A DNA stretch of 64,000 bases, taken from NCBI RefSeq assembly GCF_002837185.1, contig NZ_KZ477991.1:1-64000 (forward strand), read 5' to 3'. Shown one piece after another: positions 1 to 64,000 of the stretch (position 1 is its first letter; each line of letters begins with the position of its first letter). Position numbers and translations under genes: made by a program. The notes under the pieces were generated by a model. That model was not told where the DNA came from. It did no database searches and worked only from the letters and a program-made list of their open reading frames with translations. The DNA is from Pseudomonas fluorescens. Lineage in GTDB: Bacteria > Pseudomonadota > Gammaproteobacteria > Pseudomonadales > Pseudomonadaceae.

Positions 1-46
1 CAACTTCAACCACTTGCGCTTGCGATCTCTCGTAAGCGGGAGGCGA

Positions 47-74
47 ATTCTACAGCGTTACACGCTGCTGTCAA
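47..74 (-). promoter_or_regulatory. rRNA operon promoter, proximal (P2)
   Basis: On the minus strand TTGACA (69-74) and TAGAAT (47-52) are separated by 16 bases and followed by the GC-rich discriminator TCGCCTCCC. The start point would be near base 40. The same architecture as the distal promoter (16-base spacer, TCGCC discriminator) suggests growth-rate and stringent control of an rRNA operon whose leader starts at the left edge. No rRNA sequence itself is inside the window. Confidence 0.7.
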
Positions 75-192
75 CACCTCTTTTTCAACTTCCTGCTGGC
101 TTCGATGAACTGAAGCAACTTGCTGCCGAAAACTACTTAACTCATTGTTTACCAAGGAGTTTTCCGTTTCGACTGCGCCGGAAGTGGGGCGA

Positions 193-220
193 ATTATAGG
201 CGCACAGAATCTGCCGTCAA
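193..220 (-). promoter_or_regulatory. rRNA operon promoter, distal (P1)
   Basis: On the minus strand TTGACG (215-220) and TATAAT (193-198) are separated by 16 bases, followed by a GC-rich discriminator (TCGCCCC). The DNA upstream is AT-rich like an UP element. It fires leftwards, out of the window, directly after the msrQ stop. That an rRNA operon follows is inferred from the promoter pair and from the msrQ neighbour. Confidence 0.65.
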
Positions 221-227
221 GGCTTAA

Positions 228-851
228 TTACGCTTTTGTTGAAGAAGGCGCTTTTTTAGTAATAAGACGCGGGATTCGACGCATTACCGGTGGCACACGC
301 AGCACCAGGAGCAGTGCCCCTATAGCCGCATATATCGCCCATTCTTTCAGATCCGCCCGAACGATCCAGAGCATATGCAGCAAACCGAGCCCCAGAATGA
401 CGTACACCAGGCGATGCAGTTTCTTCCAGCGGCTCCCCAACCGTCGCTGGCTATAACGATTGGAGGTCGCAGCCAAAACCAGCAAGCCCAGAAACCCCAG
501 CGTGCCGACAATGATGTACGGACGTTTACGCAACTCCACACCTAGCTGCGACCAGTCAAGCCCAAGTACAAATACGCAATAAGACGCCAAATGCAGCACC
601 ACATAGGCAAAGCACCACAACCCCAGTTGCCGGCGTACCGCAACCCACCCCGCCCAACCGCTCAGTTTCTGAAGCGGCGTCATGCCAAGCGTGATCAGCA
701 AGAGAATCAAGGTGCCCAGGCCGAGGCGATCCACCAGCACTTTCCCAGGGTCGGGCCCGAGGGCAAAACTCCAGGCTTCATATAGCCAGAACAACGGCCA
801 TACCGCGACAGCTATAAAGACGCCGATGCGCCAGAGCGGATAGCGCATCAA
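228..851 (-). CDS. msrQ: MsrQ, heme b membrane subunit of the periplasmic methionine sulfoxide reductase
   Basis: MsrQ passes electrons from the quinone pool or a flavin reductase through the inner membrane to MsrP, which repairs oxidised methionine in periplasmic proteins. The 207-residue protein shows about six hydrophobic segments and candidate heme-ligand histidines at 87, 146 and 159 in the ferric reductase-like core. It overlaps msrP by 4 bases (ATGA), so the two are translationally coupled. Length and the RRQLGLW segment near 73-79 are typical for the family. The assignment is firm because of the msrP partner. Confidence 0.93.
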
Positions 852-1861
852 TAGTTCTTCCGCAGGTCGAGACCCGCATATAACGAGGCGACCTCATCCG
901 AGTAGCCATTGAACATCTGGGTCTCACGCACGTTCGGGCTGAAAAGGCCGCTCGGCAGACGACGCTCACGCGCTTGGGTCCAGCGAGGATGGTCAACCGT
1001 CGGGTTCACATTCGCATAGAAGCCATATTCATCCGCAGCAATACTTTGCCAGGTCGTTTTAGGCTGCTCGCTGACGAGACTGATGCGCACAATCGACTTC
1101 ACACTCTTGAAGCCATACTTCCATGGCACCACCAAACGCAACGGCGCACCGTTCTGGTTAGGCAACTCTCGCCCGTACATACCAACGGCAAGAATCGCCA
1201 ATGGATTCATCGCCTCGTCCAGGCGCAGCCCTTCTATATAAGGCCAGTCGATCAAACCGAAACTGGAGCGCTGACCCGGCATGCTTTTCGGATCCTGCAG
1301 CGTTTCAAAGCGGATGAACTTCGCCTTGGAAGTGGGCTCGACCTGCTTGAGCAAGGCGGAAATGGGAAAGCCGATCCAGGGAATAACCATCGACCACGCC
1401 TCAACGCACCGCAGACGGTAGATGCGCTCTTCCAACTGGTAAGGCTTCATGAAGTCTTCAAGCGCGTAACGCCCAGGCTTTGCGACCTCACCATCAATCA
1501 CAACGCTCCAGGGCTCAGTCTTGAGTGAACCGGCATTGGCCGCCGGATCGCCCTTGTCCGTGCCAAATTCATAGAAGTTGTTGTAGTGGGTTGCGTCCTT
1601 GAACGGCGTGATGGCCTCGTCTTTGACGGTCACTGCCTGCCACTTGGTGCCGGGGAGCTTTTGCGCAAACCAGTCAGGCGCCCTGCCCGGCTCGACATCG
1701 GCATAGCGTGCCGCCTCCTCAGCACTGGCCCAACGGGGCAAACTGCTGGCGGCAACACCGGCAAGCGCGCCACCGAGCAAGCTGCGGCGAGAGAGGTAGA
1801 AAGATTCAGGCGTGACATCCGATTCATGGCAATCGGACGCTTTGGGGATCTTGATTAACAT
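848..1861 (-). CDS. msrP: MsrP, molybdopterin catalytic subunit of methionine sulfoxide reductase
   Basis: This is the periplasmic molybdoenzyme that reduces both stereoisomers of protein-bound methionine sulfoxide. The 337-residue protein starts with a twin-arginine signal (SRRSLLGG at 24-31, likely cleavage after ASA near 47), so it is exported folded with its cofactor. Cys152 in [12 protein letters not shown] is the expected molybdenum ligand of the sulfite-oxidase fold. A GGAG ribosome site precedes the ATG. It is the first gene of the msrPQ pair and probably has its promoter in 1862-1924. Confidence 0.95.
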
Positions 1862-1924
1862 GGCAACTCCGCAGCATTGGAGGACAGATGCACCAATAGA
1901 CTGCGGAGTATGGGGGAAATTACA

Positions 1925-2782
1925 TTAAGGCAATGTTTTGTCCCGGCGAAGATGCAGCAAGTACTGGATCGGCCCGGAAGCAGCGTAGACCAGGAAGGCC
2001 AACAATAGAATGCGCGGCGGATCGCTGAACACCACCGCAAACACCAGCACCACAACGAGAATCGCTACGAAAGGCACACGCCCCTTGAGGTCCAGTTCCT
2101 TGAAGCTGTTGTACTTGATGTTGCTGACCATCAACATGCCGGCCGCAGCAACCATGAGCGCTACCAGGAACGACATCTTCGAACCCTGGATGCCGTAGTC
2201 ACTGAACGCCCAGACGATACCCGCCACCACGCCCGCGGCAGCGGGACTGGCCAGGCCAATGAAGTAACGCTTGTCGGCAGTGCCCACTTGCGTGTTGAAG
2301 CGCGCAAGACGCAACGCCGCACCTGCAACATAGATGAAGGCGACCATCCAGCCGACCTTACCCATATCCCCCAACGCCCAGGCAAACGCCAGCAACGCAG
2401 GGGCAACACCGAAGGCGACCATGTCCGACAACGAGTCGTACTCGGCACCGAAGGCGCTTTGGGTATTGGTCATGCGCGCCACACGACCATCCAGGCCATC
2501 AAGCACCATGGCGACGAAGATAGCGATGGCAGCGAAACCGAAGTACTTGCTGGCACTCGCGGCATCACCTGCCGCCAAGGCGCTCTGGGCGCTCATCGAG
2601 TTGATGATGGAATAGAAGCCGGCAAACAGGTTCGCCGTCGTAAACAGGTTGGGCAGCAGATAGATACCACGATGCCGGACCTTGCGGCCTTCCGCGTCAT
2701 GCCCTTCTTCGACATGTTCATCGATCGGCAGCATGCTTTCGGCGTCGTAAGCCTGGTTTGGCTCTTCGGGACGTTCGCTCAT
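1925..2782 (-). CDS. pssA: CDP-diacylglycerol-serine O-phosphatidyltransferase
   Basis: The enzyme makes phosphatidylserine, the precursor of phosphatidylethanolamine, at the inner membrane. The CDP-alcohol phosphatidyltransferase signature D-x2-DG-x2-AR-x8-G-x3-D-x3-D is complete at residues 95-120. Several transmembrane segments follow an acidic, charged N-terminus of about 40 residues. I chose the ATG at 2782 (MSERPEEP), giving 285 residues, because the longer frame upstream has no membrane-protein character and crosses intergenic DNA. It lies downstream of ilvC but is separated from it by a terminator, so it is probably transcribed on its own. Confidence 0.92.
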   Translation of the reverse strand: MSERPEEPNQAYDAESMLPIDEHVEEGHDAEGRKVRHRGIYLLPNLFTTANLFAGFYSIINSMSAQSALAAGDAASASKYFGFAAIAIFVAMVLDGLDGRVARMTNTQSAFGAEYDSLSDMVAFGVAPALLAFAWALGDMGKVGWMVAFIYVAGAALRLARFNTQVGTADKRYFIGLASPAAAGVVAGIVWAFSDYGIQGSKMSFLVALMVAAAGMLMVSNIKYNSFKELDLKGRVPFVAILVVVLVFAVVFSDPPRILLLAFLVYAASGPIQYLLHLRRDKTLP

Positions 2783-2883
2783 GGACTTTACCTTGCAACG
2801 GTGTGAAAAAAATTCGACAGATACTTGCGGCGAGTGTTCGCCTGCAAACGATGCAGCTTTATACCAGAACCCGCTTACCCAAA

Positions 2884-2912
2884 CGAAAAAACGCGGCCTA
2901 AGCCGCGTTTTC
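2884..2912 (-). terminator. rho-independent terminator after ilvC
   Basis: A 10-bp stem (888-897 region with AAAACGCGGC paired to GCCGCGTTTT, at 2888-2897 and 2902-2911) with loop CTAA is followed on the minus strand by a T run. It closes the ilvB-ilvN-ilvC unit ahead of pssA. Confidence 0.85.
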
Positions 2913-2928
2913 CCTTGATACGTACGAC

Positions 2929-3954
<1,026 letters not shown>

Positions 3955-3991
3955 CTATATATCCAGGCCGTAAGGCCATTCGCTAATTGGG

Positions 3992-4483
3992 TTAGATGCT
4001 GAGTACTTTGTCGCCACGGGCAATCCCGGTGACACCACTGCGTACGGTTTCCAGAATCGAGGCCGTCCCGATCGACTGGATGAAGCTGTCCAGCTTGTCG
4101 CTTGTACCGGTCAGTTGAACGGTATAAACGCTGGCGCTCACATCGACGATCTGCCCGCGATAAATATCGGTAGTGCGCTTGATCTCGGCACGCTGGGCGC
4201 CCGTGGCCTTGACCTTGACCAACATCAGCTCGCGCTCGATGTGGGCACTTTCCGACAGGTCGACCAGCTTGACCACTTCGATCAGCTTGTTGAGGTTCTT
4301 GGTGATCTGCTCGATCACCTCATCGTGGCCCACGGTGGTCAACGTCAGCCGCGACAGGGTCGGGTCTTCGGTTGGGGCCACGGTCAGGCTTTCGATGTTG
4401 TAGTTGCGTTGCGAAAACAGGCCGACAACACGAGACAGAGCGCCGGGCTCGTTCTCCAGAAGCAGGGAGATAATGTGCCGCAT
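3992..4483 (-). CDS. ilvN: Acetolactate synthase small (regulatory) subunit
   Basis: This is the regulatory subunit that stimulates acetohydroxyacid synthase and gives valine feedback inhibition. An ACT domain starts at the N-terminus (MRHIISLLLENEPGALSRV) and a second ACT-like half follows, giving 163 residues, the usual size. I preferred the ATG at 4483 to one 30 bases upstream: it sits 2 bases after the ilvB stop and matches the family N-terminus. In Pseudomonas it is also called ilvH. Confidence 0.95.
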   Translation of the reverse strand: MRHIISLLLENEPGALSRVVGLFSQRNYNIESLTVAPTEDPTLSRLTLTTVGHDEVIEQITKNLNKLIEVVKLVDLSESAHIERELMLVKVKATGAQRAEIKRTTDIYRGQIVDVSASVYTVQLTGTSDKLDSFIQSIGTASILETVRSGVTGIARGDKVLSI

Positions 4484-4485
4484 GA

Positions 4486-6210
4486 TTAAGTACGCTCCGT
4501 CTTGTTCAGCCACATGTCGCGCATAGAGCCGTCTTTGATCTGCATCGGGTAGACGTGCTCGCTGGTATCCACCTGAATATCGATGAACACCAGGCGGTCC
4601 TTCATGGCGAACGCCTCTTCCATCTTCGGCTTCAGATCTTTCAAATCGGTGATGCGCATGCCGACGTGGCCGTAGGCTTCAACCAATTTGACGAAATCCG
4701 GCAACGATTCCATGTAGGAATGGGAGTGACGGCTGCCATAGCTCATGTCCTGCCACTGACGAACCATGCCCAGTACGCCGTTGTTCAGGCAGACGATCTT
4801 CACGGGAAGACCGTACTGCAGGCACGTCGACAGTTCCTGGATATTCATCTGGATACTGCCTTCACCGGTGACACAGGCAACGTCAGCCTCCGGAAAGCTC
4901 AGCTTCACCCCCATGGCCGCAGGGAAACCGAAGCCCATCGTGCCCAGGCCACCGGAGTTGATCCAACGGTTAGGCTTGTCGAAGGTGTAGTACTGCGCGG
5001 CGAACATCTGGTGCTGGCCCACGTCGGAGGTCACAAAGGCATCGCCCTTGGTCACTTCGCACAGGGTCTCGATCACGGTTTGTGGCTTGATGATGCTGCC
5101 GTCGCCCTTGTCGTAAGGGAACAGGCCGCGGTCGCCGCGCCATTCGTCGATCTGCTTCCACCAGCTCGCAACGGACTCCTTGTTCGGTGTTTCGCCGATG
5201 TCCTTGAGCGCAGCGACCATTTCAGTCAGGACGCTTTCAACAGGACCCACGATCGGCACGTCCGCCTTGATGGTCTTGGAAATGGACGCCGGGTCGATGT
5301 CGATATGGATGATCTTGGCATTCGGGCAAAACTTGCTCGCACCGTTGATCACGCGGTCATCGAACCGTGCGCCCACGGCCAGGATCACATCGGCGTGGTG
5401 CATGGTCAGGTTGGCGGTGTAGCTGCCGTGCATGCCGAGCATGCCGACGAACTGACGGTCCGAACCCGGGAATGCGCCGAGGCCCATCAAGGTATTGGTC
5501 ACCGGCAGGTTGAGCAGCTTGGCCAATTCGGTCAGCGGTGCGGAACCGCCCCCCAGAATCACGCCACCACCGGAGTACAGCACAGGGCGCTTGGCCGCCA
5601 GGAGCATTTCAGCCGCCTTGCGGATTTGCCCCGAGTGCCCGCGCACAGCCGGGCTGTAGGAGCGCAGCTTGGCTTTCTTTGGGAAAATGTATTCGAATTT
5701 CTCGGCCGGGTTGGTCATGTCCTTGGGAATATCCACCACGACAGGACCCGGGCGACCGGATTGTGCGAGGTAGAACGCCTTTTTCATGACTTCCGGAATT
5801 TCCGACGCGTGCTTGATCATGAAGCTGTGTTTCACGATCGGCCGGGAGATACCGATCATGTCGGTTTCCTGGAACGCGTCGGTGCCGACCATGGTGCTGG
5901 CGACCTGGCCGGAAATGATCACCATCGGAATGGAGTCCATATAAGCAGTCGCGATGCCGGTTATGGCATTGGTTGCGCCTGGGCCGGACGTTACCAGTAC
6001 CACACCGGCTTTACCGGTGGCACGGGCGTAGCCGTCAGCCATATGGGTCGCGGCCTGTTCGTGGCGAACCAGGATGTGGGTAACAGCCGGTTCCTTGAAC
6101 AGTGCGTCGTAGACATGCAGCAGAGCACCACCTGGGTACCCGTAGATATAGTCGACGCCTTCGTCACGCAAAAAGCGGACGAGCATCTCACCGCCAGATA
6201 AAAGCTCCAC
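4486..6210 (-). CDS. ilvB: Acetolactate synthase large (catalytic) subunit
   Basis: This thiamine diphosphate enzyme condenses pyruvate with pyruvate or 2-ketobutyrate to start branched-chain amino acid synthesis. Catalytic Glu51 lies in [16 protein letters not shown], and the ThDP/Mg motif begins at GEGSIQMN and runs to the NN of CLNNGVLG. I chose the GTG at 6210 (MELLSGGEM, 574 residues): the GTG three codons upstream is part of the GAGGTG ribosome site, and 574 is the usual length. It heads the ilvB-ilvN-ilvC operon. The symbol ilvI is also used in Pseudomonas. Confidence 0.95.
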
Positions 6211-6308
6211 GTTGTTCACCTCTAAAACGCCAGAATACCGTCCGTTAAAAACCGACGGGTCTTAATAGGTTTACTTCTCAACAGAGCATGAGCGACGGTG
6301 GTCGCCGA

Positions 6309-6425
6309 CTACGTCAGCACTGACTGAGCAAGTATTGGGATCGTCCCAAGTGTTGCGGGCTTTTCCCACCCAGCGCGAGGTAACGCGTTGCGGGTGTTAC
6401 AGGTCGGCGCGGATGTGCGCCTCAT
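6309..6425 (-). CDS. Possible ilv leader peptide (38 residues)
   Basis: A 38-codon frame lies in the roughly 250-base leader between the candidate ilv promoter and ilvB. Its last 13 codons read LGTIPILAQSVLT, with six Leu/Ile/Val residues, as an attenuation leader peptide for branched-chain amino acids might. There is no clear ribosome site before the ATG. The downstream hairpins (GCGAC-CACC-GTCGC, then CCGTC...GACGG) are short and lack a clean T run. This is therefore a candidate only, and may be a chance frame. Confidence 0.3.
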   Translation of the reverse strand: MRRTSAPTCNTRNALPRAGWEKPATLGTIPILAQSVLT

Positions 6426-6475
6426 GATCTGCTGAGCGGGCCTGCTTCTGGCAGTCCCGATACAGCGGACTTTGG

Positions 6476-6504
6476 ATTCTTCTGTTTCAGGCCCTTCAAG
6501 TCAA
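6476..6504 (-). promoter_or_regulatory. Candidate sigma-70 promoter of the ilvBNC operon
   Basis: On the minus strand TTGACT (499-504 region, 6499-6504) and AAGAAT (6476-6481) are 17 bases apart. A start near 6469 would give a leader of about 250 bases before ilvB. The sequence match is reasonable, but nothing else confirms it. Confidence 0.45.
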
Positions 6505-6612
6505 GCAATAATTGCGCTTTTTTCCAACTAAGCGCATGAGAACGTAGAAGAAAGGGCTTTGAGGAGGGATAAAACTCGCCTGAATGTCGTCAAGCGGTAG
6601 AAATATGCGCAA

Positions 6613-6635
6613 GACTGCCGGAAAAACCGGCAGTC
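6613..6635 (-). terminator. Hairpin after the YqcC-like gene
   Basis: A perfect 9-bp stem (GACTGCCGG at 6613-6621, CCGGCAGTC at 6627-6635) with a five-base loop lies just past the stop of the last gene of the ponB unit. The T run after it on the minus strand is weak, so termination is probable but not certain. Confidence 0.6.
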
Positions 6636-6641
6636 AGGCAA

Positions 6642-6971
6642 TTAACGAGCGTCAGCGATCAATTGGTCGAACTTTTTCAGCGCATTGCGCAAGCCGAGGC
6701 TCTCCCGAGGACGGTCGGCGTAGACCATCTCGGCCATCTCCAGAATCCCGGAAGCATTGGGCAAAGGCAGGTCCTGTTCGAGGATCTGCTTCATACGGAC
6801 CAGGAAAATCCATTGCAGCCATTGATGAAAATCCAATGTATCGACCGAAAACGGTTCGACGCTGCCGAGCGCTTCGGCGCTGGGGGACACCTCATCCCAC
6901 CAGCCCTGCACGCGCAGCTCTCGCTCGATCAGCAACAACTGTTCGGCAATCGCCGGAAAACGTTCATCCAT
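6642..6971 (-). CDS. YqcC family protein
   Basis: This is a small cytoplasmic helical protein of 109 residues resembling the YqcC family, whose biochemical role is not established. The sequence shows no signal peptide or membrane segment. It is rich in Trp and Leu in the middle (FHQWLQWIFLVRMKQIL), as the family is. The start at 6971 is fixed by a one-base overlap (TGATG) with the stop of the upstream lipoprotein gene, so it is the last gene of the ponB unit. An in-frame ATG farther upstream lies inside that gene and is unlikely. Confidence 0.75.
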   Translation of the reverse strand: MDERFPAIAEQLLLIERELRVQGWWDEVSPSAEALGSVEPFSVDTLDFHQWLQWIFLVRMKQILEQDLPLPNASGILEMAEMVYADRPRESLGLRNALKKFDQLIADAR

Positions 6972-7705
6972 CAGAGGTTGACCTTGGCTTTCGCCCGAGC
7001 CTGGGCAGCGCCGGCAGCGTCCCCCTGGGCGGCACGCGCGTCGCCGATCAACGCCCACAGGCTGGCTTGCAGGTCCGGACGACCGTTGGCCATGCTCAAA
7101 CCACGGCGTGCAAACTGCTCGGCTTGCGGCGCATCACCCTGGGCCATGCGCACCTGGGCCAGGCGATAAAGCACTTGCGGCTCGCGAGGCGCAACGCGCT
7201 GGGCACGCTCCAGGCTCGACGAAGCGCCATTGAGGTCACCACCGGCCTGCTGTTGCTGGGCGGTGGTGAGCAGCGCCAATACCGGGCCGTCCAGTTGCTC
7301 GTCAGCGGACAGGCCGCCCGCGCTGGATGACGAAGGAATGCCGCTCGGCGTCGACGGCGTCGTGTAGGTGCCCTGGTTGACTGGCGCCGTCTGGATCGGC
7401 GTGGAGTCGACCGGCCCCGAAGTGCTTGGCCCCGGGGTCCAGGGTTCGGCGCTGATCGGTGCTGCGGTAGCAGCACCACTGCCAGGCACCATGACCACCA
7501 CGCCCGAGTCCTGCGGCATTGCCTGCGGCTTGGCCTGTGCCGGACGGTTGGTCACGGTTTGACGAAACCCGCCCTTGGCCGAAATCCGCTCGCTATTGGA
7601 GACGCCCGTACTCGCGTCCACGACCGGAATAGAGCCGCGTTGCACGCTGGAGCAACCGCCGAGCAAAGCCAGAACTGTAATCGCTGGAATCCACAACTTG
7701 TTCAC
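6971..7705 (-). CDS. lpoP: Outer membrane TPR lipoprotein, probable PBP1b activator LpoP
   Basis: The 244-residue protein has a lipoprotein signal with the lipobox LGGC near 15-18, then a long Pro/Thr/Ser-rich linker (about 60-125). A C-terminal tetratricopeptide-like helical region (about 130-244) follows. LpoP of P. aeruginosa is an outer membrane TPR lipoprotein encoded beside ponB that activates PBP1b. Lipobox, linker, TPR domain and position 17 bases after mrcB all agree, so I infer the same role. The linker would let the domain cross the periplasm. Direct sequence identity was not checked. Confidence 0.72.
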   Translation of the reverse strand: MNKLWIPAITVLALLGGCSSVQRGSIPVVDASTGVSNSERISAKGGFRQTVTNRPAQAKPQAMPQDSGVVVMVPGSGAATAAPISAEPWTPGPSTSGPVDSTPIQTAPVNQGTYTTPSTPSGIPSSSSAGGLSADEQLDGPVLALLTTAQQQQAGGDLNGASSSLERAQRVAPREPQVLYRLAQVRMAQGDAPQAEQFARRGLSMANGRPDLQASLWALIGDARAAQGDAAGAAQARAKAKVNL

Positions 7706-7721
7706 TTGAAACCCTCTTTGC

Positions 7722-10046
7722 TTAATTCATCCAGCCCTTGACCCAATCCATCACCGACTCCGCATCAGCCGGGGCACTGCCCCCGCAGGCGGCACCGGGT
7801 GGTGGCTCGCTGCCGCGAATATACGGCATCTGCACCGCCCCCGGGCAGTTGGCATCGGAACCCTGGCCTGTGTGCGGATCAATCCAGGCCTGCACGATAT
7901 TGTCCGGCTGCGGCATGTTCAGTGGCAACGGGTCAGCCTTGCGCATGAAGCTGGTCCAGACCTGCAGCGCACCGGTCGCACCGGTGAACGGCGTCTTGCC
8001 ATTATCGTCACGGCCCAGCCACACCACGGCCAGTACGTCCTGGCCAAAACCTGCGAACCAACTGTCACGCGAGTCGTTACTGGTGCCGGTCTTGCCCGCC
8101 AGCGTCAGGTTCGACGGCAGCACGCTGTAGACCGAGCGCCCGGTGCCTTCACGCATCACGCGCTGCATGGCGTTCTGGATCAGGTAGATGGAGCCCGCAT
8201 CGAAACGCTGCTGGATCTGGAACGGGTAGCGCTTGAGCGGCTCGCCCTCGGCGGTCAGCACGCTGCGAATACCGCGCATCGGAGTATTGAACCCACCGTT
8301 GGCCAGGGTCTGGTACATGGTGGCCACTTCCATCGGACTCATGGCTGCCGCCCCCAGAAGCATCGACGGGAACGCCGGGAACTCTCGTTCGATGCCCAAT
8401 CGCGCCAGCGTCTTCAACACATTCGGTACACCGACTTCGAGCCCCAGGCGCGACGTCGAAATGTTGTAGGAATGCGCCAGCCCCTGGTACAGAAACACGG
8501 TGCCGTGGGAGCGGCGGTCGAAGTTCTTCGGTGTCCACACTTGACCATCGGCGCCTTTGATCGACAGCGGATCGTCCGACAGCCAACTGGTGAGCGTGTA
8601 CTTGCTCGGCTTCTCCAGGGCGGTCAGGTAAACCGCCGGTTTGACCAGCGAACCGATCGGCCGCACGGCATCCAGCGCACGGTTGAAACCGGCGAAACTG
8701 GCCTGACGGCTACCGATCATGGCCTGGACTTCACCGGTTTCCGGGTTGGTCACGACCATGGCGGCTTCGACTTCATCGGAGCCCTTACGGCCGGTCAGGC
8801 GTTTGAAGGTGTCATTGACCGACGCCTCGGCCTTCATCTGCAGAATGGGGTCAAAGCTGGTGAAGATGCGCAGGCCTTCCTCGGTCAAGTCTTCGTCGCG
8901 GTAGTCTTCGCGCAACTGACGTTTGACCAGGTCGATAAAGCCGGGGAACGAGCTGTCCGCCAGCTTGCCGCGGGTGGTGACGCCCAGCGGCATTTTCTTC
9001 GCGGCGGCGACCTGTTCGGCAGTGGCAACGCCCTGCTGTTCCAGAACATCGAGCACCAGGTTACGGCGCTCAAGCGCACGTTCCGGGTTGCGACGCGGGT
9101 TGTAATAGGACGGCCCCTTCACCATCCCCACCAGCAAGGCCACCTGATGCAACTTCAATTCGGACAGCGGCTGCCCGAAGAAAAACTGGCTGGCCAAACC
9201 GAACCCATGCACCGCGCGCTGACCGTCCTGGCCGACGAAGACCTCGTTGAGGTACGCCTCAAGAATTTCCTGCTTGCTGTAATGCAACTCCAGGAGCATG
9301 GCCATCATGGCTTCGGTGAGCTTGCGCGTCAGGCTGCGCTCGTTGGTCAGGTAGAAGTTCTTCACCAACTGCTGGGTGAGCGTGCTGCCGCCCTGGGTCA
9401 TCTTGCCGCCGGAGGTGTTGACCCAGACTGCGCGGGCAATCGACTTCGGCGAAACGCCCCAGTGGCTGTAGAAATCGCGGTCTTCGACAGCGACCAGGGT
9501 TTCCAGCAAATACGCAGGCGCCTGATCAAGCTTGATCAGGATGCGATCTTCAAGGTTCTTCGGGTAGATGCCGCCAATCATCAGCGGTTCGAGACGTACC
9601 ACCGGCAGCTTGGCGCCGTTGAGCGACGACAGCTCGGCCACATAATCGCCGGAAAAGCGCACGCGTACCGGCTGGGCTTTTTCCAGGCCTTCGTAGAATT
9701 GGAAGCCACGGGTGTTCAAGTCGACGGTATTGCCGCTGACCGCCGCCGCGCCCGGACCGTTGCTCACGGGCTCGCGTCGATAGCCCAGCGCATCGAGTTC
9801 GGTGAGGAAGTCTTCCTTGCTCAGTTTCTGCCCGGCGAACAATTCCAGCGGGCGTGCATACACCTTGGCCGGAATGGTCCAGCGCTTGCCGGAGAACTTC
9901 TCCTGGACCACGGCGTCGAGATACACCGCAACGCCGGCGAGCGCCACAAGGCCAACCAGGCCGAGCTTGAGCGCCCAGCCCAGCCACGGGCGCAGACTGC
10001 GCGAAGGAGGTTTTTTACGGGAACGGGGAGATCGGGTTCGAGTCAT
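7722..10046 (-). CDS. mrcB: Penicillin-binding protein 1B, bifunctional glycosyltransferase/transpeptidase
   Basis: This class A PBP polymerises and cross-links peptidoglycan in the periplasm. Of its 774 residues, a basic cytoplasmic tail is followed by one transmembrane anchor (about 24-45) and the UB2H-like region. The GT51 domain carries catalytic Glu188 in VAVEDRDFYSHWG, and TQQLVKN is at 224-230. The transpeptidase has Ser466 in SLVK, an SYN motif near 525 and KTGTS near 655. The Gly/Asn tail ends just before lpoP. It is also called ponB in Pseudomonas. Confidence 0.96.
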   Translation of the reverse strand: MTRTRSPRSRKKPPSRSLRPWLGWALKLGLVGLVALAGVAVYLDAVVQEKFSGKRWTIPAKVYARPLELFAGQKLSKEDFLTELDALGYRREPVSNGPGAAAVSGNTVDLNTRGFQFYEGLEKAQPVRVRFSGDYVAELSSLNGAKLPVVRLEPLMIGGIYPKNLEDRILIKLDQAPAYLLETLVAVEDRDFYSHWGVSPKSIARAVWVNTSGGKMTQGGSTLTQQLVKNFYLTNERSLTRKLTEAMMAMLLELHYSKQEILEAYLNEVFVGQDGQRAVHGFGLASQFFFGQPLSELKLHQVALLVGMVKGPSYYNPRRNPERALERRNLVLDVLEQQGVATAEQVAAAKKMPLGVTTRGKLADSSFPGFIDLVKRQLREDYRDEDLTEEGLRIFTSFDPILQMKAEASVNDTFKRLTGRKGSDEVEAAMVVTNPETGEVQAMIGSRQASFAGFNRALDAVRPIGSLVKPAVYLTALEKPSKYTLTSWLSDDPLSIKGADGQVWTPKNFDRRSHGTVFLYQGLAHSYNISTSRLGLEVGVPNVLKTLARLGIEREFPAFPSMLLGAAAMSPMEVATMYQTLANGGFNTPMRGIRSVLTAEGEPLKRYPFQIQQRFDAGSIYLIQNAMQRVMREGTGRSVYSVLPSNLTLAGKTGTSNDSRDSWFAGFGQDVLAVVWLGRDDNGKTPFTGATGALQVWTSFMRKADPLPLNMPQPDNIVQAWIDPHTGQGSDANCPGAVQMPYIRGSEPPPGAACGGSAPADAESVMDWVKGWMN

Positions 10047-10164
10047 GGCGGCGGATTATACGCACTTTATTGATGATCAACATGAGCCGGACAGCGGTTT
10101 GCACGACCGCCCGTAGCGGCCATAATGCCTGCCATGATTTCTCCCAGACTTTGAAGGATCGCCC

Positions 10165-11721
10165 GTGAGCCAGTCCCTGATCGCAGCCCTGCAAAACCCG
10201 GCGTTGTACCCGCATCCGGTGGAAGCATTTCAAGTCATTGAAACCCATATTTCCTGGGTGATCCTGACCGGTCCTTACGCTTATAAACTGAAGAAACCGA
10301 TGAACTTCGGGTTCCTGGACTTCACCGATCTGGAAAAGCGCGGCCACTTCTGCAATGAAGAGCTGCGCCTCAACCAGCGCCTGACCGAAGATTTGTATCT
10401 TGAAGTGTTGCCAATTACCGGCACTGCCGAGACACCGCAACTGGCTGGCGACGGCCCGGTAATCGAGTACGCGCTGAAAATGCGTCAGTTCCCGCAAAGC
10501 CAGATGCTGAGCACCTTGCAAGCCAACGGCGAACTCACCAGCGCGCACATTGACGAAATGGCCAGGCAGATTGCGCACTTCCATCTCAACGCGCCCAAAG
10601 TCCCACAGGAACACCCGGCCGGCACCCCGGATGAAGTGATGGCCCCGGTACGCCAAAACTTTGAACAGATCCGCCCGTTCCTCAGCGACAAGGCCGACCT
10701 GACTCAACTGGAAGCCCTGCAAGCCTGGGCTGAAAGCAGCTTCGAACGCCTCAAGCCGCTGCTGGAACAGCGCAAGCTCAATGGATTCACCCGCGAATGC
10801 CATGGTGACATCCACCTCGGCAACGCCACGCTGATCGACGGTCATGTGGTGATCTTCGACTGCATCGAGTTCAACGAGCCGTTCCGCTTCACAGACGTGT
10901 ACGCCGACACCGCGTTCCTGGCGATGGACCTGGAAGACCGCGGCCTGAAATGCCTGGCGCGACGGTTTATCAGCCAGTACCTGGAACTGACCGGGGACTA
11001 TCAGGGCCTGGAGCTGCTCAACTTCTACAAGGCGTATCGCGCCCTGGTCCGGGCCAAAGTTGCGCTGTTCAGCATGCCGAGCGAAGCCGACCCGGTGCAA
11101 CGCGCCACCACCCTGCGCCAGTACCGCAACTACGCCAATCTGGCTGAAAGCTACAGCACGATTCCCTCGCGCTTCCTGGCAATCACCCATGGTGTTTCGG
11201 CCGTGGGCAAAAGCCACGTCGCCATGCGCCTGGTCGAGGCCTTGGGCGCTGTTCGCCTGCGGTCGGACGTGGAGCGCAAGCGCCTGTTTGGCGAGCAGCA
11301 CGTGGAAAATACACCGCAGGCCGGCATCTATAGCCATGACGCCAGTGCTGCAACGTACACGCGGTTGAACGAAATTGCCGACACCGTGCTTCGCGCCGGT
11401 TTCCCGGTGGTGCTGGATGCCACCTTCCTCAAGCGCGAACAACGCGACGCGGCAGCCCGGGTTGCCGAAGCCACCGGGGCGCCGTTCCTGATTCTGGATT
11501 GCAATGCGCCCCAGGCCGTCATCGCCAGCTGGCTGGCACAACGTCAGGCAGATAAAAGCGATCCGTCCGACGCAACGTTGGTGGTTATAGAACAGCAGCA
11601 AGCCAATCGTGACCCGCTGGCAGCGCAGGAGCTGCTGTTGAGCAAGCGCGTCGAGACCAACGAAAGCGGGACACTCGATGCGTTGGTTGCGCACATTCGT
11701 CATCGCTTGCCCGGCCTGTAA
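10165..11721 (+). CDS. Fusion of an aminoglycoside-phosphotransferase-like domain and a P-loop kinase
   Basis: The 518-residue protein joins two kinase folds. The N-terminal half resembles APH/choline-kinase-like enzymes with the catalytic-loop motif HGDIHLGN near 213-220 and a metal-binding D in FDCIEF. The C-terminal half begins with a P-loop, GVSAVGKS, near 343-350, like zeta-toxin or nucleotide-kinase-type AAA proteins. The start is GTG at 10165 with an AAGGA ribosome site. The family is widespread in Pseudomonas, but the substrate is not known to me; drug resistance should not be assumed. It is transcribed divergently from mrcB. Confidence 0.8.
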   Translation: MSQSLIAALQNPALYPHPVEAFQVIETHISWVILTGPYAYKLKKPMNFGFLDFTDLEKRGHFCNEELRLNQRLTEDLYLEVLPITGTAETPQLAGDGPVIEYALKMRQFPQSQMLSTLQANGELTSAHIDEMARQIAHFHLNAPKVPQEHPAGTPDEVMAPVRQNFEQIRPFLSDKADLTQLEALQAWAESSFERLKPLLEQRKLNGFTRECHGDIHLGNATLIDGHVVIFDCIEFNEPFRFTDVYADTAFLAMDLEDRGLKCLARRFISQYLELTGDYQGLELLNFYKAYRALVRAKVALFSMPSEADPVQRATTLRQYRNYANLAESYSTIPSRFLAITHGVSAVGKSHVAMRLVEALGAVRLRSDVERKRLFGEQHVENTPQAGIYSHDASAATYTRLNEIADTVLRAGFPVVLDATFLKREQRDAAARVAEATGAPFLILDCNAPQAVIASWLAQRQADKSDPSDATLVVIEQQQANRDPLAAQELLLSKRVETNESGTLDALVAHIRHRLPGL

Positions 11722-11777
11722 GAAATATTTCTTGGTCGTGTCGCCTACTTTGGCGCACGGCCCAGCAATAGTGGCAC

Positions 11778-11783
11778 TATAAT
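11778..11783 (+). promoter_or_regulatory. Consensus -10 box before the pentapeptide gene
   Basis: A perfect TATAAT lies 30 bases before the ATG and is embedded in an imperfect palindrome (TGGCAC...GCGCCA). I see no -35 box at a standard distance (TTGGCG is 22 bases away), so a regulator may act here. Confidence 0.4.
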
Positions 11784-11813
11784 GGCGCCATAATACCAAC
11801 AGGAGTCGTCATC

Positions 11814-12158
11814 ATGAGTCAGCCCAAGCTTCTTGATACCCCGCTCTACGCGCTCCTGCACAAGGACGACATCCGCGGCTTCAATCAGGAACGCCCCGAC
11901 GACGGGGTTATCGACATGCGTGGCGGCGACTTCCGAGGGCTGGACCTGCGCGAACTGAACACCGCAGGTATCGACTTTACCGACGCCTACTTCCGCTCCG
12001 CCGACCTGCGCGGGCTGGACTTACGTGACTGCTCATTGGAAGGCGCCAGCCTGGCCCATGCGCAGATTTCAGGCACTTACTTCTCTCCCGAACTGACGGC
12101 TGACGAGATTCTGATGTCGGTCAATTTCGGCACCCGCCTGCGTTACCGCACCAAATAA
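11814..12158 (+). CDS. Pentapeptide-repeat protein
   Basis: This 114-residue cytoplasmic protein has a short run of A(D/N)LXX-type repeats between residues 38 and 90 (FRGLDLREL, LRGLDLRDC, LEGASLAHA). They would form a small right-handed quadrilateral beta helix. It has no signal peptide or enzyme motif. The ribosome site is AGGAG, about 8 bases before the ATG. The function is unknown; larger pentapeptide proteins can mimic DNA and bind gyrase, but this one has only a few coils. It appears to be a single-gene unit. Confidence 0.75.
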   Translation: MSQPKLLDTPLYALLHKDDIRGFNQERPDDGVIDMRGGDFRGLDLRELNTAGIDFTDAYFRSADLRGLDLRDCSLEGASLAHAQISGTYFSPELTADEILMSVNFGTRLRYRTK

Positions 12159-12353
12159 CCTCAAGACTTCGGCTCCCGGCTGCGCAAGTCGCGCCGGGCG
12201 CTTTACCCTGCCTGAGATGCAGCGGCGTTCTTATAAGCTTTTGAGCCGTTCCCGTCCAAAGAATCACGCTTTTCCTACTGAGCGCTACACTCATTTTCAG
12301 GCTTGCCTGGTCACGATACCCACCGCACCCTTCGGCTGTCGCAAGGAGGCTTG

Positions 12354-12626
12354 ATGAACGATGAGCTGCAGCACCTGAAAAATCTTGGCAAGACGTCGGC
12401 GCAGTGGCTGCATGCGGTGGGCATCCACAGCGCATCCGACTTACGTCGTCTGGGGGCGGTCGATGCTTACCGCGCCGTGCGAACTCGCGGGTTCCGAGCA
12501 TCGAAAGTACTGCTGTATGCCATTGAAGGCGCATTGATGGATGTGCATTGGAACGACATTCCCACGGAGCGCAAAGAGGCGTTGAACCGTCAGTTCGATG
12601 CACTCTCGACGCACAAGAAGATTTAG
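12354..12626 (+). CDS. TfoX C-terminal-domain protein
   Basis: The 90-residue protein matches the C-terminal helix-hairpin-helix-like domain of TfoX/Sxy competence regulators. Its visible motifs are LKNLGKTSAQWLHAVGI and a later VRTRGFRASKVLLYAIEGAL. The N-terminal TfoX domain is absent, as is usual for the stand-alone version in Pseudomonas. I chose the ATG at 12354 because an AAGGAGG ribosome site lies five bases upstream. It ends just before the PrrF sRNA. A regulatory role is inferred from the family only. Confidence 0.8.
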   Translation: MNDELQHLKNLGKTSAQWLHAVGIHSASDLRRLGAVDAYRAVRTRGFRASKVLLYAIEGALMDVHWNDIPTERKEALNRQFDALSTHKKI

Positions 12627-12676
12627 GTCCGCGGACGGGTGCGTGGAGAAAAATACGGGAATGGATAAAACAACTG

Positions 12677-12704
12677 TTGACTCTCAAATGAGAATCGTTA
12701 TGAT
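12677..12704 (+). promoter_or_regulatory. prrF promoter
   Basis: TTGACT (12677-12682) and TATGAT (12699-12704) are 16 bases apart and would start transcription at about 12711, the first base of the PrrF-like sequence. The -10 box lies inside the Fur box. Confidence 0.75.
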
Positions 12705-12708
12705 TATC
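12690..12708. promoter_or_regulatory. Fur box controlling prrF
   Basis: GAGAATCGTTATGATTATC matches 14 of 19 positions of the Fur consensus GATAATGATAATCATTATC and covers the -10 region, the classical place for iron-dependent repression. Confidence 0.85.
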
Positions 12709-12710
12709 AC

Positions 12711-12823
12711 AACTGGTCGCGAGATCAGCCGATAACTGAAAGACCATTGGTTCGGACTCTCAGATTATCTCCTCATCAGGCTAATCACGGTTATTTGACC
12801 CGGCTCTTGCCGGGTCTTTTTTT
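12711..12823 (+). ncRNA. prrF: PrrF iron-responsive small RNA
   Basis: PrrF is the Pseudomonas Fur-repressed sRNA that, with Hfq, shuts down non-essential iron-using proteins when iron is scarce. The conserved core GACTCTCAGATTATCTCC followed by TCATCAGGCTAATCACGG (about 12756-12790) is the antisense region shared by the PrrF family. A perfect rho-independent terminator ends it, and a Fur box overlaps its promoter. Only one copy is present here; P. aeruginosa has two in tandem, other pseudomonads carry them apart. It sits beside the heme importer genes, as in P. aeruginosa. Confidence 0.93.
12797..12823 (+). terminator. prrF terminator
   Basis: The stem GACCCGGC paired with GCCGGGTC, with loop TCTT, is followed by eight T residues. 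It is also the 3' end of the sRNA. Confidence 0.92.
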
Positions 12824-12841
12824 GCCTGGAGAACGCTGGGC

Positions 12842-13609
12842 TCAGCGCGCGATGATCAACGGATGACCACGTTCCGGATGCGACTGCACCAACACATCCA
12901 GACCAAACACCGCCTTGAGCGGCTCGGGCCGCAGCACCTGTGTCGGCGTGTCGAGGGCATGCGGGCGCCCGTCCTCCAGCAACAGAATACGATCACAGTA
13001 TCGCGCCGCCAGATTCAGGTCATGCAGGATCACCAGCACCGCTGCGCCACGATCGGCAAAGCTGCGGATGGCCTGTAACGTCGTATGCTGATGCAACGGA
13101 TCGAGCATCGATGTCGGCTCATCCAGCAACAACGTCTGCCCCGCCTCGCCCGGCCATAATTGCGCCAATACTCGGGCCAGGTGCACCCGTTGTCGCTCCC
13201 CACCCGACAAGGCCAGGTAACTGCGACCGCTCAGGTGTCCCACATCTGCCGCATGCAGTGCTGCGTTGATAATGTCCTCATCTCGTACCCGACCGGTCTG
13301 ATGGGGCAAACGTCCCATGCCTACAACCTCCTCGACACGGAATGCAAAATCCAGGGTTGAGGTCTGGGGTAAGACTGCCAGGCGTTGGGCGCGTTGCGCG
13401 CCGCTCAAATTCTTCAATTCCTGCTGACCCAGCCAGACCTTGCCCTGATCAGGCAACAATTCACCGCACAGCGCATTCAACAAGGTACTTTTACCCGCAC
13501 CATTGGGACCCAATACGCCGAGCACTTCGCCCGGCAGCAGGTCCAGGGTCACATCCGCCAACACGGTCTTGCCTGCGCGACGGATCTGCAACGCTTCCAC
13601 CCGCAGCAT
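12842..13609 (-). CDS. hmuV: Heme ABC transporter ATPase
   Basis: This is the ATP-hydrolysing subunit that drives heme uptake across the inner membrane. The 255-residue protein has Walker A GPNGAGKS at 34-41, the ABC signature LSGGERQRV near 140 and Walker [10 protein letters not shown] chose the ATG at 13609, which overlaps the hmuU stop (TGATG); the longer frame upstream is the shadow of hmuU. It is the last gene of the hmuTUV operon, known as phuV in P. aeruginosa. Confidence 0.94.
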
Positions 13610-14646
13610 CAGGCGCGCCCTCGCAACAACAAATAGAGAAAAAATGGTGCGCCAATGAACGCGGTAACGATACCGATCGGTAATTCCGCCGGCGCCAACG
13701 CCAAGCGTGCCACCAGATCCGCAAACAGCAGCAAACTCGCGCCCGCCAGCACCGACGCCGGCAGCAACACTCGGTGATCCGGCCCTGCCAGCAACCGCAC
13801 CAGATGCGGCACCACCAATCCGACAAAGCCGATCATGCCGGCCGCAGCCACCGCTGCGCCAACGCCCAGCGCCGTACAAAACACCAGTTCACGCTTGAGC
13901 TTTTCAACATCAATGCCCAGATGGCTGGCCTCGGATTCACCCAGCAACAGCGCATTCAACGCCTTCGCTCGACGCGGTAACCACAGCGCCACGCCCGCAC
14001 TGACCAGCAGCAACGGCCATAATCGCGAATAGCTGGCACCGTTGAGGCTGCCCAGGTTCCAGAACGTCAGGGTGCGCAAGGTGGCGTCGTCTGCCAGGTA
14101 GGTAAACAGCCCGACTGTGGAACCGGCGAGCGCCGTCAGCGCAATACCGGCGAGCAGCATCGTCGCGACGTTGGTCTGGCCATTGCGCCGTCCCAATCGA
14201 TAAACCAGCGCGGTGACGCCCAAGCCTCCCAGAAACGCGCAGATCGATAATAGATACGGCCCGACTGCGTCCGGTAACCCGCCAAAAAACGAGCCTGCGA
14301 CAATGGCCACCGCAGCCCCCAATGCCGCGCCACTGGACACGCCGACCAGGCCAGGATCAGCCAGCGGGTTACGAAACAACCCCTGCATCGCCACGCCCGA
14401 CAAGGCGAGCACACCCCCGACAGCCAGGCCCAATAACGTGCGCGGCAAACGAATCTGCCCTAGGATCAACTCTGCCTGCTCAAGCCCCGGGGCATCGATC
14501 GGCATCCCCATCAATCGCAATGCGGCCCTGAGTGTGTCGAACAACGGCAGGCTGACCGGGCCCAGGGCCAATGAGAGCCAGATCGCCACCAGACACAACA
14601 GCGCCAGCCCGATAAACAGCGTTTTCGGTTTAACCAACGTCGTCAT
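13609..14646 (-). CDS. hmuU: Heme ABC transporter permease (FecCD type)
   Basis: This inner membrane permease of the heme importer belongs to the BtuC/FecCD family. Its 345 residues show about nine to ten hydrophobic helices and the family motif [19 protein letters not shown] (about 87-105). It overlaps hmuT by 4 bases (ATGA) and hmuV by one base, so the three are co-translated. The equivalent in P. aeruginosa is phuU. Confidence 0.94.
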
Positions 14647-15521
14647 GGGGCGGGTTGCGCGCTGGACGGGTAAAAGCCAGCCGACAACTGCGTCAGGCTT
14701 TGCGGCAAGCGTGGCCCAAGCCCGCCCACCAGCAGCGTCGGGTCCAACTCAAACACTCGGCCGCTCTTGGCCGCCGGGGTGGACGCGAGGATAGGATTTT
14801 CCTTGAACAGCGCTGCACGGGCTGCCTCACCGCTCAATGCTCGATCAGCAAATACCAGCACATCAGGACTCAACCCGGCCAGCGACTCCACCGAGAACAG
14901 CTTGTAACCGGTGTGAGTCGCCAGGTTATGGCCGCCGGCCTGCTGCACGATCCAGTCAGCGGCGGTGTCCTTACCGGCGATCAACGGCTTGCCGCCGGCG
15001 TGCCCGAGCAACAGCAACACGCCCGGTGCTTTTTGCGTCAACTGCGCCTTGGCCACCCAGGCTTTCTGCCGGTCCAGGGCTTGCTCATAGCCGCTGAACA
15101 ATTGGTTGGCCTTGACCTCGCTGTCCAGCAGCTTACCCAAATGCGACAGGTTGGTTTTCAGGCTCGCTAAATCCGGCTGTGCCGAGAACATCTCAACCTG
15201 CACCCCGGCGCTGCGGATTTGCGCCAGCACCGGCGGTGGCCCCATCTCCTCGGTACCCACCAGCAGCTGCGGGCGCAGGCTGAGAATGCCCTCGGCCGAC
15301 AATTGGCGCTGATAACCGATGCTTGGCAATGCCTTGAGTGACGCCGGATGCTGACTTGTCGTGTCCACGCCGACCATTTTCGATTCCGCCCCCAATGCCG
15401 TCACCCACTCCGATAACGCGCCACCGGCGCTGACCCAGCGTTGCGGCAGCTCCAGGGCTTGGGCCGCGTGGCTGACCAGCAATCCGGCAACAAGCGCAAT
15501 AACGCTGGCACTCAGGCGCAT
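14643..15521 (-). CDS. hmuT: Periplasmic heme-binding protein
   Basis: This is the substrate-binding protein that captures heme in the periplasm and delivers it to HmuUV. The 292-residue protein has a Sec signal peptide ending in HAAQA near residue 22. Its class III binding protein fold has two lobes joined by a long helix (about 155-185). I chose the ATG at 15521 with an AAAGGAAA ribosome site, because upstream in-frame starts lack a signal peptide. A Fur box about 110 bases upstream indicates iron repression. No outer membrane receptor or HmuS gene is next to it here. Confidence 0.9.
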   Translation of the reverse strand: MRLSASVIALVAGLLVSHAAQALELPQRWVSAGGALSEWVTALGAESKMVGVDTTSQHPASLKALPSIGYQRQLSAEGILSLRPQLLVGTEEMGPPPVLAQIRSAGVQVEMFSAQPDLASLKTNLSHLGKLLDSEVKANQLFSGYEQALDRQKAWVAKAQLTQKAPGVLLLLGHAGGKPLIAGKDTAADWIVQQAGGHNLATHTGYKLFSVESLAGLSPDVLVFADRALSGEAARAALFKENPILASTPAAKSGRVFELDPTLLVGGLGPRLPQSLTQLSAGFYPSSAQPAP

Positions 15522-15632
15522 AACAGGGTTTCCTTTCAAGACAGAGCCGCTCATGCACTCATCAATGTGACAGATACAGCCTGTCCGGCATCGTAATGAG
15601 CACCCGACCAGCTGACGGGCGAAGCGGCATTT

Positions 15633-15651
15633 GATAATTGTTTGCATTTTC
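15633..15651. promoter_or_regulatory. Fur box upstream of hmuTUV
   Basis: On the minus strand GAAAATGCAAACAATTATC matches 14 of 19 positions of the Fur consensus. It lies in the gap between hmuT and the divergent Rieske gene, and would repress heme uptake when iron is plentiful. Confidence 0.75.
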
Positions 15652-15717
15652 ACGTCAAGCGACATGCTTCGGAACGAGCAGCTGTAAGGCCCGACCCGCT
15701 AGTAAAATAGGCTAAAT

Positions 15718-16035
15718 ATGAAGTTTGTTTGCCCATCCGATGCGCTCGCGCAAAATGCCAGCCGCGGTTTCGAAATTGATGGCCAAAAGCTGTTTGCCGT
15801 ACGCCGGGAGGGTACTGCCTACTTTTACGTCAATCGCTGCCCACATCGCCGCGTATCACTGGAATGGGAACCCGATCAATTTCTCGACAAAAGCGCCAGC
15901 TTGATCCAGTGTGCAACCCACGGTGCACTATTTTTGATAGAAACTGGCGAATGCGTTTCCGGTCCCTGTGCTGGCCAACGTCTAATCACATTGCCCAGCA
16001 CGGAAGATGAGAATGGCTTATGGGTACAGGTTTAG
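15718..16035 (+). CDS. Rieske-type [2Fe-2S] ferredoxin
   Basis: The 105-residue soluble protein carries the Rieske cluster ligands as C41-x-H43 (CPH) and C65-x2-H68 (CATH), close to the minimum size for such a domain. It has no signal peptide, so it acts in the cytoplasm as a small electron carrier; the partner is not known. No good ribosome site precedes the ATG. It faces the cytochrome c gene and is divergent from hmuT. It may be the last backbone gene before the AT-rich region, since its base composition is intermediate. Confidence 0.85.
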   Translation: MKFVCPSDALAQNASRGFEIDGQKLFAVRREGTAYFYVNRCPHRRVSLEWEPDQFLDKSASLIQCATHGALFLIETGECVSGPCAGQRLITLPSTEDENGLWVQV

Positions 16036-16080
16036 CGTCAGCGGATATTATTAAACAAGCTATTGAACACGGGCGATCAT

Positions 16081-16386
16081 TTACTTTATGCCACTGAAGT
16101 ACTCCGCCAACACTTCAATCTTCCTGTCATCCATATCCTTCATGACTCGGTTCATTACCGTACCGTGCGATACGTTGTGCTTGTAAGCTTGCATCGCAGT
16201 ACGGAGAAATTCCTTTGAGCGCCCTTGTAACGAAGGAATAGTACCAATAGCCCCGCCTCGCCCCTCATACCCATGACAATTAACGCACCCATTGCTCGCC
16301 ATGATTCCGATGACGTTTTCTTCCGCTGCCGCCGTAGTCGCGCAGAGAAAAAACAGCATAAACATCAATCCTCGATTCAATACCAC
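16081..16386 (-). CDS. Secreted monoheme cytochrome c
   Basis: A single heme-attachment motif CVNCH (residues 35-39 with this start) follows a signal peptide ending near AAA-EE, and Met residues near 80 could be the axial ligand. The protein is a small class I c-type cytochrome of the periplasm. The start is uncertain: GTG at 16386 gives a normal basic signal peptide (VVLNRGLMFMLFFL), whereas the ATGs at 16365 and 16359 give ones without positive charge. It is divergent from the secreted protein and flavoprotein genes and would be a natural electron acceptor for the latter. Confidence 0.75.
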   Translation of the reverse strand: MVLNRGLMFMLFFLCATTAAAEENVIGIMASNGCVNCHGYEGRGGAIGTIPSLQGRSKEFLRTAMQAYKHNVSHGTVMNRVMKDMDDRKIEVLAEYFSGIK

Positions 16387-16597
16387 TCCATTACACCCTT
16401 GTATATTGATTAAACCATTAATACTACAAACAGCGAAATCCACGGCCCTTGGCACTATAACTACATGGCGCGCCAACCGACTGCTTATTAATTTATAGTG
16501 CGAAGTCTCGAAAGGTCAAGGACGATATTCACTTAAAAACAAATCAGCCACAACGGTACTAATAGCGAACCCTACGCATTGACAGTCAAACACCCTA

Positions 16598-16622
16598 TGT
16601 ACAAAAAAGATAGATTTGTACA
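16598..16622. promoter_or_regulatory. Palindromic operator candidate TGTACAAA-N9-TTTGTACA
   Basis: A perfect 8-bp inverted repeat with a 9-base spacer lies in the divergent gap between the cytochrome c gene (minus) and the secreted protein gene (plus). Its position and symmetry suggest a dimeric repressor or activator site serving both directions. No regulator gene is encoded nearby. Confidence 0.5.
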
Positions 16623-16765
16623 AATAAACACTTTGAAACATATTACAACTTGCCGATTATGAATCCTGTGGCCTTAACTATCGACTCGTGTAATCCCGCA
16701 CAACTAACGCATTAATGGGGTTACGCACCAACCATCGAATCACAGAAAAGTGGAAAAGGAATTTC

Positions 16766-17203
16766 ATGAAACGCTGCATAGCGCTGTCTATGATATCAAT
16801 CGCACTGAGCATCAGTGCTACCCAAGCCATGGCAGAGGATGCCAAGGCTGCCTTAGCGCCGCAGAAAGCTGTAGTGATAGTGTTCAATCCTCCCAAAGGC
16901 ATGGAGCAGGAATTTCTTGAATCTTTCACTAAAGAGCAAGCGGCGAACTTCAAAGCGCATGGCAGCAGTGACAAAAAAACGACTGAGTCCATTAACCTAA
17001 TTCCTACAAAATTAGGTGAGCCGCTCATTCATATCACAATACTCAAAGATAGAGCGGCCTACGAAAAAACCTTCCAAGCATTTGGTCCACAAGAAAACCG
17101 GGGCGCTTATGTAGGCAAGCACTCAGAAAAGTACGGCGACCTGAACATCCCTAAAATATATCTTCAAAACTCGCAATCTTACTTTGCAGACGTAGTTAAA
17201 TAA
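16766..17203 (+). CDS. Secreted protein of unknown function
   Basis: The 145-residue product starts with a Sec signal peptide (MKRCIALSMISIALSISATQ, cleaved near AMA-ED), after an AAAGGAA ribosome site. I therefore preferred the ATG at 16766 to an upstream in-frame ATG. The mature part has alternating beta and alpha segments (AVVIVFNPP, then helix, then PLIHITILKD), suggesting a dimeric alpha-beta barrel (ferredoxin-like) fold as in ABM or EthD domains. This is a guess from pattern only. It has no cysteines in the mature part. It lies upstream of the flavocytochrome-like gene and may be co-expressed with it. Confidence 0.7.
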   Translation: MKRCIALSMISIALSISATQAMAEDAKAALAPQKAVVIVFNPPKGMEQEFLESFTKEQAANFKAHGSSDKKTTESINLIPTKLGEPLIHITILKDRAAYEKTFQAFGPQENRGAYVGKHSEKYGDLNIPKIYLQNSQSYFADVVK

Positions 17204-17339
17204 CTTCTTTCTTGTTCCATCTTCATAGAGAGCTTGCTGCCAAGGCCTGTTAAGGGCACTAAATCCGATTGGGTTTTTAGTGTACCGCTTGGCATACGCA
17301 AGCAGGCGTCAGGCAGTACGTGTGAATTCGGAAGATACA

Positions 17340-18638
17340 ATGATAGATGATCGTAGAACTCTCATTAAATGGTTGATCACGGGCGCCGGAATAGCTGCAC
17401 TAGACGCAGCGGCAGGCCCTTCAATTAAGATGTCACAGGCAAAAGTTTATAAAGTTGTAGTGGTGGGTGGGGGGTTTGCAGGTGCCACATTCGCTCGCAC
17501 GCTAAAACGTCTCATACCCAACACTGTAATAACATTAATTGAAGAGTATACGGAATACTTCTCGGGCCCGCTCAGTGCGGAGTGCCTGACAGGAAAACGT
17601 AATGAAGAGACCTTGACGTTCGACTATAAAAAGCTCGTATCTGAAGGGATAAATGTCGTGCATGAGCGTGCGCTGACAATTGATGCTACTCAAAAAATAG
17701 TAAAAACACCAAACACCACCCACCGGTACGATCGATGCATTGTGGCTGCTGGTATCGACTTTGATTTTGACCATATTAAGGGTCATAGCGAAGGGCTTGC
17801 TGATGTTTTTCCACACGCCTGGAAAGGGAAAGACCAGTTGAGTGCCCTGAAAAAACAACTGGAAGAAATGCCGGACGGCGGTACGGTTCTGATGTCGGCT
17901 CCCAACACAGAATACAGGTGTCCACCGGGGCCGTATGAGCGAGTGAGTCAGATCGCCGAATACCTTATCGCGCATAAGCCAAACTCAAAGATTATCTTCC
18001 TCGACTCCAAAGAGAGGTTTCCCAAGCAAGCCCAGTTCGAATTGGCTTGGAAGCAGTTGTATGGGTACGGGACCGCAGAAAGCATCATTACCTGGATCGG
18101 CGCCCAACAGGGCGGAACGGTTACAGAATTGAGGCCGGACACGCGGGAACTTGTGTGCCAGGCAGGGGCTTTCAAGGGCGATGTCATCAATATTATTCCG
18201 AGACAAAAAGCCGACCTTTTCACCGCTGCAAACGGCCTGACTGGCGAGAACGGTTGGTGCCCGGTAAATACACAGACATTCGAGTCTTTGAAGGTTGCGA
18301 ACGTTCATGTTATTGGCGACGCAGCAGACGCTCACAGCTTGCCAAAATCGGCATTCGCGGCCGCGTGTCAAGCACGGGTGTGTGCGCTGGCCGTGTATTC
18401 GCTGTTCAATCAATTGCCTCTCATGACACCAGAGTATATGAATGTCTGCTTCAGCCTCTGTGGCACGCATTACGCGATTTCGGTAACAGTGAGTTATCAA
18501 CAAAATCCGCAAACAAATAAAATTGATGTTATTTCAACAAATATTACACCTCTCGACGCCCCGAAAACACAGTATGTGAGTGAAGTGCAATCCGCCTATG
18601 CCATGTTTAACAGCATGGCCAGCGGTGCTTTTGGCTAG
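17340..18638 (+). CDS. FAD subunit of a flavocytochrome c sulfide dehydrogenase-like enzyme
   Basis: This 432-residue protein belongs to the FccB family, which oxidises sulfide (or polysulfide) and passes electrons to a c-type cytochrome. A twin-arginine-like leader (DDRRTLIKWLITGAG, 3-17) is followed by the FAD motif VVGGGFAGAT (41-50). Cys194 in RCPPGPYERVS and Cys370 in YMNVCFSL correspond to the redox disulfide pair known in the family, and the C-terminus ends in the usual YAMFN...FG. I chose the ATG at 17340 (GGAAG site) over one 60 bases upstream. The cytochrome c gene at 16081 could encode the partner. The true substrate is not shown by sequence. Confidence 0.82.
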   Translation: MIDDRRTLIKWLITGAGIAALDAAAGPSIKMSQAKVYKVVVVGGGFAGATFARTLKRLIPNTVITLIEEYTEYFSGPLSAECLTGKRNEETLTFDYKKLVSEGINVVHERALTIDATQKIVKTPNTTHRYDRCIVAAGIDFDFDHIKGHSEGLADVFPHAWKGKDQLSALKKQLEEMPDGGTVLMSAPNTEYRCPPGPYERVSQIAEYLIAHKPNSKIIFLDSKERFPKQAQFELAWKQLYGYGTAESIITWIGAQQGGTVTELRPDTRELVCQAGAFKGDVINIIPRQKADLFTAANGLTGENGWCPVNTQTFESLKVANVHVIGDAADAHSLPKSAFAAACQARVCALAVYSLFNQLPLMTPEYMNVCFSLCGTHYAISVTVSYQQNPQTNKIDVISTNITPLDAPKTQYVSEVQSAYAMFNSMASGAFG

Positions 18639-18651
18639 CGATTGACAACTG

Positions 18652-18680
18652 AAGTGACGACACAAAGAACGCTCATAGAA
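18652..18680 (+). promoter_or_regulatory. Candidate promoter of the seven-gene AT-rich operon
   Basis: TTGACA (18652-18657) is followed after 17 bases by ATAGAA (or after 16 by CATAGA). The start codon of the first gene follows only about 15 bases later, so the leader would be very short. The -35 box is perfect and the -10 box poor. Confidence 0.35.
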
Positions 18681-18694
18681 ACGGATGTTAACTC

Positions 18695-19474
18695 ATGAAT
18701 TTCATCGAAGAAGACTTTTTAAGTCGTCTAACAGACAAGGATATCGTTTATACGCTCGCGCTAACTGGATCAACAGCCAGAGGCGAGGCACGCAAGAATA
18801 CCTCTCGACATGACTACACATCAGACATTGATGTACTTTGCCTCATAGACCCTAAAGATATACCGCAAACCTTGTGTTGTAAGAACGCCTACGAGAAGTG
18901 CAGTTCGCTGATATTGATGAGCAGCGAAGCTTTAAAGCACCCTTCAAACGCAATCCTTTCCATGGAGCTTGATTGGTTCGGAGACAATGGTCTTCTCTTG
19001 CAGAAACCTGACTTTAGTGGACACCGGGCAGATGAATTCCTGGCGTACCAGACACAACCTCTGGCGTACTACAATGCTCAATTAACGAACTCAACAGCAC
19101 ACGTCGCACGCAGGCTTTATAGCAAAATTTGTATCACCTGTTTAAAACTACTCTATCTATCTGAATATCCAGAACGACGACGTTTCGTATTCGAACACGA
19201 ATTGATACCTCACCGCTTTCCCGAGGTAAGCACTGCCCTTGTCGAACACATTGTCAACCGAGACCTGCCAGATGATCAGTTGGAATCTGTCGCACAGCAT
19301 CTAAAAAACTTAATTACACAGCACAGGCTTATAACTGAAAGTGCGACTTTCCTTGATTCGACAGCCCTCTATTTCTCAAGTGAAGACCAGCAGGCCGACA
19401 AGATAATCCAAGCCGTATTTTTGGAAAACAACAAGTTAAGTAAACCAGAAAGCTTATTTTTAAGAGCCCATTGA
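18695..19474 (+). CDS. Nucleotidyltransferase-fold protein
   Basis: The N-terminus has the polymerase-beta-type nucleotidyltransferase signature: GS at 25-26 in LTGSTARGE, then D44 and D46 in YTSDIDVL, the expected metal-binding pair. The C-terminal 150 residues look all-helical. Such 259-residue proteins transfer AMP or another nucleotide to small molecules or proteins, and some inactivate antibiotics. The substrate here is unknown. It is the first gene of the AT-rich operon and its stop is directly followed by the next ATG (TGAATG), so it is co-translated. It could serve biosynthesis or self-protection. Confidence 0.7.
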   Translation: MNFIEEDFLSRLTDKDIVYTLALTGSTARGEARKNTSRHDYTSDIDVLCLIDPKDIPQTLCCKNAYEKCSSLILMSSEALKHPSNAILSMELDWFGDNGLLLQKPDFSGHRADEFLAYQTQPLAYYNAQLTNSTAHVARRLYSKICITCLKLLYLSEYPERRRFVFEHELIPHRFPEVSTALVEHIVNRDLPDDQLESVAQHLKNLITQHRLITESATFLDSTALYFSSEDQQADKIIQAVFLENNKLSKPESLFLRAH

Positions 19475-20023
19475 ATGATCGATATAATAACGACCCTCGG
19501 CCCTATCGGAACCGATTCACACACACAAGCTGCGAGTACTGGATCCACTGTATCTTTACACTCGACCTTTCATGCAGCGATTGAACATGCAAAAAAATGC
19601 AAGACGAGGTTATTAGTGCCGGCGGGATTTAGAGAATACCGCGACGGTAAACAATTTTCGTGGGTAGATTTTCACTTCGAATACTTGGATTCATTCGAAC
19701 TACAAAGCGTCTGGTTTGAAAAAACACTGCCTATGGCGTTATTGCACAAGTCTTATGACTCGATTGCACTACACCCGTCAACGTGCTCACTAATAGCCGA
19801 CCTGAACTCATACAAAGAAATTAAATACACTCAATCGAAAATCCATGCCTATCAACTCTACAAAAAAGGAGAGGTAGCCTCGGCGTTGACGAGCAGCTGG
19901 ACATTTGATCAAGCACTCGATGAACTTTATATTAAATCCCAATTTACTCCAACAATGGTGTGGTGCCTTTACCGCGCGAATTCTTTAGACATGGGCGTTT
20001 CCCGATCAACTGGATCGCCTTAA
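19475..20023 (+). CDS. BacA-type prephenate decarboxylase-like protein
   Basis: The start TLGPIGTDSHTQA (7-19) matches the N-terminus of the prephenate dehydratase fold, and SLHSTFHAAIE (27-37) continues the match to BacA, the bacilysin prephenate decarboxylase. Near the end, where dehydratases carry the catalytic TRF motif, this protein has PTMVWCL (159-165). That resembles the altered end of BacA. The 182-residue length also fits a stand-alone BacA/AerD-type enzyme, lacking the ACT domain of phenylalanine-pathway enzymes. I infer a non-aromatising decarboxylation of prephenate. It sits inside a seven-gene operon with an exporter, as bacA does. Similarity was judged by eye. Confidence 0.6.
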   Translation: MIDIITTLGPIGTDSHTQAASTGSTVSLHSTFHAAIEHAKKCKTRLLVPAGFREYRDGKQFSWVDFHFEYLDSFELQSVWFEKTLPMALLHKSYDSIALHPSTCSLIADLNSYKEIKYTQSKIHAYQLYKKGEVASALTSSWTFDQALDELYIKSQFTPTMVWCLYRANSLDMGVSRSTGSP

Positions 20024-20086
20024 CGGTCGATAACTGTAGCTCATTATTGGAAAACCCAGCGGCGGACATAATCAAAAGGAAAGGCA

Positions 20087-21241
20087 GTGAAGCGTACCAA
20101 AAACCAGATCATCATACTGCTTTGCTTTGTAATTTCGCTCACTGAGCGGTTCACCCAAGCCTCAATACCGCTCATTGTTAACCATTTGGATCTTTCCGGG
20201 TTAGAAATGTCGTTATTTCTAAGTGCCATGTCCGCATCGACTGTTTTCATAGGCGTGGCCATTGCCCCCTGTATAGACAGTTTTAGTCAAAAACGTTTTC
20301 TTTGCTTGATTGGTTTATTTACGCTCATTGCATCTGTATCGTTCTTCTTGTTCAACCGTAACGAAGCGCTCATTTGGGGCTGTCTGTTGACATTCAACAT
20401 CGGCGCTATTCTTCGCATAATAAACTTTAAACGACTTTCAACCATAAACCTCGAAGTAGATAAATCCAAATTATCCCACGCACATACTCGCATGCAGTTA
20501 TCCATAACGCTAGCGATGGCACTGGCGCCATTACTCCTGGCCGTGACGGCGGCTGACAACTATCTGCACCTTGCCTTTTGCCTGCTCATAAGTTCCGTTA
20601 TTTTAAGCAGCTGTACGTCGTCGGTCGCGCCTCACTCAAAACATTCTACCTCAGTTAAACCCGCAACCATCACAGGTTGCGCGATGACGTCGGCTCACCA
20701 CTTTATCTTTATCGGCATGCTATTGTCAGGACTATTTCTAAGCATACTACTCAGATATTGCCAAAGCATATCAATTAATCCCACTCAACTTTACTCAACC
20801 ATTTTGTTCTCGCAAGTCATCGGCTTAATTATTGCCAATAGTATGTTCGAGCGCTTTTTCAATCATCGCTTCAACCGATACGAGCTGCTAATCATCAGCA
20901 TAGTTGTCGCTGAATCGGCTTTTATTTATACGACGTCGTTCGTGGTGGTAAACACGCTTTCCTTTATCATCGGATTCTCATTTCAAATTATGTTCCTTAG
21001 GTCTCATAACCAGTTTCAGCGCATGATCCCTCATGGTTTGACCGCTAAAGCAAATGGCACGCGTGGACTGTATACGTTTGCAGGAGTCACCATCGGTTAC
21101 TTCGCGGGGCCTCTACTGTATGAGTTTGGCGGAACGCCTTTATCTTTCGCGACATGCAGCGTCGTAGCGTTGCTTCTCTTTAGAGTTCTCCATCATCTAC
21201 GCTTAAACAATTCACTCGATTATGCAAGGCCTGGCATCTAG
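20087..21241 (+). CDS. MFS transporter
   Basis: The 384-residue protein has about eleven to twelve hydrophobic segments in two halves, with a central loop around 180-200, as in major facilitator permeases. A conserved-type charged loop (FSQKRF, 66-71) follows helix 2. It starts with GTG at 20087 after a strong AAAGGAAAGG site. The transported compound is unknown. Its place among biosynthetic genes suggests export of the operon's product and perhaps self-resistance, as BacE does for bacilysin. It shows no fusion or truncation. Confidence 0.78.
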   Translation: MKRTKNQIIILLCFVISLTERFTQASIPLIVNHLDLSGLEMSLFLSAMSASTVFIGVAIAPCIDSFSQKRFLCLIGLFTLIASVSFFLFNRNEALIWGCLLTFNIGAILRIINFKRLSTINLEVDKSKLSHAHTRMQLSITLAMALAPLLLAVTAADNYLHLAFCLLISSVILSSCTSSVAPHSKHSTSVKPATITGCAMTSAHHFIFIGMLLSGLFLSILLRYCQSISINPTQLYSTILFSQVIGLIIANSMFERFFNHRFNRYELLIISIVVAESAFIYTTSFVVVNTLSFIIGFSFQIMFLRSHNQFQRMIPHGLTAKANGTRGLYTFAGVTIGYFAGPLLYEFGGTPLSFATCSVVALLLFRVLHHLRLNNSLDYARPGI

Positions 21242-21289
21242 GAAGACATTGATGTCGTTTCAACTAAAACTCACTCAGAGGCATACATA

Positions 21290-21940
21290 ATGATAGCCCC
21301 TTGGAAGTTTCAATGTAAAAATCTTCACATTCAATTTGAAGCAAACTTTTCTGTTAAAGCGCCAAAGCCTGCCCTCTCGCAGGCGCTGCGTGTGTTGCCT
21401 ACTGATGCTGCGATCAGCAATACCTTTCTTCTGACCATTTCAAAAATGCGTTCAACTTGCTTTACTGATGAAGACTTCATCACAAGTCATGAAGCCATAT
21501 TAAAAGTCGCCATTACATGGCGCTCTGCTCGTTACTATTTCCCGGTACTTGCCGTAGTCGACGCCCCTCACTCCATCGCGCGCGGAGCATTATTGGGCTA
21601 CATGAAAGACATTGGCACTGTAGAAATGGAAAACGACCATAGTCAATTTGATTGGAACCGCACGGAAAACTCTATAACCTTAAGTTCCACTGACAACGAG
21701 ATTGAAGATATCTTATTACTCCCACATCTCACATTTCGGAACTACCGCACCCCTGACGTAGGGGTAAAAGGATTATCGACACTGGATATCCAAGATCACA
21801 CATGTTCGCCGACCTTGCGATGCACGTCGGCAGTGGTCAACCTTCCCTTTCTGGAAAATTTCGGAATATCACCCATCACGCCGTATAAGCTCGGCAAGTT
21901 GTCAGAATCTTTCACGCTGAATGGTTGCAACTATGCATAA
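21290..21940 (+). CDS. Acetoacetate-decarboxylase-superfamily-like protein
   Basis: I do not recognise the 216-residue protein with certainty. Its middle part (EAILKVAITW, then YYFPVLAVVDAPHSIARGA and LLGYMKDIG) follows the pattern of acetoacetate decarboxylase-like enzymes. There the GREIWGFPKK segment carries the Schiff-base lysine; Lys106 in GYMKDIG would be its equivalent. The last 35 residues also fit that fold. Members act on acetoacetate or, in secondary metabolism, on other oxo acids by decarboxylation, dehydration or aldol chemistry. It has no signal peptide. The last bases overlap the next gene. Confidence 0.5.
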   Translation: MIAPWKFQCKNLHIQFEANFSVKAPKPALSQALRVLPTDAAISNTFLLTISKMRSTCFTDEDFITSHEAILKVAITWRSARYYFPVLAVVDAPHSIARGALLGYMKDIGTVEMENDHSQFDWNRTENSITLSSTDNEIEDILLLPHLTFRNYRTPDVGVKGLSTLDIQDHTCSPTLRCTSAVVNLPFLENFGISPITPYKLGKLSESFTLNGCNYA

Positions 21941-22754
21941 CATCCTTTTTGTTGGAAAAGGATTGATTACTACTTCACTGGCCGAACGCCTCAGTAGTGC
22001 TGACTGGAAAGTTGACTATTACTCTCGGACAGAGACAAGATTGAACTTTATCGATCTGTCGAAATATGACTATATTGTTTCTTGTCTTCCCAACGCAGAA
22101 ATTTCTACACGCGTCTGGAGCAATATTTTAGCAGTCGCGCTTGCCAGCCATGCATTCCAAACAGTGTTCATTGAACTTTCGACACTCACCTGTGAAGCCA
22201 TCAAGCAAATAGGAAACTCCTTTAACGACGAACGACTGAATTTTATTGAGGCCCCTTTTACTGGTAGCAAAACAGGATCACTGAAAGGGAGCCTGATATA
22301 TTTCGCCTATTCGCAAAGGGTAGACACTCAACATGACCCATTCCTTAATACGACCTCTTCGAAAGTCTATACGTTCGACCATATCGGCGCAGCCACTCAA
22401 TTTAAATTATTCTATAACCTGTGGGGACTGACTGCGCTCGGGCTTTTAGGTCAAATGCTAAGGCTACTGGAGGCGCTGCCTCAGAACGAACTGGCTGCCA
22501 CGATAATCACTTCACACGATGACTTCTGGATGAACTCAATTGCGCAACAAAAGCTTAATCAAAGCCTGGCACGAAACCATCAGGATATACATTGCAAGTT
22601 AAAATATGCAAAAAAGGACATAAAGTACGCCTTGGATGAATTCAGCGATTACAAATTAGACTTGTCTCACTGCCTATTTTCTATTTTAGAGTCGGATCAA
22701 AGCATCGGCTATGACGAATTGGATTTCACCGCAATGAGTGAATTATTCAAATGA
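21933..22754 (+). CDS. 3-hydroxyisobutyrate-dehydrogenase-like (6PGDH fold) oxidoreductase
   Basis: A Rossmann nucleotide-binding start (ILFVGKGLITTSLAERL, 4-20), a substrate-loop motif PFTGSKTGSLKG (108-119) and Lys158 in FKLFYNLW match the beta-hydroxyacid dehydrogenase/imine reductase family. The expected catalytic lysine is present, and the usual glycine-rich motif is altered (GKG for GLG). The 273-residue length fits. I chose the ATG at 21933 because it gives the normal short lead before the first strand; another ATG lies at 21921. The start overlaps the previous gene and the end overlaps the next (ATGA). The substrate is unknown. Confidence 0.68.
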   Translation: MHNILFVGKGLITTSLAERLSSADWKVDYYSRTETRLNFIDLSKYDYIVSCLPNAEISTRVWSNILAVALASHAFQTVFIELSTLTCEAIKQIGNSFNDERLNFIEAPFTGSKTGSLKGSLIYFAYSQRVDTQHDPFLNTTSSKVYTFDHIGAATQFKLFYNLWGLTALGLLGQMLRLLEALPQNELAATIITSHDDFWMNSIAQQKLNQSLARNHQDIHCKLKYAKKDIKYALDEFSDYKLDLSHCLFSILESDQSIGYDELDFTAMSELFK

Positions 22755-23863
22755 CCGGATTACGCCCGATCACCCGTCAAGCGACAAATACACTGGCGCT
22801 AGCTAAATATCCCGGCGCACAACCTCACTGGGTAGCGGATATGGGTTTTGCAACGCCAGACCCCATACTTTCTGCCGTCAGAGAAAGAATTGAAGAGGGG
22901 CATTTTTCCTATCCAAACATTCCAAGTTCTGTCTACAAATCCATTCAACAATGGTGCATAAAGCAGTATGATTGGGGCATACGAGAAGAATGGATTGTTA
23001 TAGTTCCTAATACAATATCGGGTGTTCGAATCTCTATCAAGAGCACATGCCCCCATGGGACCATTGCTGTGCAGTCGCCTAACTACGGCAAGCTGCTTAA
23101 TTTAAGCAAGGGATTTAATTTTACGCAGTGGGCAATAGCGCTGACCGAGAACAGCAAGCCGTTCACGACTAGCGATCTCGGTCAAATTAGGCGGACCAGG
23201 CCATCGGCAATTATTCTCTGCAACCCTACTAATCCGACCGGCATTGTTTCAACCCGAGAGGAGCTTGAAAGGCTAGCATTCAATATCAAAGATCTTGACA
23301 CAGTCGTTATTTCGGATGAGGCTCACGCGGATATAATTCTCGGTGACTGTCGTCATATTCCAGCGGGATCAATAAAGGGACTGGAAAACAAATCTATTAC
23401 GCTTCTATCGCCTAGTAAGACTTTTAATTTAGCTGGCATATCCGTAGGCTATGCCGTTATCCCATCCACAACTATTCGCGAGAAGTTTAAAGAGACCCAG
23501 GCATTTTTTGCCACCGGTATAAACGCGTTGGGGCTCGTGGCGCTTGAAAGTGCTTACTTCAATTGCTCCAATTGGCTCCAGTCATTGCTGCAGCAGTTGA
23601 AGATCAACCAGAACATCATCCAAACTACGCTGCGTCATACGTCCCTTAATTACAGCCCTTCAGAAGCAACCTACCTTGCATGGATTGATACTAGGGCGGC
23701 CGACGGGAACGTTTTTGCCAAACTTCTGCAAGCAGGCGTCGCAGTATCCGACGGTCACGAGTTTGGTTCGCCCGGCTGGATCAGATTTAATTTCGCTTGC
23801 CCGCAAGATCAGCTGGCGACGGCGACATCCACGTTCTTAGATTTATTCAGGAGTATTAAATGA
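22751..23863 (+). CDS. MalY/PatB-type PLP-dependent aminotransferase or C-S lyase
   Basis: The 370-residue fold-type I enzyme has NPTNPTG at 158-164, Asp189 in ISDEAHADI (pairs with the PLP ring nitrogen) and the PLP lysine K223 in SPSKTFNLAG. Near the end, RFNFA gives the carboxylate-binding Arg. SPSKTFN and SDEAHAD are typical of MalY/PatB cystathionine beta-lyases rather than of aspartate aminotransferases, though some members act as transaminases in secondary metabolism. It overlaps both neighbours by four bases (ATGA). In this operon it could transaminate an oxo acid made from prephenate, which is inference. Confidence 0.8.
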   Translation: MTGLRPITRQATNTLALAKYPGAQPHWVADMGFATPDPILSAVRERIEEGHFSYPNIPSSVYKSIQQWCIKQYDWGIREEWIVIVPNTISGVRISIKSTCPHGTIAVQSPNYGKLLNLSKGFNFTQWAIALTENSKPFTTSDLGQIRRTRPSAIILCNPTNPTGIVSTREELERLAFNIKDLDTVVISDEAHADIILGDCRHIPAGSIKGLENKSITLLSPSKTFNLAGISVGYAVIPSTTIREKFKETQAFFATGINALGLVALESAYFNCSNWLQSLLQQLKINQNIIQTTLRHTSLNYSPSEATYLAWIDTRAADGNVFAKLLQAGVAVSDGHEFGSPGWIRFNFACPQDQLATATSTFLDLFRSIK

Positions 23864-24855
23864 AAATTCTCATAACTGGAGGCGCCGGCTACATAGGCAG
23901 CACAATTTGCTTGGCACTTGCCGACGCCGGGCATCATCCGGTTATCCTTGATGAGCAGCCTTGCCCCACTGAAAAAGCCTCTGGGACGGTTTCATACTAT
24001 CAAGGTGATATTTCTGACCGACAACTTCTCACGCAGATTGCAAAGGCTCATCCTGACCTTTCCTTGGTCGTTCATTGTGCAGCAAAAATTGACGTCGCCG
24101 AATCCATAACACAACCAGACACTTATTATGAAAATAATTTTTCAAAGTCAGTAAGCATGGTCAACCATCTGCTTGATTTGGGCGTCAATAAGTTAATTTT
24201 AAGCGGAACTGCAGCTCTTTACAGCGCGGACAATGCACATCGCTTTGACGAGCATTCAAACCCTGTCCCAATGAGTCCCTATGCCAGATCCAAATACTTT
24301 CTTGAACTGGCACTCAAAGATATTTCTAACGCAAGGGACTTTCAATTTCTCACTTTCCGATATTTCAACCCCATTGGCAGTGATCACTCATTCAGAACGG
24401 GCTTCAGAGGCGACAATAAAAGCAGTCTTTTAAATTCGCTGATCCAATGCGCAGCATCAAGGAAGCCATTTCAAATCAACGGCACTGACTGGAATACTCG
24501 GGATGGTTCTACGGTCCGGGACTTTGTGGACGTCGCAGACCTTGCCGCCGCACACGTGCTGGCTGCGCTTGCCTTTAACAACAATAGTTTATCGGTGCCG
24601 CTGAACCGGTTTGGAATGCCTGTCATCAACCTGGGTTCCGAGCGAGGCGTTACTGTAGAGGAGTTTGTGCTGGCATTCATGAGTGCCACTAAATCTGAAT
24701 TGGTCGTAAACAGGGCCGGGCGACGTCCGGGCGACATCATTGGCGGTTATGCATCGAGTAAGCTGGCCCGCGAGTTGTTGGGGTGGGCACCTTCAACCCC
24801 ACTTCAGACTTCCATTCTTAATTCGATCCGTTGGGCCACCACCTTAAACAAGTAG
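23860..24855 (+). CDS. UDP-glucose 4-epimerase-like SDR protein
   Basis: This extended short-chain dehydrogenase has TGGAGYIG at 6-13, Ser115 and the YxxxK pair Tyr141/Lys145. RYFNPIGSD and the RDFVDVADLA segment are typical of GalE-like NDP-sugar epimerases. The length (331) is normal for GalE. It is the last gene of the AT-rich operon, overlapping the previous one by four bases, and its 3' part is more GC-rich than the rest. Whether it acts on a nucleotide sugar or on a non-sugar product of the operon cannot be told from sequence. Confidence 0.8.
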   Translation: MKILITGGAGYIGSTICLALADAGHHPVILDEQPCPTEKASGTVSYYQGDISDRQLLTQIAKAHPDLSLVVHCAAKIDVAESITQPDTYYENNFSKSVSMVNHLLDLGVNKLILSGTAALYSADNAHRFDEHSNPVPMSPYARSKYFLELALKDISNARDFQFLTFRYFNPIGSDHSFRTGFRGDNKSSLLNSLIQCAASRKPFQINGTDWNTRDGSTVRDFVDVADLAAAHVLAALAFNNNSLSVPLNRFGMPVINLGSERGVTVEEFVLAFMSATKSELVVNRAGRRPGDIIGGYASSKLARELLGWAPSTPLQTSILNSIRWATTLNK

Positions 24856-24866
24856 ATTGGGCGTGA

Positions 24867-24887
24867 CCTGGTCGATGCGTGACCAGG
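24867..24887 (+). terminator. Hairpin after the AT-rich operon
   Basis: A perfect 7-bp stem (CCTGGTC and GACCAGG) with a seven-base loop starts 12 bases after the epimerase stop. It is followed by CTTCGCC, not a T run, so it may be a weak or Rho-assisted terminator. Confidence 0.4.
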
Positions 24888-24929
24888 CTTCGCCGTCTGT
24901 CATGATGGTAAGGAAGTCCGCAACGACGT

Positions 24930-25643
24930 TCAATTACCCAGAACGATCTGGATCGGCCGCTCAATGCGTATTTCTTCGTGCGTGACCCGTACACCGTAAG
25001 CTAAGACTTCAACGCCGGCAGCCTTGGCTTCACGCAATGCGGTGGCATAGCCCGCGTCGATTTCCTCGGCGGGCCGCACCGCATCAACACCCGATAGACA
25101 CACGCAATACAACTGCACCGCCCGCACACCTTCACGCGCCAGGTAAGCCAGCTCCCGCAGGTGCTTGGCACCGCGTTGGGTCACCGCATCGGGGAACGCC
25201 GCCACTGAGCTGCCATCAAAGCCCAACGTGACACTTTTGACTTCGACAAATGCGGCCCCCTGCGGGTATTCCAGGCGAAAATCGATCCGGCTTTTTTCCT
25301 GACCGTAAGGCACTTCTCGCTTCAACCCAGTGAAACCGTTGAGCTCAGTGATGACGCCGGCGCGCAATGCCTCCTCGACCAACTGATTGGCGCGTGCCGT
25401 GTTGACGCATGCCAGCCGGCCCTGAGGCGTTTCGGCGATTTCCCAGGTGCCTGGCAACTTGCGCTTGGGGTCGGCGGAACGGCTGAACCACACCTGGCCA
25501 CCTTCAACCATGCAATTGAGCATCGAACCGGTGTTCGGGCAGTGAATGGTGAGCAACTCGCCGGTAACGGTTTCGATATCGGTGAGAAAGCGCTTGTAGC
25601 GGCGGATCAGCCGCCCTTCTTCGAGAGGAGGATGAAAACGCAT
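24930..25643 (-). CDS. sfsA: SfsA family DNA-binding protein/nuclease
   Basis: SfsA was named for sugar fermentation stimulation in E. coli. The family has an N-terminal OB-like DNA-binding part and a PD-(D/E)xK nuclease-like core. In the 237-residue protein the core is visible as [10 protein letters not shown] (about 117-126) followed by [10 protein letters not shown] (about 132-141), with the D and ExK residues in place. CPNTGSM near 36-42 is also diagnostic. It overlaps the aminotransferase gene by one base, so both form a unit. Its role in Pseudomonas is not established. Confidence 0.92.
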
Positions 25644-26815
25644 CAGCCTTGCCAGCTCCGCAAGCCACGGGCAATCCGTTCCACCGCTTCTTGTAGCCGA
25701 TCGAGGTTTTGCGTGTAGGCAAACCGCACGTGATGACCGGCTTGATAACGCCCGAAATCCAGCCCGGGAGTAAACGCTACATATTCTGTCTCCAGGAAAT
25801 GCCGACAGAACGCGAAGGCATCACCGCCGAACGCGCTGATATCCGCATAGAGATAGAACGCCCCTTCCGGCTCCACGGCGATCCCGAACCCCAACTCGCG
25901 CAGAGCCGGCAGCAGGAAGTCACGGCGCCGGCCAAATTCGGCGCGACGCTCCTCCAGAATGCTCAGGGTTTGCGCGGTGAAACAGGCCAACGCCGCATGC
26001 TGGGCCATGCTCGGCGCGCTGATGTAGAGGTTTTGCGCCAACTTCTCCAATTCACCGACCGCTTCCGGGGGTGCCACCAGCCAGCCCAGGCGCCAGCCGG
26101 TCATGCCGAAATACTTCGAAAAACTATTCAGGACGAAAGCATCGTCATCGACTTCCAGCACGCTCGCGGCGTCTGCGCCGTAGGTGAGGCCGTGATAGAT
26201 CTCGTCCACCACCAAGTGGCCGTCACGCGCTTTGATGGCGCTCGATAGCCCGGCCAGTTCGTCCCGAGTGAGCATGGTCCCGGTAGGATTGGCCGGGGAG
26301 GCAACCAGCGCGCCTACGCTGTCCGGGTTCCAGTGTTCTGCCACCAGGCCCGCAGTCAATTGATAGCGTACGTCCGGTCCCACCGGCACCAACTGCGCCG
26401 CGCCCTCGACCAGGCGCAAAAAGTGCCGGTTGCAGGGGTAGCCTGGATCCGCCAGCAGCCAGTGCTTGCCCGGATCCACCAGCAGGCTGCTGGCCAGTAA
26501 CAGCGCGCCGGAGCCGCCGGGCGTGATCAGAATGCGCTGCGCATCGATGTCCAACCCATAGCGTTGCTGGTAGAAACCGCTGATCGCTTCACGCAACTCG
26601 GGCAGCCCACGGGCGGCGGTGTAGCGGGTCTTGCCGTTGGCCAGGGCCGCCTGGCCAGCCTGGATAATCGGTTCGGCGGTGGTGAAGTCCGGCTCGCCGA
26701 TTTCCAGATGGATCACGTCGCGGCCGGCTGATTGCAGCTCATTGGCCCGCGCCAGTAACGCCATGACATGAAAAGGTTCGATGGCGCGACTGCGCGCACT
26801 GTAGGGCTGAGCCAT
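25643..26815 (-). CDS. Class I/II pyridoxal-phosphate aminotransferase
   Basis: The 390-residue fold-type I aminotransferase has [10 protein letters not shown] near 163-172, the aspartate in VVDEIYHGL, and the PLP lysine in [16 protein letters not shown] (about 231-246). It ends with an Arg in HVRFAYTQ for carboxylate binding. It resembles the AspC/alanine-valine transaminase-like branch, and the exact amino acid pair cannot be told from sequence. It is the first gene of a unit with sfsA and lies upstream of and divergent from dksA, the normal Pseudomonas order. Confidence 0.9.
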
Positions 26816-27134
26816 TAGCCTTCCTTAGACGGTGAGGACAAAATCCGGATTCTACCGAACCCTGGCGCTAAAACATGCTCTATTGCCTGCCCGGCCGACT
26901 TCACGGCTCGGGCAAGCGCCGGCAAAACGACTAAAATCAACATTCCAGACGCGACATACCCAGCCACGACGGGGCCCTGCAGTTTGCAACCCCGGCGCGA
27001 CAGGCTCGACAACCGGGAGTGGCGCACCCTGAATCTATCTGGTAAGTTCGCCCGCTTGCAGCCGCAGGGCCGGCAGGTGTCGGTGACGTTGCAATCCTGC
27101 GCAATGGATTAGAAGAGTGAGAGGCGGTCTATTC
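26816..27134. other. Intergenic region between the aminotransferase gene and dksA
   Basis: About 320 bases without a convincing gene. It must hold the divergent promoters of the aminotransferase and dksA genes. A 70-codon frame on the minus strand has no ribosome site or recognisable protein features, and I treat it as non-coding. I cannot place the promoters confidently. Confidence 0.5.
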
Positions 27135-27566
27135 ATGTCCACCCAAGAAAAGCAAAGCATCAGCGGCTTCGAACCTTACGTAGAGAAGAAAGGTGAGGAG
27201 TACATGGGCGAGCCCATGCGCTTGCACTTCACCAAGATCCTGAACAAGTGGAAACAAGACTTGATGCAGGAGGTTGATCGTACCGTTGACCACATGAAGG
27301 ACGAAGCCGCCAACTTCCCTGACCCGGCCGACCGTGCCAGCCAGGAAGAAGAGTTCGCCCTCGAACTGCGCGCCCGCGATCGCGAGCGCAAGTTGATCAA
27401 GAAGATCGACAAGACCCTGCAACTGATCAAAGACGAAGAATACGGCTGGTGCGAATCCTGCGGCGTCGAGATTGGTATTCGTCGCCTGGAAGCCCGCCCG
27501 ACCGCGGACCTCTGTGTCGACTGCAAGACCTTGGCCGAAATCAAGGAAAAACAGGTCGGCAAGTAA
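27135..27566 (+). CDS. dksA: RNA polymerase-binding transcription factor DksA
   Basis: DksA inserts a coiled coil into the RNA polymerase secondary channel and, with ppGpp, controls rRNA and amino acid promoters. The 143-residue protein has the coiled coil (about 30-105) with DPADRASQEEE at its tip. A C-terminal four-cysteine zinc finger, C-x2-C-x17-C-x2-C, begins at CESCG. I chose the ATG at 27135 (MSTQEKQ), the family N-terminus, over one 18 bases upstream. A strong terminator follows. This is the zinc-binding paralogue. Confidence 0.96.
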   Translation: MSTQEKQSISGFEPYVEKKGEEYMGEPMRLHFTKILNKWKQDLMQEVDRTVDHMKDEAANFPDPADRASQEEEFALELRARDRERKLIKKIDKTLQLIKDEEYGWCESCGVEIGIRRLEARPTADLCVDCKTLAEIKEKQVGK

Positions 27567-27585
27567 TACCTGCCGAGCTGAACGA

Positions 27586-27615
27586 ATGGGGCGTGCGAAC
27601 GCCCCATTTTTGTTT
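27586..27615 (+). terminator. dksA terminator
   Basis: A 9-bp stem (ATGGGGCGT and ACGCCCCAT) with loop GCGA is followed by TTTTGTTT. It separates dksA from gluQ. Confidence 0.9.
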
Positions 27616-27650
27616 CTGGCGTTTACCGATTTTCCAGTAGTATCCGGCCC

Positions 27651-28538
27651 ATGACTGCCTCTACCTATATCGGGCGTTTTGCCCCTACGCCCAGCGGCCA
27701 TTTGCACTTCGGCTCCCTGGTCGCCGCCCTCGCCTCCTACCTCGACGCCCGCGCCAACCACGGCCGCTGGCTGATGCGCATGGAAGACCTCGATCCGCCC
27801 CGGGAAGAACCCGGCGCCCAGGCGGCAATTCTGCATGCCCTTGAGAGCTACGGCTTTGAATGGGACGGCGAACAGGTCCGGCAAAGCGAGCGACACGAGG
27901 CCTACGCCAAGGTACTGAACGACCTGTTCAACCACGGCCTGGCCTACGCCTGCACCTGCTCGCGCAAACAGCTGGAGCCCTACAACGGGATTTACCCCGG
28001 ACTTTGCCGCAATGCTGGCCACGACCAGCAAGATGCCGCTATCCGTCTGCGTGTACCCGAGCTCGAATATCATTTTACCGACCGGGTACAGGGCCAATTC
28101 CGACAGCACCTGGGGCGTGATGCGGGCGACTTCATCATCCGCCGCCGCGACGGCCTGTACGCCTATCAATTGGCCGTGGTGCTGGATGACGCCTGGCAAG
28201 GGGTTACCGACATCGTGCGCGGTGCCGACCTGCTCGATTCCACGCCCCGCCAGCTTTACCTGCAGGAATTGCTCGGCCTGCGCCAGCCGCGCTATCTGCA
28301 TGTGCCGCTGATCGTCCAGCCCGACGGTAACAAACTGGGCAAATCGTACCGTTCGCCACCGCTGACCGCGGACCAGGCCACGCCGTTGCTGCTCAGAGCA
28401 CTGCGCGCCCTCGGTCAGCCGGTCGTAGACGAACTGCTTTACGCAAGCCCACGGGAACTGCTGGATTGGGGCATCCAGCAGTGGGATGCCACACTGATCC
28501 CGCGCACACTCACGCTGGCCGAAGCGCAATTGAGCTGA
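27651..28538 (+). CDS. gluQ: Glutamyl-Q tRNA(Asp) synthetase
   Basis: This truncated GluRS paralogue attaches glutamate to queuosine in the anticodon of tRNA-Asp. The 295-residue protein has the class I HIGH-type motif in APTPSGHLHFGSL (11-23) and a KMSKS-type loop in NKLGKSYRSP (about 224-233). A zinc-binding cysteine set is visible around CTCSRKQ. It lacks the anticodon-binding domain of GluRS, as expected. It follows dksA, an order common in gamma-proteobacteria. Confidence 0.95.
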   Translation: MTASTYIGRFAPTPSGHLHFGSLVAALASYLDARANHGRWLMRMEDLDPPREEPGAQAAILHALESYGFEWDGEQVRQSERHEAYAKVLNDLFNHGLAYACTCSRKQLEPYNGIYPGLCRNAGHDQQDAAIRLRVPELEYHFTDRVQGQFRQHLGRDAGDFIIRRRDGLYAYQLAVVLDDAWQGVTDIVRGADLLDSTPRQLYLQELLGLRQPRYLHVPLIVQPDGNKLGKSYRSPPLTADQATPLLLRALRALGQPVVDELLYASPRELLDWGIQQWDATLIPRTLTLAEAQLS

Positions 28539-28600
28539 AGGCGCTTGCAGCTTGCCGGGCATCCGTTACCATCGCCGCAGTTTTTCAATCAGAGGCCAAC

Positions 28601-28777
28601 ATGTACATCTATCGATTGGTCCTGCTGCTGGTCGTCGGGATCTACCTGTTTTCCCCCGCCATCATGGATTGGTGGATCGACGCCACGGGCGCCTGGTACC
28701 GCCCTTATCTGCTGTGGCTGATCCTGATCGTCGTGACTTTCATCCTGCAGAGCCAAAAAGATGCCGATGAGCTTTAG
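28601..28777 (+). CDS. cbrX: CbrX, small membrane protein
   Basis: This 58-residue protein consists mostly of two hydrophobic helices (about 5-22 and 38-51) with WWID between them. In Pseudomonas a small membrane protein gene, cbrX, lies directly upstream of and overlaps cbrA, and its translation is reported to couple to that of cbrA. Here its last 17 bases overlap cbrA in another frame, as expected. The start follows an AGAGG site. Its own function is unknown. Confidence 0.8.
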   Translation: MYIYRLVLLLVVGIYLFSPAIMDWWIDATGAWYRPYLLWLILIVVTFILQSQKDADEL

Positions 28778-31715
28778 CCTCACCCAGATGCTGCTGATCA
28801 GCGCCGCCTACCTGGCGGCGTTGTTCGGCGTCGCCTGGATCAGTGAGCGCGGAATGATTCCGCGGGCGATCATTCGCCATCCCTTGACCTACACCTTGTC
28901 CCTGGGCGTGTACGCCAGCGCCTGGGCGTTCTACGGTACGGTGGGCCTGGCCTATCAATACGGCTATGGCTTCCTTTCCAGCTACCTCGGGGTGTCCGGC
29001 GCGTTCCTCCTGGCGCCGGTGCTGCTGTACCCGATCCTGAAAATCACGCGTACCTATCAGTTGTCCTCCCTGGCGGACCTGTTTGCCTTTCGCTTTCGCA
29101 GCACCTGGGCCGGTGCGCTCACCACGATTTTCATGTTGATCGGCGTGCTGCCGTTGTTGGCCCTGCAGATCCAGGCAGTGGCCGACTCCATCAGCATCCT
29201 CACCCGCGAGCCCGTGCAACATCGCGTTGCCCTGGCCTTCTGCGCCTTGATCAGCCTGTTCACGATTTTCTTCGGCTCACGCCATATCGCCACCCGCGAA
29301 AAACACCAGGGCCTGGTGTTCGCGATTGCCTTCGAGTCGGTGATCAAGTTGATTGCCATCGGCGGTGTCGGCCTTTACGCGCTTTACGGCGTGTTCGACG
29401 GCCCGCAACAGTTGGAATTGTGGTTGCTGCAAAACCAGACCGCCCTGGCCGCGCTGCACACGCCGCTGCAGGAAGGCCCGTGGCGAACACTGCTGCTGGT
29501 GTTCTTCGCGTCGGCGATCGTGATGCCGCACATGTACCACATGACCTTCACCGAGAACCTCAACCCACGTTCGCTGGTCAGCGCCAGCTGGGGTTTGCCG
29601 CTGTTCCTGCTGTTGATGAGCCTGGCGGTGCCGCTGATCCTCTGGGCCGGCCTGAAACTGGGGGCCACCACCAACCCCGAGTATTTCACCCTGGGCATCG
29701 GTATCGCGGCCAACAGCCCGGCCCTGGCGCTGCTGGCGTATGTCGGCGGTTTGTCCGCGGCCAGCGGCCTGATCATTGTCACCACGCTGGCCCTCTCCGG
29801 AATGGCGCTTAACCACCTGGTGCTGCCGCTGTACCAGCCACCGGCCGAGGGCAATATCTACCGCTGGTTGAAATGGACACGTCGCGCGCTGATCGTCGCC
29901 ATCATCATGGCCGGCTACGCCTTCTATCTGCTGCTGGGTGCCGGACAGGACCTGGCCAACCTCGGCATCGTGGCTTTTGTCGCCACCTTGCAGTTCCTGC
30001 CGGGCGTGCTGTCGGTACTGTACTGGCCCACCGCCAATCGCCGTGGCTTCATCGCCGGGTTGCTGGCGGGCATCCTGGTGTGGCTGGTCACTATGTTGCT
30101 ACCACTGGTCGGCAACCTGCAGGGGTTCTATATCCCCTTGCTGAACATGATTTACGTGCTGGACGACACCAGCTGGCACATGGCCGCGATCGCCTCGCTG
30201 GCCGCCAACGTGCTGATGTTCACGCTGATCTCGTTGTTCACCAATGCCAGCCCCGAAGAAATCAGCGCCGCCGAAGCCTGCGCAGTGGACAACGTGCGCC
30301 GCCCGCAACGCCGCGAGCTGCACGCGGCCTCGCCCCAGGAATTCGCCACGCAACTGGCCAAGCCACTCGGTGCCAAGGCCGCGCAAAAGGAAGTCGAGCA
30401 GGCCTTGCGCGATTTGTACCTGCCGTTCGACGAGCGCCGGCCCTATGCCCTGCGGCGTTTGCGTGACCGTATCGAAGCCAACCTGTCGGGGCTGATGGGC
30501 CCCAGCGTGTCCCAGGACATGGTGGAAACCTTCCTGCCCTACAAGGCGGGCGGCGAGAACTACGTGACCGAAGACATCCACTTCATCGAAAGCCGGCTCG
30601 AGGACTACCACTCGCGCCTCACCGGCCTGGCCGCCGAACTCGATGCCCTGCGCCGTTATCACCGCCAGACCCTGCAGGAACTGCCGATGGGCGTGTGTTC
30701 CCTGGCCAAGGACCAGGAAATCCTGATGTGGAACAAGGCCATGGAAGAGCTTACCGGTATCGCCGCGCAACGCGTGGTCGGCTCTCGCCTCAATACCCTG
30801 GGCGACCCCTGGAAAGAACTGCTCCAGGGCTTTATCAACCTGCCCGACGAGCATTTGCACAAGCAGCACCTGGCCCTCGACGGCCAGACCCGCTGGCTGA
30901 ACTTGCACAAGGCCGCCATTGACGAGCCCCTCGCACCCGGTAACAGCGGCCTGGTGTTACTGGTCGAAGACCTCACCGACACGCAGATGCTCGAAGACAA
31001 GCTGGTGCACTCCGAGCGCCTGGCCAGCATCGGTCGCCTGGCCGCTGGCGTGGCTCACGAGATCGGCAACCCGATCACCGGTATCGCCTGCCTGGCGCAG
31101 AACCTGCGGGAAGAACGTGAGGAAGACGATGAAATCACCGAGATCAGCGGGCAAATCCTTGAGCAGACCAAGCGCGTGTCGCGCATCGTGCAGTCACTGA
31201 TGAGCTTCGCCCACTCCGGCGCCCACCAGAATCAGGACGAAGCGGTATGCCTGGCCGAAGTGGCGCAGGATGCCATTGGGCTGCTGGCCTTGAACCGGCG
31301 CAATTTCGAAGTACAGTTCTTTAACTTGTGCGACCCGGACCATTGGGTCGATGGCGACTCGCAACGCCTGGCCCAGGTCCTGATCAACCTGCTGTCCAAC
31401 GCCCGCGACGCATCCCCCCCGCACAGTGCAGTCCGCGTCAAGAGCGAGGCTTTCGAGCACACGGTCGACCTGATCGTGGAAGACGAAGGCAGCGGCATTC
31501 CACAGAACATCATGGACCGATTGTTCGAACCATTCTTCACCACCAAGGACCCGGGTGAAGGTACCGGTCTGGGCCTTGCACTGGTCTATTCCATCGTTGA
31601 AGAGCATTATGGACAAATCACCATCGACAGCCCGGCTGACACCGAAAGCCAACGCGGCACCCGTATTCGGGTGACCTTGCCGCGTCATGTCGAAGCGACG
31701 TCCGCTGTGAACTGA
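28761..31715 (+). CDS. cbrA: Sensor histidine kinase CbrA with SLC5 transporter domain
   Basis: CbrA is the sensor of the CbrAB system that governs the carbon/nitrogen balance and catabolite repression in Pseudomonas. The 984-residue protein begins with about thirteen transmembrane helices of the sodium/solute symporter family (about 5-490; histidine uptake is reported). A linker domain, a PAS domain (about 640-750), the phospho-acceptor His766 in [12 protein letters not shown] and a HATPase domain near the end ([15 protein letters not shown]) follow. The start overlaps cbrX; a second ATG two codons on (28767) is possible. It forms an operon with cbrB. Confidence 0.95.
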
Positions 31716-31737
31716 GACCGTCGAGAGAATTGAATCA

Positions 31738-33168
<1,431 letters not shown>

Positions 33169-33208
33169 GGGGCCGCGCCACAGGTAACACGTGCAGATGT
33201 GAAAAAAC

Positions 33209-33234
33209 TGTTACCGCGGATATTTCGCGTAACA
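33209..33234. promoter_or_regulatory. CbrB binding site upstream of crcZ
   Basis: TGTTAC (33209-33214) and GTAACA (33229-33234) are separated by 14 bases, which fits the TGTTAC-N14-GTAACA site described for CbrB. It is about 125 bases upstream of the crcZ start. Additional half sites (GGTAACA at 33182-33188, GGTAAC at 33250-33255) flank it. Confidence 0.85.
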
Positions 33235-33273
33235 AAAGCCGGGGCTTACGGTAACGAAGCCCCGGCTTTTTTT
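33235..33273 (+). terminator. cbrAB terminator
   Basis: A perfect 13-bp stem (AAAGCCGGGGCTT and AAGCCCCGGCTTT) with a nine-base loop is followed by a run of T residues. It isolates cbrAB from crcZ. Confidence 0.93.
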
Positions 33274-33332
33274 GGTCCCTCAAAAACCCGAATCGGACTC
33301 AAACCCCCGGTTTTACTGGTCGACGCTAAAGT

Positions 33333-33348
33333 TGGCACGCCCCCTGCT
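33333..33348 (+). promoter_or_regulatory. Sigma-54 promoter of crcZ
   Basis: TTGGCACGCCCCCTGCT has the -24 GG (33334-33335) and -12 GC (33346-33347) at the required ten-base distance and closely matches the sigma-54 consensus. The start point should be near 33359. Confidence 0.88.
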
Positions 33349-33358
33349 ATATGCTTAG

Positions 33359-33724
33359 TACAAAAACAATAACAAGCTTTGTACAAGACAATAAAAATAA
33401 GACGAATCGACTCACGCATAACAAAAACAACACGGCGGAGGCGCAGCTAACTGATTCTTTTGGAGAGGCGTTGCATTTGGGGCTTGCCCCGCAACCAGGC
33501 CGAGAACAACAAAAACTGCCCTAAGGCAGAGCCTGAACTGGTTGGATCGTAGATCAGCAACACAGCGACCAAAGCAATCCGTTTGCTCTTGGCTCCCGAT
33601 TGGGAGTGTCATGAAGGTGAAGCTTCATGACGAGGGCGATCAACAAAAACAAGAAGCCCGAAATCAATAATAAAAATAGAGCACGCAACTACTTCTGGGG
33701 GAGCTTCGGCTCCCCTTGTAGTTT
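33359..33724 (+). ncRNA. crcZ: CrcZ small RNA, antagonist of Crc/Hfq
   Basis: CrcZ sequesters Hfq/Crc and so relieves carbon catabolite repression. It lies between cbrB and pcnB as in other pseudomonads, behind a sigma-54 promoter and a CbrB site. It carries six A-rich AAnAAnAA-type motifs (near 33360, 33384, 33419, 33507, 33640 and 33661), the Crc/Hfq binding targets. It ends at a GC hairpin. The estimated length of about 366 bases is close to that of the P. putida RNA. Internal hairpins such as TCATGAAG...CTTCATGA (33608-33630) are visible. Confidence 0.92.
33698..33724 (+). terminator. crcZ terminator
   Basis: A 7-bp stem (GGGGAGC and GCTCCCC) closed by a stable TTCG tetraloop is followed by TTGTAGTTT. 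The T run is interrupted. Confidence 0.75.
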
Positions 33725-33876
33725 CCGACAGATTGCCCCTGGATTGGCCCTCAAACGCTTTTGGCGCAACGCCCGCAGCTTGTTCCTACACCATCCCCTG
33801 ACTAAATGCTAGAATCCCGGCCCATCATGCGGTCATTCTTCGTTATGGCCGAACATTCCTTCAAACAGTGCATCCC

Positions 33877-35280
33877 ATGCTGAAGAAGTTGTTCCAGTCA
33901 TTCCGTTCTCCCTTGCGTCGTACGCAACACATTCGCAGCACGCCTGAAGTGCTTAACAGCAATCAGCATTCATTGCAGCGCGCTCAATTCAGCCGTTACG
34001 CAGTGAACATCGTCGAACGTTTGCAGAACGCCGGCTACCAGGCCTACCTGGTGGGCGGGTGCGTACGCGACATGCTGCTCAATATCACGCCGAAGGATTT
34101 CGACGTTGCCACCAGCGCCACACCTGAACAGGTGCGTGCCGAATTTCGCAATGCGCGGATCATCGGGCGCCGCTTCAAGCTGGTGCATATCCACTTCGGT
34201 CGCGAAATCATCGAGGTCGCGACGTTCCGCGCCGGCCATCCGCAAAACGATGAAGAGGAAGACACCAACCAGTCTTCCCGCAACGAAAGCGGACGCATCC
34301 TGCGCGACAATGTCTACGGCACCCTGGAAGAAGACGCGCAACGCCGCGACTTCACCATCAATGCCCTGTATTACGATCCGGTCAGCGAGCGCATCCTCGA
34401 TTACGCCAACGGCGTACACGACATCCGCAACAACCTGATCCGCTTGATCGGCGACCCGACGCAGCGCTACCAGGAAGACCCGGTGCGCATGCTGCGCGCG
34501 GTGCGGTTCGCCGCCAAGCTGAACTTCGGCATCGAGAAACACACAGCCGCGCCGATTCGCGAACTGGCACCGATGCTGCGGGAAATTCCGTCGGCACGCT
34601 TGTTTGAAGAAGTGCTCAAGCTGTTCCTCTCGGGCTATGCGGCCGACACCTTTGAAATGCTCGTCGACCTGCAATTGTTCGATCCACTGTTCCCGGCCAG
34701 CGCCGAGGCCCTGGAATACAACCCGACGTACACCCACACCCTGATCAGCGAAGCCTTGATCAACACCGACTTGCGCATCAAACAGAACAAGCCGGTCACC
34801 CCGGCCTTCCTGTTTGCCGCGCTGTTGTGGCCGGCCCTGCCCAAACGCGTACTGCGCTTGCAGGATCGCGGCATGCCGCCGATCCCAGCCATGCAGGAAG
34901 CCGCCCACGAATTGATCAGCGAGCAGTGCCAGCGCATCGCCATTCCGAAGCGTTTCACCTTGCCGATCCGCGAGATTTGGGACATGCAGGAGCGCCTGCC
35001 GCGCCGCAGCGGCAAACGCGCCGACCTGTTGCTGGACAATCCGCGCTTCCGCGCCGGCTACGACTTCCTGTTGCTGCGCGAAAGCGCCGGCGAGCAGACC
35101 GACGGCCTGGGCGAATGGTGGACCGACTACCAGGACGCCAATGATAGCCATCGCCGCGAGATGATTCGTGAACTCGGCAGTAAAGGCGAAAGCACCGGCG
35201 ACGGGCCGAAAAAGCGTCGCCGCAGTTCCAGCAAGCGCAAACGCAGCGCCGCCGATGCCTCAGGCGCAACAGGCGAATAA
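33877..35280 (+). CDS. pcnB: Poly(A) polymerase I
   Basis: PcnB adds poly(A) tails that mark RNA for decay. The 467-residue protein has the class II nucleotidyltransferase signature LVGGCVRDMLL followed by DFDVAT, with RRDFTINAL further on. The C-terminus is strongly basic (KKRRRSSSKRKRS), typical of poly(A) polymerases and useful in telling it from the CCA-adding enzyme. I chose the ATG at 33877 (MLKKLFQSF) as in the family; a GTG lies three codons upstream. folK follows after 2 bases, forming a unit. Confidence 0.93.
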   Translation: MLKKLFQSFRSPLRRTQHIRSTPEVLNSNQHSLQRAQFSRYAVNIVERLQNAGYQAYLVGGCVRDMLLNITPKDFDVATSATPEQVRAEFRNARIIGRRFKLVHIHFGREIIEVATFRAGHPQNDEEEDTNQSSRNESGRILRDNVYGTLEEDAQRRDFTINALYYDPVSERILDYANGVHDIRNNLIRLIGDPTQRYQEDPVRMLRAVRFAAKLNFGIEKHTAAPIRELAPMLREIPSARLFEEVLKLFLSGYAADTFEMLVDLQLFDPLFPASAEALEYNPTYTHTLISEALINTDLRIKQNKPVTPAFLFAALLWPALPKRVLRLQDRGMPPIPAMQEAAHELISEQCQRIAIPKRFTLPIREIWDMQERLPRRSGKRADLLLDNPRFRAGYDFLLLRESAGEQTDGLGEWWTDYQDANDSHRREMIRELGSKGESTGDGPKKRRRSSSKRKRSAADASGATGE

Positions 35281-35282
35281 AC

Positions 35283-35768
35283 GTGGAACGTATCTACATC
35301 GGCATGGGCAGTAACCTGGCTGCCCCGCAACAGCAATTGCGCAACGCTATCGAAGCTTTGGCGCAATTGCCCGGCACTGCTCTGGCCGGTGTATCCGCCT
35401 TCTATCAAAGTGACTCCCTGCTCCCCGGCCAACCGCGCTACACCAACGCGGTGGCGGCCCTGGACAGCGACCTTGCGCCGCTCGACCTGCTCGACGCGCT
35501 GCAAGCCATCGAAAACGATCAGGGTCGCCAGCGCCTCGAGCGTTGGGGGCCACGCACGCTGGACCTGGATATCCTGCTCTTCGGTGATCGCCTGATCGAC
35601 GAGCCGCGCCTCAAAGTGCCGCATTACCAGATGCATTTGCGGGCGTTTGTGCTTTATCCGCTGGCCGAGCTGGCGCCTGCCGATCTGCAACTGCCTGACG
35701 GGCAAAGCCTCAGCGGCCTGCTTAAGGCCTGCCCATTTGTCGGGCTGGAACGCTTACATCAAGAATGA
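35283..35768 (+). CDS. folK: HPPK, hydroxymethyl-dihydropterin pyrophosphokinase
   Basis: FolK transfers pyrophosphate from ATP to 6-hydroxymethyl-dihydropterin in folate synthesis, one step before FolP. The 161-residue protein has the start IYIGMGSNL and the HPPK signature RWGPRTLDLDILLFGD (about 86-101). The start is GTG at 35283, just after the pcnB stop. A REP pair lies immediately after the gene. Confidence 0.95.
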   Translation: MERIYIGMGSNLAAPQQQLRNAIEALAQLPGTALAGVSAFYQSDSLLPGQPRYTNAVAALDSDLAPLDLLDALQAIENDQGRQRLERWGPRTLDLDILLFGDRLIDEPRLKVPHYQMHLRAFVLYPLAELAPADLQLPDGQSLSGLLKACPFVGLERLHQE

Positions 35769-35777
35769 CTCGGTCAA

Positions 35778-35866
35778 TGTGGGAGCTGGCTTGCCTGCGA
35801 TACAGGCGACTCGGTGTATCTGACGTACGGCGGTAATGCTATCGGGGGCAAGCCCCTCCCACCTTT
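35778..35866. repeat. REP pair (inverted) after folK
   Basis: TGTGGGAGCTGGCTTGCCTG and its inverted partner ATCGGGGGCAAGCCCCTCCC enclose a 40-base spacer. This is the palindromic extragenic doublet typical of the P. fluorescens group. No adjacent transposase is present. Confidence 0.85.
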
Positions 35867-36131
35867 GATCTCTTGTGTCGTAAAAGCTGCGCCCAAGTTG
35901 CCGAATCGCTTCAGTAACAGCGGTAACACCGCCATCGTAACAATGCGGTAACACATCCAATTGACTTCCCGTGTCCTCCTCACGACTATAGGCGTCCCGC
36001 TGCCGCCAACCCGGCGCTGAAGGGCGCAATCCAGGCCTTATAAGCACTGCTCTCAAGACAGTGCGCCTGTATAAACGAAGACTCACGCGCGTTACTCGCT
36101 GTTTCCAAGCGCCTGAACGAGGACCCTTTTC
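35867..36131. other. Intergenic region before panB
   Basis: About 265 bases between the REP pair and panB with no gene. It presumably holds the panBC promoter; GTCAAG/TATAAA-type elements near 36060-36075 are suggestive, but I cannot define one with confidence. No hairpin with a T run was seen. Confidence 0.4.
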
Positions 36132-36932
36132 ATGCCAGACATTACCCTGACCACCTTGCAGAGCCTCAAGCTCAGAGGTGAAAAAATCACTATGCTGACC
36201 TGCTACGACGCTACCTTCGCCCACGCCAGCTGTCAGGCCGGGGTCGAGGTGTTGCTGGTAGGCGACTCCCTGGGCATGGTGCTTCAAGGGAATGACAGCA
36301 CGCTTCCCGTCACCACCGACGAGCTCGCGTACCACACCGCCAGCGTCAAGCGTGGCAATGACGGCGCGTTTATCATCGCCGACCTGCCGTTCATGGGGTA
36401 TGCCACCCTCGAACAGACCTTCCAGAACGCCGGCAAACTGATGCAGGCGGGCGCACACATGGTCAAGGTCGAAGGCGCCGTATGGCTCGCCGAGTCGATC
36501 CGACTGCTGGCTGAGCGCGGCGTCCCGGTATGCGCGCACATGGGCCTGACGCCGCAGTCGGTCAACCTGCTCGGCGGCTACAAGGTACAGGGGCGCAATG
36601 AAGCCCAGGCACGCCAGATGCGCGCCGACGCCATTGCTCTGGAACAAGCCGGCGCCGCGATGATTCTGCTGGAGTGCGTGCCCAGTGAACTGGCCGCCGA
36701 AATCACCCAGGCCGTCAAGATACCGGTGATCGGCATCGGTGCAGGCGCCGCCACCGATGGCCAGGTGCTGGTGCTGCACGACATGCTCGGCTTGTCGATC
36801 AGCGGCCACGTGCCCAAGTTCGTGAAGAACTTCATGGCCGGCCAGGCCAGCATTCACGCCGCACTGAGCGCTTACGTCAGCGAAGTCAAAGCCGTGACCT
36901 TTCCCGGCACCGAACACGGGTTTTCTGCATGA
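36132..36932 (+). CDS. panB: 3-methyl-2-oxobutanoate hydroxymethyltransferase
   Basis: PanB makes ketopantoate from 2-oxoisovalerate (a product of the ilv pathway) with methylene-tetrahydrofolate. The 266-residue TIM-barrel enzyme has LTCYDATFA near the start, the Mg-binding motif [11 protein letters not shown] (about 43-53) and [19 protein letters not shown]. It overlaps panC by four bases (ATGA). Length and motifs are complete. Confidence 0.96.
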
Positions 36933-37780
36933 ACACCGTTAAAACCCTACGTGAACTGCGCGCCGCCGTGACCCACGCGCGCAGTACCGGCAAACGCATC
37001 GGCTTCGTGCCGACCATGGGCAACCTGCACAACGGCCACGCCACCTTGGTGACCAAGGCCGCGCAGCAATCGGATTTCGTGGTGACGAGCATTTTTGTCA
37101 ACCCGCTGCAATTCGGCGCCGGCGAAGACCTGGACAAATACCCGCGCACCCTTGCCGCCGATCAGGAAATGCTGCTGCAAGCCGGTTGCAACCTGCTGTT
37201 CGCGCCCACGGTCGAGGAAATGTACCCCGACGGCATGACCGGCCAAACCCGCGTCAGCGTTCCGCAGCTGTCCGAAGGCCTCTGCGGGGCCAGCCGTCCA
37301 GGGCATTTCGAAGGCGTCGCCACGGTGGTCAGCAAGCTGTTCAACATGGTCCAGCCGGATATGGCCGTGTTTGGCCAGAAGGACTATCAGCAACTGGCGG
37401 TGATCCGCGCCATGGTGCATGACCTGAACATGCCGATCCAGATCATCGGCGAGCCGACCGTCCGCGCAACTGACGGCCTGGCGCTGTCATCGCGCAACGG
37501 TTATCTCACCCAGGAGCAACGCGCAATTGCCCCCGTGCTGTACCGCAGCCTCAGCCAGATGGCCGAAGCCATCAAAAGCGGTGAGCGTGATTTCGCCACG
37601 CTGCGCGCCGAGCACATCCAGCAGATCGAAGCCGCCGGCTTGCGCATGGACTACCTGGAAGTGCGTCACGGCGTGCACTTGCGTCCGGCCACGCCCGAGG
37701 ACCGGGACATTGTGATCCTGGTTGCGGCCTATCTGGGCGCGACACGCCTGATCGACAACCTGCACCTGAACCTCAACTGA
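36929..37780 (+). CDS. panC: Pantothenate synthetase
   Basis: PanC joins pantoate and beta-alanine using ATP to give pantothenate, the precursor of coenzyme A. The 283-residue protein has the HIGH-like motif [14 protein letters not shown] (about 28-41), FGQKDYQQL and the KMSKS-like LSSRNGYL. It is translationally coupled to panB. The aspartate decarboxylase gene panD does not follow; pgi does. Confidence 0.96.
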
Positions 37781-37812
37781 CCCTTCTCGACACCCCGCCG
37801 ATTGCCTTCATC

Positions 37813-37845
37813 GCTGTGCCGGTATAAAAAAGTACCGGCCACAGC
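37813..37845. repeat. Large intergenic hairpin between panC and pgi
   Basis: GCTGTGCCGGTA (37813-37824) pairs with TACCGG-C-CACAGC (37833-37845) across an A-rich loop, with a single bulged C, giving 12 bp of stem. No T run follows on either strand. It could be a Rho-assisted terminator for panBC or an RNA-processing site. Confidence 0.5.
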
Positions 37846-38004
37846 GCAGACAAAGCCAAGACATATCGACACGCTAGGTTTAATGTAATCGCCCTGCGCT
37901 CCTGGTTAGCGCTGTCCGGACCCCGTCGCGTGTTAAAAGACTGGAGGTTCCGGGCTTTGAAGTGTCCTAAAGGCAGTCCCCGTAATAAAAGGAAACCCGC
38001 AGCG

Positions 38005-39669
38005 ATGGCGTACTACCGCACCCCTCATGACGTTACCGCGCTGCCCGCCTGGCAAGCGCTCGATCAACATCGCCAAGCCATGCAGGATTTCAGCATGCGC
38101 GAAGCCTTTAATGCCGACCCCCAGCGTTTTTCCGAATTCACCCTGAGCAGCTGTGGGCTTTTCCTCGATTACTCGAAAAACCTGATCACCCGCGAAACCC
38201 GTGACCTGCTGGTGGGCCTGGCCAACGAAGTCGGCCTTAAAGACGCGATCAACGCGCTGTATGCCGGCGAGCCGGTCAACTCCTCGGAAGGCCGTCCGGC
38301 GCTGCACACCGCACTGCGTCGCCCGGTTGGCGACAAATTGTCGGTCAACGGCGTGAATATCATGCCCGACGTGCACAAGGTGCTGAACCAGATCACTGAC
38401 CTGGTCGGCCGTATCCACGACGGCCTGTGGCGTGGCTACACCGAGAAGCCGATCACCGACGTGGTGAACATCGGCATCGGTGGCTCGTTCCTCGGCCCGG
38501 AACTGGTCTCCGAAGCGCTGCTGTCCTACGCCCACAAGGGCGTACGCTGCCACTACCTGGCGAACATCGACGGCAGCGAGTTCCACGAGCTGACCATGAA
38601 GCTGCGCGCCGAGACCACGCTGTTTATCGTTTCGTCGAAATCCTTCAACACCCTGGAAACCCTGAAAAACGCCCAGGCCGCCCGCGCCTGGTACCTGGCC
38701 CAGGGTGGCTCGGAAGCCGAGCTGTACCGCCACTTTATTGCCGTGTCGAGCAACAACGCAGCGGCCGTAGCGTTCGGCATCCGCGAAGAGAATATCTTCC
38801 CGATGTGGGACTGGGTCGGTGGTCGTTACTCGCTGTGGTCCGCGATCGGCTTGCCTATCGCCCTGGCGATCGGCATGTCCAACTTCAAGGAACTGCTGTC
38901 CGGTGCCTACACCATGGACCAGCATTTCCAGAACGCGCCATTCGAACAGAACATGCCGGTGCTGCTGGGCTTGCTGGGCGTGTGGTACGGCAATTTCTGG
39001 GGTTCGCAGAGCCATGCGATCCTGCCGTACGACCACTACCTGCGTAACATCACCAAGCATTTGCAACAGTTGGACATGGAGTCCAACGGCAAGAGCGTGC
39101 GCCAGGACGGTACGCCGGTCGCCACCGATACCGGCCCGGTCATCTGGGGCGGCGTGGGTTGCAACGGTCAGCATGCCTATCACCAGTTGCTGCATCAGGG
39201 CACCCAACTGATTCCGGCCGACTTCATCGTGCCGATCGTCAGCTTCAACCCGGTCTCCGACCACCACCAATGGCTGTATGCCAACTGCCTGTCCCAGAGC
39301 CAGGCGCTGATGCTCGGCAAGACACGCGCCGAAGCCGAAGCGGAGCTGCGCGATAAGGGCATCCCTGAAGCCGATGTGCAGAAACTGGCACCCCACAAGG
39401 TGATCCCGGGCAACCGTCCAAGCAACACTATCGTGGTCGAACGCATCAGCCCACGCCGCCTGGGCGCACTGGTGGCCATGTACGAACACAAAGTGTTCGT
39501 CCAAAGCGTCATCTGGGGCATCAACGCCTTCGACCAATGGGGTGTCGAGCTGGGCAAGGAGCTGGGCAAAGGCGTTTATAACCGCTTGACCGGCGCCGAA
39601 GAAAGCTCGGCCGAAGATGCTTCGACCCAGGGCCTGATCAACTACTTCCGCGGTCGTCACCGCGGCTGA
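38005..39669 (+). CDS. pgi: Glucose-6-phosphate isomerase
   Basis: Pgi interconverts glucose-6-phosphate and fructose-6-phosphate. The 554-residue protein has the two family signatures, near [15 protein letters not shown] (about 155-169) and [24 protein letters not shown] (about 365), plus the SKSFNTLET phosphate-binding segment. I chose the ATG at 38005 ([10 protein letters not shown]), which gives the usual length and follows an AAAGGAAA site; the 25 codons upstream are not conserved-looking. A terminator hairpin follows. Confidence 0.96.
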
Positions 39670-39700
39670 TCAACGACTGAACCGATAGCCTCGAAATAAC

Positions 39701-39722
39701 CCCCGGCCTGTTCAGGCCGGGG
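39701..39722 (+). terminator. pgi terminator hairpin
   Basis: A perfect 10-bp stem (CCCCGGCCTG and CAGGCCGGGG) with a two-base centre follows pgi by about 30 bases. The downstream T run is poor (CTGTTAAA). Confidence 0.7.
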
Positions 39723-39777
39723 CTGTTAAACTGCGCGCCCCCATTGTCCTCATTCCCCCGCAAGCAAGGCGCGCTCC

Positions 39778-40794
39778 ATGACTTCCTTGAACCAGGCGCT
39801 GCGCGCCGCCCTCGACCATCGCCAAGACCTGATCAGTGAACTGCATGCACAAGGCACCGATTGCTACCGGCTGTTCCACGGCAGCCAGGAAGGCGCCGCT
39901 GGCCTGACGATCGATCGCTACGGCCCGCAATTGCTGGTGCAAAGCTTCCACCAATCGCTGCAAAACGCTGATCTGCTGGACCTGCACCAACTGATCAGCC
40001 AATACATGGGCCTGGAGCTGCTGCTGGTGTACAACGACCGCTCCCGTGGCAACTCACGGATCGACCGTGAAGACAGCGTGTACCGCGCCGAACCTGCCGC
40101 ACTGGAGGATCTGGTCGGTCACGAATGGGGCCTCAACTACCGTGTGCGTGGGCGGCATGCCGGGCAGGACCCGCTGCTGTTCCTTGACCTGCGCAACACC
40201 CGTGGCTGGGTCAAGGACCACAGCGCCGGTAAAAGCGTGCTCAACCTGTTCGCCTACACCTGTGGCGTAGGTTTGAGCGCGGCGGCCGGTGGCGCACGAG
40301 AAGTCTGCAACCTGGACTTTGCCGAGGGCAACCTCGCCGTGGGTCGCGAGAACGGTCTGCTTAACCCGCAGTTGCCGACCATGGCCTTCGTACAGTCCGA
40401 TTACTTCCCGGCCATTCGCCAATTGGCCGGCCTTGCGATCACTCAGCGCCGTGGCCAGAAACTGCCGAGCTATCCGCGCCTGGAACAGCGCCAGTATGAC
40501 CTGGTGCTGCTCGATCCGCCCGCCTGGGCCAAAAGCGCCTTCGGCACCGTCGACCTGTTGCGCGACTACCAAAGCCTGCTCAAGCCCGCACTGTTGGCCA
40601 CCGCCGATAATGGCGTGCTCATTTGCTGCAACAACCTGGCGAAAGTGAGCATGGATGACTGGCGCGAACAGGTGCTGCGTTGCGCGGAAAAAGCCGGTCG
40701 CCCCGTGCGCGAGTGGCAGATCATGGCACCGGGAGCGGACTTTCCATCGAAAGACCAGCAACCTCCGCTGAAGACCCTGATCCTGCAATTGTAG
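39778..40794 (+). CDS. RlmI-like SAM-dependent rRNA methyltransferase
   Basis: The 338-residue protein has a SAM-binding motif NLFAYTCGVGLSAAA (about 155-169) and a catalytic DPPAWAKS motif (about 247-254). The pattern is that of RlmI/RlmK-type 23S rRNA methyltransferases. The N-terminal part with CYRLFHGSQEGAAGLTIDRYG is typical of this group, but the PUA domain of E. coli RlmI looks absent. The target base is therefore unknown. It appears to have its own transcription unit after pgi. Confidence 0.8.
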   Translation: MTSLNQALRAALDHRQDLISELHAQGTDCYRLFHGSQEGAAGLTIDRYGPQLLVQSFHQSLQNADLLDLHQLISQYMGLELLLVYNDRSRGNSRIDREDSVYRAEPAALEDLVGHEWGLNYRVRGRHAGQDPLLFLDLRNTRGWVKDHSAGKSVLNLFAYTCGVGLSAAAGGAREVCNLDFAEGNLAVGRENGLLNPQLPTMAFVQSDYFPAIRQLAGLAITQRRGQKLPSYPRLEQRQYDLVLLDPPAWAKSAFGTVDLLRDYQSLLKPALLATADNGVLICCNNLAKVSMDDWREQVLRCAEKAGRPVREWQIMAPGADFPSKDQQPPLKTLILQL

Positions 40795-40882
40795 GAAGTT
40801 TCCCAGACCTGGCTGTTCTTCGGAACCGAAATCACGTGCCATACTCCAAGGCACTCCTGTTCGACATAGATGGCTGTCACCC

Positions 40883-43816
40883 ATGCCCAAAGGATTGATC
40901 CGCGCCATCGGCGCCTTGTTGACCGCCCTTGCTGTGTATAGCTTGCTGGGCTTTCTGATTCTGCCCGGCATTGCCCTTCGTATTGCCAACCAGCAGTTGG
41001 CCAATTACGCAACGGTGCCGGCGCGTATCGAGCGTATCGAACTCAACCCGTTCAGCCTGGAGCTGACGCTATGGGGCTTGAAGATCGGTGACCCGGGCAA
41101 GGAACAGCTGGGTTTCGAGCGCCTCTATGCCAACCTGCAGATCGACAGCCTCTGGACCCGCGCCCTGCACCTGGCCGATGTTCAACTCGAGCAACCCAAG
41201 ACCGAATTGCTCTTCGACAAATCCGGCCAGTTGAACCTGGCGCAATTGTTCAAATTGCCCCCAAGCGAGCCAACCCCCGCCGACCCCGACGCCAAGCCTT
41301 TCCCGCTGCGTATCGACAGCATCAAGCTGGCGGGCGGCTATGTGCATTTTCGCGACCTGCGCCCCAGCGAACCCATCGAATTTCTCTACGACAAACTCGA
41401 CTTCGAGCTGAAAAACCTCAGCACCTTGCCGGAAGACAACGCCGACATGACCTTGGTGGCCGCTGGCCCCCAGGGCGGGCAGATCGACTGGAAAGGCAAC
41501 TTCAGCCTGGTGCCGATCACCTCCGAAGGCTCGCTGAAAGTCACCGACGGTCAAATGAAAGCCTGGTGGCCGTATGTACGCGATGCCGTGCCGTTGGTGC
41601 TTGAGGACGGTGTGCTCAATTTCAGCACCCACTATAAATTCAGCCTGGCCAAAGAGACCGAACTGAACCTGACCAATACCACCGCCAGCATTGCGCCCTT
41701 TGCAATCAAGGCTCCGGATGGACGGCCATTGGCACGCCTGGAACGCCTGGACGTCAGCGAGACCACCGTGGACCTGGCCAAGCAACACGTGGTGATTGGC
41801 AAAATCCGCAGCAACAAACTCGAAACCTGGGCGGCCCGGGAGGCTGATGGACAACTGGACTGGCAGAAACTGTTCGCCAGCCAACCCGACAAAACGGCCA
41901 GGACGCCGGAGCCGGCCTCCGCGCCCGCGACTGCCGACTCGCCTGAAGCGCCACCGGCGGCGCCGAACAAACCGTGGCAAGTGCTGCTCAAGGACGTGCA
42001 ACTGCGCAACTACCAGGTGCACCTGGCTGACCGCCAGGCCAAACCTGCGGTAGCCCTGGAGCTGGGCCCGTTGAACGTCGATGTGCAGAACTTCGACAGC
42101 CTCAACCAGAGCCCTTTTACCTTGAAGGTCGACACCGGCCTGGGCAAGCAAGGCAAGATCCAGGCAACCGGCGAGGTCAACCTGAATCCGGTCAGCGCCA
42201 GGCTCAAAGTGAACACCCAGGACATCGACCTGCGCGTCGCGCAGTCCTATGTCAGCCCGTTCATCCGTCTGGAACTGCGCAGCGGCATGCTGGGCAGCAA
42301 CCTGGATGTCAACCTGAAAAGTACCGAGCCGCTGACCCTGCAAGTCACCGGCCGCGCGCAAGTGGATCAGTTGCACACGCTCGACACCCTCAAGTCCCGT
42401 GACTTCCTCAAATGGCAGCGCCTGGTGCTGGAAGGGGTCAATTACCAACATGGCGACAGCCTGTCGATCGACAAGGTCAACCTGCTGCAACCCTATGCGC
42501 GCTTCATGATCAACGAGGACCGCACCACCAACATCGACGACCTGCTGATCCCGCAGCCGGCCGACGGCGGCACCCAGTCGTCAGCCAAACCGGCAGCGAG
42601 CAAAGACAAGCCATTGGGTATCCACGTCGGACAGATCGCGATCAACGACGGCTCGGCCAATTTCGCCGACTTCAGCCTCACGCCCAACTTCGCTACCGCC
42701 ATTCAACAACTCAACGGCCAGATCGGCACCATCGACAGCCGCCAGGCCAGGCCGGCCAGCGTCGACATCAAGGGCAAGGTGGACCGCTATGCACCGGTGA
42801 CTATCAAGGGCAGCGTGAATCCGTTTGACCCTATGGCGGCGCTGGACATCGCGACCAGCTTCAAACGTGTCGAGTTGACCACCCTGACGCCGTACTCAGG
42901 CAAATTCGCGGGCTTCCGAATCCGCAAAGGTCGTTTGAACCTGGACTTGCATTACATGATCACCAAAGGCCAGTTGAAGGCTGAAAACAAGGTGGTGGTC
43001 GAGCAACTGCAACTGGGGGAGAAAGTCGACAGCGCCGATGCCGTGGACTTGCCGATTCGTCTTGCGGTTGCTTTGCTCAAGGACAGCAACGGTAAAATCT
43101 CCATCGAGCTGCCGGTAAGTGGTGACCTGAACAACCCGCAATTCAGTGTCATGCCGATTGTGTGGCAGACCCTGCGCAACCTCGTGGTCCGCGCAGCGAC
43201 GGCGCCCTTCAAGTTCATCGGCGGGCTGGTCACCGGCGGCGGTTCGCAAGACCTGGGCAGTGTGTCGTTCGCGGCGGGCTCCAGTGAACTGGATAAAAAC
43301 GCCGAAGGTGCCCTCAACACGCTGGCCAAGGCACTCAAGGAACGCCCTGCCCTGCGCCTGGAAATCGAAGGCACCGCAGCGGCCAGCAGTGACGGCCCGT
43401 TCCTGGCCGCGCAACGACTGGAGCGTGAGTACCAATACAATTACTACAAAATCCTGCAGCGTCGCGGCGATAAAGTCCCGGCCCAGGCGTCATTGCTTGT
43501 CGTGCCCGAGAAGGAAAAAGCGCCTCTGCTGGAAGGCATTTACCGCACCCGCCTGAAACAACAGCCACCGGCCGAATGGAAAGGCCTGGGCGATGATGAG
43601 CGCGCGGCCAGGCTCAAGGACGGCGTGATCAAGTTCTGGAGTGGCAGTGACGTGCTTCTGCGCCAGCTCGGCCAGGACCGGGCCAGTACCATCAAGGATT
43701 ACCTGGTGGACAAGGCTCAGCTGGAAGACGACCGCGTGTACTTCATTGATGCGCAACTGGGACAGGCGGAAAAAGATGGTCGGGTGGTGACGCCGATGCA
43801 TCTGGATGCCGAGTAA
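40883..43816 (+). CDS. DUF748 (AsmA-like) envelope protein
   Basis: This 977-residue protein has one N-terminal membrane anchor (about 8-32), then a long beta-rich AsmA/DUF748 region with repeated segments. A Pro/Ala-rich linker is near 335-360. The C-terminal part has VSFAAGSSELDKNAEGAL (about 793-810), recalling OmpA-like peptidoglycan-binding domains. AsmA-family proteins bridge the inner and outer membranes and are implicated in phospholipid transport; a similar role here is inference. Its last 20 codons are repeated in decayed form downstream. Confidence 0.82.
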   Translation: MPKGLIRAIGALLTALAVYSLLGFLILPGIALRIANQQLANYATVPARIERIELNPFSLELTLWGLKIGDPGKEQLGFERLYANLQIDSLWTRALHLADVQLEQPKTELLFDKSGQLNLAQLFKLPPSEPTPADPDAKPFPLRIDSIKLAGGYVHFRDLRPSEPIEFLYDKLDFELKNLSTLPEDNADMTLVAAGPQGGQIDWKGNFSLVPITSEGSLKVTDGQMKAWWPYVRDAVPLVLEDGVLNFSTHYKFSLAKETELNLTNTTASIAPFAIKAPDGRPLARLERLDVSETTVDLAKQHVVIGKIRSNKLETWAAREADGQLDWQKLFASQPDKTARTPEPASAPATADSPEAPPAAPNKPWQVLLKDVQLRNYQVHLADRQAKPAVALELGPLNVDVQNFDSLNQSPFTLKVDTGLGKQGKIQATGEVNLNPVSARLKVNTQDIDLRVAQSYVSPFIRLELRSGMLGSNLDVNLKSTEPLTLQVTGRAQVDQLHTLDTLKSRDFLKWQRLVLEGVNYQHGDSLSIDKVNLLQPYARFMINEDRTTNIDDLLIPQPADGGTQSSAKPAASKDKPLGIHVGQIAINDGSANFADFSLTPNFATAIQQLNGQIGTIDSRQARPASVDIKGKVDRYAPVTIKGSVNPFDPMAALDIATSFKRVELTTLTPYSGKFAGFRIRKGRLNLDLHYMITKGQLKAENKVVVEQLQLGEKVDSADAVDLPIRLAVALLKDSNGKISIELPVSGDLNNPQFSVMPIVWQTLRNLVVRAATAPFKFIGGLVTGGGSQDLGSVSFAAGSSELDKNAEGALNTLAKALKERPALRLEIEGTAAASSDGPFLAAQRLEREYQYNYYKILQRRGDKVPAQASLLVVPEKEKAPLLEGIYRTRLKQQPPAEWKGLGDDERAARLKDGVIKFWSGSDVLLRQLGQDRASTIKDYLVDKAQLEDDRVYFIDAQLGQAEKDGRVVTPMHLDAE

Positions 43817-43821
43817 CCAAA

Positions 43822-43910
43822 TGTGGGAGGGGGCTTGCTCCCGATGGCTCTAGGTCAGTAAGTGATAAATTGACTGATACACCGCCATCGGGGGCAAGCC
43901 CCCTCCCACA
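43822..43910. repeat. REP pair after the DUF748 gene
   Basis: TGTGGGAGGGGGCTTGCTCC and the inverted GGGGCAAGCCCCCTCCCACA enclose a spacer of about 40 bases. It is a canonical P. fluorescens REP doublet beginning six bases after the stop codon. Confidence 0.92.
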
Positions 43911-44107
43911 TTTTTTGCTCCTCGCCCGGCAAGCTAGAAAGTGCCGTGCATTTGGGACAGACGGAGACAGTCGGGTGGTAACGCCGATGCATCGGGTTGC
44001 CAAGCCCCCTCCCACTTTTTTTGCTCCTCGCCCGGCAAGCTAGAAAGTGTTATGCATCTGAGACAGACGGAAACGGTCGGGTGGTAACGCCGATGCATCG
44101 GGTTGCC
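43896..44107. repeat. 106-bp tandem direct repeat (two copies)
   Basis: Copies 43896-44001 and 44002-44107 have equal length and differ at only a handful of bases. Each begins with a REP end (AAGCCCCCTCCCAC), continues with TTTGCTCCTCGCCCGGCAAG and ends with a decayed copy of the DUF748 gene tail (GGGACAGACGG...GTCGGGTGGTAACGCCGATG). It is non-coding in its present state. Confidence 0.9.
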
Positions 44108-44118
44108 AAGCAACCAAT

Positions 44119-44207
44119 TGTGGGAGGGGGCTTGCCCCCGATGGCGGTAGGTCAGTCAACGATATTGTTGACGGGTACACCGCTATCGGGAGCAACCTCC
44201 TCCCACA
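44119..44207. repeat. Second REP pair
   Basis: TGTGGGAGGGGGCTTGCCCC and the imperfect inverted GGGAGCAACCTCCTCCCACA form a second doublet, 15 bases after the second tandem copy. Its right half has diverged. Confidence 0.88.
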
Positions 44208-44243
44208 TTTCAATTCCTTGCTTGGCCGGCAAATTATCGCGCC

Positions 44244-44281
44244 CCAAATAGAACAGGCCCCGACACAAGTGCCGGAGCCTG
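44244..44281 (-). terminator. Terminator-like hairpin after the BON gene
   Basis: On the minus strand AGGCTCCGGCAC pairs with GTCGGGGCCT (one or two mismatches), followed by GTTCTATTT. It could end the BON transcript. A second perfect hairpin, GACCACA-TCCG-TGTGGTC, lies at 44286-44303, between it and the gene. Confidence 0.55.
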
Positions 44282-44388
44282 TAATGACCACATCCGTGTG
44301 GTCGGTCGCATGAACTCCAGAGGTGCCTTGGGTGGAAATCTAACTCACCCTAAGCCGCCGCCATTCAGTTCAGACGCGATCTGTAGTG

Positions 44389-45009
44389 TTACTGAGCTTT
44401 CAGGCCATCGGCCGATACAGCTTTAACGCCTTTGATTTTCTTGGCGATCGCTACAGCAGTTTCTTTCTGCGCAGCAGTTACAGCCGTTGGGGACGACAGG
44501 GATACGACGCCTTTGTTGGTTTCAACCTTGATGTCGGTGCCAGGGATACCTTTCTCGGTAACCAGGTCCGCTTTTACTTTAGTGGTGATCCAGGTATCGC
44601 CAGTCGCCTCGCCAGCGTTATGGGCTGCACCTTTGGTTTTGTCGATACCGTCAGCCTTGGTAGCGCCGCCAGCCAGCAGGCCGTCAGCAGATACAGCGGT
44701 CACGCCTTTGATTCTCTTGGTGATCGCTACGGCAGTCGCTTTCTGCGAGTCCGAGACGGCTACTTCGGAGGACAGGGAAACCACACCTTTGTTGGTCTCA
44801 ACCTTGATGTCCGAACCTGGAATGCCTTTTTCAGTCAGCAGGTCAGCTTTGACTTTGGTGGTGATCCAAGTATCCGAAACGCTTTCCTTAGCCTGGGTGG
44901 CTTCGCCGGCCGCCAAAGTCATAGGGGCTTGGGAAGTCTGAGCAAAGGCTACGTTAGCACCCATGGCCAGAGTCAGAGCGGTAGCAGTAGCGAGAGCGAA
45001 CTTCTTCAT
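44389..45009 (-). CDS. Periplasmic protein with two BON domains (OsmY-like)
   Basis: The 206-residue protein has a Sec signal peptide (MKKFALATATALTLAMG, cleavage near FAQ at 24) and two BON domains (about 45-110 and 135-204). The two copies are nearly identical; each contains TWITTKVKADL, SDIKVET or TDIKVET, and NKGVVSLSS. BON proteins bind phospholipid and help envelope stability under osmotic stress. An AGGAG site precedes the ATG. The upstream DNA shows a candidate sigma-54 promoter and inverted repeats. Confidence 0.88.
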   Translation of the reverse strand: MKKFALATATALTLAMGANVAFAQTSQAPMTLAAGEATQAKESVSDTWITTKVKADLLTEKGIPGSDIKVETNKGVVSLSSEVAVSDSQKATAVAITKRIKGVTAVSADGLLAGGATKADGIDKTKGAAHNAGEATGDTWITTKVKADLVTEKGIPGTDIKVETNKGVVSLSSPTAVTAAQKETAVAIAKKIKGVKAVSADGLKAQ

Positions 45010-45036
45010 ACGAGTAACTCCTGTTTTATTAAAAGA

Positions 45037-45064
45037 CTGCAGTACATAAATCTTGGTACTGCAG
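45037..45064 (-). promoter_or_regulatory. Hairpin in the BON gene leader
   Basis: CTGCAGTAC and GTACTGCAG form a perfect 9-bp inverted repeat with a ten-base spacer in the presumed 5' untranslated region, 28 bases before the start codon. It could be an operator or an RNA structure affecting stability. Confidence 0.5.
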
Positions 45065-45079
45065 CGCTAACAGGGTTAT

Positions 45080-45096
45080 TGCAGGCAGTGTGCCAA
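45080..45096 (-). promoter_or_regulatory. Candidate sigma-54 promoter of the BON gene
   Basis: On the minus strand TTGGCACACTGCCTGCA has GG (-24) and GC (-12) exactly ten bases apart and matches TGGCAC-N5-TTGCA well. The start would be near 45069. Confidence 0.6.
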
Positions 45097-45162
45097 GTAG
45101 TGATACTCGAAAAAAGCCATATAAAACAATAAGTTATAGAAAACTAAGATTTTCGGAATCGT

Positions 45163-45202
45163 GCAACTTGCATGAAGCTGGTCATGCCTGCATGCAAGTT
45201 GC
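45163..45202. promoter_or_regulatory. 12-bp inverted repeat upstream of the BON gene
   Basis: GCAACTTGCATG (45163-45174) and CATGCAAGTTGC (45191-45202) are perfect inverted repeats 16 bases apart. The centre is about 113 bases upstream of the sigma-54 start, the normal place for an enhancer-binding protein site. No T run is present, so a terminator is unlikely. Confidence 0.55.
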
Positions 45203-45253
45203 GGCTTTTGGGTCGGGCTAAACAGCTGATTCTGCTTCACTTTCTTGCGCTCA

Positions 45254-45283
45254 TAAAAAAAGGACTCCGAGGAGTCCTTTTTT
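45254..45283. terminator. pnp terminator (bidirectional)
   Basis: The stem AGGACTCC paired with GGAGTCCT is flanked by six or seven A residues on one side and T residues on the other, so it works on both strands. It ends the rpsO-pnp transcripts on the minus strand. Confidence 0.92.
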
Positions 45284-45304
45284 CAGCGTGACGCTTGCGG
45301 GTAA

Positions 45305-47410
45305 TTAAACGCCCGAAGCCTTGGCTGCTGCTACGTCCTTGATGGACAGCTTGATACGGCCGCGGTTGTCCACGTCCAGCACCAGCACTTCCACTTCCTG
45401 GCCTTCTTTCAGAATGTCGGTCACTTTCTCAACACGAGCGTCGCTCAGCATGGAGATGTGAACCAGACCGTCCTTGCCCGGCAGGATGTTGACGAATGCG
45501 CCGAAGTCGACGATACGCTCAACCTTACCCACGTAGATCTTGCCGATCTCGGCTTCAGCGGTAATACCCAGGACGCGCTGGCGTGCAGCCTCAGCCGCTT
45601 CCTTGGTTTCGCCAAAGATCTTGATCGAACCGTCGTCTTCGATATCGATCGAAGCCTTGGTTTCTTCACAGATCGCACGGATAGTCGCGCCGCCTTTACC
45701 GATGACATCACGGATTTTGTCGGTGTCGATTTTCATCGCGATCATGGTCGGAGCATTTTCCGACAGCTCGGTACGCGACTGACCAATGATCTGGTTCATC
45801 TGGCCGAGGATGTTCAGGCGCGCTTCCAGGGCTTGGCCCAGGGCGATTTCCATGATCTCTTCGGTGATGCCCTTGATCTTGATGTCCATCTGCAGCGCGG
45901 TCACGCCTTTGGCGGTACCGGCTACCTTGAAGTCCATGTCGCCCAAGTGGTCTTCGTCGCCCAGGATGTCGGTCAGAATGGCGAATTTCTCGCCTTCTTT
46001 AACCAGGCCCATGGCGATACCGGCAACCGGTGCCTTCATCGGCACACCGGCGTCCATCAGTGCCAGGGAAGCACCGCAAACCGAAGCCATGGAGCTGGAA
46101 CCGTTGGATTCGGTGATTTCCGACACCACACGGATGGTGTACGGGAACACGTCGGCCGCCGGCAGCATCGCGGCAATCGAACGACGGGCCAGACGGCCGT
46201 GACCGATTTCACGACGGCCAGCACCGCCCATGCGACCACACTCGCCCACCGAGAACGGAGGGAAGTTGTAGTGCAGCATGAACGGGTCTTTTTTCTCGCC
46301 TTCCAGGGTGTCCAGCAGTTGTGCGTCACGGGCGGTGCCCAGGGTCGCGACTACCAGGGCCTGGGTTTCACCACGGGTGAACAGCGCCGAACCGTGAGTC
46401 TTAGGCAGCACGCCGACTTCGATGTTCAGAGGACGTACAGTGCGGGTGTCGCGACCGTCGATACGTGGCTTGCCGTTAACGATGTTTTCGCGAACGGTGC
46501 GGTATTCGATTTCACCGAAGGCAGCTTTGACTTCGCTGGAAGAAGGCTGGCCTTCTTCACCGGACAGCTTGGCAACAACCTGATCCTTCAACTCACCCAG
46601 GCGAGCGTAACGGTCGGCCTTGACGGTGATGGCGTAGGCCTGGGAGATCGCGTCGCCGAACTCGGCACGGATAGCGCCCAGCAATGCGGTGGCTTCAGGC
46701 TGTGGAGCCCAGGTCCAGGTTGGCTTGGCAGCTTCGGCAGCCAGTTCCTTGACGGCGTTGATCACAACCTGGAACTCGTCGTGAGCAAACAGCACGGCGC
46801 CCAGCATCTGGTCTTCGGTCAGCTCTTTGGCTTCCGATTCAACCATCAACACGGCTTCCGAGGTACCGGCTACGACCATGTCCAGGCTCGATGCTTTCTG
46901 TTGCTCGTAAGTCGGGTTCAGCAGGTAGCCGGTGCTTTCGTGGAACGCAACGCGCGCGGCGCCGATCGGGCCGTCGAAAGGAATGCCGGAAATCGCCAGG
47001 GCAGCCGAGGTACCGATCATCGCAGCGATGTCCGGATCGGTTTTCTTGCTGGTGGAAACGACGGTGCAGACAACCTGCACTTCGTTCATGAAGCCTTCTG
47101 GGAACAGCGGACGGATCGGACGGTCGATCAGTCGGGAAGTCAGGGTTTCTTTCTCGGAAGGACGGCCTTCACGCTTGAAGAAACCGCCAGGGATCTTACC
47201 GGCAGCGTAAGTTTTTTCCTGGTAGTGAACGGACAGAGGGAAAAAGCCTTTGCTCGGGTCAGCGGTCTTGGCGCCAACCACGGTCACCAGTACGGTAACG
47301 TCGTCGTCAACGGTGACCAGCACTGCGCCGGAGGCTTGACGGGCGATACGGCCTGTCTCGAGGGTAACGGTCGACTGACCGAACTGGAATTTTTTGATAA
47401 CCGGGTTCAC
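45305..47410 (-). CDS. pnp: Polynucleotide phosphorylase
   Basis: This phosphorolytic 3'-5' exoribonuclease is a part of the RNA degradosome. The 701-residue protein has two RNase PH domains (the second starting near 325, with [16 protein letters not shown]), then a KH domain ([15 protein letters not shown], about 562-576) and an S1 domain ([18 protein letters not shown], about 627-644). It follows rpsO with about 190 bases between, the conserved arrangement in which RNase III cuts the leader and PNPase regulates itself in E. coli. Confidence 0.97.
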
Positions 47411-47550
47411 GGTGTCCTACCTTCTTTGTGGCTCTTGGGGAACTTGTCTTCTTGCGAAATTCTTGGGCAACGTCGGGAATCGGCCCAACCCTTGTCCAGG
47501 GTAAAACGTGTATCCAGATAAAACTTGAGGCTGGGAGCCTGCCATGGATC

Positions 47551-47565
47551 AGCGGGAATCCCGCT
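47551..47565 (-). other. Short hairpin between rpsO and pnp
   Basis: AGCGGGAATCCCGCT is a perfect palindromic hairpin in the pnp leader. In other bacteria this region holds the rpsO terminator and RNase III sites. There is no T run, so a processing site is as likely as a terminator. Confidence 0.35.
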
Positions 47566-47604
47566 GACACACGACAGACAACCAACCTCTAGCGCAATCG
47601 CTGA

Positions 47605-47874
47605 TTAGCGACGCAGACCCAGGCGACCGATCAGAGCCTGATAACGACCCAGATCCTTGCCTTTCAGGTAGTCCAGCAGCTTACGGCGCTGGTTTACCAT
47701 GCGGATCAGACCACGACGGGAGTGGTGATCTTTACCGTTGGCCTTGAAGTGACCTTGCAGTTTGTTGATGTTGTGGGTCAGCAGTGCAACTTGCACTTCT
47801 GGCGAACCAGTGTCACCAACAGCTTGCTGATAGTCAGCTACGATTTGTGCTTTTTCTTGAACGTCGAGAGCCAT
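47605..47874 (-). CDS. rpsO: 30S ribosomal protein S15
   Basis: S15 is a primary 16S rRNA-binding protein. The 89-residue sequence has the family length and signature ([20 protein letters not shown], about 28-47, then HHSRRGL). It lies between truB and pnp as in most gamma-proteobacteria and may share transcripts with both. The leader region 47875-47989 contains its promoter, which I could not place. Confidence 0.98.
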
Positions 47875-47984
47875 GAGGCAATCCTTTTTTCAGGAAACCA
47901 CCCAGAGGGCAGTTTCAACAGGCCAGGGACAAATCCCTGTATCTAAAAATGAGTGTTGACCATGCCTGTTAACAGCCACACTCG

Positions 47985-48003
47985 TTCGGTCATTCTGACC
48001 GAA
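47985..48003. other. Hairpin overlapping the truB stop
   Basis: TTCGGTCA-TTC-TGACCGAA is an 8-bp stem with a three-base loop spanning the last codons of truB. No T run follows on the minus strand; it could slow or end transcription with Rho, or protect the mRNA end. Confidence 0.35.
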
Positions 48004-48907
48004 TCAGTCGACGCGGCGCGATGCGCCCGTCTTCGCTCACTTCACCGATACCGATAAAGCGACCGTTATGATCCTGTACTCGCACCATGCCGAACTTCGG
48101 GGCATCCGGTGCGCGTACCGGCTGGCCGTTGAGCCAATAGAACGCGCTGTGCTCCGAGAAGTGCAGCAATGGCCAATCCAGCAAACCGCTGTCCGATGGC
48201 ATCAGGAAGCGATCAACTGCTTCGTTGCCGCCTTCGGCATGTACCGCTTCGAGCTCTTCCAGCGTGACCGTCTGGGCCAGGGTGAAAGGGCCGGCCTGTG
48301 TACGTCGCAGTTCGGCAACGTATGCGCCACAGCCCAGTTGCTCACCAATATCTTCCACCAGGGTACGGATATAGGTGCCTTTGCTGCAGTCCACCGCCAA
48401 TCGGGCCGTGTCACCTTCACAGGCGAGCAATTCCAGCCGGGCAATAGTAACAGAACGCGGTTCGCGCTCCACCACTTCACCCGCACGTGCCAGCTTGTAA
48501 AGTGGCTGGCCATCACGCTTGAGCGCCGAGTACATCGGCGGTATCTGGCTGATTTGCCCACGAAAAGCGGGTAAGGCAGCTTCAATATCGGCACGACCAA
48601 CGGTCACATCGCGAACCTGCAGGACATCACCTTCGGCGTCGGCCGTGGTGGTGGTCTTGCCCAGTTGCATCAAGGTTTCATAACCCTTGTCGGAATCGAG
48701 CAGGTATTGCGAGAACTTGGTTGCCTCGCCAAAGCACAACGGCAGTACACCGGTGGCCAGGGGATCGAGGCTGCCGGTGTGCCCGGCCTTCTCGGCGTTG
48801 AGCAGCCAGCGGACTTTCTGCAACGCGGCATTGGAGGTAAAACCAATGGGCTTGTCGAGCAGAATGATGCCACTGACGTTACGGCGGATACGTTTGACCT
48901 GAGCCAC
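47990..48907 (-). CDS. truB: tRNA pseudouridine(55) synthase
   Basis: TruB converts U55 of tRNAs to pseudouridine. The 305-residue protein has the catalytic aspartate in [16 protein letters not shown] (about 42-57) and the C-terminal PUA-like part. The start is GTG at 48907 with a GGAG site, three bases after the rbfA stop. It belongs to the rimP-nusA-infB-rbfA-truB-rpsO operon. Confidence 0.97.
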
Positions 48908-48910
48908 CGC

Positions 48911-49306
48911 TTACTCCTTGGCGTCTTCAGGTGTGGACGGATGCTGGCTGTCTTCAGCCACGGCGCGCTCGATCAATGCCGACAGGTGCGCACCACGCAC
49001 GACGCTTTCGTCGTAGTGGAAGTGCAACTGGGGAACGCTGCGCAACTTCATTTCACGGGCCAACTGCATGCGCAGGAAACCTGCGGCGGCGTTGAGCACC
49101 TTGATGCTTTGCGCGATCTCTTCGCTGTTGTCCTGGCCCATCACGGTGATGAAGATCTTGGCGTGACCCACGTCACGGCTCACTTCAACAGCGGTGATGG
49201 TGACCAGGCCAACGCGCGGGTCTTTGACTTCGCGACGGATCAGTTGGGCCAGCTCGCGCTGCATCTGATCGCCGATACGCTGGGTACGGCTGTATTCTTT
49301 TGCCAT
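48911..49306 (-). CDS. rbfA: Ribosome-binding factor A
   Basis: RbfA is a KH-like factor required for 16S rRNA maturation and cold adaptation. The 131-residue protein begins [19 protein letters not shown], and [19 protein letters not shown] (about 35-53) forms the KH core. It lies between infB and truB as in the conserved nusA-infB operon. The gap to infB contains a long hairpin. Confidence 0.97.
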
Positions 49307-49360
49307 GTCTTGTTACCTGTTACTGCCACACGGTGAAACCCGTGGGGTCTGAAAGCGGCA

Positions 49361-49394
49361 AACGCCCGGCCTGACAAAAGCCAGACCGGGCGTT
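49361..49394 (-). terminator. Long hairpin between infB and rbfA
   Basis: AACGCCCGG pairs with CCGGGCGTT across an inner, mostly paired section with a TTTT tip on the minus strand. There is no T run after it. It probably causes partial attenuation or is a processing site within the operon. Confidence 0.5.
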
Positions 49395-49465
49395 GCGTTT
49401 AGAGTCCGTACGCTGCGCGGGGCATCTGCATGCCCACACGCGACGTGGCTCCGGAAGTGCGCGAG

Positions 49466-51982
49466 TTAGAGGCTGCGAGCAACCTGAACCTTCTCGTAGA
49501 CTTCGATCTTGTCGCCAGGCTTGACGTCGTTGTAGCTCTTGACGCCGATACCGCATTCCATGCCGGCACGTACTTCGGAAGCGTCATCCTTGAAGCGGCG
49601 CAGGGATTCCAGCTCGCCTTCGAAGATAACGATGTCTTCACGCAGTACACGGATTGGACGGTTACGGTGCACAGTACCTTCGATAACCATGCAACCGGCG
49701 ATCGCGCCGAATTTCGGCGAGCGGAACACGTCACGCACCTCGGCGATACCCAGGATATTCTCCCGGACGTCGCTGCCAAGCATGCCGGTAAGGGCTTTCT
49801 TGACGTCTTCGATGATGTCGTAGATGACGTTGTAGTAACGCATGTCCAGGCCTTCCTGCTCGACAATCTTGCGAGCGCCGGCATCGGCACGCACGTTGAA
49901 GCCGAACAGTACAGCGTTGGAAGCCAGTGCCAGGTTGGCATCGGATTCGGTGATACCACCGACACCGCCGCCGACAACGCGCACTTGCACTTCGTCGTTA
50001 CCCAGGCCGTTCAAGGCGCCGTTCAACGCTTCGAGGGAACCACGTACATCAGATTTGAGGACGATGTTGAGCGTCTTCTTCTCTGCCTGGCCCATGTTCT
50101 CGAAGATGTTTTCCAGCTTGCCGGCGTGAGCACGAGCCAGTTTGACTTCGCGGAACTTGCCTTGACGGAACAGAGCCACTTCACGGGCTTTCTTCTCGTC
50201 GGCAACCACGCTCATCTCGTCGCCAGCGTCCGGGGTACCGTCCAGGCCGAGGATCTCGACAGGGATGGAAGGACCGGCTTCCTTGATTGGCTTGCCGTTC
50301 TCGTCGAGCATGGCACGCACGCGGCCATAGTTCGAGCCGACCAGCACCATGTCGCCTTGACGCAGGGTACCGTCTTGAACCAGTACGGTTGCAACCGGGC
50401 CGCGACCCTTGTCGAGACGCGATTCAACCACAACACCGCGGCCTGGGGCCGATGGGGTTGCTTTCAGTTCGAGTACTTCAGCTTGCAGCAGGACCGCTTC
50501 GAGCAGTTCGTCCACACCGGTACCGACTTTGGCCGAGACCGAAACGAACGGCGTATCACCGCCCCACTCTTCGGAAGTCACGCCGTGAACCGACAATTCG
50601 CTACGGATGCGATCAAGATCGGCGCCCGGCTTGTCGATCTTGTTCACTGCAACCACCAGTGGAACACCAGCGGCCTTGGCGTGCTGGACAGCTTCAATGG
50701 TCTGCGGCATTACGCCGTCGTCCGCTGCAACGACCAGGATCACGATGTCGGTCGCCTTGGCACCACGGGCGCGCATTGCGGTAAACGCGGCGTGACCCGG
50801 GGTGTCGAGGAACGTGACCATGCCGCGCTCGGTTTCAACGTGGTACGCACCGATGTGCTGGGTGATACCACCGGCTTCGCCAGCAGCTACCTTGGCACGA
50901 CGGATGTAGTCGAGCAGCGACGTCTTACCGTGGTCAACGTGGCCCATTACGGTCACAACTGGCGCACGGGAGAACGTCTCACCTTCAAACTTCAGGGACT
51001 CGGCCAGGGAATCTTCCAGGGCGGTGTCGCTGACCAGGGTCACTTTGTGGCCCAGTTCTTCGGCTACCAGTTGAGCAGTTTCCTGATCAAGCACCTGGTT
51101 GATGGTCGCTGGGGTACCCAGTTTGAACATGAACTTGATGATTTCAGCAGCCTTGACCGACATCTGGTTGGCGAGATCGCCAACGGTGATGGTCTCGCCG
51201 ATCTGCACATCACGCACGACAGGGCCGGTTGGGCTCTGGAAACCGTGGGCGTTGCGTTTTTTCAGCTTGGCCTTGCCGCGACCACCACGACGGAAGCTGT
51301 CGCTTTCTTCGTCGGTGGTACGTGGGGCAACGCGTGGCGCAGGCGCTTTCTCTTTGACCGAGGCGCGATGCGGAGCGTTTTTACGCTCGCCATCACCGCC
51401 ACCACCGCGACGATTGTTATCGTCGGCACGTGGTTTGTCCGGACGACGAGGTTCGTCGCGCTTGCGGGCGTCTGCTGCTGGAGCAGGTGCGGCAGCCACC
51501 GGAGCAGCCTCACGCACCGCTTCAACAGGAGCGGCGACCGCCTCAGTGCTGGCAGTTTGCGCAGCAGCAGGCTGGCGACGCGCTTCTTCTTCGGCGCGAC
51601 GCTTGGCTTCTTCTTCAGCCTTCTGACGAGCAGCATTTTCTACTGCGCGACGTTCATCCAGCTCGCGTTTGCGCTCGGCTTCGATTTCTTCCGGGCTGCG
51701 CTGTACGAAGACTTTCTTCTTGCGTACTTCAACGCTGATGCTCTTGCTACCTGCAACACGCAGGGTGCTGGTAGTTTTGCGCTGCAATGTAATCTTGCGC
51801 GGTTCTTCCACTTTCGCCTTGTGGCTGCTTTTCAAGTGAGTCAGCAAAGACTGCTTCTCACTGTCGCTCACATGTTCCTCGGCGGCGGTGTGCGGCAGAC
51901 CTGCCTCACGCATCTGCTGCAACAGGCGCTCTACCGGTGTTTTGACCTCATCGGCCAGTTGTTTCACCGTGACTTGCGTCAT
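49466..51982 (-). CDS. infB: Translation initiation factor IF-2
   Basis: IF-2 is the GTPase that brings fMet-tRNA to the 30S subunit. The 838-residue protein has a small N-terminal IF2N domain ([20 protein letters not shown]), then a long charged Ala/Arg/Glu-rich linker (about 85-270). The G domain has [12 protein letters not shown] (G1, about 346-357), DTPGHAAF (G3) and NKID (G4), and domains II to IV follow. It starts 27 bases after nusA. Internal starts giving shorter IF-2 forms are possible but were not identified. Confidence 0.97.
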
Positions 51983-52009
51983 GCACTTCTCTCCTCAGGC
52001 CGCGCCTAA

Positions 52010-53491
52010 TTACTCGAACCAATGGGCTCGGGCGGCCATGATCAACTTGCCGGCACGATCTTCGTCAATGCCGTCGATGTCGAGCAGATCGTCAATAGAC
52101 TGCTCGGCCAGGTCTTCGCGGGTAATTACGCCGCGCACCGCCAGTTCCATCGCCAAATCCTTGTCCATACCCTCAAGCGAGAGCAGGTCTTCGGCCGGAT
52201 GGGCGTCTGCCAGCTTTTCCTCAGTAGCGATGGCTTTAGTCAACAAACGATCCTTGGCCCGAGCGCGAAGCTCGTTGACGGTGTCTTCGTCAAAGCCGTC
52301 GATGTTGAGCATTTCTTCCAACGGTACGTAGGCAATCTCTTCCAGGCTGGTGAAGCCTTCATCTACCAGCACCTGCGCCAGGTCTTCATCGACTTCCAGC
52401 TCTTCGATAAAGTTGCGCAGGATGTCACCGGTTTCAGCTTGCTGCTTAGCCTGGATGTCCGATTCGGTCATCACGTTCAGGGTCCAACCGGTCAGTTGGC
52501 TGGCCAGACGCACGTTCTGACCACCACGACCAATGGCCTGAGCCAGATTGTCTGCGCCAACGGCGATGTCCATTGCATGGGCATCTTCGTCAACGATAAT
52601 TGCCGCCACTTCAGCCGGCGACATGGCGTTGATCACGAACTGCGCCGGGTTATCGTCCCACAGGACGATGTCCACACGCTCACCGCCCAATTCGCCCGAC
52701 ACTGCCTGGACGCGCGAACCGCGCATACCAATGCAAGCGCCCTGCGGGTCGATGCGTTTGTCCTTGGAGCGGACCGCGATCTTGGCGCGCGAACCCGGGT
52801 CGCGGGACGCAGCCATGACTTCGATCAGGCCTTCGGCGATTTCCGGCACTTCGATACGGAACAGCTCGATCAGCATTTCCGGCGCGGTACGCGACAGGAT
52901 CAACTGAGGGCCGCGGTTCTCGGTGCGGATTTCCTTGAGCAGCGCACGCAAGCGCACGCCTACACGGAAAGTTTCGCGAGAGATGATGTCTTCACGGGCC
53001 AGCAACGCTTCGGCGTTGTTGCCCAGGTCGACGATCACGTTGTCGCGGGTCACTTTTTTCACGGTACCGGAGATGATTTCACCCAGGCGTTCGCGATAGG
53101 CGTCAACGACTTGAGCACGCTCGGCTTCGCGAACCTTCTGCACAATGACCTGCTTGGCGGTCTGTGCAGCGATACGGCCGAACTCGATCGATTCGATCTT
53201 TTCTTCGACGACATCACCGACGTTGGCGCCAGGGTGCGTTTGCGCAACCTTGCTTGGCCAGGTCTCAATCGCCGGATCATCAAGATCGGCTTCTTCGACG
53301 ACCGTCCAGCGACGGAAAGTCTCATAGGCACCGGTGTGGCGGTTGATTTCCACACGCAGATCAACTTCATCTTCAAAACGCTTTTTGGTAGCAGTGGCCA
53401 GGGCCAGCTCCAGCGCTTCAAAAATCACGTTTGCCGGTACGCCTTTTTCATTGGATACCGACTCAACAACCAGCAGTACTTCTTTGCTCAT
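52010..53491 (-). CDS. nusA: Transcription termination/antitermination factor NusA
   Basis: NusA binds RNA polymerase and RNA and acts in pausing, termination and rRNA antitermination. The 493-residue protein has the N-terminal polymerase-binding domain, an S1 domain (about 135-200, [16 protein letters not shown]), two KH domains (about 230-345) and two C-terminal acidic repeats as in E. coli. I chose the ATG at 53491 ([10 protein letters not shown]) with a GAGGCG site; an in-frame ATG 21 bases upstream is less likely. It lies between rimP and infB. Confidence 0.97.
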
Positions 53492-53538
53492 CGTACGCCT
53501 CGCCTTTCGCAAGCCATTGGATCCGCGGGATCCGCGTC

Positions 53539-53997
53539 TCAGTCAAAACTGGGAATAATGTTGGCCTTGTCGATCATATCGATCGGCAACAGGAACTCAT
53601 GGTCTTCTACCTGCACCACGACATCCTGCTCTTCTACACCGCGCAGAAGGCCCTGAAAGTTGCGTCGCCCTTCGAATGGGGAGCGCAGCTTGATCTTCAC
53701 TTGTTCACCGGCAAATTTTGCAAACTGATCAATAGTGAACAGTGGGCGTTCCATGCCTGGCGAGGAAACTTCAAGGGTGTATTCAACGGAAATCGGATCT
53801 TCAACATCCAGGACACCGCTGATCTGACGGCTGACAATTGCACAATCGTCCACCAGCACGCCGCCCTCTTTATCGATATAAACGCGCAACATTGAGTGGC
53901 GACCTTGAGCCGAAAACTCAATACCCCAGCATTCATAGCCTAGGGCCACGACCACCGGGGCCAGCAAGGCCTGCAACTCTTCTAGCTTGCTCGACAC
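53539..53997 (-). CDS. rimP: Ribosome maturation factor RimP
   Basis: RimP is needed for 30S subunit maturation. I chose the GTG at 53997 ([12 protein letters not shown]), which has a strong GAGGGGG site five bases upstream and yields 152 residues, the family length; the ATGs upstream lie in the operon leader. [14 protein letters not shown] (about 77-90) is the family signature. It is the first protein gene of the nusA-infB operon and follows the initiator tRNA gene, the arrangement known from E. coli (metY-rimP). Confidence 0.96.
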
Positions 53998-54026
53998 CTG
54001 AACCCCCTCGTGCATGTATGTGCATG

Positions 54027-54060
54027 CTGTGCAAAATAAAAAAATGGGCGAAACGCCCAT
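54027..54060 (-). terminator. Terminator between tRNA-fMet and rimP
   Basis: A 7-bp stem (ATGGGCG and CGCCCAT) with a three-base loop is followed on the minus strand by TTTTTT. It would separate most tRNA transcripts from the nusA operon. Confidence 0.85.
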
Positions 54061-54103
54061 CCTTGAAACGCCGTCGAACAGCGGCGTTGAAAGTGTCCAG
54101 CTA

Positions 54104-54127
54104 ACAAAAAGCCCCTTAAAAGGGGCT
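54104..54127 (-). terminator. First terminator after tRNA-fMet
   Basis: AGCCCCTT and AAGGGGCT form an 8-bp palindromic stem followed on the minus strand by TTTTTG. It lies 10 bases after the tRNA 3' end. Confidence 0.85.
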
Positions 54128-54137
54128 CCGCTAAAAC

Positions 54138-54214
<77 letters not shown>

Positions 54215-54275
54215 ACAAAGCTGGGGCGGAAGTATACGACCGATCCCTTACAGGGTCAATGTAACCTTCCACCTA

Positions 54276-54300
54276 CAAGAAAGCCCGCAACAGCGGGCTC
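54276..54300 (-). terminator. Terminator after tRNA-Leu
   Basis: AGCCCGC and GCGGGCT form a 7-bp stem with a four-base loop, followed on the minus strand by TTTCTTGT. It lies between the two tRNA genes. Confidence 0.75.
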
Positions 54301-54310
54301 TCCTGATAAT

Positions 54311-54396
54311 TGGTACCGAGAAGGGGACTCGAACCCCTACACCCTATGGGCACAACCACCTCAAGGTTGCGTGTCTACCAATTCCACCACCTCGGC
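54311..54396 (-). tRNA. tRNA-Leu (anticodon GAG)
   Basis: The 86-base type II tRNA begins GCCGAGGTGGTGGAATTGG, has anticodon loop TTGAGGT (GAG), a long variable arm (TGCCCATAGGGTGTA) and an encoded CCA end. It lies directly downstream of secG. Confidence 0.97.
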
Positions 54397-54417
54397 AATA
54401 CAGCGTTTACAACCTTC

Positions 54418-54801
54418 TTACTTCTGCTCTTGAGCTGGAGGCACGTCAGTCGCTGGAGTAGCCGACTTTTGCTCTTGAAGCACCGGGACATCATCAGAAG
54501 CCGGTTTTGCTTTTGGTACTTCCAACACTGCTGGGTTTGGCAAACCTACTTGAGTCAGCACATGAGCCTTCTCTTTAGCAAAGTAACCTAACCCCAAGCT
54601 GGTTATGAAGAAACCGGCGGCAAGTATAGCAGTAAACTTACTAAGAAAGGTAGAGGAACCTTGGCTTCCGAACACAGTATTTGAAGCACCTGCACCGAAA
54701 GACGCACCAGCATCCGCACCTTTACCCTGTTGCAACAAAACCAGGGCAACTACGCCCAGGGCAGCCAACAGATGAAAAACGACTACGACTGTTTCCAGCA
54801 T
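54418..54801 (-). CDS. secG: Preprotein translocase subunit SecG
   Basis: SecG is the small SecYEG channel subunit that aids protein export. The 127-residue protein has two membrane helices (about 2-22 and 55-75) with [22 protein letters not shown] between them, broken here by position: [15 protein letters not shown] at 24-38. A Pro/Ala/Gln-rich cytoplasmic tail follows. I chose the ATG at 54801 ([12 protein letters not shown]), the family N-terminus; upstream in-frame ATGs fall inside tpiA. It follows tpiA after 4 bases. Confidence 0.96.
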
Positions 54802-54805
54802 TTTT

Positions 54806-55561
54806 TCAGTTTCCCGCGGCGCGACAGATCGCACCGAACTCATCTGCATTCAGGGAAGCTCCACCAATGAGCCCCCCATCGATATCCGGCATGCCGAACA
54901 GTTCGACCGCATTGGCCGCCTTCACGCTGCCGCCGTATAGAAGCCGCACACCTTGTGCGACTTCAGAATTCTCTGCCGCCAACTGGGCGCGGATGGCGGC
55001 GTGCACATCCTGCGCCTGTTGCGGTGTAGCAGTCAGCCCGGTACCAATGGCCCAGACCGGCTCGTAAGCAATTACTGCCTTTGCAAACGCACCAACACCC
55101 AGCTCCTCGATGATGCTGCCCAGCTGACGCGAGACAACTTCAAGCGTTTTGCCCGACTCGCGCTGCTCAAGGGTTTCCCCTATGCACAACACCGGAATCA
55201 AGCCACAAGCCTGTGCGGCGGCGAACTTGCGGTTGAGCGTCTGATCGCTTTCACCCATCAACTGGCGGCGCTCGGAGTGCCCAACAAGTACATAGGCACA
55301 ACCCGCATCAACTAACTGACTCGGTGCAATCTCACCGGTCAACGCACCTTGGGCGGGCTCCACCGCAGAATTCTGCGCGCCGACCTGAATCGACTGACCT
55401 TCCAAGCCATCAACCACTTGGCCGATATGCAGGAAAGGCGGGAAAACCGCGACATCAACACCGCCAGGCAAGGCCAGGTGACGAAGGCCATTGATCAGCT
55501 CAGCGACACTGGCGCGGGTACCGTGCATCTTCCAGTTACCAGCTACCATCGTGCGACGCAT
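54806..55561 (-). CDS. tpiA: Triosephosphate isomerase
   Basis: TpiA interconverts dihydroxyacetone phosphate and glyceraldehyde-3-phosphate. The 251-residue TIM barrel has AGNWKMHGT near the N-terminus (catalytic Lys), His in [11 protein letters not shown] and the catalytic Glu in [11 protein letters not shown]. It lies between glmM and secG as usual in Pseudomonas. The length is normal. Confidence 0.97.
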
Positions 55562-55627
55562 GCTGTACCCCGTCGGTCAAAGTGGGCGCAGATGTTACCC
55601 AACCACATCATCACTGGCAAGCCGAAT

Positions 55628-56965
55628 TCAGGCGCAAACTTCAGTTACCAGTTTTGCCAGGTCTTCGGCATGGCCGCGAACCTGTGTTTCGTCCTCGCCT
55701 TCGACCATGACACGCACCAGAGGCTCTGTGCCAGACTTGCGCAACAACACGCGCCCACGCCCAGCCATAGCCTGGGTTACACGCTCGCAAGCTTCCTTGA
55801 CAGAGGGGTGCTCGATTGGATTTTCGCCACCGCCGAAACGCACATTGAGCAGCACCTGCGGGCACTTGCGCAGAGCCTGCCGCGCCTGCGCCAGGCTCTC
55901 TTCGCGACGACGCAAGGCCAGCAACACCTGCAGCGCGGCGATGATTGCGTCGCCTGTGGTGGTGTGCTGGAAGCAAACAACATGCCCCGAGTTTTCACCA
56001 CCAATCACCCAGTTGCGTTCCAGCAACTCGGCGATCACGTAACGGTCACCGACATTGGCGCGAATGAAGGGAATCCCCAGTTCAGCCAACGCCAATTCGA
56101 GGCCCAGGTTACTCATCAGCGTACCGACGACACCCCCTTGCAGCTTGTTACGCTCATGCAAGTCACGGGCAATGATGAACAGCAGGTCATCACCATCCAC
56201 GATCATGCCAGTGTGATCCACCATCAACACACGGTCGCCATCGCCGTCAAAGGCAATGCCCAAGTCTGCATGCTCGGCCAGAACCGCCGCCTGCAACTGC
56301 TCCATGTGCGTGGAACCGCAGTTGTCGTTGATGTTCAACCCGTTAGGCTGAGCCGACAGCACAGTGACTTGCGCACCGAGTTCCTTGAATACACTCGGCG
56401 CCACCTTGTACGTCGCTCCGTGGGCACAATCGACGACGATTTTCAGCCCGGCAAAATTGGTGCTGCTCGGCACGCTGCTCTTACAGAATTCGATGTAGCG
56501 ACCGGAGGCATCATTGATACGCGACACCTTGCCCAGTTTGCTGGACTCGACCACGGTCATAGGCGCATCCAGCAACTCTTCGATCATCAGCTCGATCTCG
56601 TCAGGCAACTTGGTGCCCTGCCCCGAGAAAAACTTGATGCCATTGTCATCGTGCGGATTGTGCGAGGCACTGATCACGATACCGGCTTGAGCATGAAAGG
56701 TACGCGTCAGGTAGGCGATCGCCGGTGTGGGCATGGGGCCCAGCAGCATCACGTCGGCGCCCGCAGCGGACAACCCCGCTTCCAGCGCGGATTCAAACAT
56801 GTAGCCCGAAATACGCGTGTCCTTGCCCACCAGGATGCGGCACGCACCCATGCTGCGGAACGCCATGCCTGCCGCCCAACCCAACTTGAGCATGAAATCA
56901 GGGGTAATCGGGTATTCGCCGACCCGACCACGGATACCGTCGGTGCCAAAATATTTTTTAGTCAT
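55628..56965 (-). CDS. glmM: Phosphoglucosamine mutase
   Basis: GlmM converts glucosamine-6-phosphate to glucosamine-1-phosphate for UDP-GlcNAc, needed for peptidoglycan and lipopolysaccharide. The 445-residue protein has [11 protein letters not shown] at the start, the phosphoserine loop [17 protein letters not shown] (about 97-113) and the metal loop [12 protein letters not shown] chose the ATG at 56965 ([10 protein letters not shown]) with a GGAG site. It follows folP after 16 bases, the conserved ftsH-folP-glmM order. Confidence 0.97.
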
Positions 56966-56981
56966 GAGTGCTCCATCATTC

Positions 56982-57833
56982 TTATTCGGCTGATTCAACA
57001 GCGGCAATCATGCGCACCACGTCCACCGTCTCGGCGACATCATGCACACGCAAAATACGCGCGCCCTTGGTCATAGCAAGCGCAGCCAGCGCGAGGCCGC
57101 CAAACAAGCGCTCACCGACCGGGCGATTCAGGGCCTGCCCTATCATGCTCTTGCGCGAAACACCGACCAGAAGAGGCCGGCCAAGGGCGTGCAGGGCTTC
57201 CATATGCTTGAACAGGCTTAGATTATGTTGCAGGGTCTTGGCGAAGCCAAACCCCGGATCGAGAATGATCTTTTCAGCGCCAATACCCACTGACGCGCAC
57301 TGGGCGATTCTGTCAGCAAGAAAGCTACTGACCTCGCCAACCAGGTCGTCGTAGTGCGGATTATCCTGCATATTGCCGGGTTCACCCAGCATATGCATCA
57401 GACACACGGGCAGGCCGGTCGCTGCAGCGGCGTCGAGGGCACCGTCACGCCGCAACGAACGCACATCATTAATCAGGCCCGCCCCCAAGCGTGCAGTTTC
57501 ACGCATCACCGCTGGCGTTGACGTGTCCACCGAGATGATCACATCCAGCTCGCGCGCAATGCGCTCGACAATCGGCGCCACGCGCTCCAGTTCCTCCACA
57601 GGAGAAACAACGCGGGCACCCGGCCGAGTCGACTCGCCGCCGATATCGATCAACGTCGCGCCGGCAGCCACCATCGCCTGCGCATGACGCAACGCGGCAT
57701 CCTGCTGGCTGAAGCGGCCGCCATCGGAAAACGAATCGGGAGTGACATTAAGAATGCCCATGACATGCGTATGGGCCAAATCAAGAACCCGGTTGCCGCA
57801 AAGCAACCGGGTGGAGGACGACGCAGAAATCAT
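56982..57833 (-). CDS. folP: Dihydropteroate synthase
   Basis: FolP joins para-aminobenzoate to the pterin pyrophosphate made by FolK and is the sulfonamide target. The 283-residue TIM barrel has [15 protein letters not shown] (about 25-39) and the second signature [11 protein letters not shown] (about 62-72). The KSMIG loop near 225 is present. It starts 8 bases after the ftsH stop, so it is co-transcribed with ftsH and glmM. Confidence 0.96.
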
Positions 57834-57841
57834 TTCAAACC

Positions 57842-59752
57842 TTAATGGTCAGCTGCCGGGCCGCCGATTGGAGCTTCAGGACGTTCATTCTGCACCACTG
57901 GCGGAGTGCCCGAGGTACCTGAACCACCTTCCCAATCGCGAGGCTCACGAGGCGTGCGCCCCGCCATGATGTCGTCGATCTGATCGGCATCAATGGTCTC
58001 GTATTTCATCAGCGCATCAGCCATCGCGTCCAGCTTGTCGCGGTTGTCGGTGAGGATCTGCTTGGCCGTGCCGTAGCATTGATCAATGATGCTGCGCACC
58101 TCGGAGTCGATCAGCTTGGCTGTCTCGCCCGAAAAACTGGCACTTTGACCGCCACCGCCGCGTCCCAGGAACACCTCGCCTTCTTCCTCGGCATACATCA
58201 AGGGACCGAGTTTTTCCGACAGGCCCCACTTGGTCACCATATTCCGTGCGATCTGGCTGGCGCGCATGATGTCGTTGGAAGCGCCGGTGGTGACACCGTC
58301 GAAGCCCAGCGTCATCTCTTCCGCAATCCGACCGCCGTAAAGCGAACAGATCTGGCTGATCAGTGCGCGCTTGGAGAGGCTGTAACGATCCTCTTCCGGC
58401 AGGAACATCGTCACACCCAAGGCACGACCGCGCGGAATGATCGACACCTTGTAGACCGGGTCGTGCTCAGGCACAACACGACCCACGATGGCGTGACCCG
58501 CTTCGTGATACGCAGTGTTCTGCTTTTCCTTCTCGGACATGACCATGGATTTGCGCTCGGCGCCCATCATGATCTTGTCCTTGGCCAACTCGAACTCTTT
58601 CATTTCAACGATGCGCTTGCCGGTACGGGCCGCAAACAACGAAGCCTCGTTGACCAGGTTGGCCAGGTCAGCACCGGAGAAGCCTGGCGTACCACGGGCA
58701 ATCACGGCCGGGGCCACGTCGTCGCCCATCGGCACTTTACGCATGTGTACTTTAAGGATCTGTTCGCGACCGCGGATGTCCGGCAAGCCCACCACCACCT
58801 GGCGGTCAAAACGGCCTGGACGCAGCAGCGCAGGGTCCAGTACGTCCGGACGGTTGGTTGCGGCGATGACGATGATGCCGTCATTCATCTCGAAACCGTC
58901 CATCTCCACCAGTAACTGGTTGAGGGTCTGCTCACGCTCGTCATGACCGCCACCCATGCCGGCGCCACGATGGCGACCAACGGCATCGATTTCGTCAATG
59001 AAGATGATGCATGGCGCGTGCTTCTTGGCCTGTTCGAACATATCGCGAACACGGCTGGCACCGACACCGACGAACATCTCGACAAAGTCAGAACCGGAAA
59101 TGGTGAAGAACGGCACCTTGGCTTCGCCGGCAATCGCCTTGGCCAGCAAGGTTTTACCGGTACCCGGCGGGCCGACCATCAGTACGCCACGAGGAATGCG
59201 CCCGCCCAGGCGCTGGAACTTGCCCGGATCACGCAGGAACTCGACCAGCTCACCCACTTCTTCCTTGGCTTCGTCGCAACCGGCGACATCAGCCAGGGTA
59301 GTTTTCACCTGGTCCTCAGAGAGCAGGCGTGCCTTGCTCTTGCCAAAGCTCATCGGCCCGCCCTTGCCTCCCGCACCCCCTTGCATCTGGCGCATGAAGA
59401 ACATGAACACGGCAATAATCACCAGGATCGGGAAGCTGGCCACCAGGAGCTGGGTCCAGATGCTCTGCTGCTCAGGCTGCTTGCCTTCCACAACGACCTT
59501 GTTGTCCACCAGGTCGCCGATCAGACCGTTGTCCTGAATGGCCGGACGAATGGTCTTGAAGCTGTCGCCATCAATACGCTTGCCGGTAATCACGTAGCCA
59601 TCAACCGCTACGCGCTCGACCTTGCCATCCTTAACTTGCTGGATGAAGTCGGAATAGTTGAGGGTCTGCGGCTCGTTAGGGCTGGAGAAGTTGTTCATCA
59701 CCGTCACCAGGACAGCCGCGATGATCAACCACAGGATCAGATTCTTTGCCAT
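57842..59752 (-). CDS. ftsH: ATP-dependent zinc metalloprotease FtsH
   Basis: FtsH is the essential inner membrane AAA+ protease that removes sigma-32, LpxC and damaged membrane proteins. The 636-residue protein has two membrane helices (about 4-20 and 100-120) around a periplasmic domain. Walker A GPPGTGKT lies near 196-203, Walker [12 protein letters not shown] follows, and the zinc motif HEAGH is near 417. The tail is Gly/Pro-rich. I chose the ATG at 59752 ([10 protein letters not shown]) as in the family; another ATG is three codons upstream. Confidence 0.97.
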
Positions 59753-59952
59753 ATCGTTCAATTAACTACCCTCTGAAGCAAGCTCCGCTACTGGCGCGCG
59801 CTTCGCATGATATTCACCGGCCTAACTTACTACATTACCTACAACACTGGCAGGCGCCGTCTGTAACCCTTTGTGAAACTTTGACTACACAATAATCGTA
59901 AAGCTTCATGACGAAAGCGATATAAAAAAACCTATCGCCCTCCTCGAATCTC
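59753..59952. other. Gap between rlmE and ftsH
   Basis: About 200 AT-rich bases that must contain an ftsH promoter. A weak stem (GCGATA and TATCGC) with a T-rich loop lies at 59916-59937. A 21-base segment at 59901-59921 closely resembles part of CrcZ. I see no gene. Confidence 0.45.
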
Positions 59953-60603
59953 TCAAAAACGCTCTTCGCTCGCCGCGCCTTCAACGCCGCGAAAGCCGCG
60001 GCAGAGCAGGTATTGCTCCCGAGACCTGTCCCGGGAAGAGTCAGGCTTGCGTGTTTGCACCTTATCGAACAGCTTGCGGATGTTCTTGTGGTACTCGTCA
60101 AACCCTTCGCCCTGGAAGACTTTCACCAGGAAATCACCACCAGGACGCAGTACCCGACCCGCCAGATCCAGCGCCAGTTCACACAGGAACATGGCACGCG
60201 GCATATCGACGGCCGGTAATCCACTCATATTGGGGGCCATGTCGGAAATCACAAGGTCTACCTGCGAATTTCCCACCGCCTCAAGAATCTCTGCGAGCAC
60301 AGTGTCCTGGGTGAAATCACCATGAACAAAGGTCACATCCGGGATGCTGTCCATCTCCAGGATGTCTGAAGCGATCAAGCGGCCCTGCCCACCAATCAGA
60401 CGACTGGTCACCTGGGACCAGCCACCCGGGGCCGCACCCAGGTCAATAACGCTCATGCCGGGACGGATCAATTTGTCCTTGTCCTGGATCTCCAGCAACT
60501 TGTAGCTGGCCCGGGAACGGTAGCCGTCCTTCTGCGCCTTTTTGACGTAAGGATCGTTGAAATGCTCTTGTAGCCATTTAAGGCTGGTTTTGGAACGGGC
60601 CAC
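59953..60603 (-). CDS. rlmE: 23S rRNA 2'-O-ribose U2552 methyltransferase RlmE
   Basis: RlmE (FtsJ/RrmJ) methylates U2552 in the ribosomal A loop. The 216-residue protein has the SAM-binding motif [14 protein letters not shown] (about 53-66) and the K-D-K-E type catalytic residues: Lys near 38 in [11 protein letters not shown] in ISDMAPN and K in [10 protein letters not shown]. It lies upstream of ftsH and divergent from yhbY, the conserved order. Confidence 0.96.
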
Positions 60604-60709
60604 GGGCCACCTCGAAAAATAAAACGGGTCGTGATTAACTGGGCGGTCCCGGACTCGCTCGGGTAAACTGGCCGCCGCTTTTTACAAGATCAGACGCAGG
60701 GGTCAGATT

Positions 60710-61018
60710 ATGCCGCTCACTCAAGAGCAGAAGAAACAGTACAAATCCATTGGCCACCATCTGAAACCAGTTCTGATTGTGGCAGACAACGGTTTGACTG
60801 AAGGTGTGTTAGCCGAATTCGAACGCGCACTCAATGATCATGAACTGATCAAGATCAAGGTCAATATCCTTGATCGCGAAGCGCGCCTGGCCGCCGTTGC
60901 AGAACTGTGCAAGGTGGGCAAGGCGGACCTGGTCCAGGTTATCGGCAAGATGGCGCTGCTGTACCGCAAGAACTTCAGCGTCAACAAGCAACTGTCGAAC
61001 GTTCATCGCTTCAAGTGA
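60710..61018 (+). CDS. yhbY: Ribosome assembly RNA-binding protein YhbY
   Basis: This CRM-domain protein associates with pre-50S particles. The 102-residue sequence has the family start LTQEQKKQYKSIGHHLKPVL, NGLTEGVLAEFERAL, and the IGKMALLYRKN loop near 83-93, the GxxxLYR RNA-binding signature with Met/Ala variation. It is a single gene on the plus strand, divergent from rlmE and convergent with the DUF4149 gene. Confidence 0.94.
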   Translation: MPLTQEQKKQYKSIGHHLKPVLIVADNGLTEGVLAEFERALNDHELIKIKVNILDREARLAAVAELCKVGKADLVQVIGKMALLYRKNFSVNKQLSNVHRFK

Positions 61019-61027
61019 TGAAAAGGG

Positions 61028-61432
61028 TCAAGGGCGTGCTTCGCGCGCCCCGCCACTCCATCCCGGTGCGGGCTGTACAACCAGCACCAGGCCGGAGAAC
61101 CCTAGCACAAGATAGCTGAATAGCTGCCAGCGCAACGCTTGCGGCAGCCAGACATGCACAACGCAATACATTGCACACGCATACAGCGCCATCAGTAGCA
61201 GTTGGCCGCGAATATCCCGCCACAAACTCCCCAAGCCTTCGGCCCTGACCAGCACCCATGCCTGGAGCGTCACGCACGCCGCCGCAAAAGCCACCAGCAA
61301 CGTACTGAGCAATCCGTCGATCTCATCGATCAGCAGCGGTGCCAGGCCAATCAGGCCCAGCACCGGCAACACGCCAATGTGCAACAACCACAGGCCACCC
61401 ACCCAAAGCATCTGGGAAAGCTGCCAAAGCAT
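61028..61432 (-). CDS. DUF4149-type membrane protein
   Basis: The 134-residue protein has four predicted membrane helices (about 7-25, 45-65, 75-95 and 100-122) with WVGGLWLLHIGVLPVLG in the first. It resembles the small DUF4149 membrane proteins found beside greA in Pseudomonas. The function is unknown. The start at 61432 is tentative: no ribosome site is visible, and a strong hairpin ends immediately before it. Other starts upstream lie inside greA in another frame. Confidence 0.7.
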   Translation of the reverse strand: MLWQLSQMLWVGGLWLLHIGVLPVLGLIGLAPLLIDEIDGLLSTLLVAFAAACVTLQAWVLVRAEGLGSLWRDIRGQLLLMALYACAMYCVVHVWLPQALRWQLFSYLVLGFSGLVLVVQPAPGWSGGAREARP

Positions 61433-61455
61433 GGCGCCCGCACGAAGCGGGCGCC
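61433..61455 (-). terminator. Hairpin after greA
   Basis: GGCGCCCGC and GCGGGCGCC form a perfect 9-bp stem with a five-base loop between greA and the next gene. On the minus strand it is followed directly by the ATG of the DUF4149 gene, not by a T run. Confidence 0.5.
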
Positions 61456-61460
61456 GTCTT

Positions 61461-61943
61461 TCAGATGTGACGAACTTCGACAATCTCGTACTCGATCACG
61501 CCGCTCGGCGTTTTCACGGCAACCACGTCGCCCTCTTCCTTGGCAATCAAGGCACGGGCAATCGGTGAGCCGACAGAGATCTTGCCTTTCTTGAAGTCAG
61601 CCTCGTCCTCGCCCACGATCTGGTAGGTCACGCTTTCATCGGTCTCGACGTTGGCGATTTCCACGGTCGTGCCAAAAATCACCTTGCCGGTATGCGGGAT
61701 GGTCGTGACGTCGATGATCACCGCATTCTGCATGCGGCCTTCGATATCACGGATCCGCGCCTCGACCATACCCTGCTGCTCGCGAGCAGCGTGGTATTCG
61801 GCGTTTTCCTTCAAGTCACCCAACTCGCGGGCCGTACCGATGTCCTGGCTCAGCTTTGGACGTACGACTTTGGTCAGATGGGCGTGCTCCTCTTCCAGGG
61901 CGCGAGCGCCCTGAACGGTCATCGGGTATTTGGTTATGCTCAT
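61461..61943 (-). CDS. greA: Transcription elongation factor GreA
   Basis: GreA stimulates transcript cleavage by backtracked RNA polymerase through the secondary channel, the same channel DksA uses. The 160-residue protein has the N-terminal coiled coil with acidic tip [16 protein letters not shown] (about 42-57) and the FKBP-like C-terminal domain ([16 protein letters not shown]). The ATG at 61943 overlaps the carB stop (ATGA), and an AAGG site precedes it. Pseudomonas usually has carAB-greA together. Confidence 0.97.
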
Positions 61944-64000
61944 GCCTTCAATCCTGCGTGTAGATCCTGCAAGCGACGCACGGTCTTTTCCGGACCGAAC
62001 TTGAGCGCTTCGCAGATGGCTTCGCCAGCAGCAATGGTGGTGGTGCAATAGATCTTGTGCTGCAAGGCATTACGACGAATGGAGTAGGAGTCCGCGATCG
62101 ACTGGCGACCTTCGGTGGTGTTGATGATCAGGGTGACTTCGTCATTCTTGATCATGTCGACCACGTGCGGACGGCCCTCCGTCACTTTGTTCACGCGGCG
62201 TACTTTCAGGCCGGCCGCTTCGATCAGCTTGGCGGTCCCGGCGGTAGCCACGACTTCAAAGCCCAAGTTGATCAGATCACGGGCCACACCCGCAACCAGT
62301 GGCTTGTCGTCATCGCGCACGCTGATAAACGCAGTACCGCCGGTCGGCAGCACTTCGCTGGCGCCCATCTGGGCCTTGGCGAAGGCTTCGCCGAAGGTGT
62401 CGCCCACGCCCATCACTTCACCGGTGGACTTCATTTCCGGGCCCAGGATCGGGTCCACGCCAGGGAATTTGGCGAAGGGGAACACCGCCTCTTTCACGCT
62501 GTAGAAGTTCGGAATGATTTCCTTGGTGAAGCCGATTTCCTTCAGGGTCTTACCGGCCATTACGCGCGCAGCGATCATGGCCAGGGACACACCGATGCAC
62601 TTGGACACGAAAGGCACGGTACGCGAAGCGCGCGGGTTGACTTCGATGACGTAGATGTCTTCGCCTTGCAGCGCCAACTGCACGTTCATCAGGCCGACCA
62701 CACCCAGCTCCAGGGCCATTTTCTTGACCTGTTCGCGCATCTCGTCCTGGATGTGCGCCGGCAGCGAGTACGGCGGCAGCGAGCATGCGGAGTCACCGGA
62801 GTGAACGCCCGCCTGCTCGATGTGCTGCATGATCGCGCCGATCACCACGTCGGTACCGTCGCACACCGCGTCCACGTCCATTTCGATGGCGCAGTTGAGG
62901 AAGTGGTCGAGCAGCACCGGGCTGTCGTTGGAAACTTTCACCGCGTCACGCAGGTAGCGCTTGAGCTCTTCTTCTTCGTAGACGATTTCCATCGCGCGGC
63001 CGCCCAGTACGTAGGACGGACGCACCACCAGCGGGTAGCCGATCTTGCTGGCTGCGCGGATGGCTTCGTCTTCGCTGCGCACGGTGGCGTTTGGCGGCTG
63101 GCGCAGGTTCAGGCGCTCGACCATCTGCTGGAAGCGCTCACGGTCTTCTGCACGGTCGATGGCATCCGGGCTGGTACCGATGATCGGCACGCCAGCGGCT
63201 TCCAGGGCACGCGCCAGTTTCAACGGGGTTTGGCCGCCGTACTGGACGATCACGCCTTTTGGTTTCTCGACGCGGCAGATTTCCAGTACGTCTTCCAGGG
63301 TTACCGGCTCGAAGTACAGACGGTCGGACGTGTCGTAGTCAGTGGAAACCGTTTCCGGGTTGCAGTTGACCATGATGGTCTCGTAGCCGTCTTCGCGCAG
63401 TGCAAGTGCGGCGTGAACGCAGCAATAGTCGAACTCGATGCCCTGGCCGATACGGTTCGGACCGCCACCCAGAATGATGATCTTGTCGCGGCCTGACGGC
63501 GCGGCTTCACACTCTTCTTCATAGGTGGAGTACATGTACGCAGTGTCGGTGGCGAACTCGGCGGCGCAGGTGTCAACGCGCTTGTAGACCGGGAAGATGT
63601 CCAGCTTGTGGCGATGGGTACGCAGGTTCTTCTCGGTCACACCCAGCAACTTGGCCAGACGCTGGTCGGAGAAGCCTTTGCGCTTGAGACGGAACATCAG
63701 GTCGCGGTCGATGGACGACAGGCCAAGGGTCTTGACCTTCTCTTCTTCCTTGATCAGGTCTTCTATCTGCACCAGGAACCACGGGTCGATCATGTTCATG
63801 CCGAAAATATCTTCGACGCTCAGGCCGGCACGGAAGGCGTCAGCCACGTACCAGATACGCTCGGCGCCTGGCACGGTCAGCTCGCGCTTGAGGATGCTCA
63901 TGCTTTCCGGGTTGCTCAGGTCGAGCTTCTCGTCCAGGCCGCACACACCGACTTCCAGGCCGCGCAGGGCTTTCTGCAGGGATTCCTGGAACGTGCGGCC
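61940..64000 (-). CDS. carB: Carbamoyl phosphate synthase large subunit (5' end outside the window)
   Basis: CarB makes carbamoyl phosphate from bicarbonate, ammonia and ATP for arginine and pyrimidines. The open frame runs to the right edge without a start, so about 686 C-terminal residues of roughly 1070 are present. They comprise the end of the first half, the oligomerisation domain, the second ATP-grasp domain ([18 protein letters not shown], then [13 protein letters not shown] and [14 protein letters not shown]) and the allosteric domain. It overlaps greA by four bases. Confidence 0.97.

What the first reader, a model, noticed from the sequence alone, without database searches (positions are those of the whole stretch)
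19475..20023. Prephenate-dehydratase fold without the TRF catalytic motif
The N-terminus carries the LGPxGTxSxxA pattern, but at the position of the dehydratase TRF motif the protein has PTMVWCL. This is close in kind to the altered end of BacA. The ACT regulatory domain is also absent. This argues for decarboxylation without aromatisation rather than phenylalanine synthesis.
Basis: partly seen in the sequence, partly recalled or inferred. Interest (0 to 1): 0.65.

Follow-up and report, generated by a model that had tools for sequence, protein, structure and literature searches.

The report
BacA-like prephenate enzyme without TRF
A small enzyme built like the one that makes phenylalanine has lost the parts that would finish an aromatic ring, and it sits in a horizontally acquired gene cluster that probably turns prephenate into an unusual, non-aromatic amino-acid product not yet identified.

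Summary
In detail: window 19475-20023(+) encodes a 182-aa protein with LGPIGTD at the start, PTMVWCL near the end and no ACT domain. An AlphaFold model matches prephenate dehydratases best (Foldseek E 3.8e-8; Z 12.0), although Pfam and NCBIfam do not recognise the protein. By profile it is nearer to BacA proteins in bac operons than to PheA. BacA has M-S-W where PheA has T-R-F; this family has M-[VIL]-W in 26 of 26 rows. The host keeps a TRF-bearing PheA elsewhere. The gene lies in an AT-rich 8.9-kb island missing from 6 of 6 sister sites examined, with an aminotransferase, a reductase, an acetoacetate-decarboxylase-like protein, a GalE-like epimerase, a nucleotidyltransferase and an MFS protein. 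Relatives in Streptomyces, Nocardia and others keep much of this set. Best reading: a divergent BacA-type, non-aromatising prephenate decarboxylase starting a new kind of prephenate-derived pathway; product unknown. Against it: 11 Bacilli genomes carry an M-x-W relative in their aro operon and have no PheA match over the Pfam cut-off, so dehydration is not excluded. Activity is untested.

The parts
19475..20023 (+). PDT-fold, BacA-like protein P0001, 182 aa, no ACT domain
19496..19516 (+). LGPIGTD motif (residues 8-14)
   Evidence: G9, P10 and T13 kept in PheA, BacA and family rows; D14 in 26 of 26 family and 11 of 11 aro-operon rows
19949..19969 (+). PTMVWCL (residues 159-165) at the place of TRF
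18695..19474 (+). nucleotidyltransferase-like protein (GSTARGE...SDID); its stop codon directly precedes the start of P0001
   Evidence: Pfam NTP_transf_2 E 5.3e-4, 20.8 bits, just under the cut-off of 21; similar to partner genes of relatives (with 78% probability, 110)
20087..21241 (+). MFS transporter
   Evidence: Pfam MFS_1 37.5 bits
21290..21940 (+). acetoacetate-decarboxylase-like protein
   Evidence: Pfam ADC E 1e-4, under the cut-off; similar genes in relatives
21921..22754 (+). 3-hydroxyisobutyrate-dehydrogenase-like reductase
   Evidence: Pfam NAD_binding_2; PDB 5je8; recurrent partner
22751..23863 (+). PatB/MalY-like PLP aminotransferase-family protein
23860..24855 (+). GalE-like epimerase keeping YxxxK, VRD and RRPGD
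16030..24955 (.). AT-rich, horizontally acquired island between a Rieske gene (15718-16035) and sfsA (24930-25643); edges approximate
   Evidence: about 45% against 60% GC; flanks lie 23-93 bases apart in 6 of 6 same-genus genomes examined
17280..18638 (+). FCSD-like flavoprotein inside the island; role in the pathway doubtful
   Evidence: Pfam FCSD_central; no tblastn match beside the 27 relatives

Best explanation
P0001 is a divergent, ACT-less member of the M-x-W branch of the prephenate dehydratase fold, the branch that holds BacA. It most likely binds prephenate and drives loss of the ring carboxylate. Because Thr and Arg of TRF are Met and Val, it should not be able to expel the 4-hydroxyl, so the ring is re-protonated and leaves as a dihydro-4-hydroxyphenylpyruvate-type keto acid. 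An invariant Lys (K122), where the PheA and BacA rows have Thr or Asn, may take over carboxylate binding from the lost Arg. The next genes would transaminate the keto acid (22751), reduce it (21921) and change the ring (ADC-like 21290; GalE-like 23860, perhaps on a nucleotide-tagged intermediate made by 18695). The MFS protein would export the product. Shown: fold, homology, residues, gene order, island. Inferred: substrate, reaction and every later step.
For: Model pLDDT 87.4; best matches are prephenate dehydratases 6vh5 (E 3.8e-8) and 3mwb (Z 12.0, 169 aligned, 5.4 A). The profile match to four BacA-type proteins runs through the C-terminal motif, E 7.9e-19, and to one BacA alone E 1.2e-11; to PheA it is weaker and stops before TRF. 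The two BacA are named by context: a 235-aa two-stretch cupin and an SDR follow each, as bacB (235 aa) and bacC in the review PMC9147277, which reports that BacA decarboxylates prephenate without aromatisation (passages). M161 and W163 in 26 of 26 family, 11 of 11 aro-operon and 2 of 2 BacA rows. All M-type rows are separated from PheA by a 100/100 branch. Aro-operon relatives sit between aroC and aroA, with tyrA and, in 9 of 11, a chorismate mutase domain, which ties the branch to the shikimate pathway. The host has its own PheA. Neighbour genes and their recurrence.
Against: No assay. Among 26 Bacilli genomes of one family, PF00800 over the cut-off (12) and the aro-operon M-type protein (11) never co-occur, as expected if an M-type protein can replace PheA. 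K122 and W63 are not in BacA, so the active site is not BacA's. No cupin or ATP-grasp match among the nine ORFs scanned at 16715-24855, nor among ten flanking ORFs. GalE-like and nucleotidyltransferase partners have no counterpart in the bac gene table of PMC9147277. No Pfam, NCBIfam or single-sequence PDB hit to PDT. The margin of PDT over other binding-protein folds is modest (2qmw 10.7 and Bug27 10.2 count as tied).
Confidence: 0.58

Rival explanations
1. P0001 acts on prephenate but still delivers phenylpyruvate: a dehydratase with a rebuilt active site, or a decarboxylase whose product then loses water, supplying Phe-type precursors to the cluster.
For: In 11 of 26 genomes of one Bacilli family the M-type relative stands in the aro operon (MFS[-CM]-aroC-PDT-like-aroA-tyrA-aroK, 11 of 11) and none of these 11 has a PF00800 match over the cut-off; 12 others have one and lack the relative; 3 have neither.
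Against: These genomes may simply be Phe auxotrophs (not tested), and the 11 are related, so this is not 11 independent events. The window's host keeps a normal PheA. Thr and Arg of TRF are both gone.
Confidence: 0.17
2. P0001 uses the same reaction on a prephenate analogue (for example a 4-amino-4-deoxy form) or another shikimate-derived keto acid.
For: Active-site differences from BacA (K122, W63); unusual partners (GalE-like, nucleotidyltransferase).
Against: No aminodeoxychorismate-type gene among the ORFs scanned in and beside the island; aro-operon relatives sit with plain prephenate genes.
Confidence: 0.13
3. P0001 is a non-enzymatic or differently acting protein of the periplasmic-binding-protein/PDT fold (ligand sensor, acylase like GqqA, or other).
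For: Many binding-protein chains match the model at Z about 8-10, and GqqA, a PDT homologue reported as an AHL acylase with prephenate dehydratase activity, is among the hits (7am0; paper PMC8192741 seen only in the search listing).
Against: PDT chains (6vh5, 3mwb, 2qmx) hold the first six Foldseek ranks and PDT entries the top three Z ranks; invariant residues in the family; clustering with biosynthetic genes.
Confidence: 0.12

Closest known systems
BacA, prephenate decarboxylase of bacilysin biosynthesis
   Same: Small, ACT-less PDT fold; TRF replaced by M-x-W; ENS motif gone; profile match through the end of the protein; aminotransferase, reductase and MFS genes close by, kinds also listed for the bac operon
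   Different: 25% identity in the profile alignment to one BacA; K122 and W63 not in BacA; no cupin or ligase found; GalE-like and nucleotidyltransferase partners instead. BacA is seen by Pfam PF00800 (36-38 bits), P0001 is not
PheA / prephenate dehydratase (PF00800)
   Same: Fold, LGP..T start and the conserved histidine H100
   Different: No TRF, no ENS, no ACT, below Pfam detection
AerD and SalX prephenate decarboxylases
   Same: PMC10157211 (passages) names salinosporamide A and aeruginoside as pathways with prephenate decarboxylases; the same kind of role is proposed here (the protein names are recalled)

Membership tests
Prephenate dehydratase (PF00800) | PDT fold | tested here: met
Prephenate dehydratase (PF00800) | Thr-Arg-Phe catalytic motif | tested here: not met
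   M-V-W at the aligned columns; 0 of 26 family rows have T-R-F
Prephenate dehydratase (PF00800) | Match over the Pfam gathering score | tested here: not met
   no PF00800 match at E 1 for P0001
Prephenate dehydratase (PF00800) | C-terminal ACT domain (usual) | tested here: not met
   182 aa, none found
Prephenate dehydratase (PF00800) | Makes phenylpyruvate | not testable with these tools
   needs an assay
BacA-type prephenate decarboxylase | Sequence-profile homology over the full length | tested here: met
   hhalign E 7.9e-19, 167 columns, against four BacA-type proteins, two of them of unknown function; E 1.2e-11 to one BacA
BacA-type prephenate decarboxylase | TRF replaced, M-x-W end, no ACT | tested here: met
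BacA-type prephenate decarboxylase | On BacA's side of the tree, apart from PheA | tested here: met
   100/100 branch separates PheA from all M-type rows and again in a reduced tree; the order within the M-type side is unresolved
BacA-type prephenate decarboxylase | BacB-like cupin isomerase and BacD ligase nearby | tested here: not met
   no cupin or ATP-grasp match among 19 ORFs scanned in and beside the island; a cupin-like gene, below the Pfam cut-off, is in the one Nocardia cluster scanned
BacA-type prephenate decarboxylase | Non-aromatising decarboxylation of prephenate | not testable with these tools
   needs an assay
AerD / SalX | Alignment with these proteins | not tested
   sequences not obtained

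The most novel reading that the evidence does not exclude
A new class of prephenate-derived pathway, shared by a Gram-negative island and by Streptomyces and Nocardia clusters: an M-x-W PDT-fold enzyme with an invariant active-site Lys makes a non-aromatic keto acid, a dedicated nucleotidyltransferase tags an intermediate with a nucleotide, and a GalE-like enzyme that still carries nucleotide-sugar contacts oxidises or epimerises the ring through that handle. The same enzyme branch has displaced PheA in one Bacilli lineage.
Probability: 0.15. Interest if true: 0.85.

Novelty: new variant of a known kind. Interest (0 to 1): 0.6.

Why it matters
Few prephenate decarboxylases are known, and Pfam missed each of the four family members scanned (P0001, L006, L009, L017). 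If right, this reveals an unrecorded group of gene clusters for non-aromatic, prephenate-derived products, with partner enzymes not listed for bacilysin. The Bacilli aro-operon relatives give a direct test of whether a PDT fold without TRF can still serve phenylalanine synthesis.

Tried and rejected
Single-sequence searches of Pfam, NCBIfam, PDB, viral contigs and PHROGs gave no family. A profile search of PDB by sequence gave only weak hits, among them AncCDT-1, the ancestral precursor of cyclohexadienyl dehydratase (E 1.2). A stravidin/amiclenomycin origin was considered through PMC13336041 (passages only; the word prephenate does not occur in its main text) and left without a sequence comparison. 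My first reading of the motif, T kept and R to M, was dropped for the M-V-W register; notebook entries still carry that reading and also call the MFS gene upstream of bacA 'bacE', which I now leave unnamed. The sister position of P0001 to the aro-operon proteins (97/99) is not robust (AU p 0.30 for the family as one clade; in the reduced tree the family is one group at 83/63), and warns of long branches. A model of the nucleotidyltransferase came out poor in its catalytic part (mean pLDDT 62.1), so no fold search was made with it. The adenylation-domain code of the Streptomyces clusters was read by eye from printed sequence and matched nothing I could name. The repeat scan of the island gave only short two-copy pairs, and terminator-like sites were fewer than in shuffles. 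Paper searches, judged by titles and the starts of abstracts only, except where passages are cited: 5 papers; 58 papers, 20 listed; 17; 9; 21; 0 with four of five terms; 306, 12 listed; 28, 12 listed. I saw no description of this gene set in them; the library is open-access only.

Full report
OBSERVATION. The ORF 19475-20023 (+) encodes 182 aa starting MIDIITTLGPIGTDSHTQA and ending FTPTMVWCLYRANSLDMGVSRSTGSP. It starts directly after the stop codon of the gene before it, and the genes from 21290 on overlap by 4 to 20 bases, so 18695-24855 reads as one run of genes on the + strand. Pfam and NCBIfam give no PDT or ACT match to it.

FAMILY. A protein search of plasmids found 5 records (3 Streptomyces, 2 Nocardia; 29-37% identity). 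A scan of genome contigs with their alignment gave 22 loci (Streptomyces, Kitasatospora, Streptacidiphilus, Arthrobacter, Nocardia, Paenibacillus). Of 194 genomes searched as relatives, the host included, only the host has the gene. In the 26 aligned rows (L025 and L028 dropped as duplicates) M161, W163 and K122 are in 26 of 26 and T160 in 24 of 26.

FOLD. With 21 rows from the window and genome contigs AlphaFold gives pLDDT 87.4, pTM 0.75. Foldseek: the first six ranks are chains of three prephenate dehydratase entries, best E 3.8e-8. The margin is therefore modest, with rmsd of 5-6 A for the PDT entries. The profile comparison with seven PheA domains (97.2%, E 3.4e-11) points the same way by sequence.

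BacA OR PheA. A profile search of 299 genomes of the Paenibacillus relative's class found 7 with a match. Two of them (L036, L039) are BacA by context: an MFS gene before, then a 235-aa cupin protein and an SDR, as bacB and bacC (gene table of PMC9147277). Their end reads SIPMSWS[LI]FGKG. Profile against four BacA-type proteins (two of them, L060 and L061, of unknown function): 99.1%, E 7.9e-19, aligned through PTMVWCLY / IPMSWSIF. Against one BacA alone E 1.2e-11; against the host's PheA alone E 1.8e-4. In a tree all M-type rows are separated from PheA by a 100/100 branch. The PheA rows are 7 of 12 candidate loci, picked by a pattern that demanded [TS]RF, so their TRF is by selection; a looser look found TRF in 3 of the other 5 (L045, L046, L049) and nothing for L043 and L048. 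The host's own PheA (L007, 218 bits) reads NSTRF. P0001 is therefore not the host's only PDT-fold candidate for phenylalanine.

ACTIVE SITE. T-R-F of PheA falls on M-[VIL]-W. The E-N of the ENS motif and the Gln six residues after the conserved His, invariant in the PheA alignment, are not kept in P0001 or the two BacA; the His itself (H100) is kept in all rows. W63 and K122 are common to the family (26 of 26) and the aro-operon proteins (11 of 11) but not to BacA; H67 is in 25 of 26, 11 of 11 and both BacA. That Thr and Arg of TRF are needed for dehydration is recalled from work on E. coli PheA, not from a call.

BACILLI ARO-OPERON RELATIVES. One match (L035, wider region L041) stands between aroC and aroA, followed by tyrA and aroK, after an MFS protein fused to a chorismate mutase domain. 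In the 26 genomes searched for its family, 11 have this protein (E below 1e-50), 12 have PF00800 over the cut-off, none has both and 3 have neither (G671, G575, G679). One of the 12 (G508) also has a weak match that is a different, BacA-like gene (L060). All 11 have the same gene order; the mutase domain is found in 9 of 11. All 11 end in DM[VI]W. Either these proteins take over phenylalanine synthesis, or the strains lack it and use prephenate for something else. This counts against a simple equation of 'no TRF' with 'no Phe', but it ties the branch to prephenate. It is one family, so not 11 independent events, and completeness was not told for these genomes.

CLUSTER. Neighbours by Pfam and PDB: nucleotidyltransferase-like, MFS, ADC-like, HIBADH-like, PatB-like aminotransferase, GalE-like (the nucleotidyltransferase has no PDB match). 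Around the 28 PDT-like loci (window plus 27, the two duplicates included), within the held flanks, profile searches found the nucleotidyltransferase in 25, the HIBADH-like reductase in 25 (L019 only partly), the GalE-like protein in 22 with E below 1e-100 (three more weak, distant or partial), aminotransferase in 7, ADC-like in 8 (L017 weak), P450 in 17, methyltransferase and amidohydrolase in 15 each. The profiles were built from these loci, so the E-values are not independent evidence of kinship; the positions are the evidence. Flanks differ in length and some contigs end early. Ten nucleotidyltransferases aligned keep both Asp of SD.D in 10 of 10 rows, although Pfam gave no family for the five relatives scanned (one of these began too late in the gene). 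Links between the three groups by profile: 94% and, for the window protein, 78%. GalE-like proteins keep PYAxxK, RPGD and [VI]RD in 22 of 23 rows; the exception, L014, is probably another epimerase. In two Nocardia plasmid records the PDT-like gene is annotated as ferredoxin and follows a P450; Pfam gives a ferredoxin domain just below its cut-off at the N-terminus of the one scanned, and other Nocardia rows show the same extension by eye. Three Streptomyces clusters scanned add NRPS genes.

ISLAND. GC falls from about 60% to about 45% between roughly 15.9 and 24.6 kb. In 6 of 6 same-genus genomes examined, window sequence ending at 15977-16034 and resuming at 24956-24982 lies 23-93 bases apart, without the island. 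These six are four of the five best foreign matches and two lower ones from the 149 genomes (host included) searched, all of which match the right flank at least in part.

LITERATURE. Bacilysin review PMC9147277 (passages): BacA decarboxylates prephenate without aromatisation; table of bac genes. PMC10157211 (passages): prephenate decarboxylases in suomilide, bacilysin, salinosporamide and aeruginoside pathways. Two primary papers on these enzymes are not held. I saw no paper describing this gene set (listings only).

VERDICT. Observation confirmed; interpretation partly supported and best stated as: a divergent BacA-type enzyme at the head of a new prephenate-derived pathway, activity unproven.

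Noticed in passing
L041:7836-9434 and equivalents in L058, L077-L082, L084: MFS transporter with a C-terminal type II chorismate mutase domain at the head of an aro operon: Pfam in one, mutase domain by tblastn in 9 of 11 genomes.
   Followed up: partly
26 Bacilli genomes, family of G327: PF00800 over the cut-off and the aro-operon M-x-W protein are mutually exclusive (12, 11, both 0, neither 3).
   Followed up: partly
window 16081-17203 and 17280-18638: The island also carries a small cytochrome c-like ORF (-), an unassigned 162-aa ORF with a signal-like start (by eye) and an FCSD-like flavoprotein; their link to the cluster is unknown.
   Followed up: no
L061:6645-12035 and L062: Another BacA-like protein (ending PMCFTLHG) between an ATP-grasp protein with an L-amino-acid-ligase C-terminal domain and an EamA exporter, with an aminotransferase nearby: a possible further prephenate-derived dipeptide pathway.
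   Followed up: partly
L060:7469-8113: A BacA-like protein ending LMLWSVF in a genome that also has a normal PheA.
   Followed up: no
L005, L006 and other Nocardia loci: PDT-like domain behind a ferredoxin-like N-terminus, next to a P450, with cupin-like, amidohydrolase and methyltransferase genes.
   Followed up: partly
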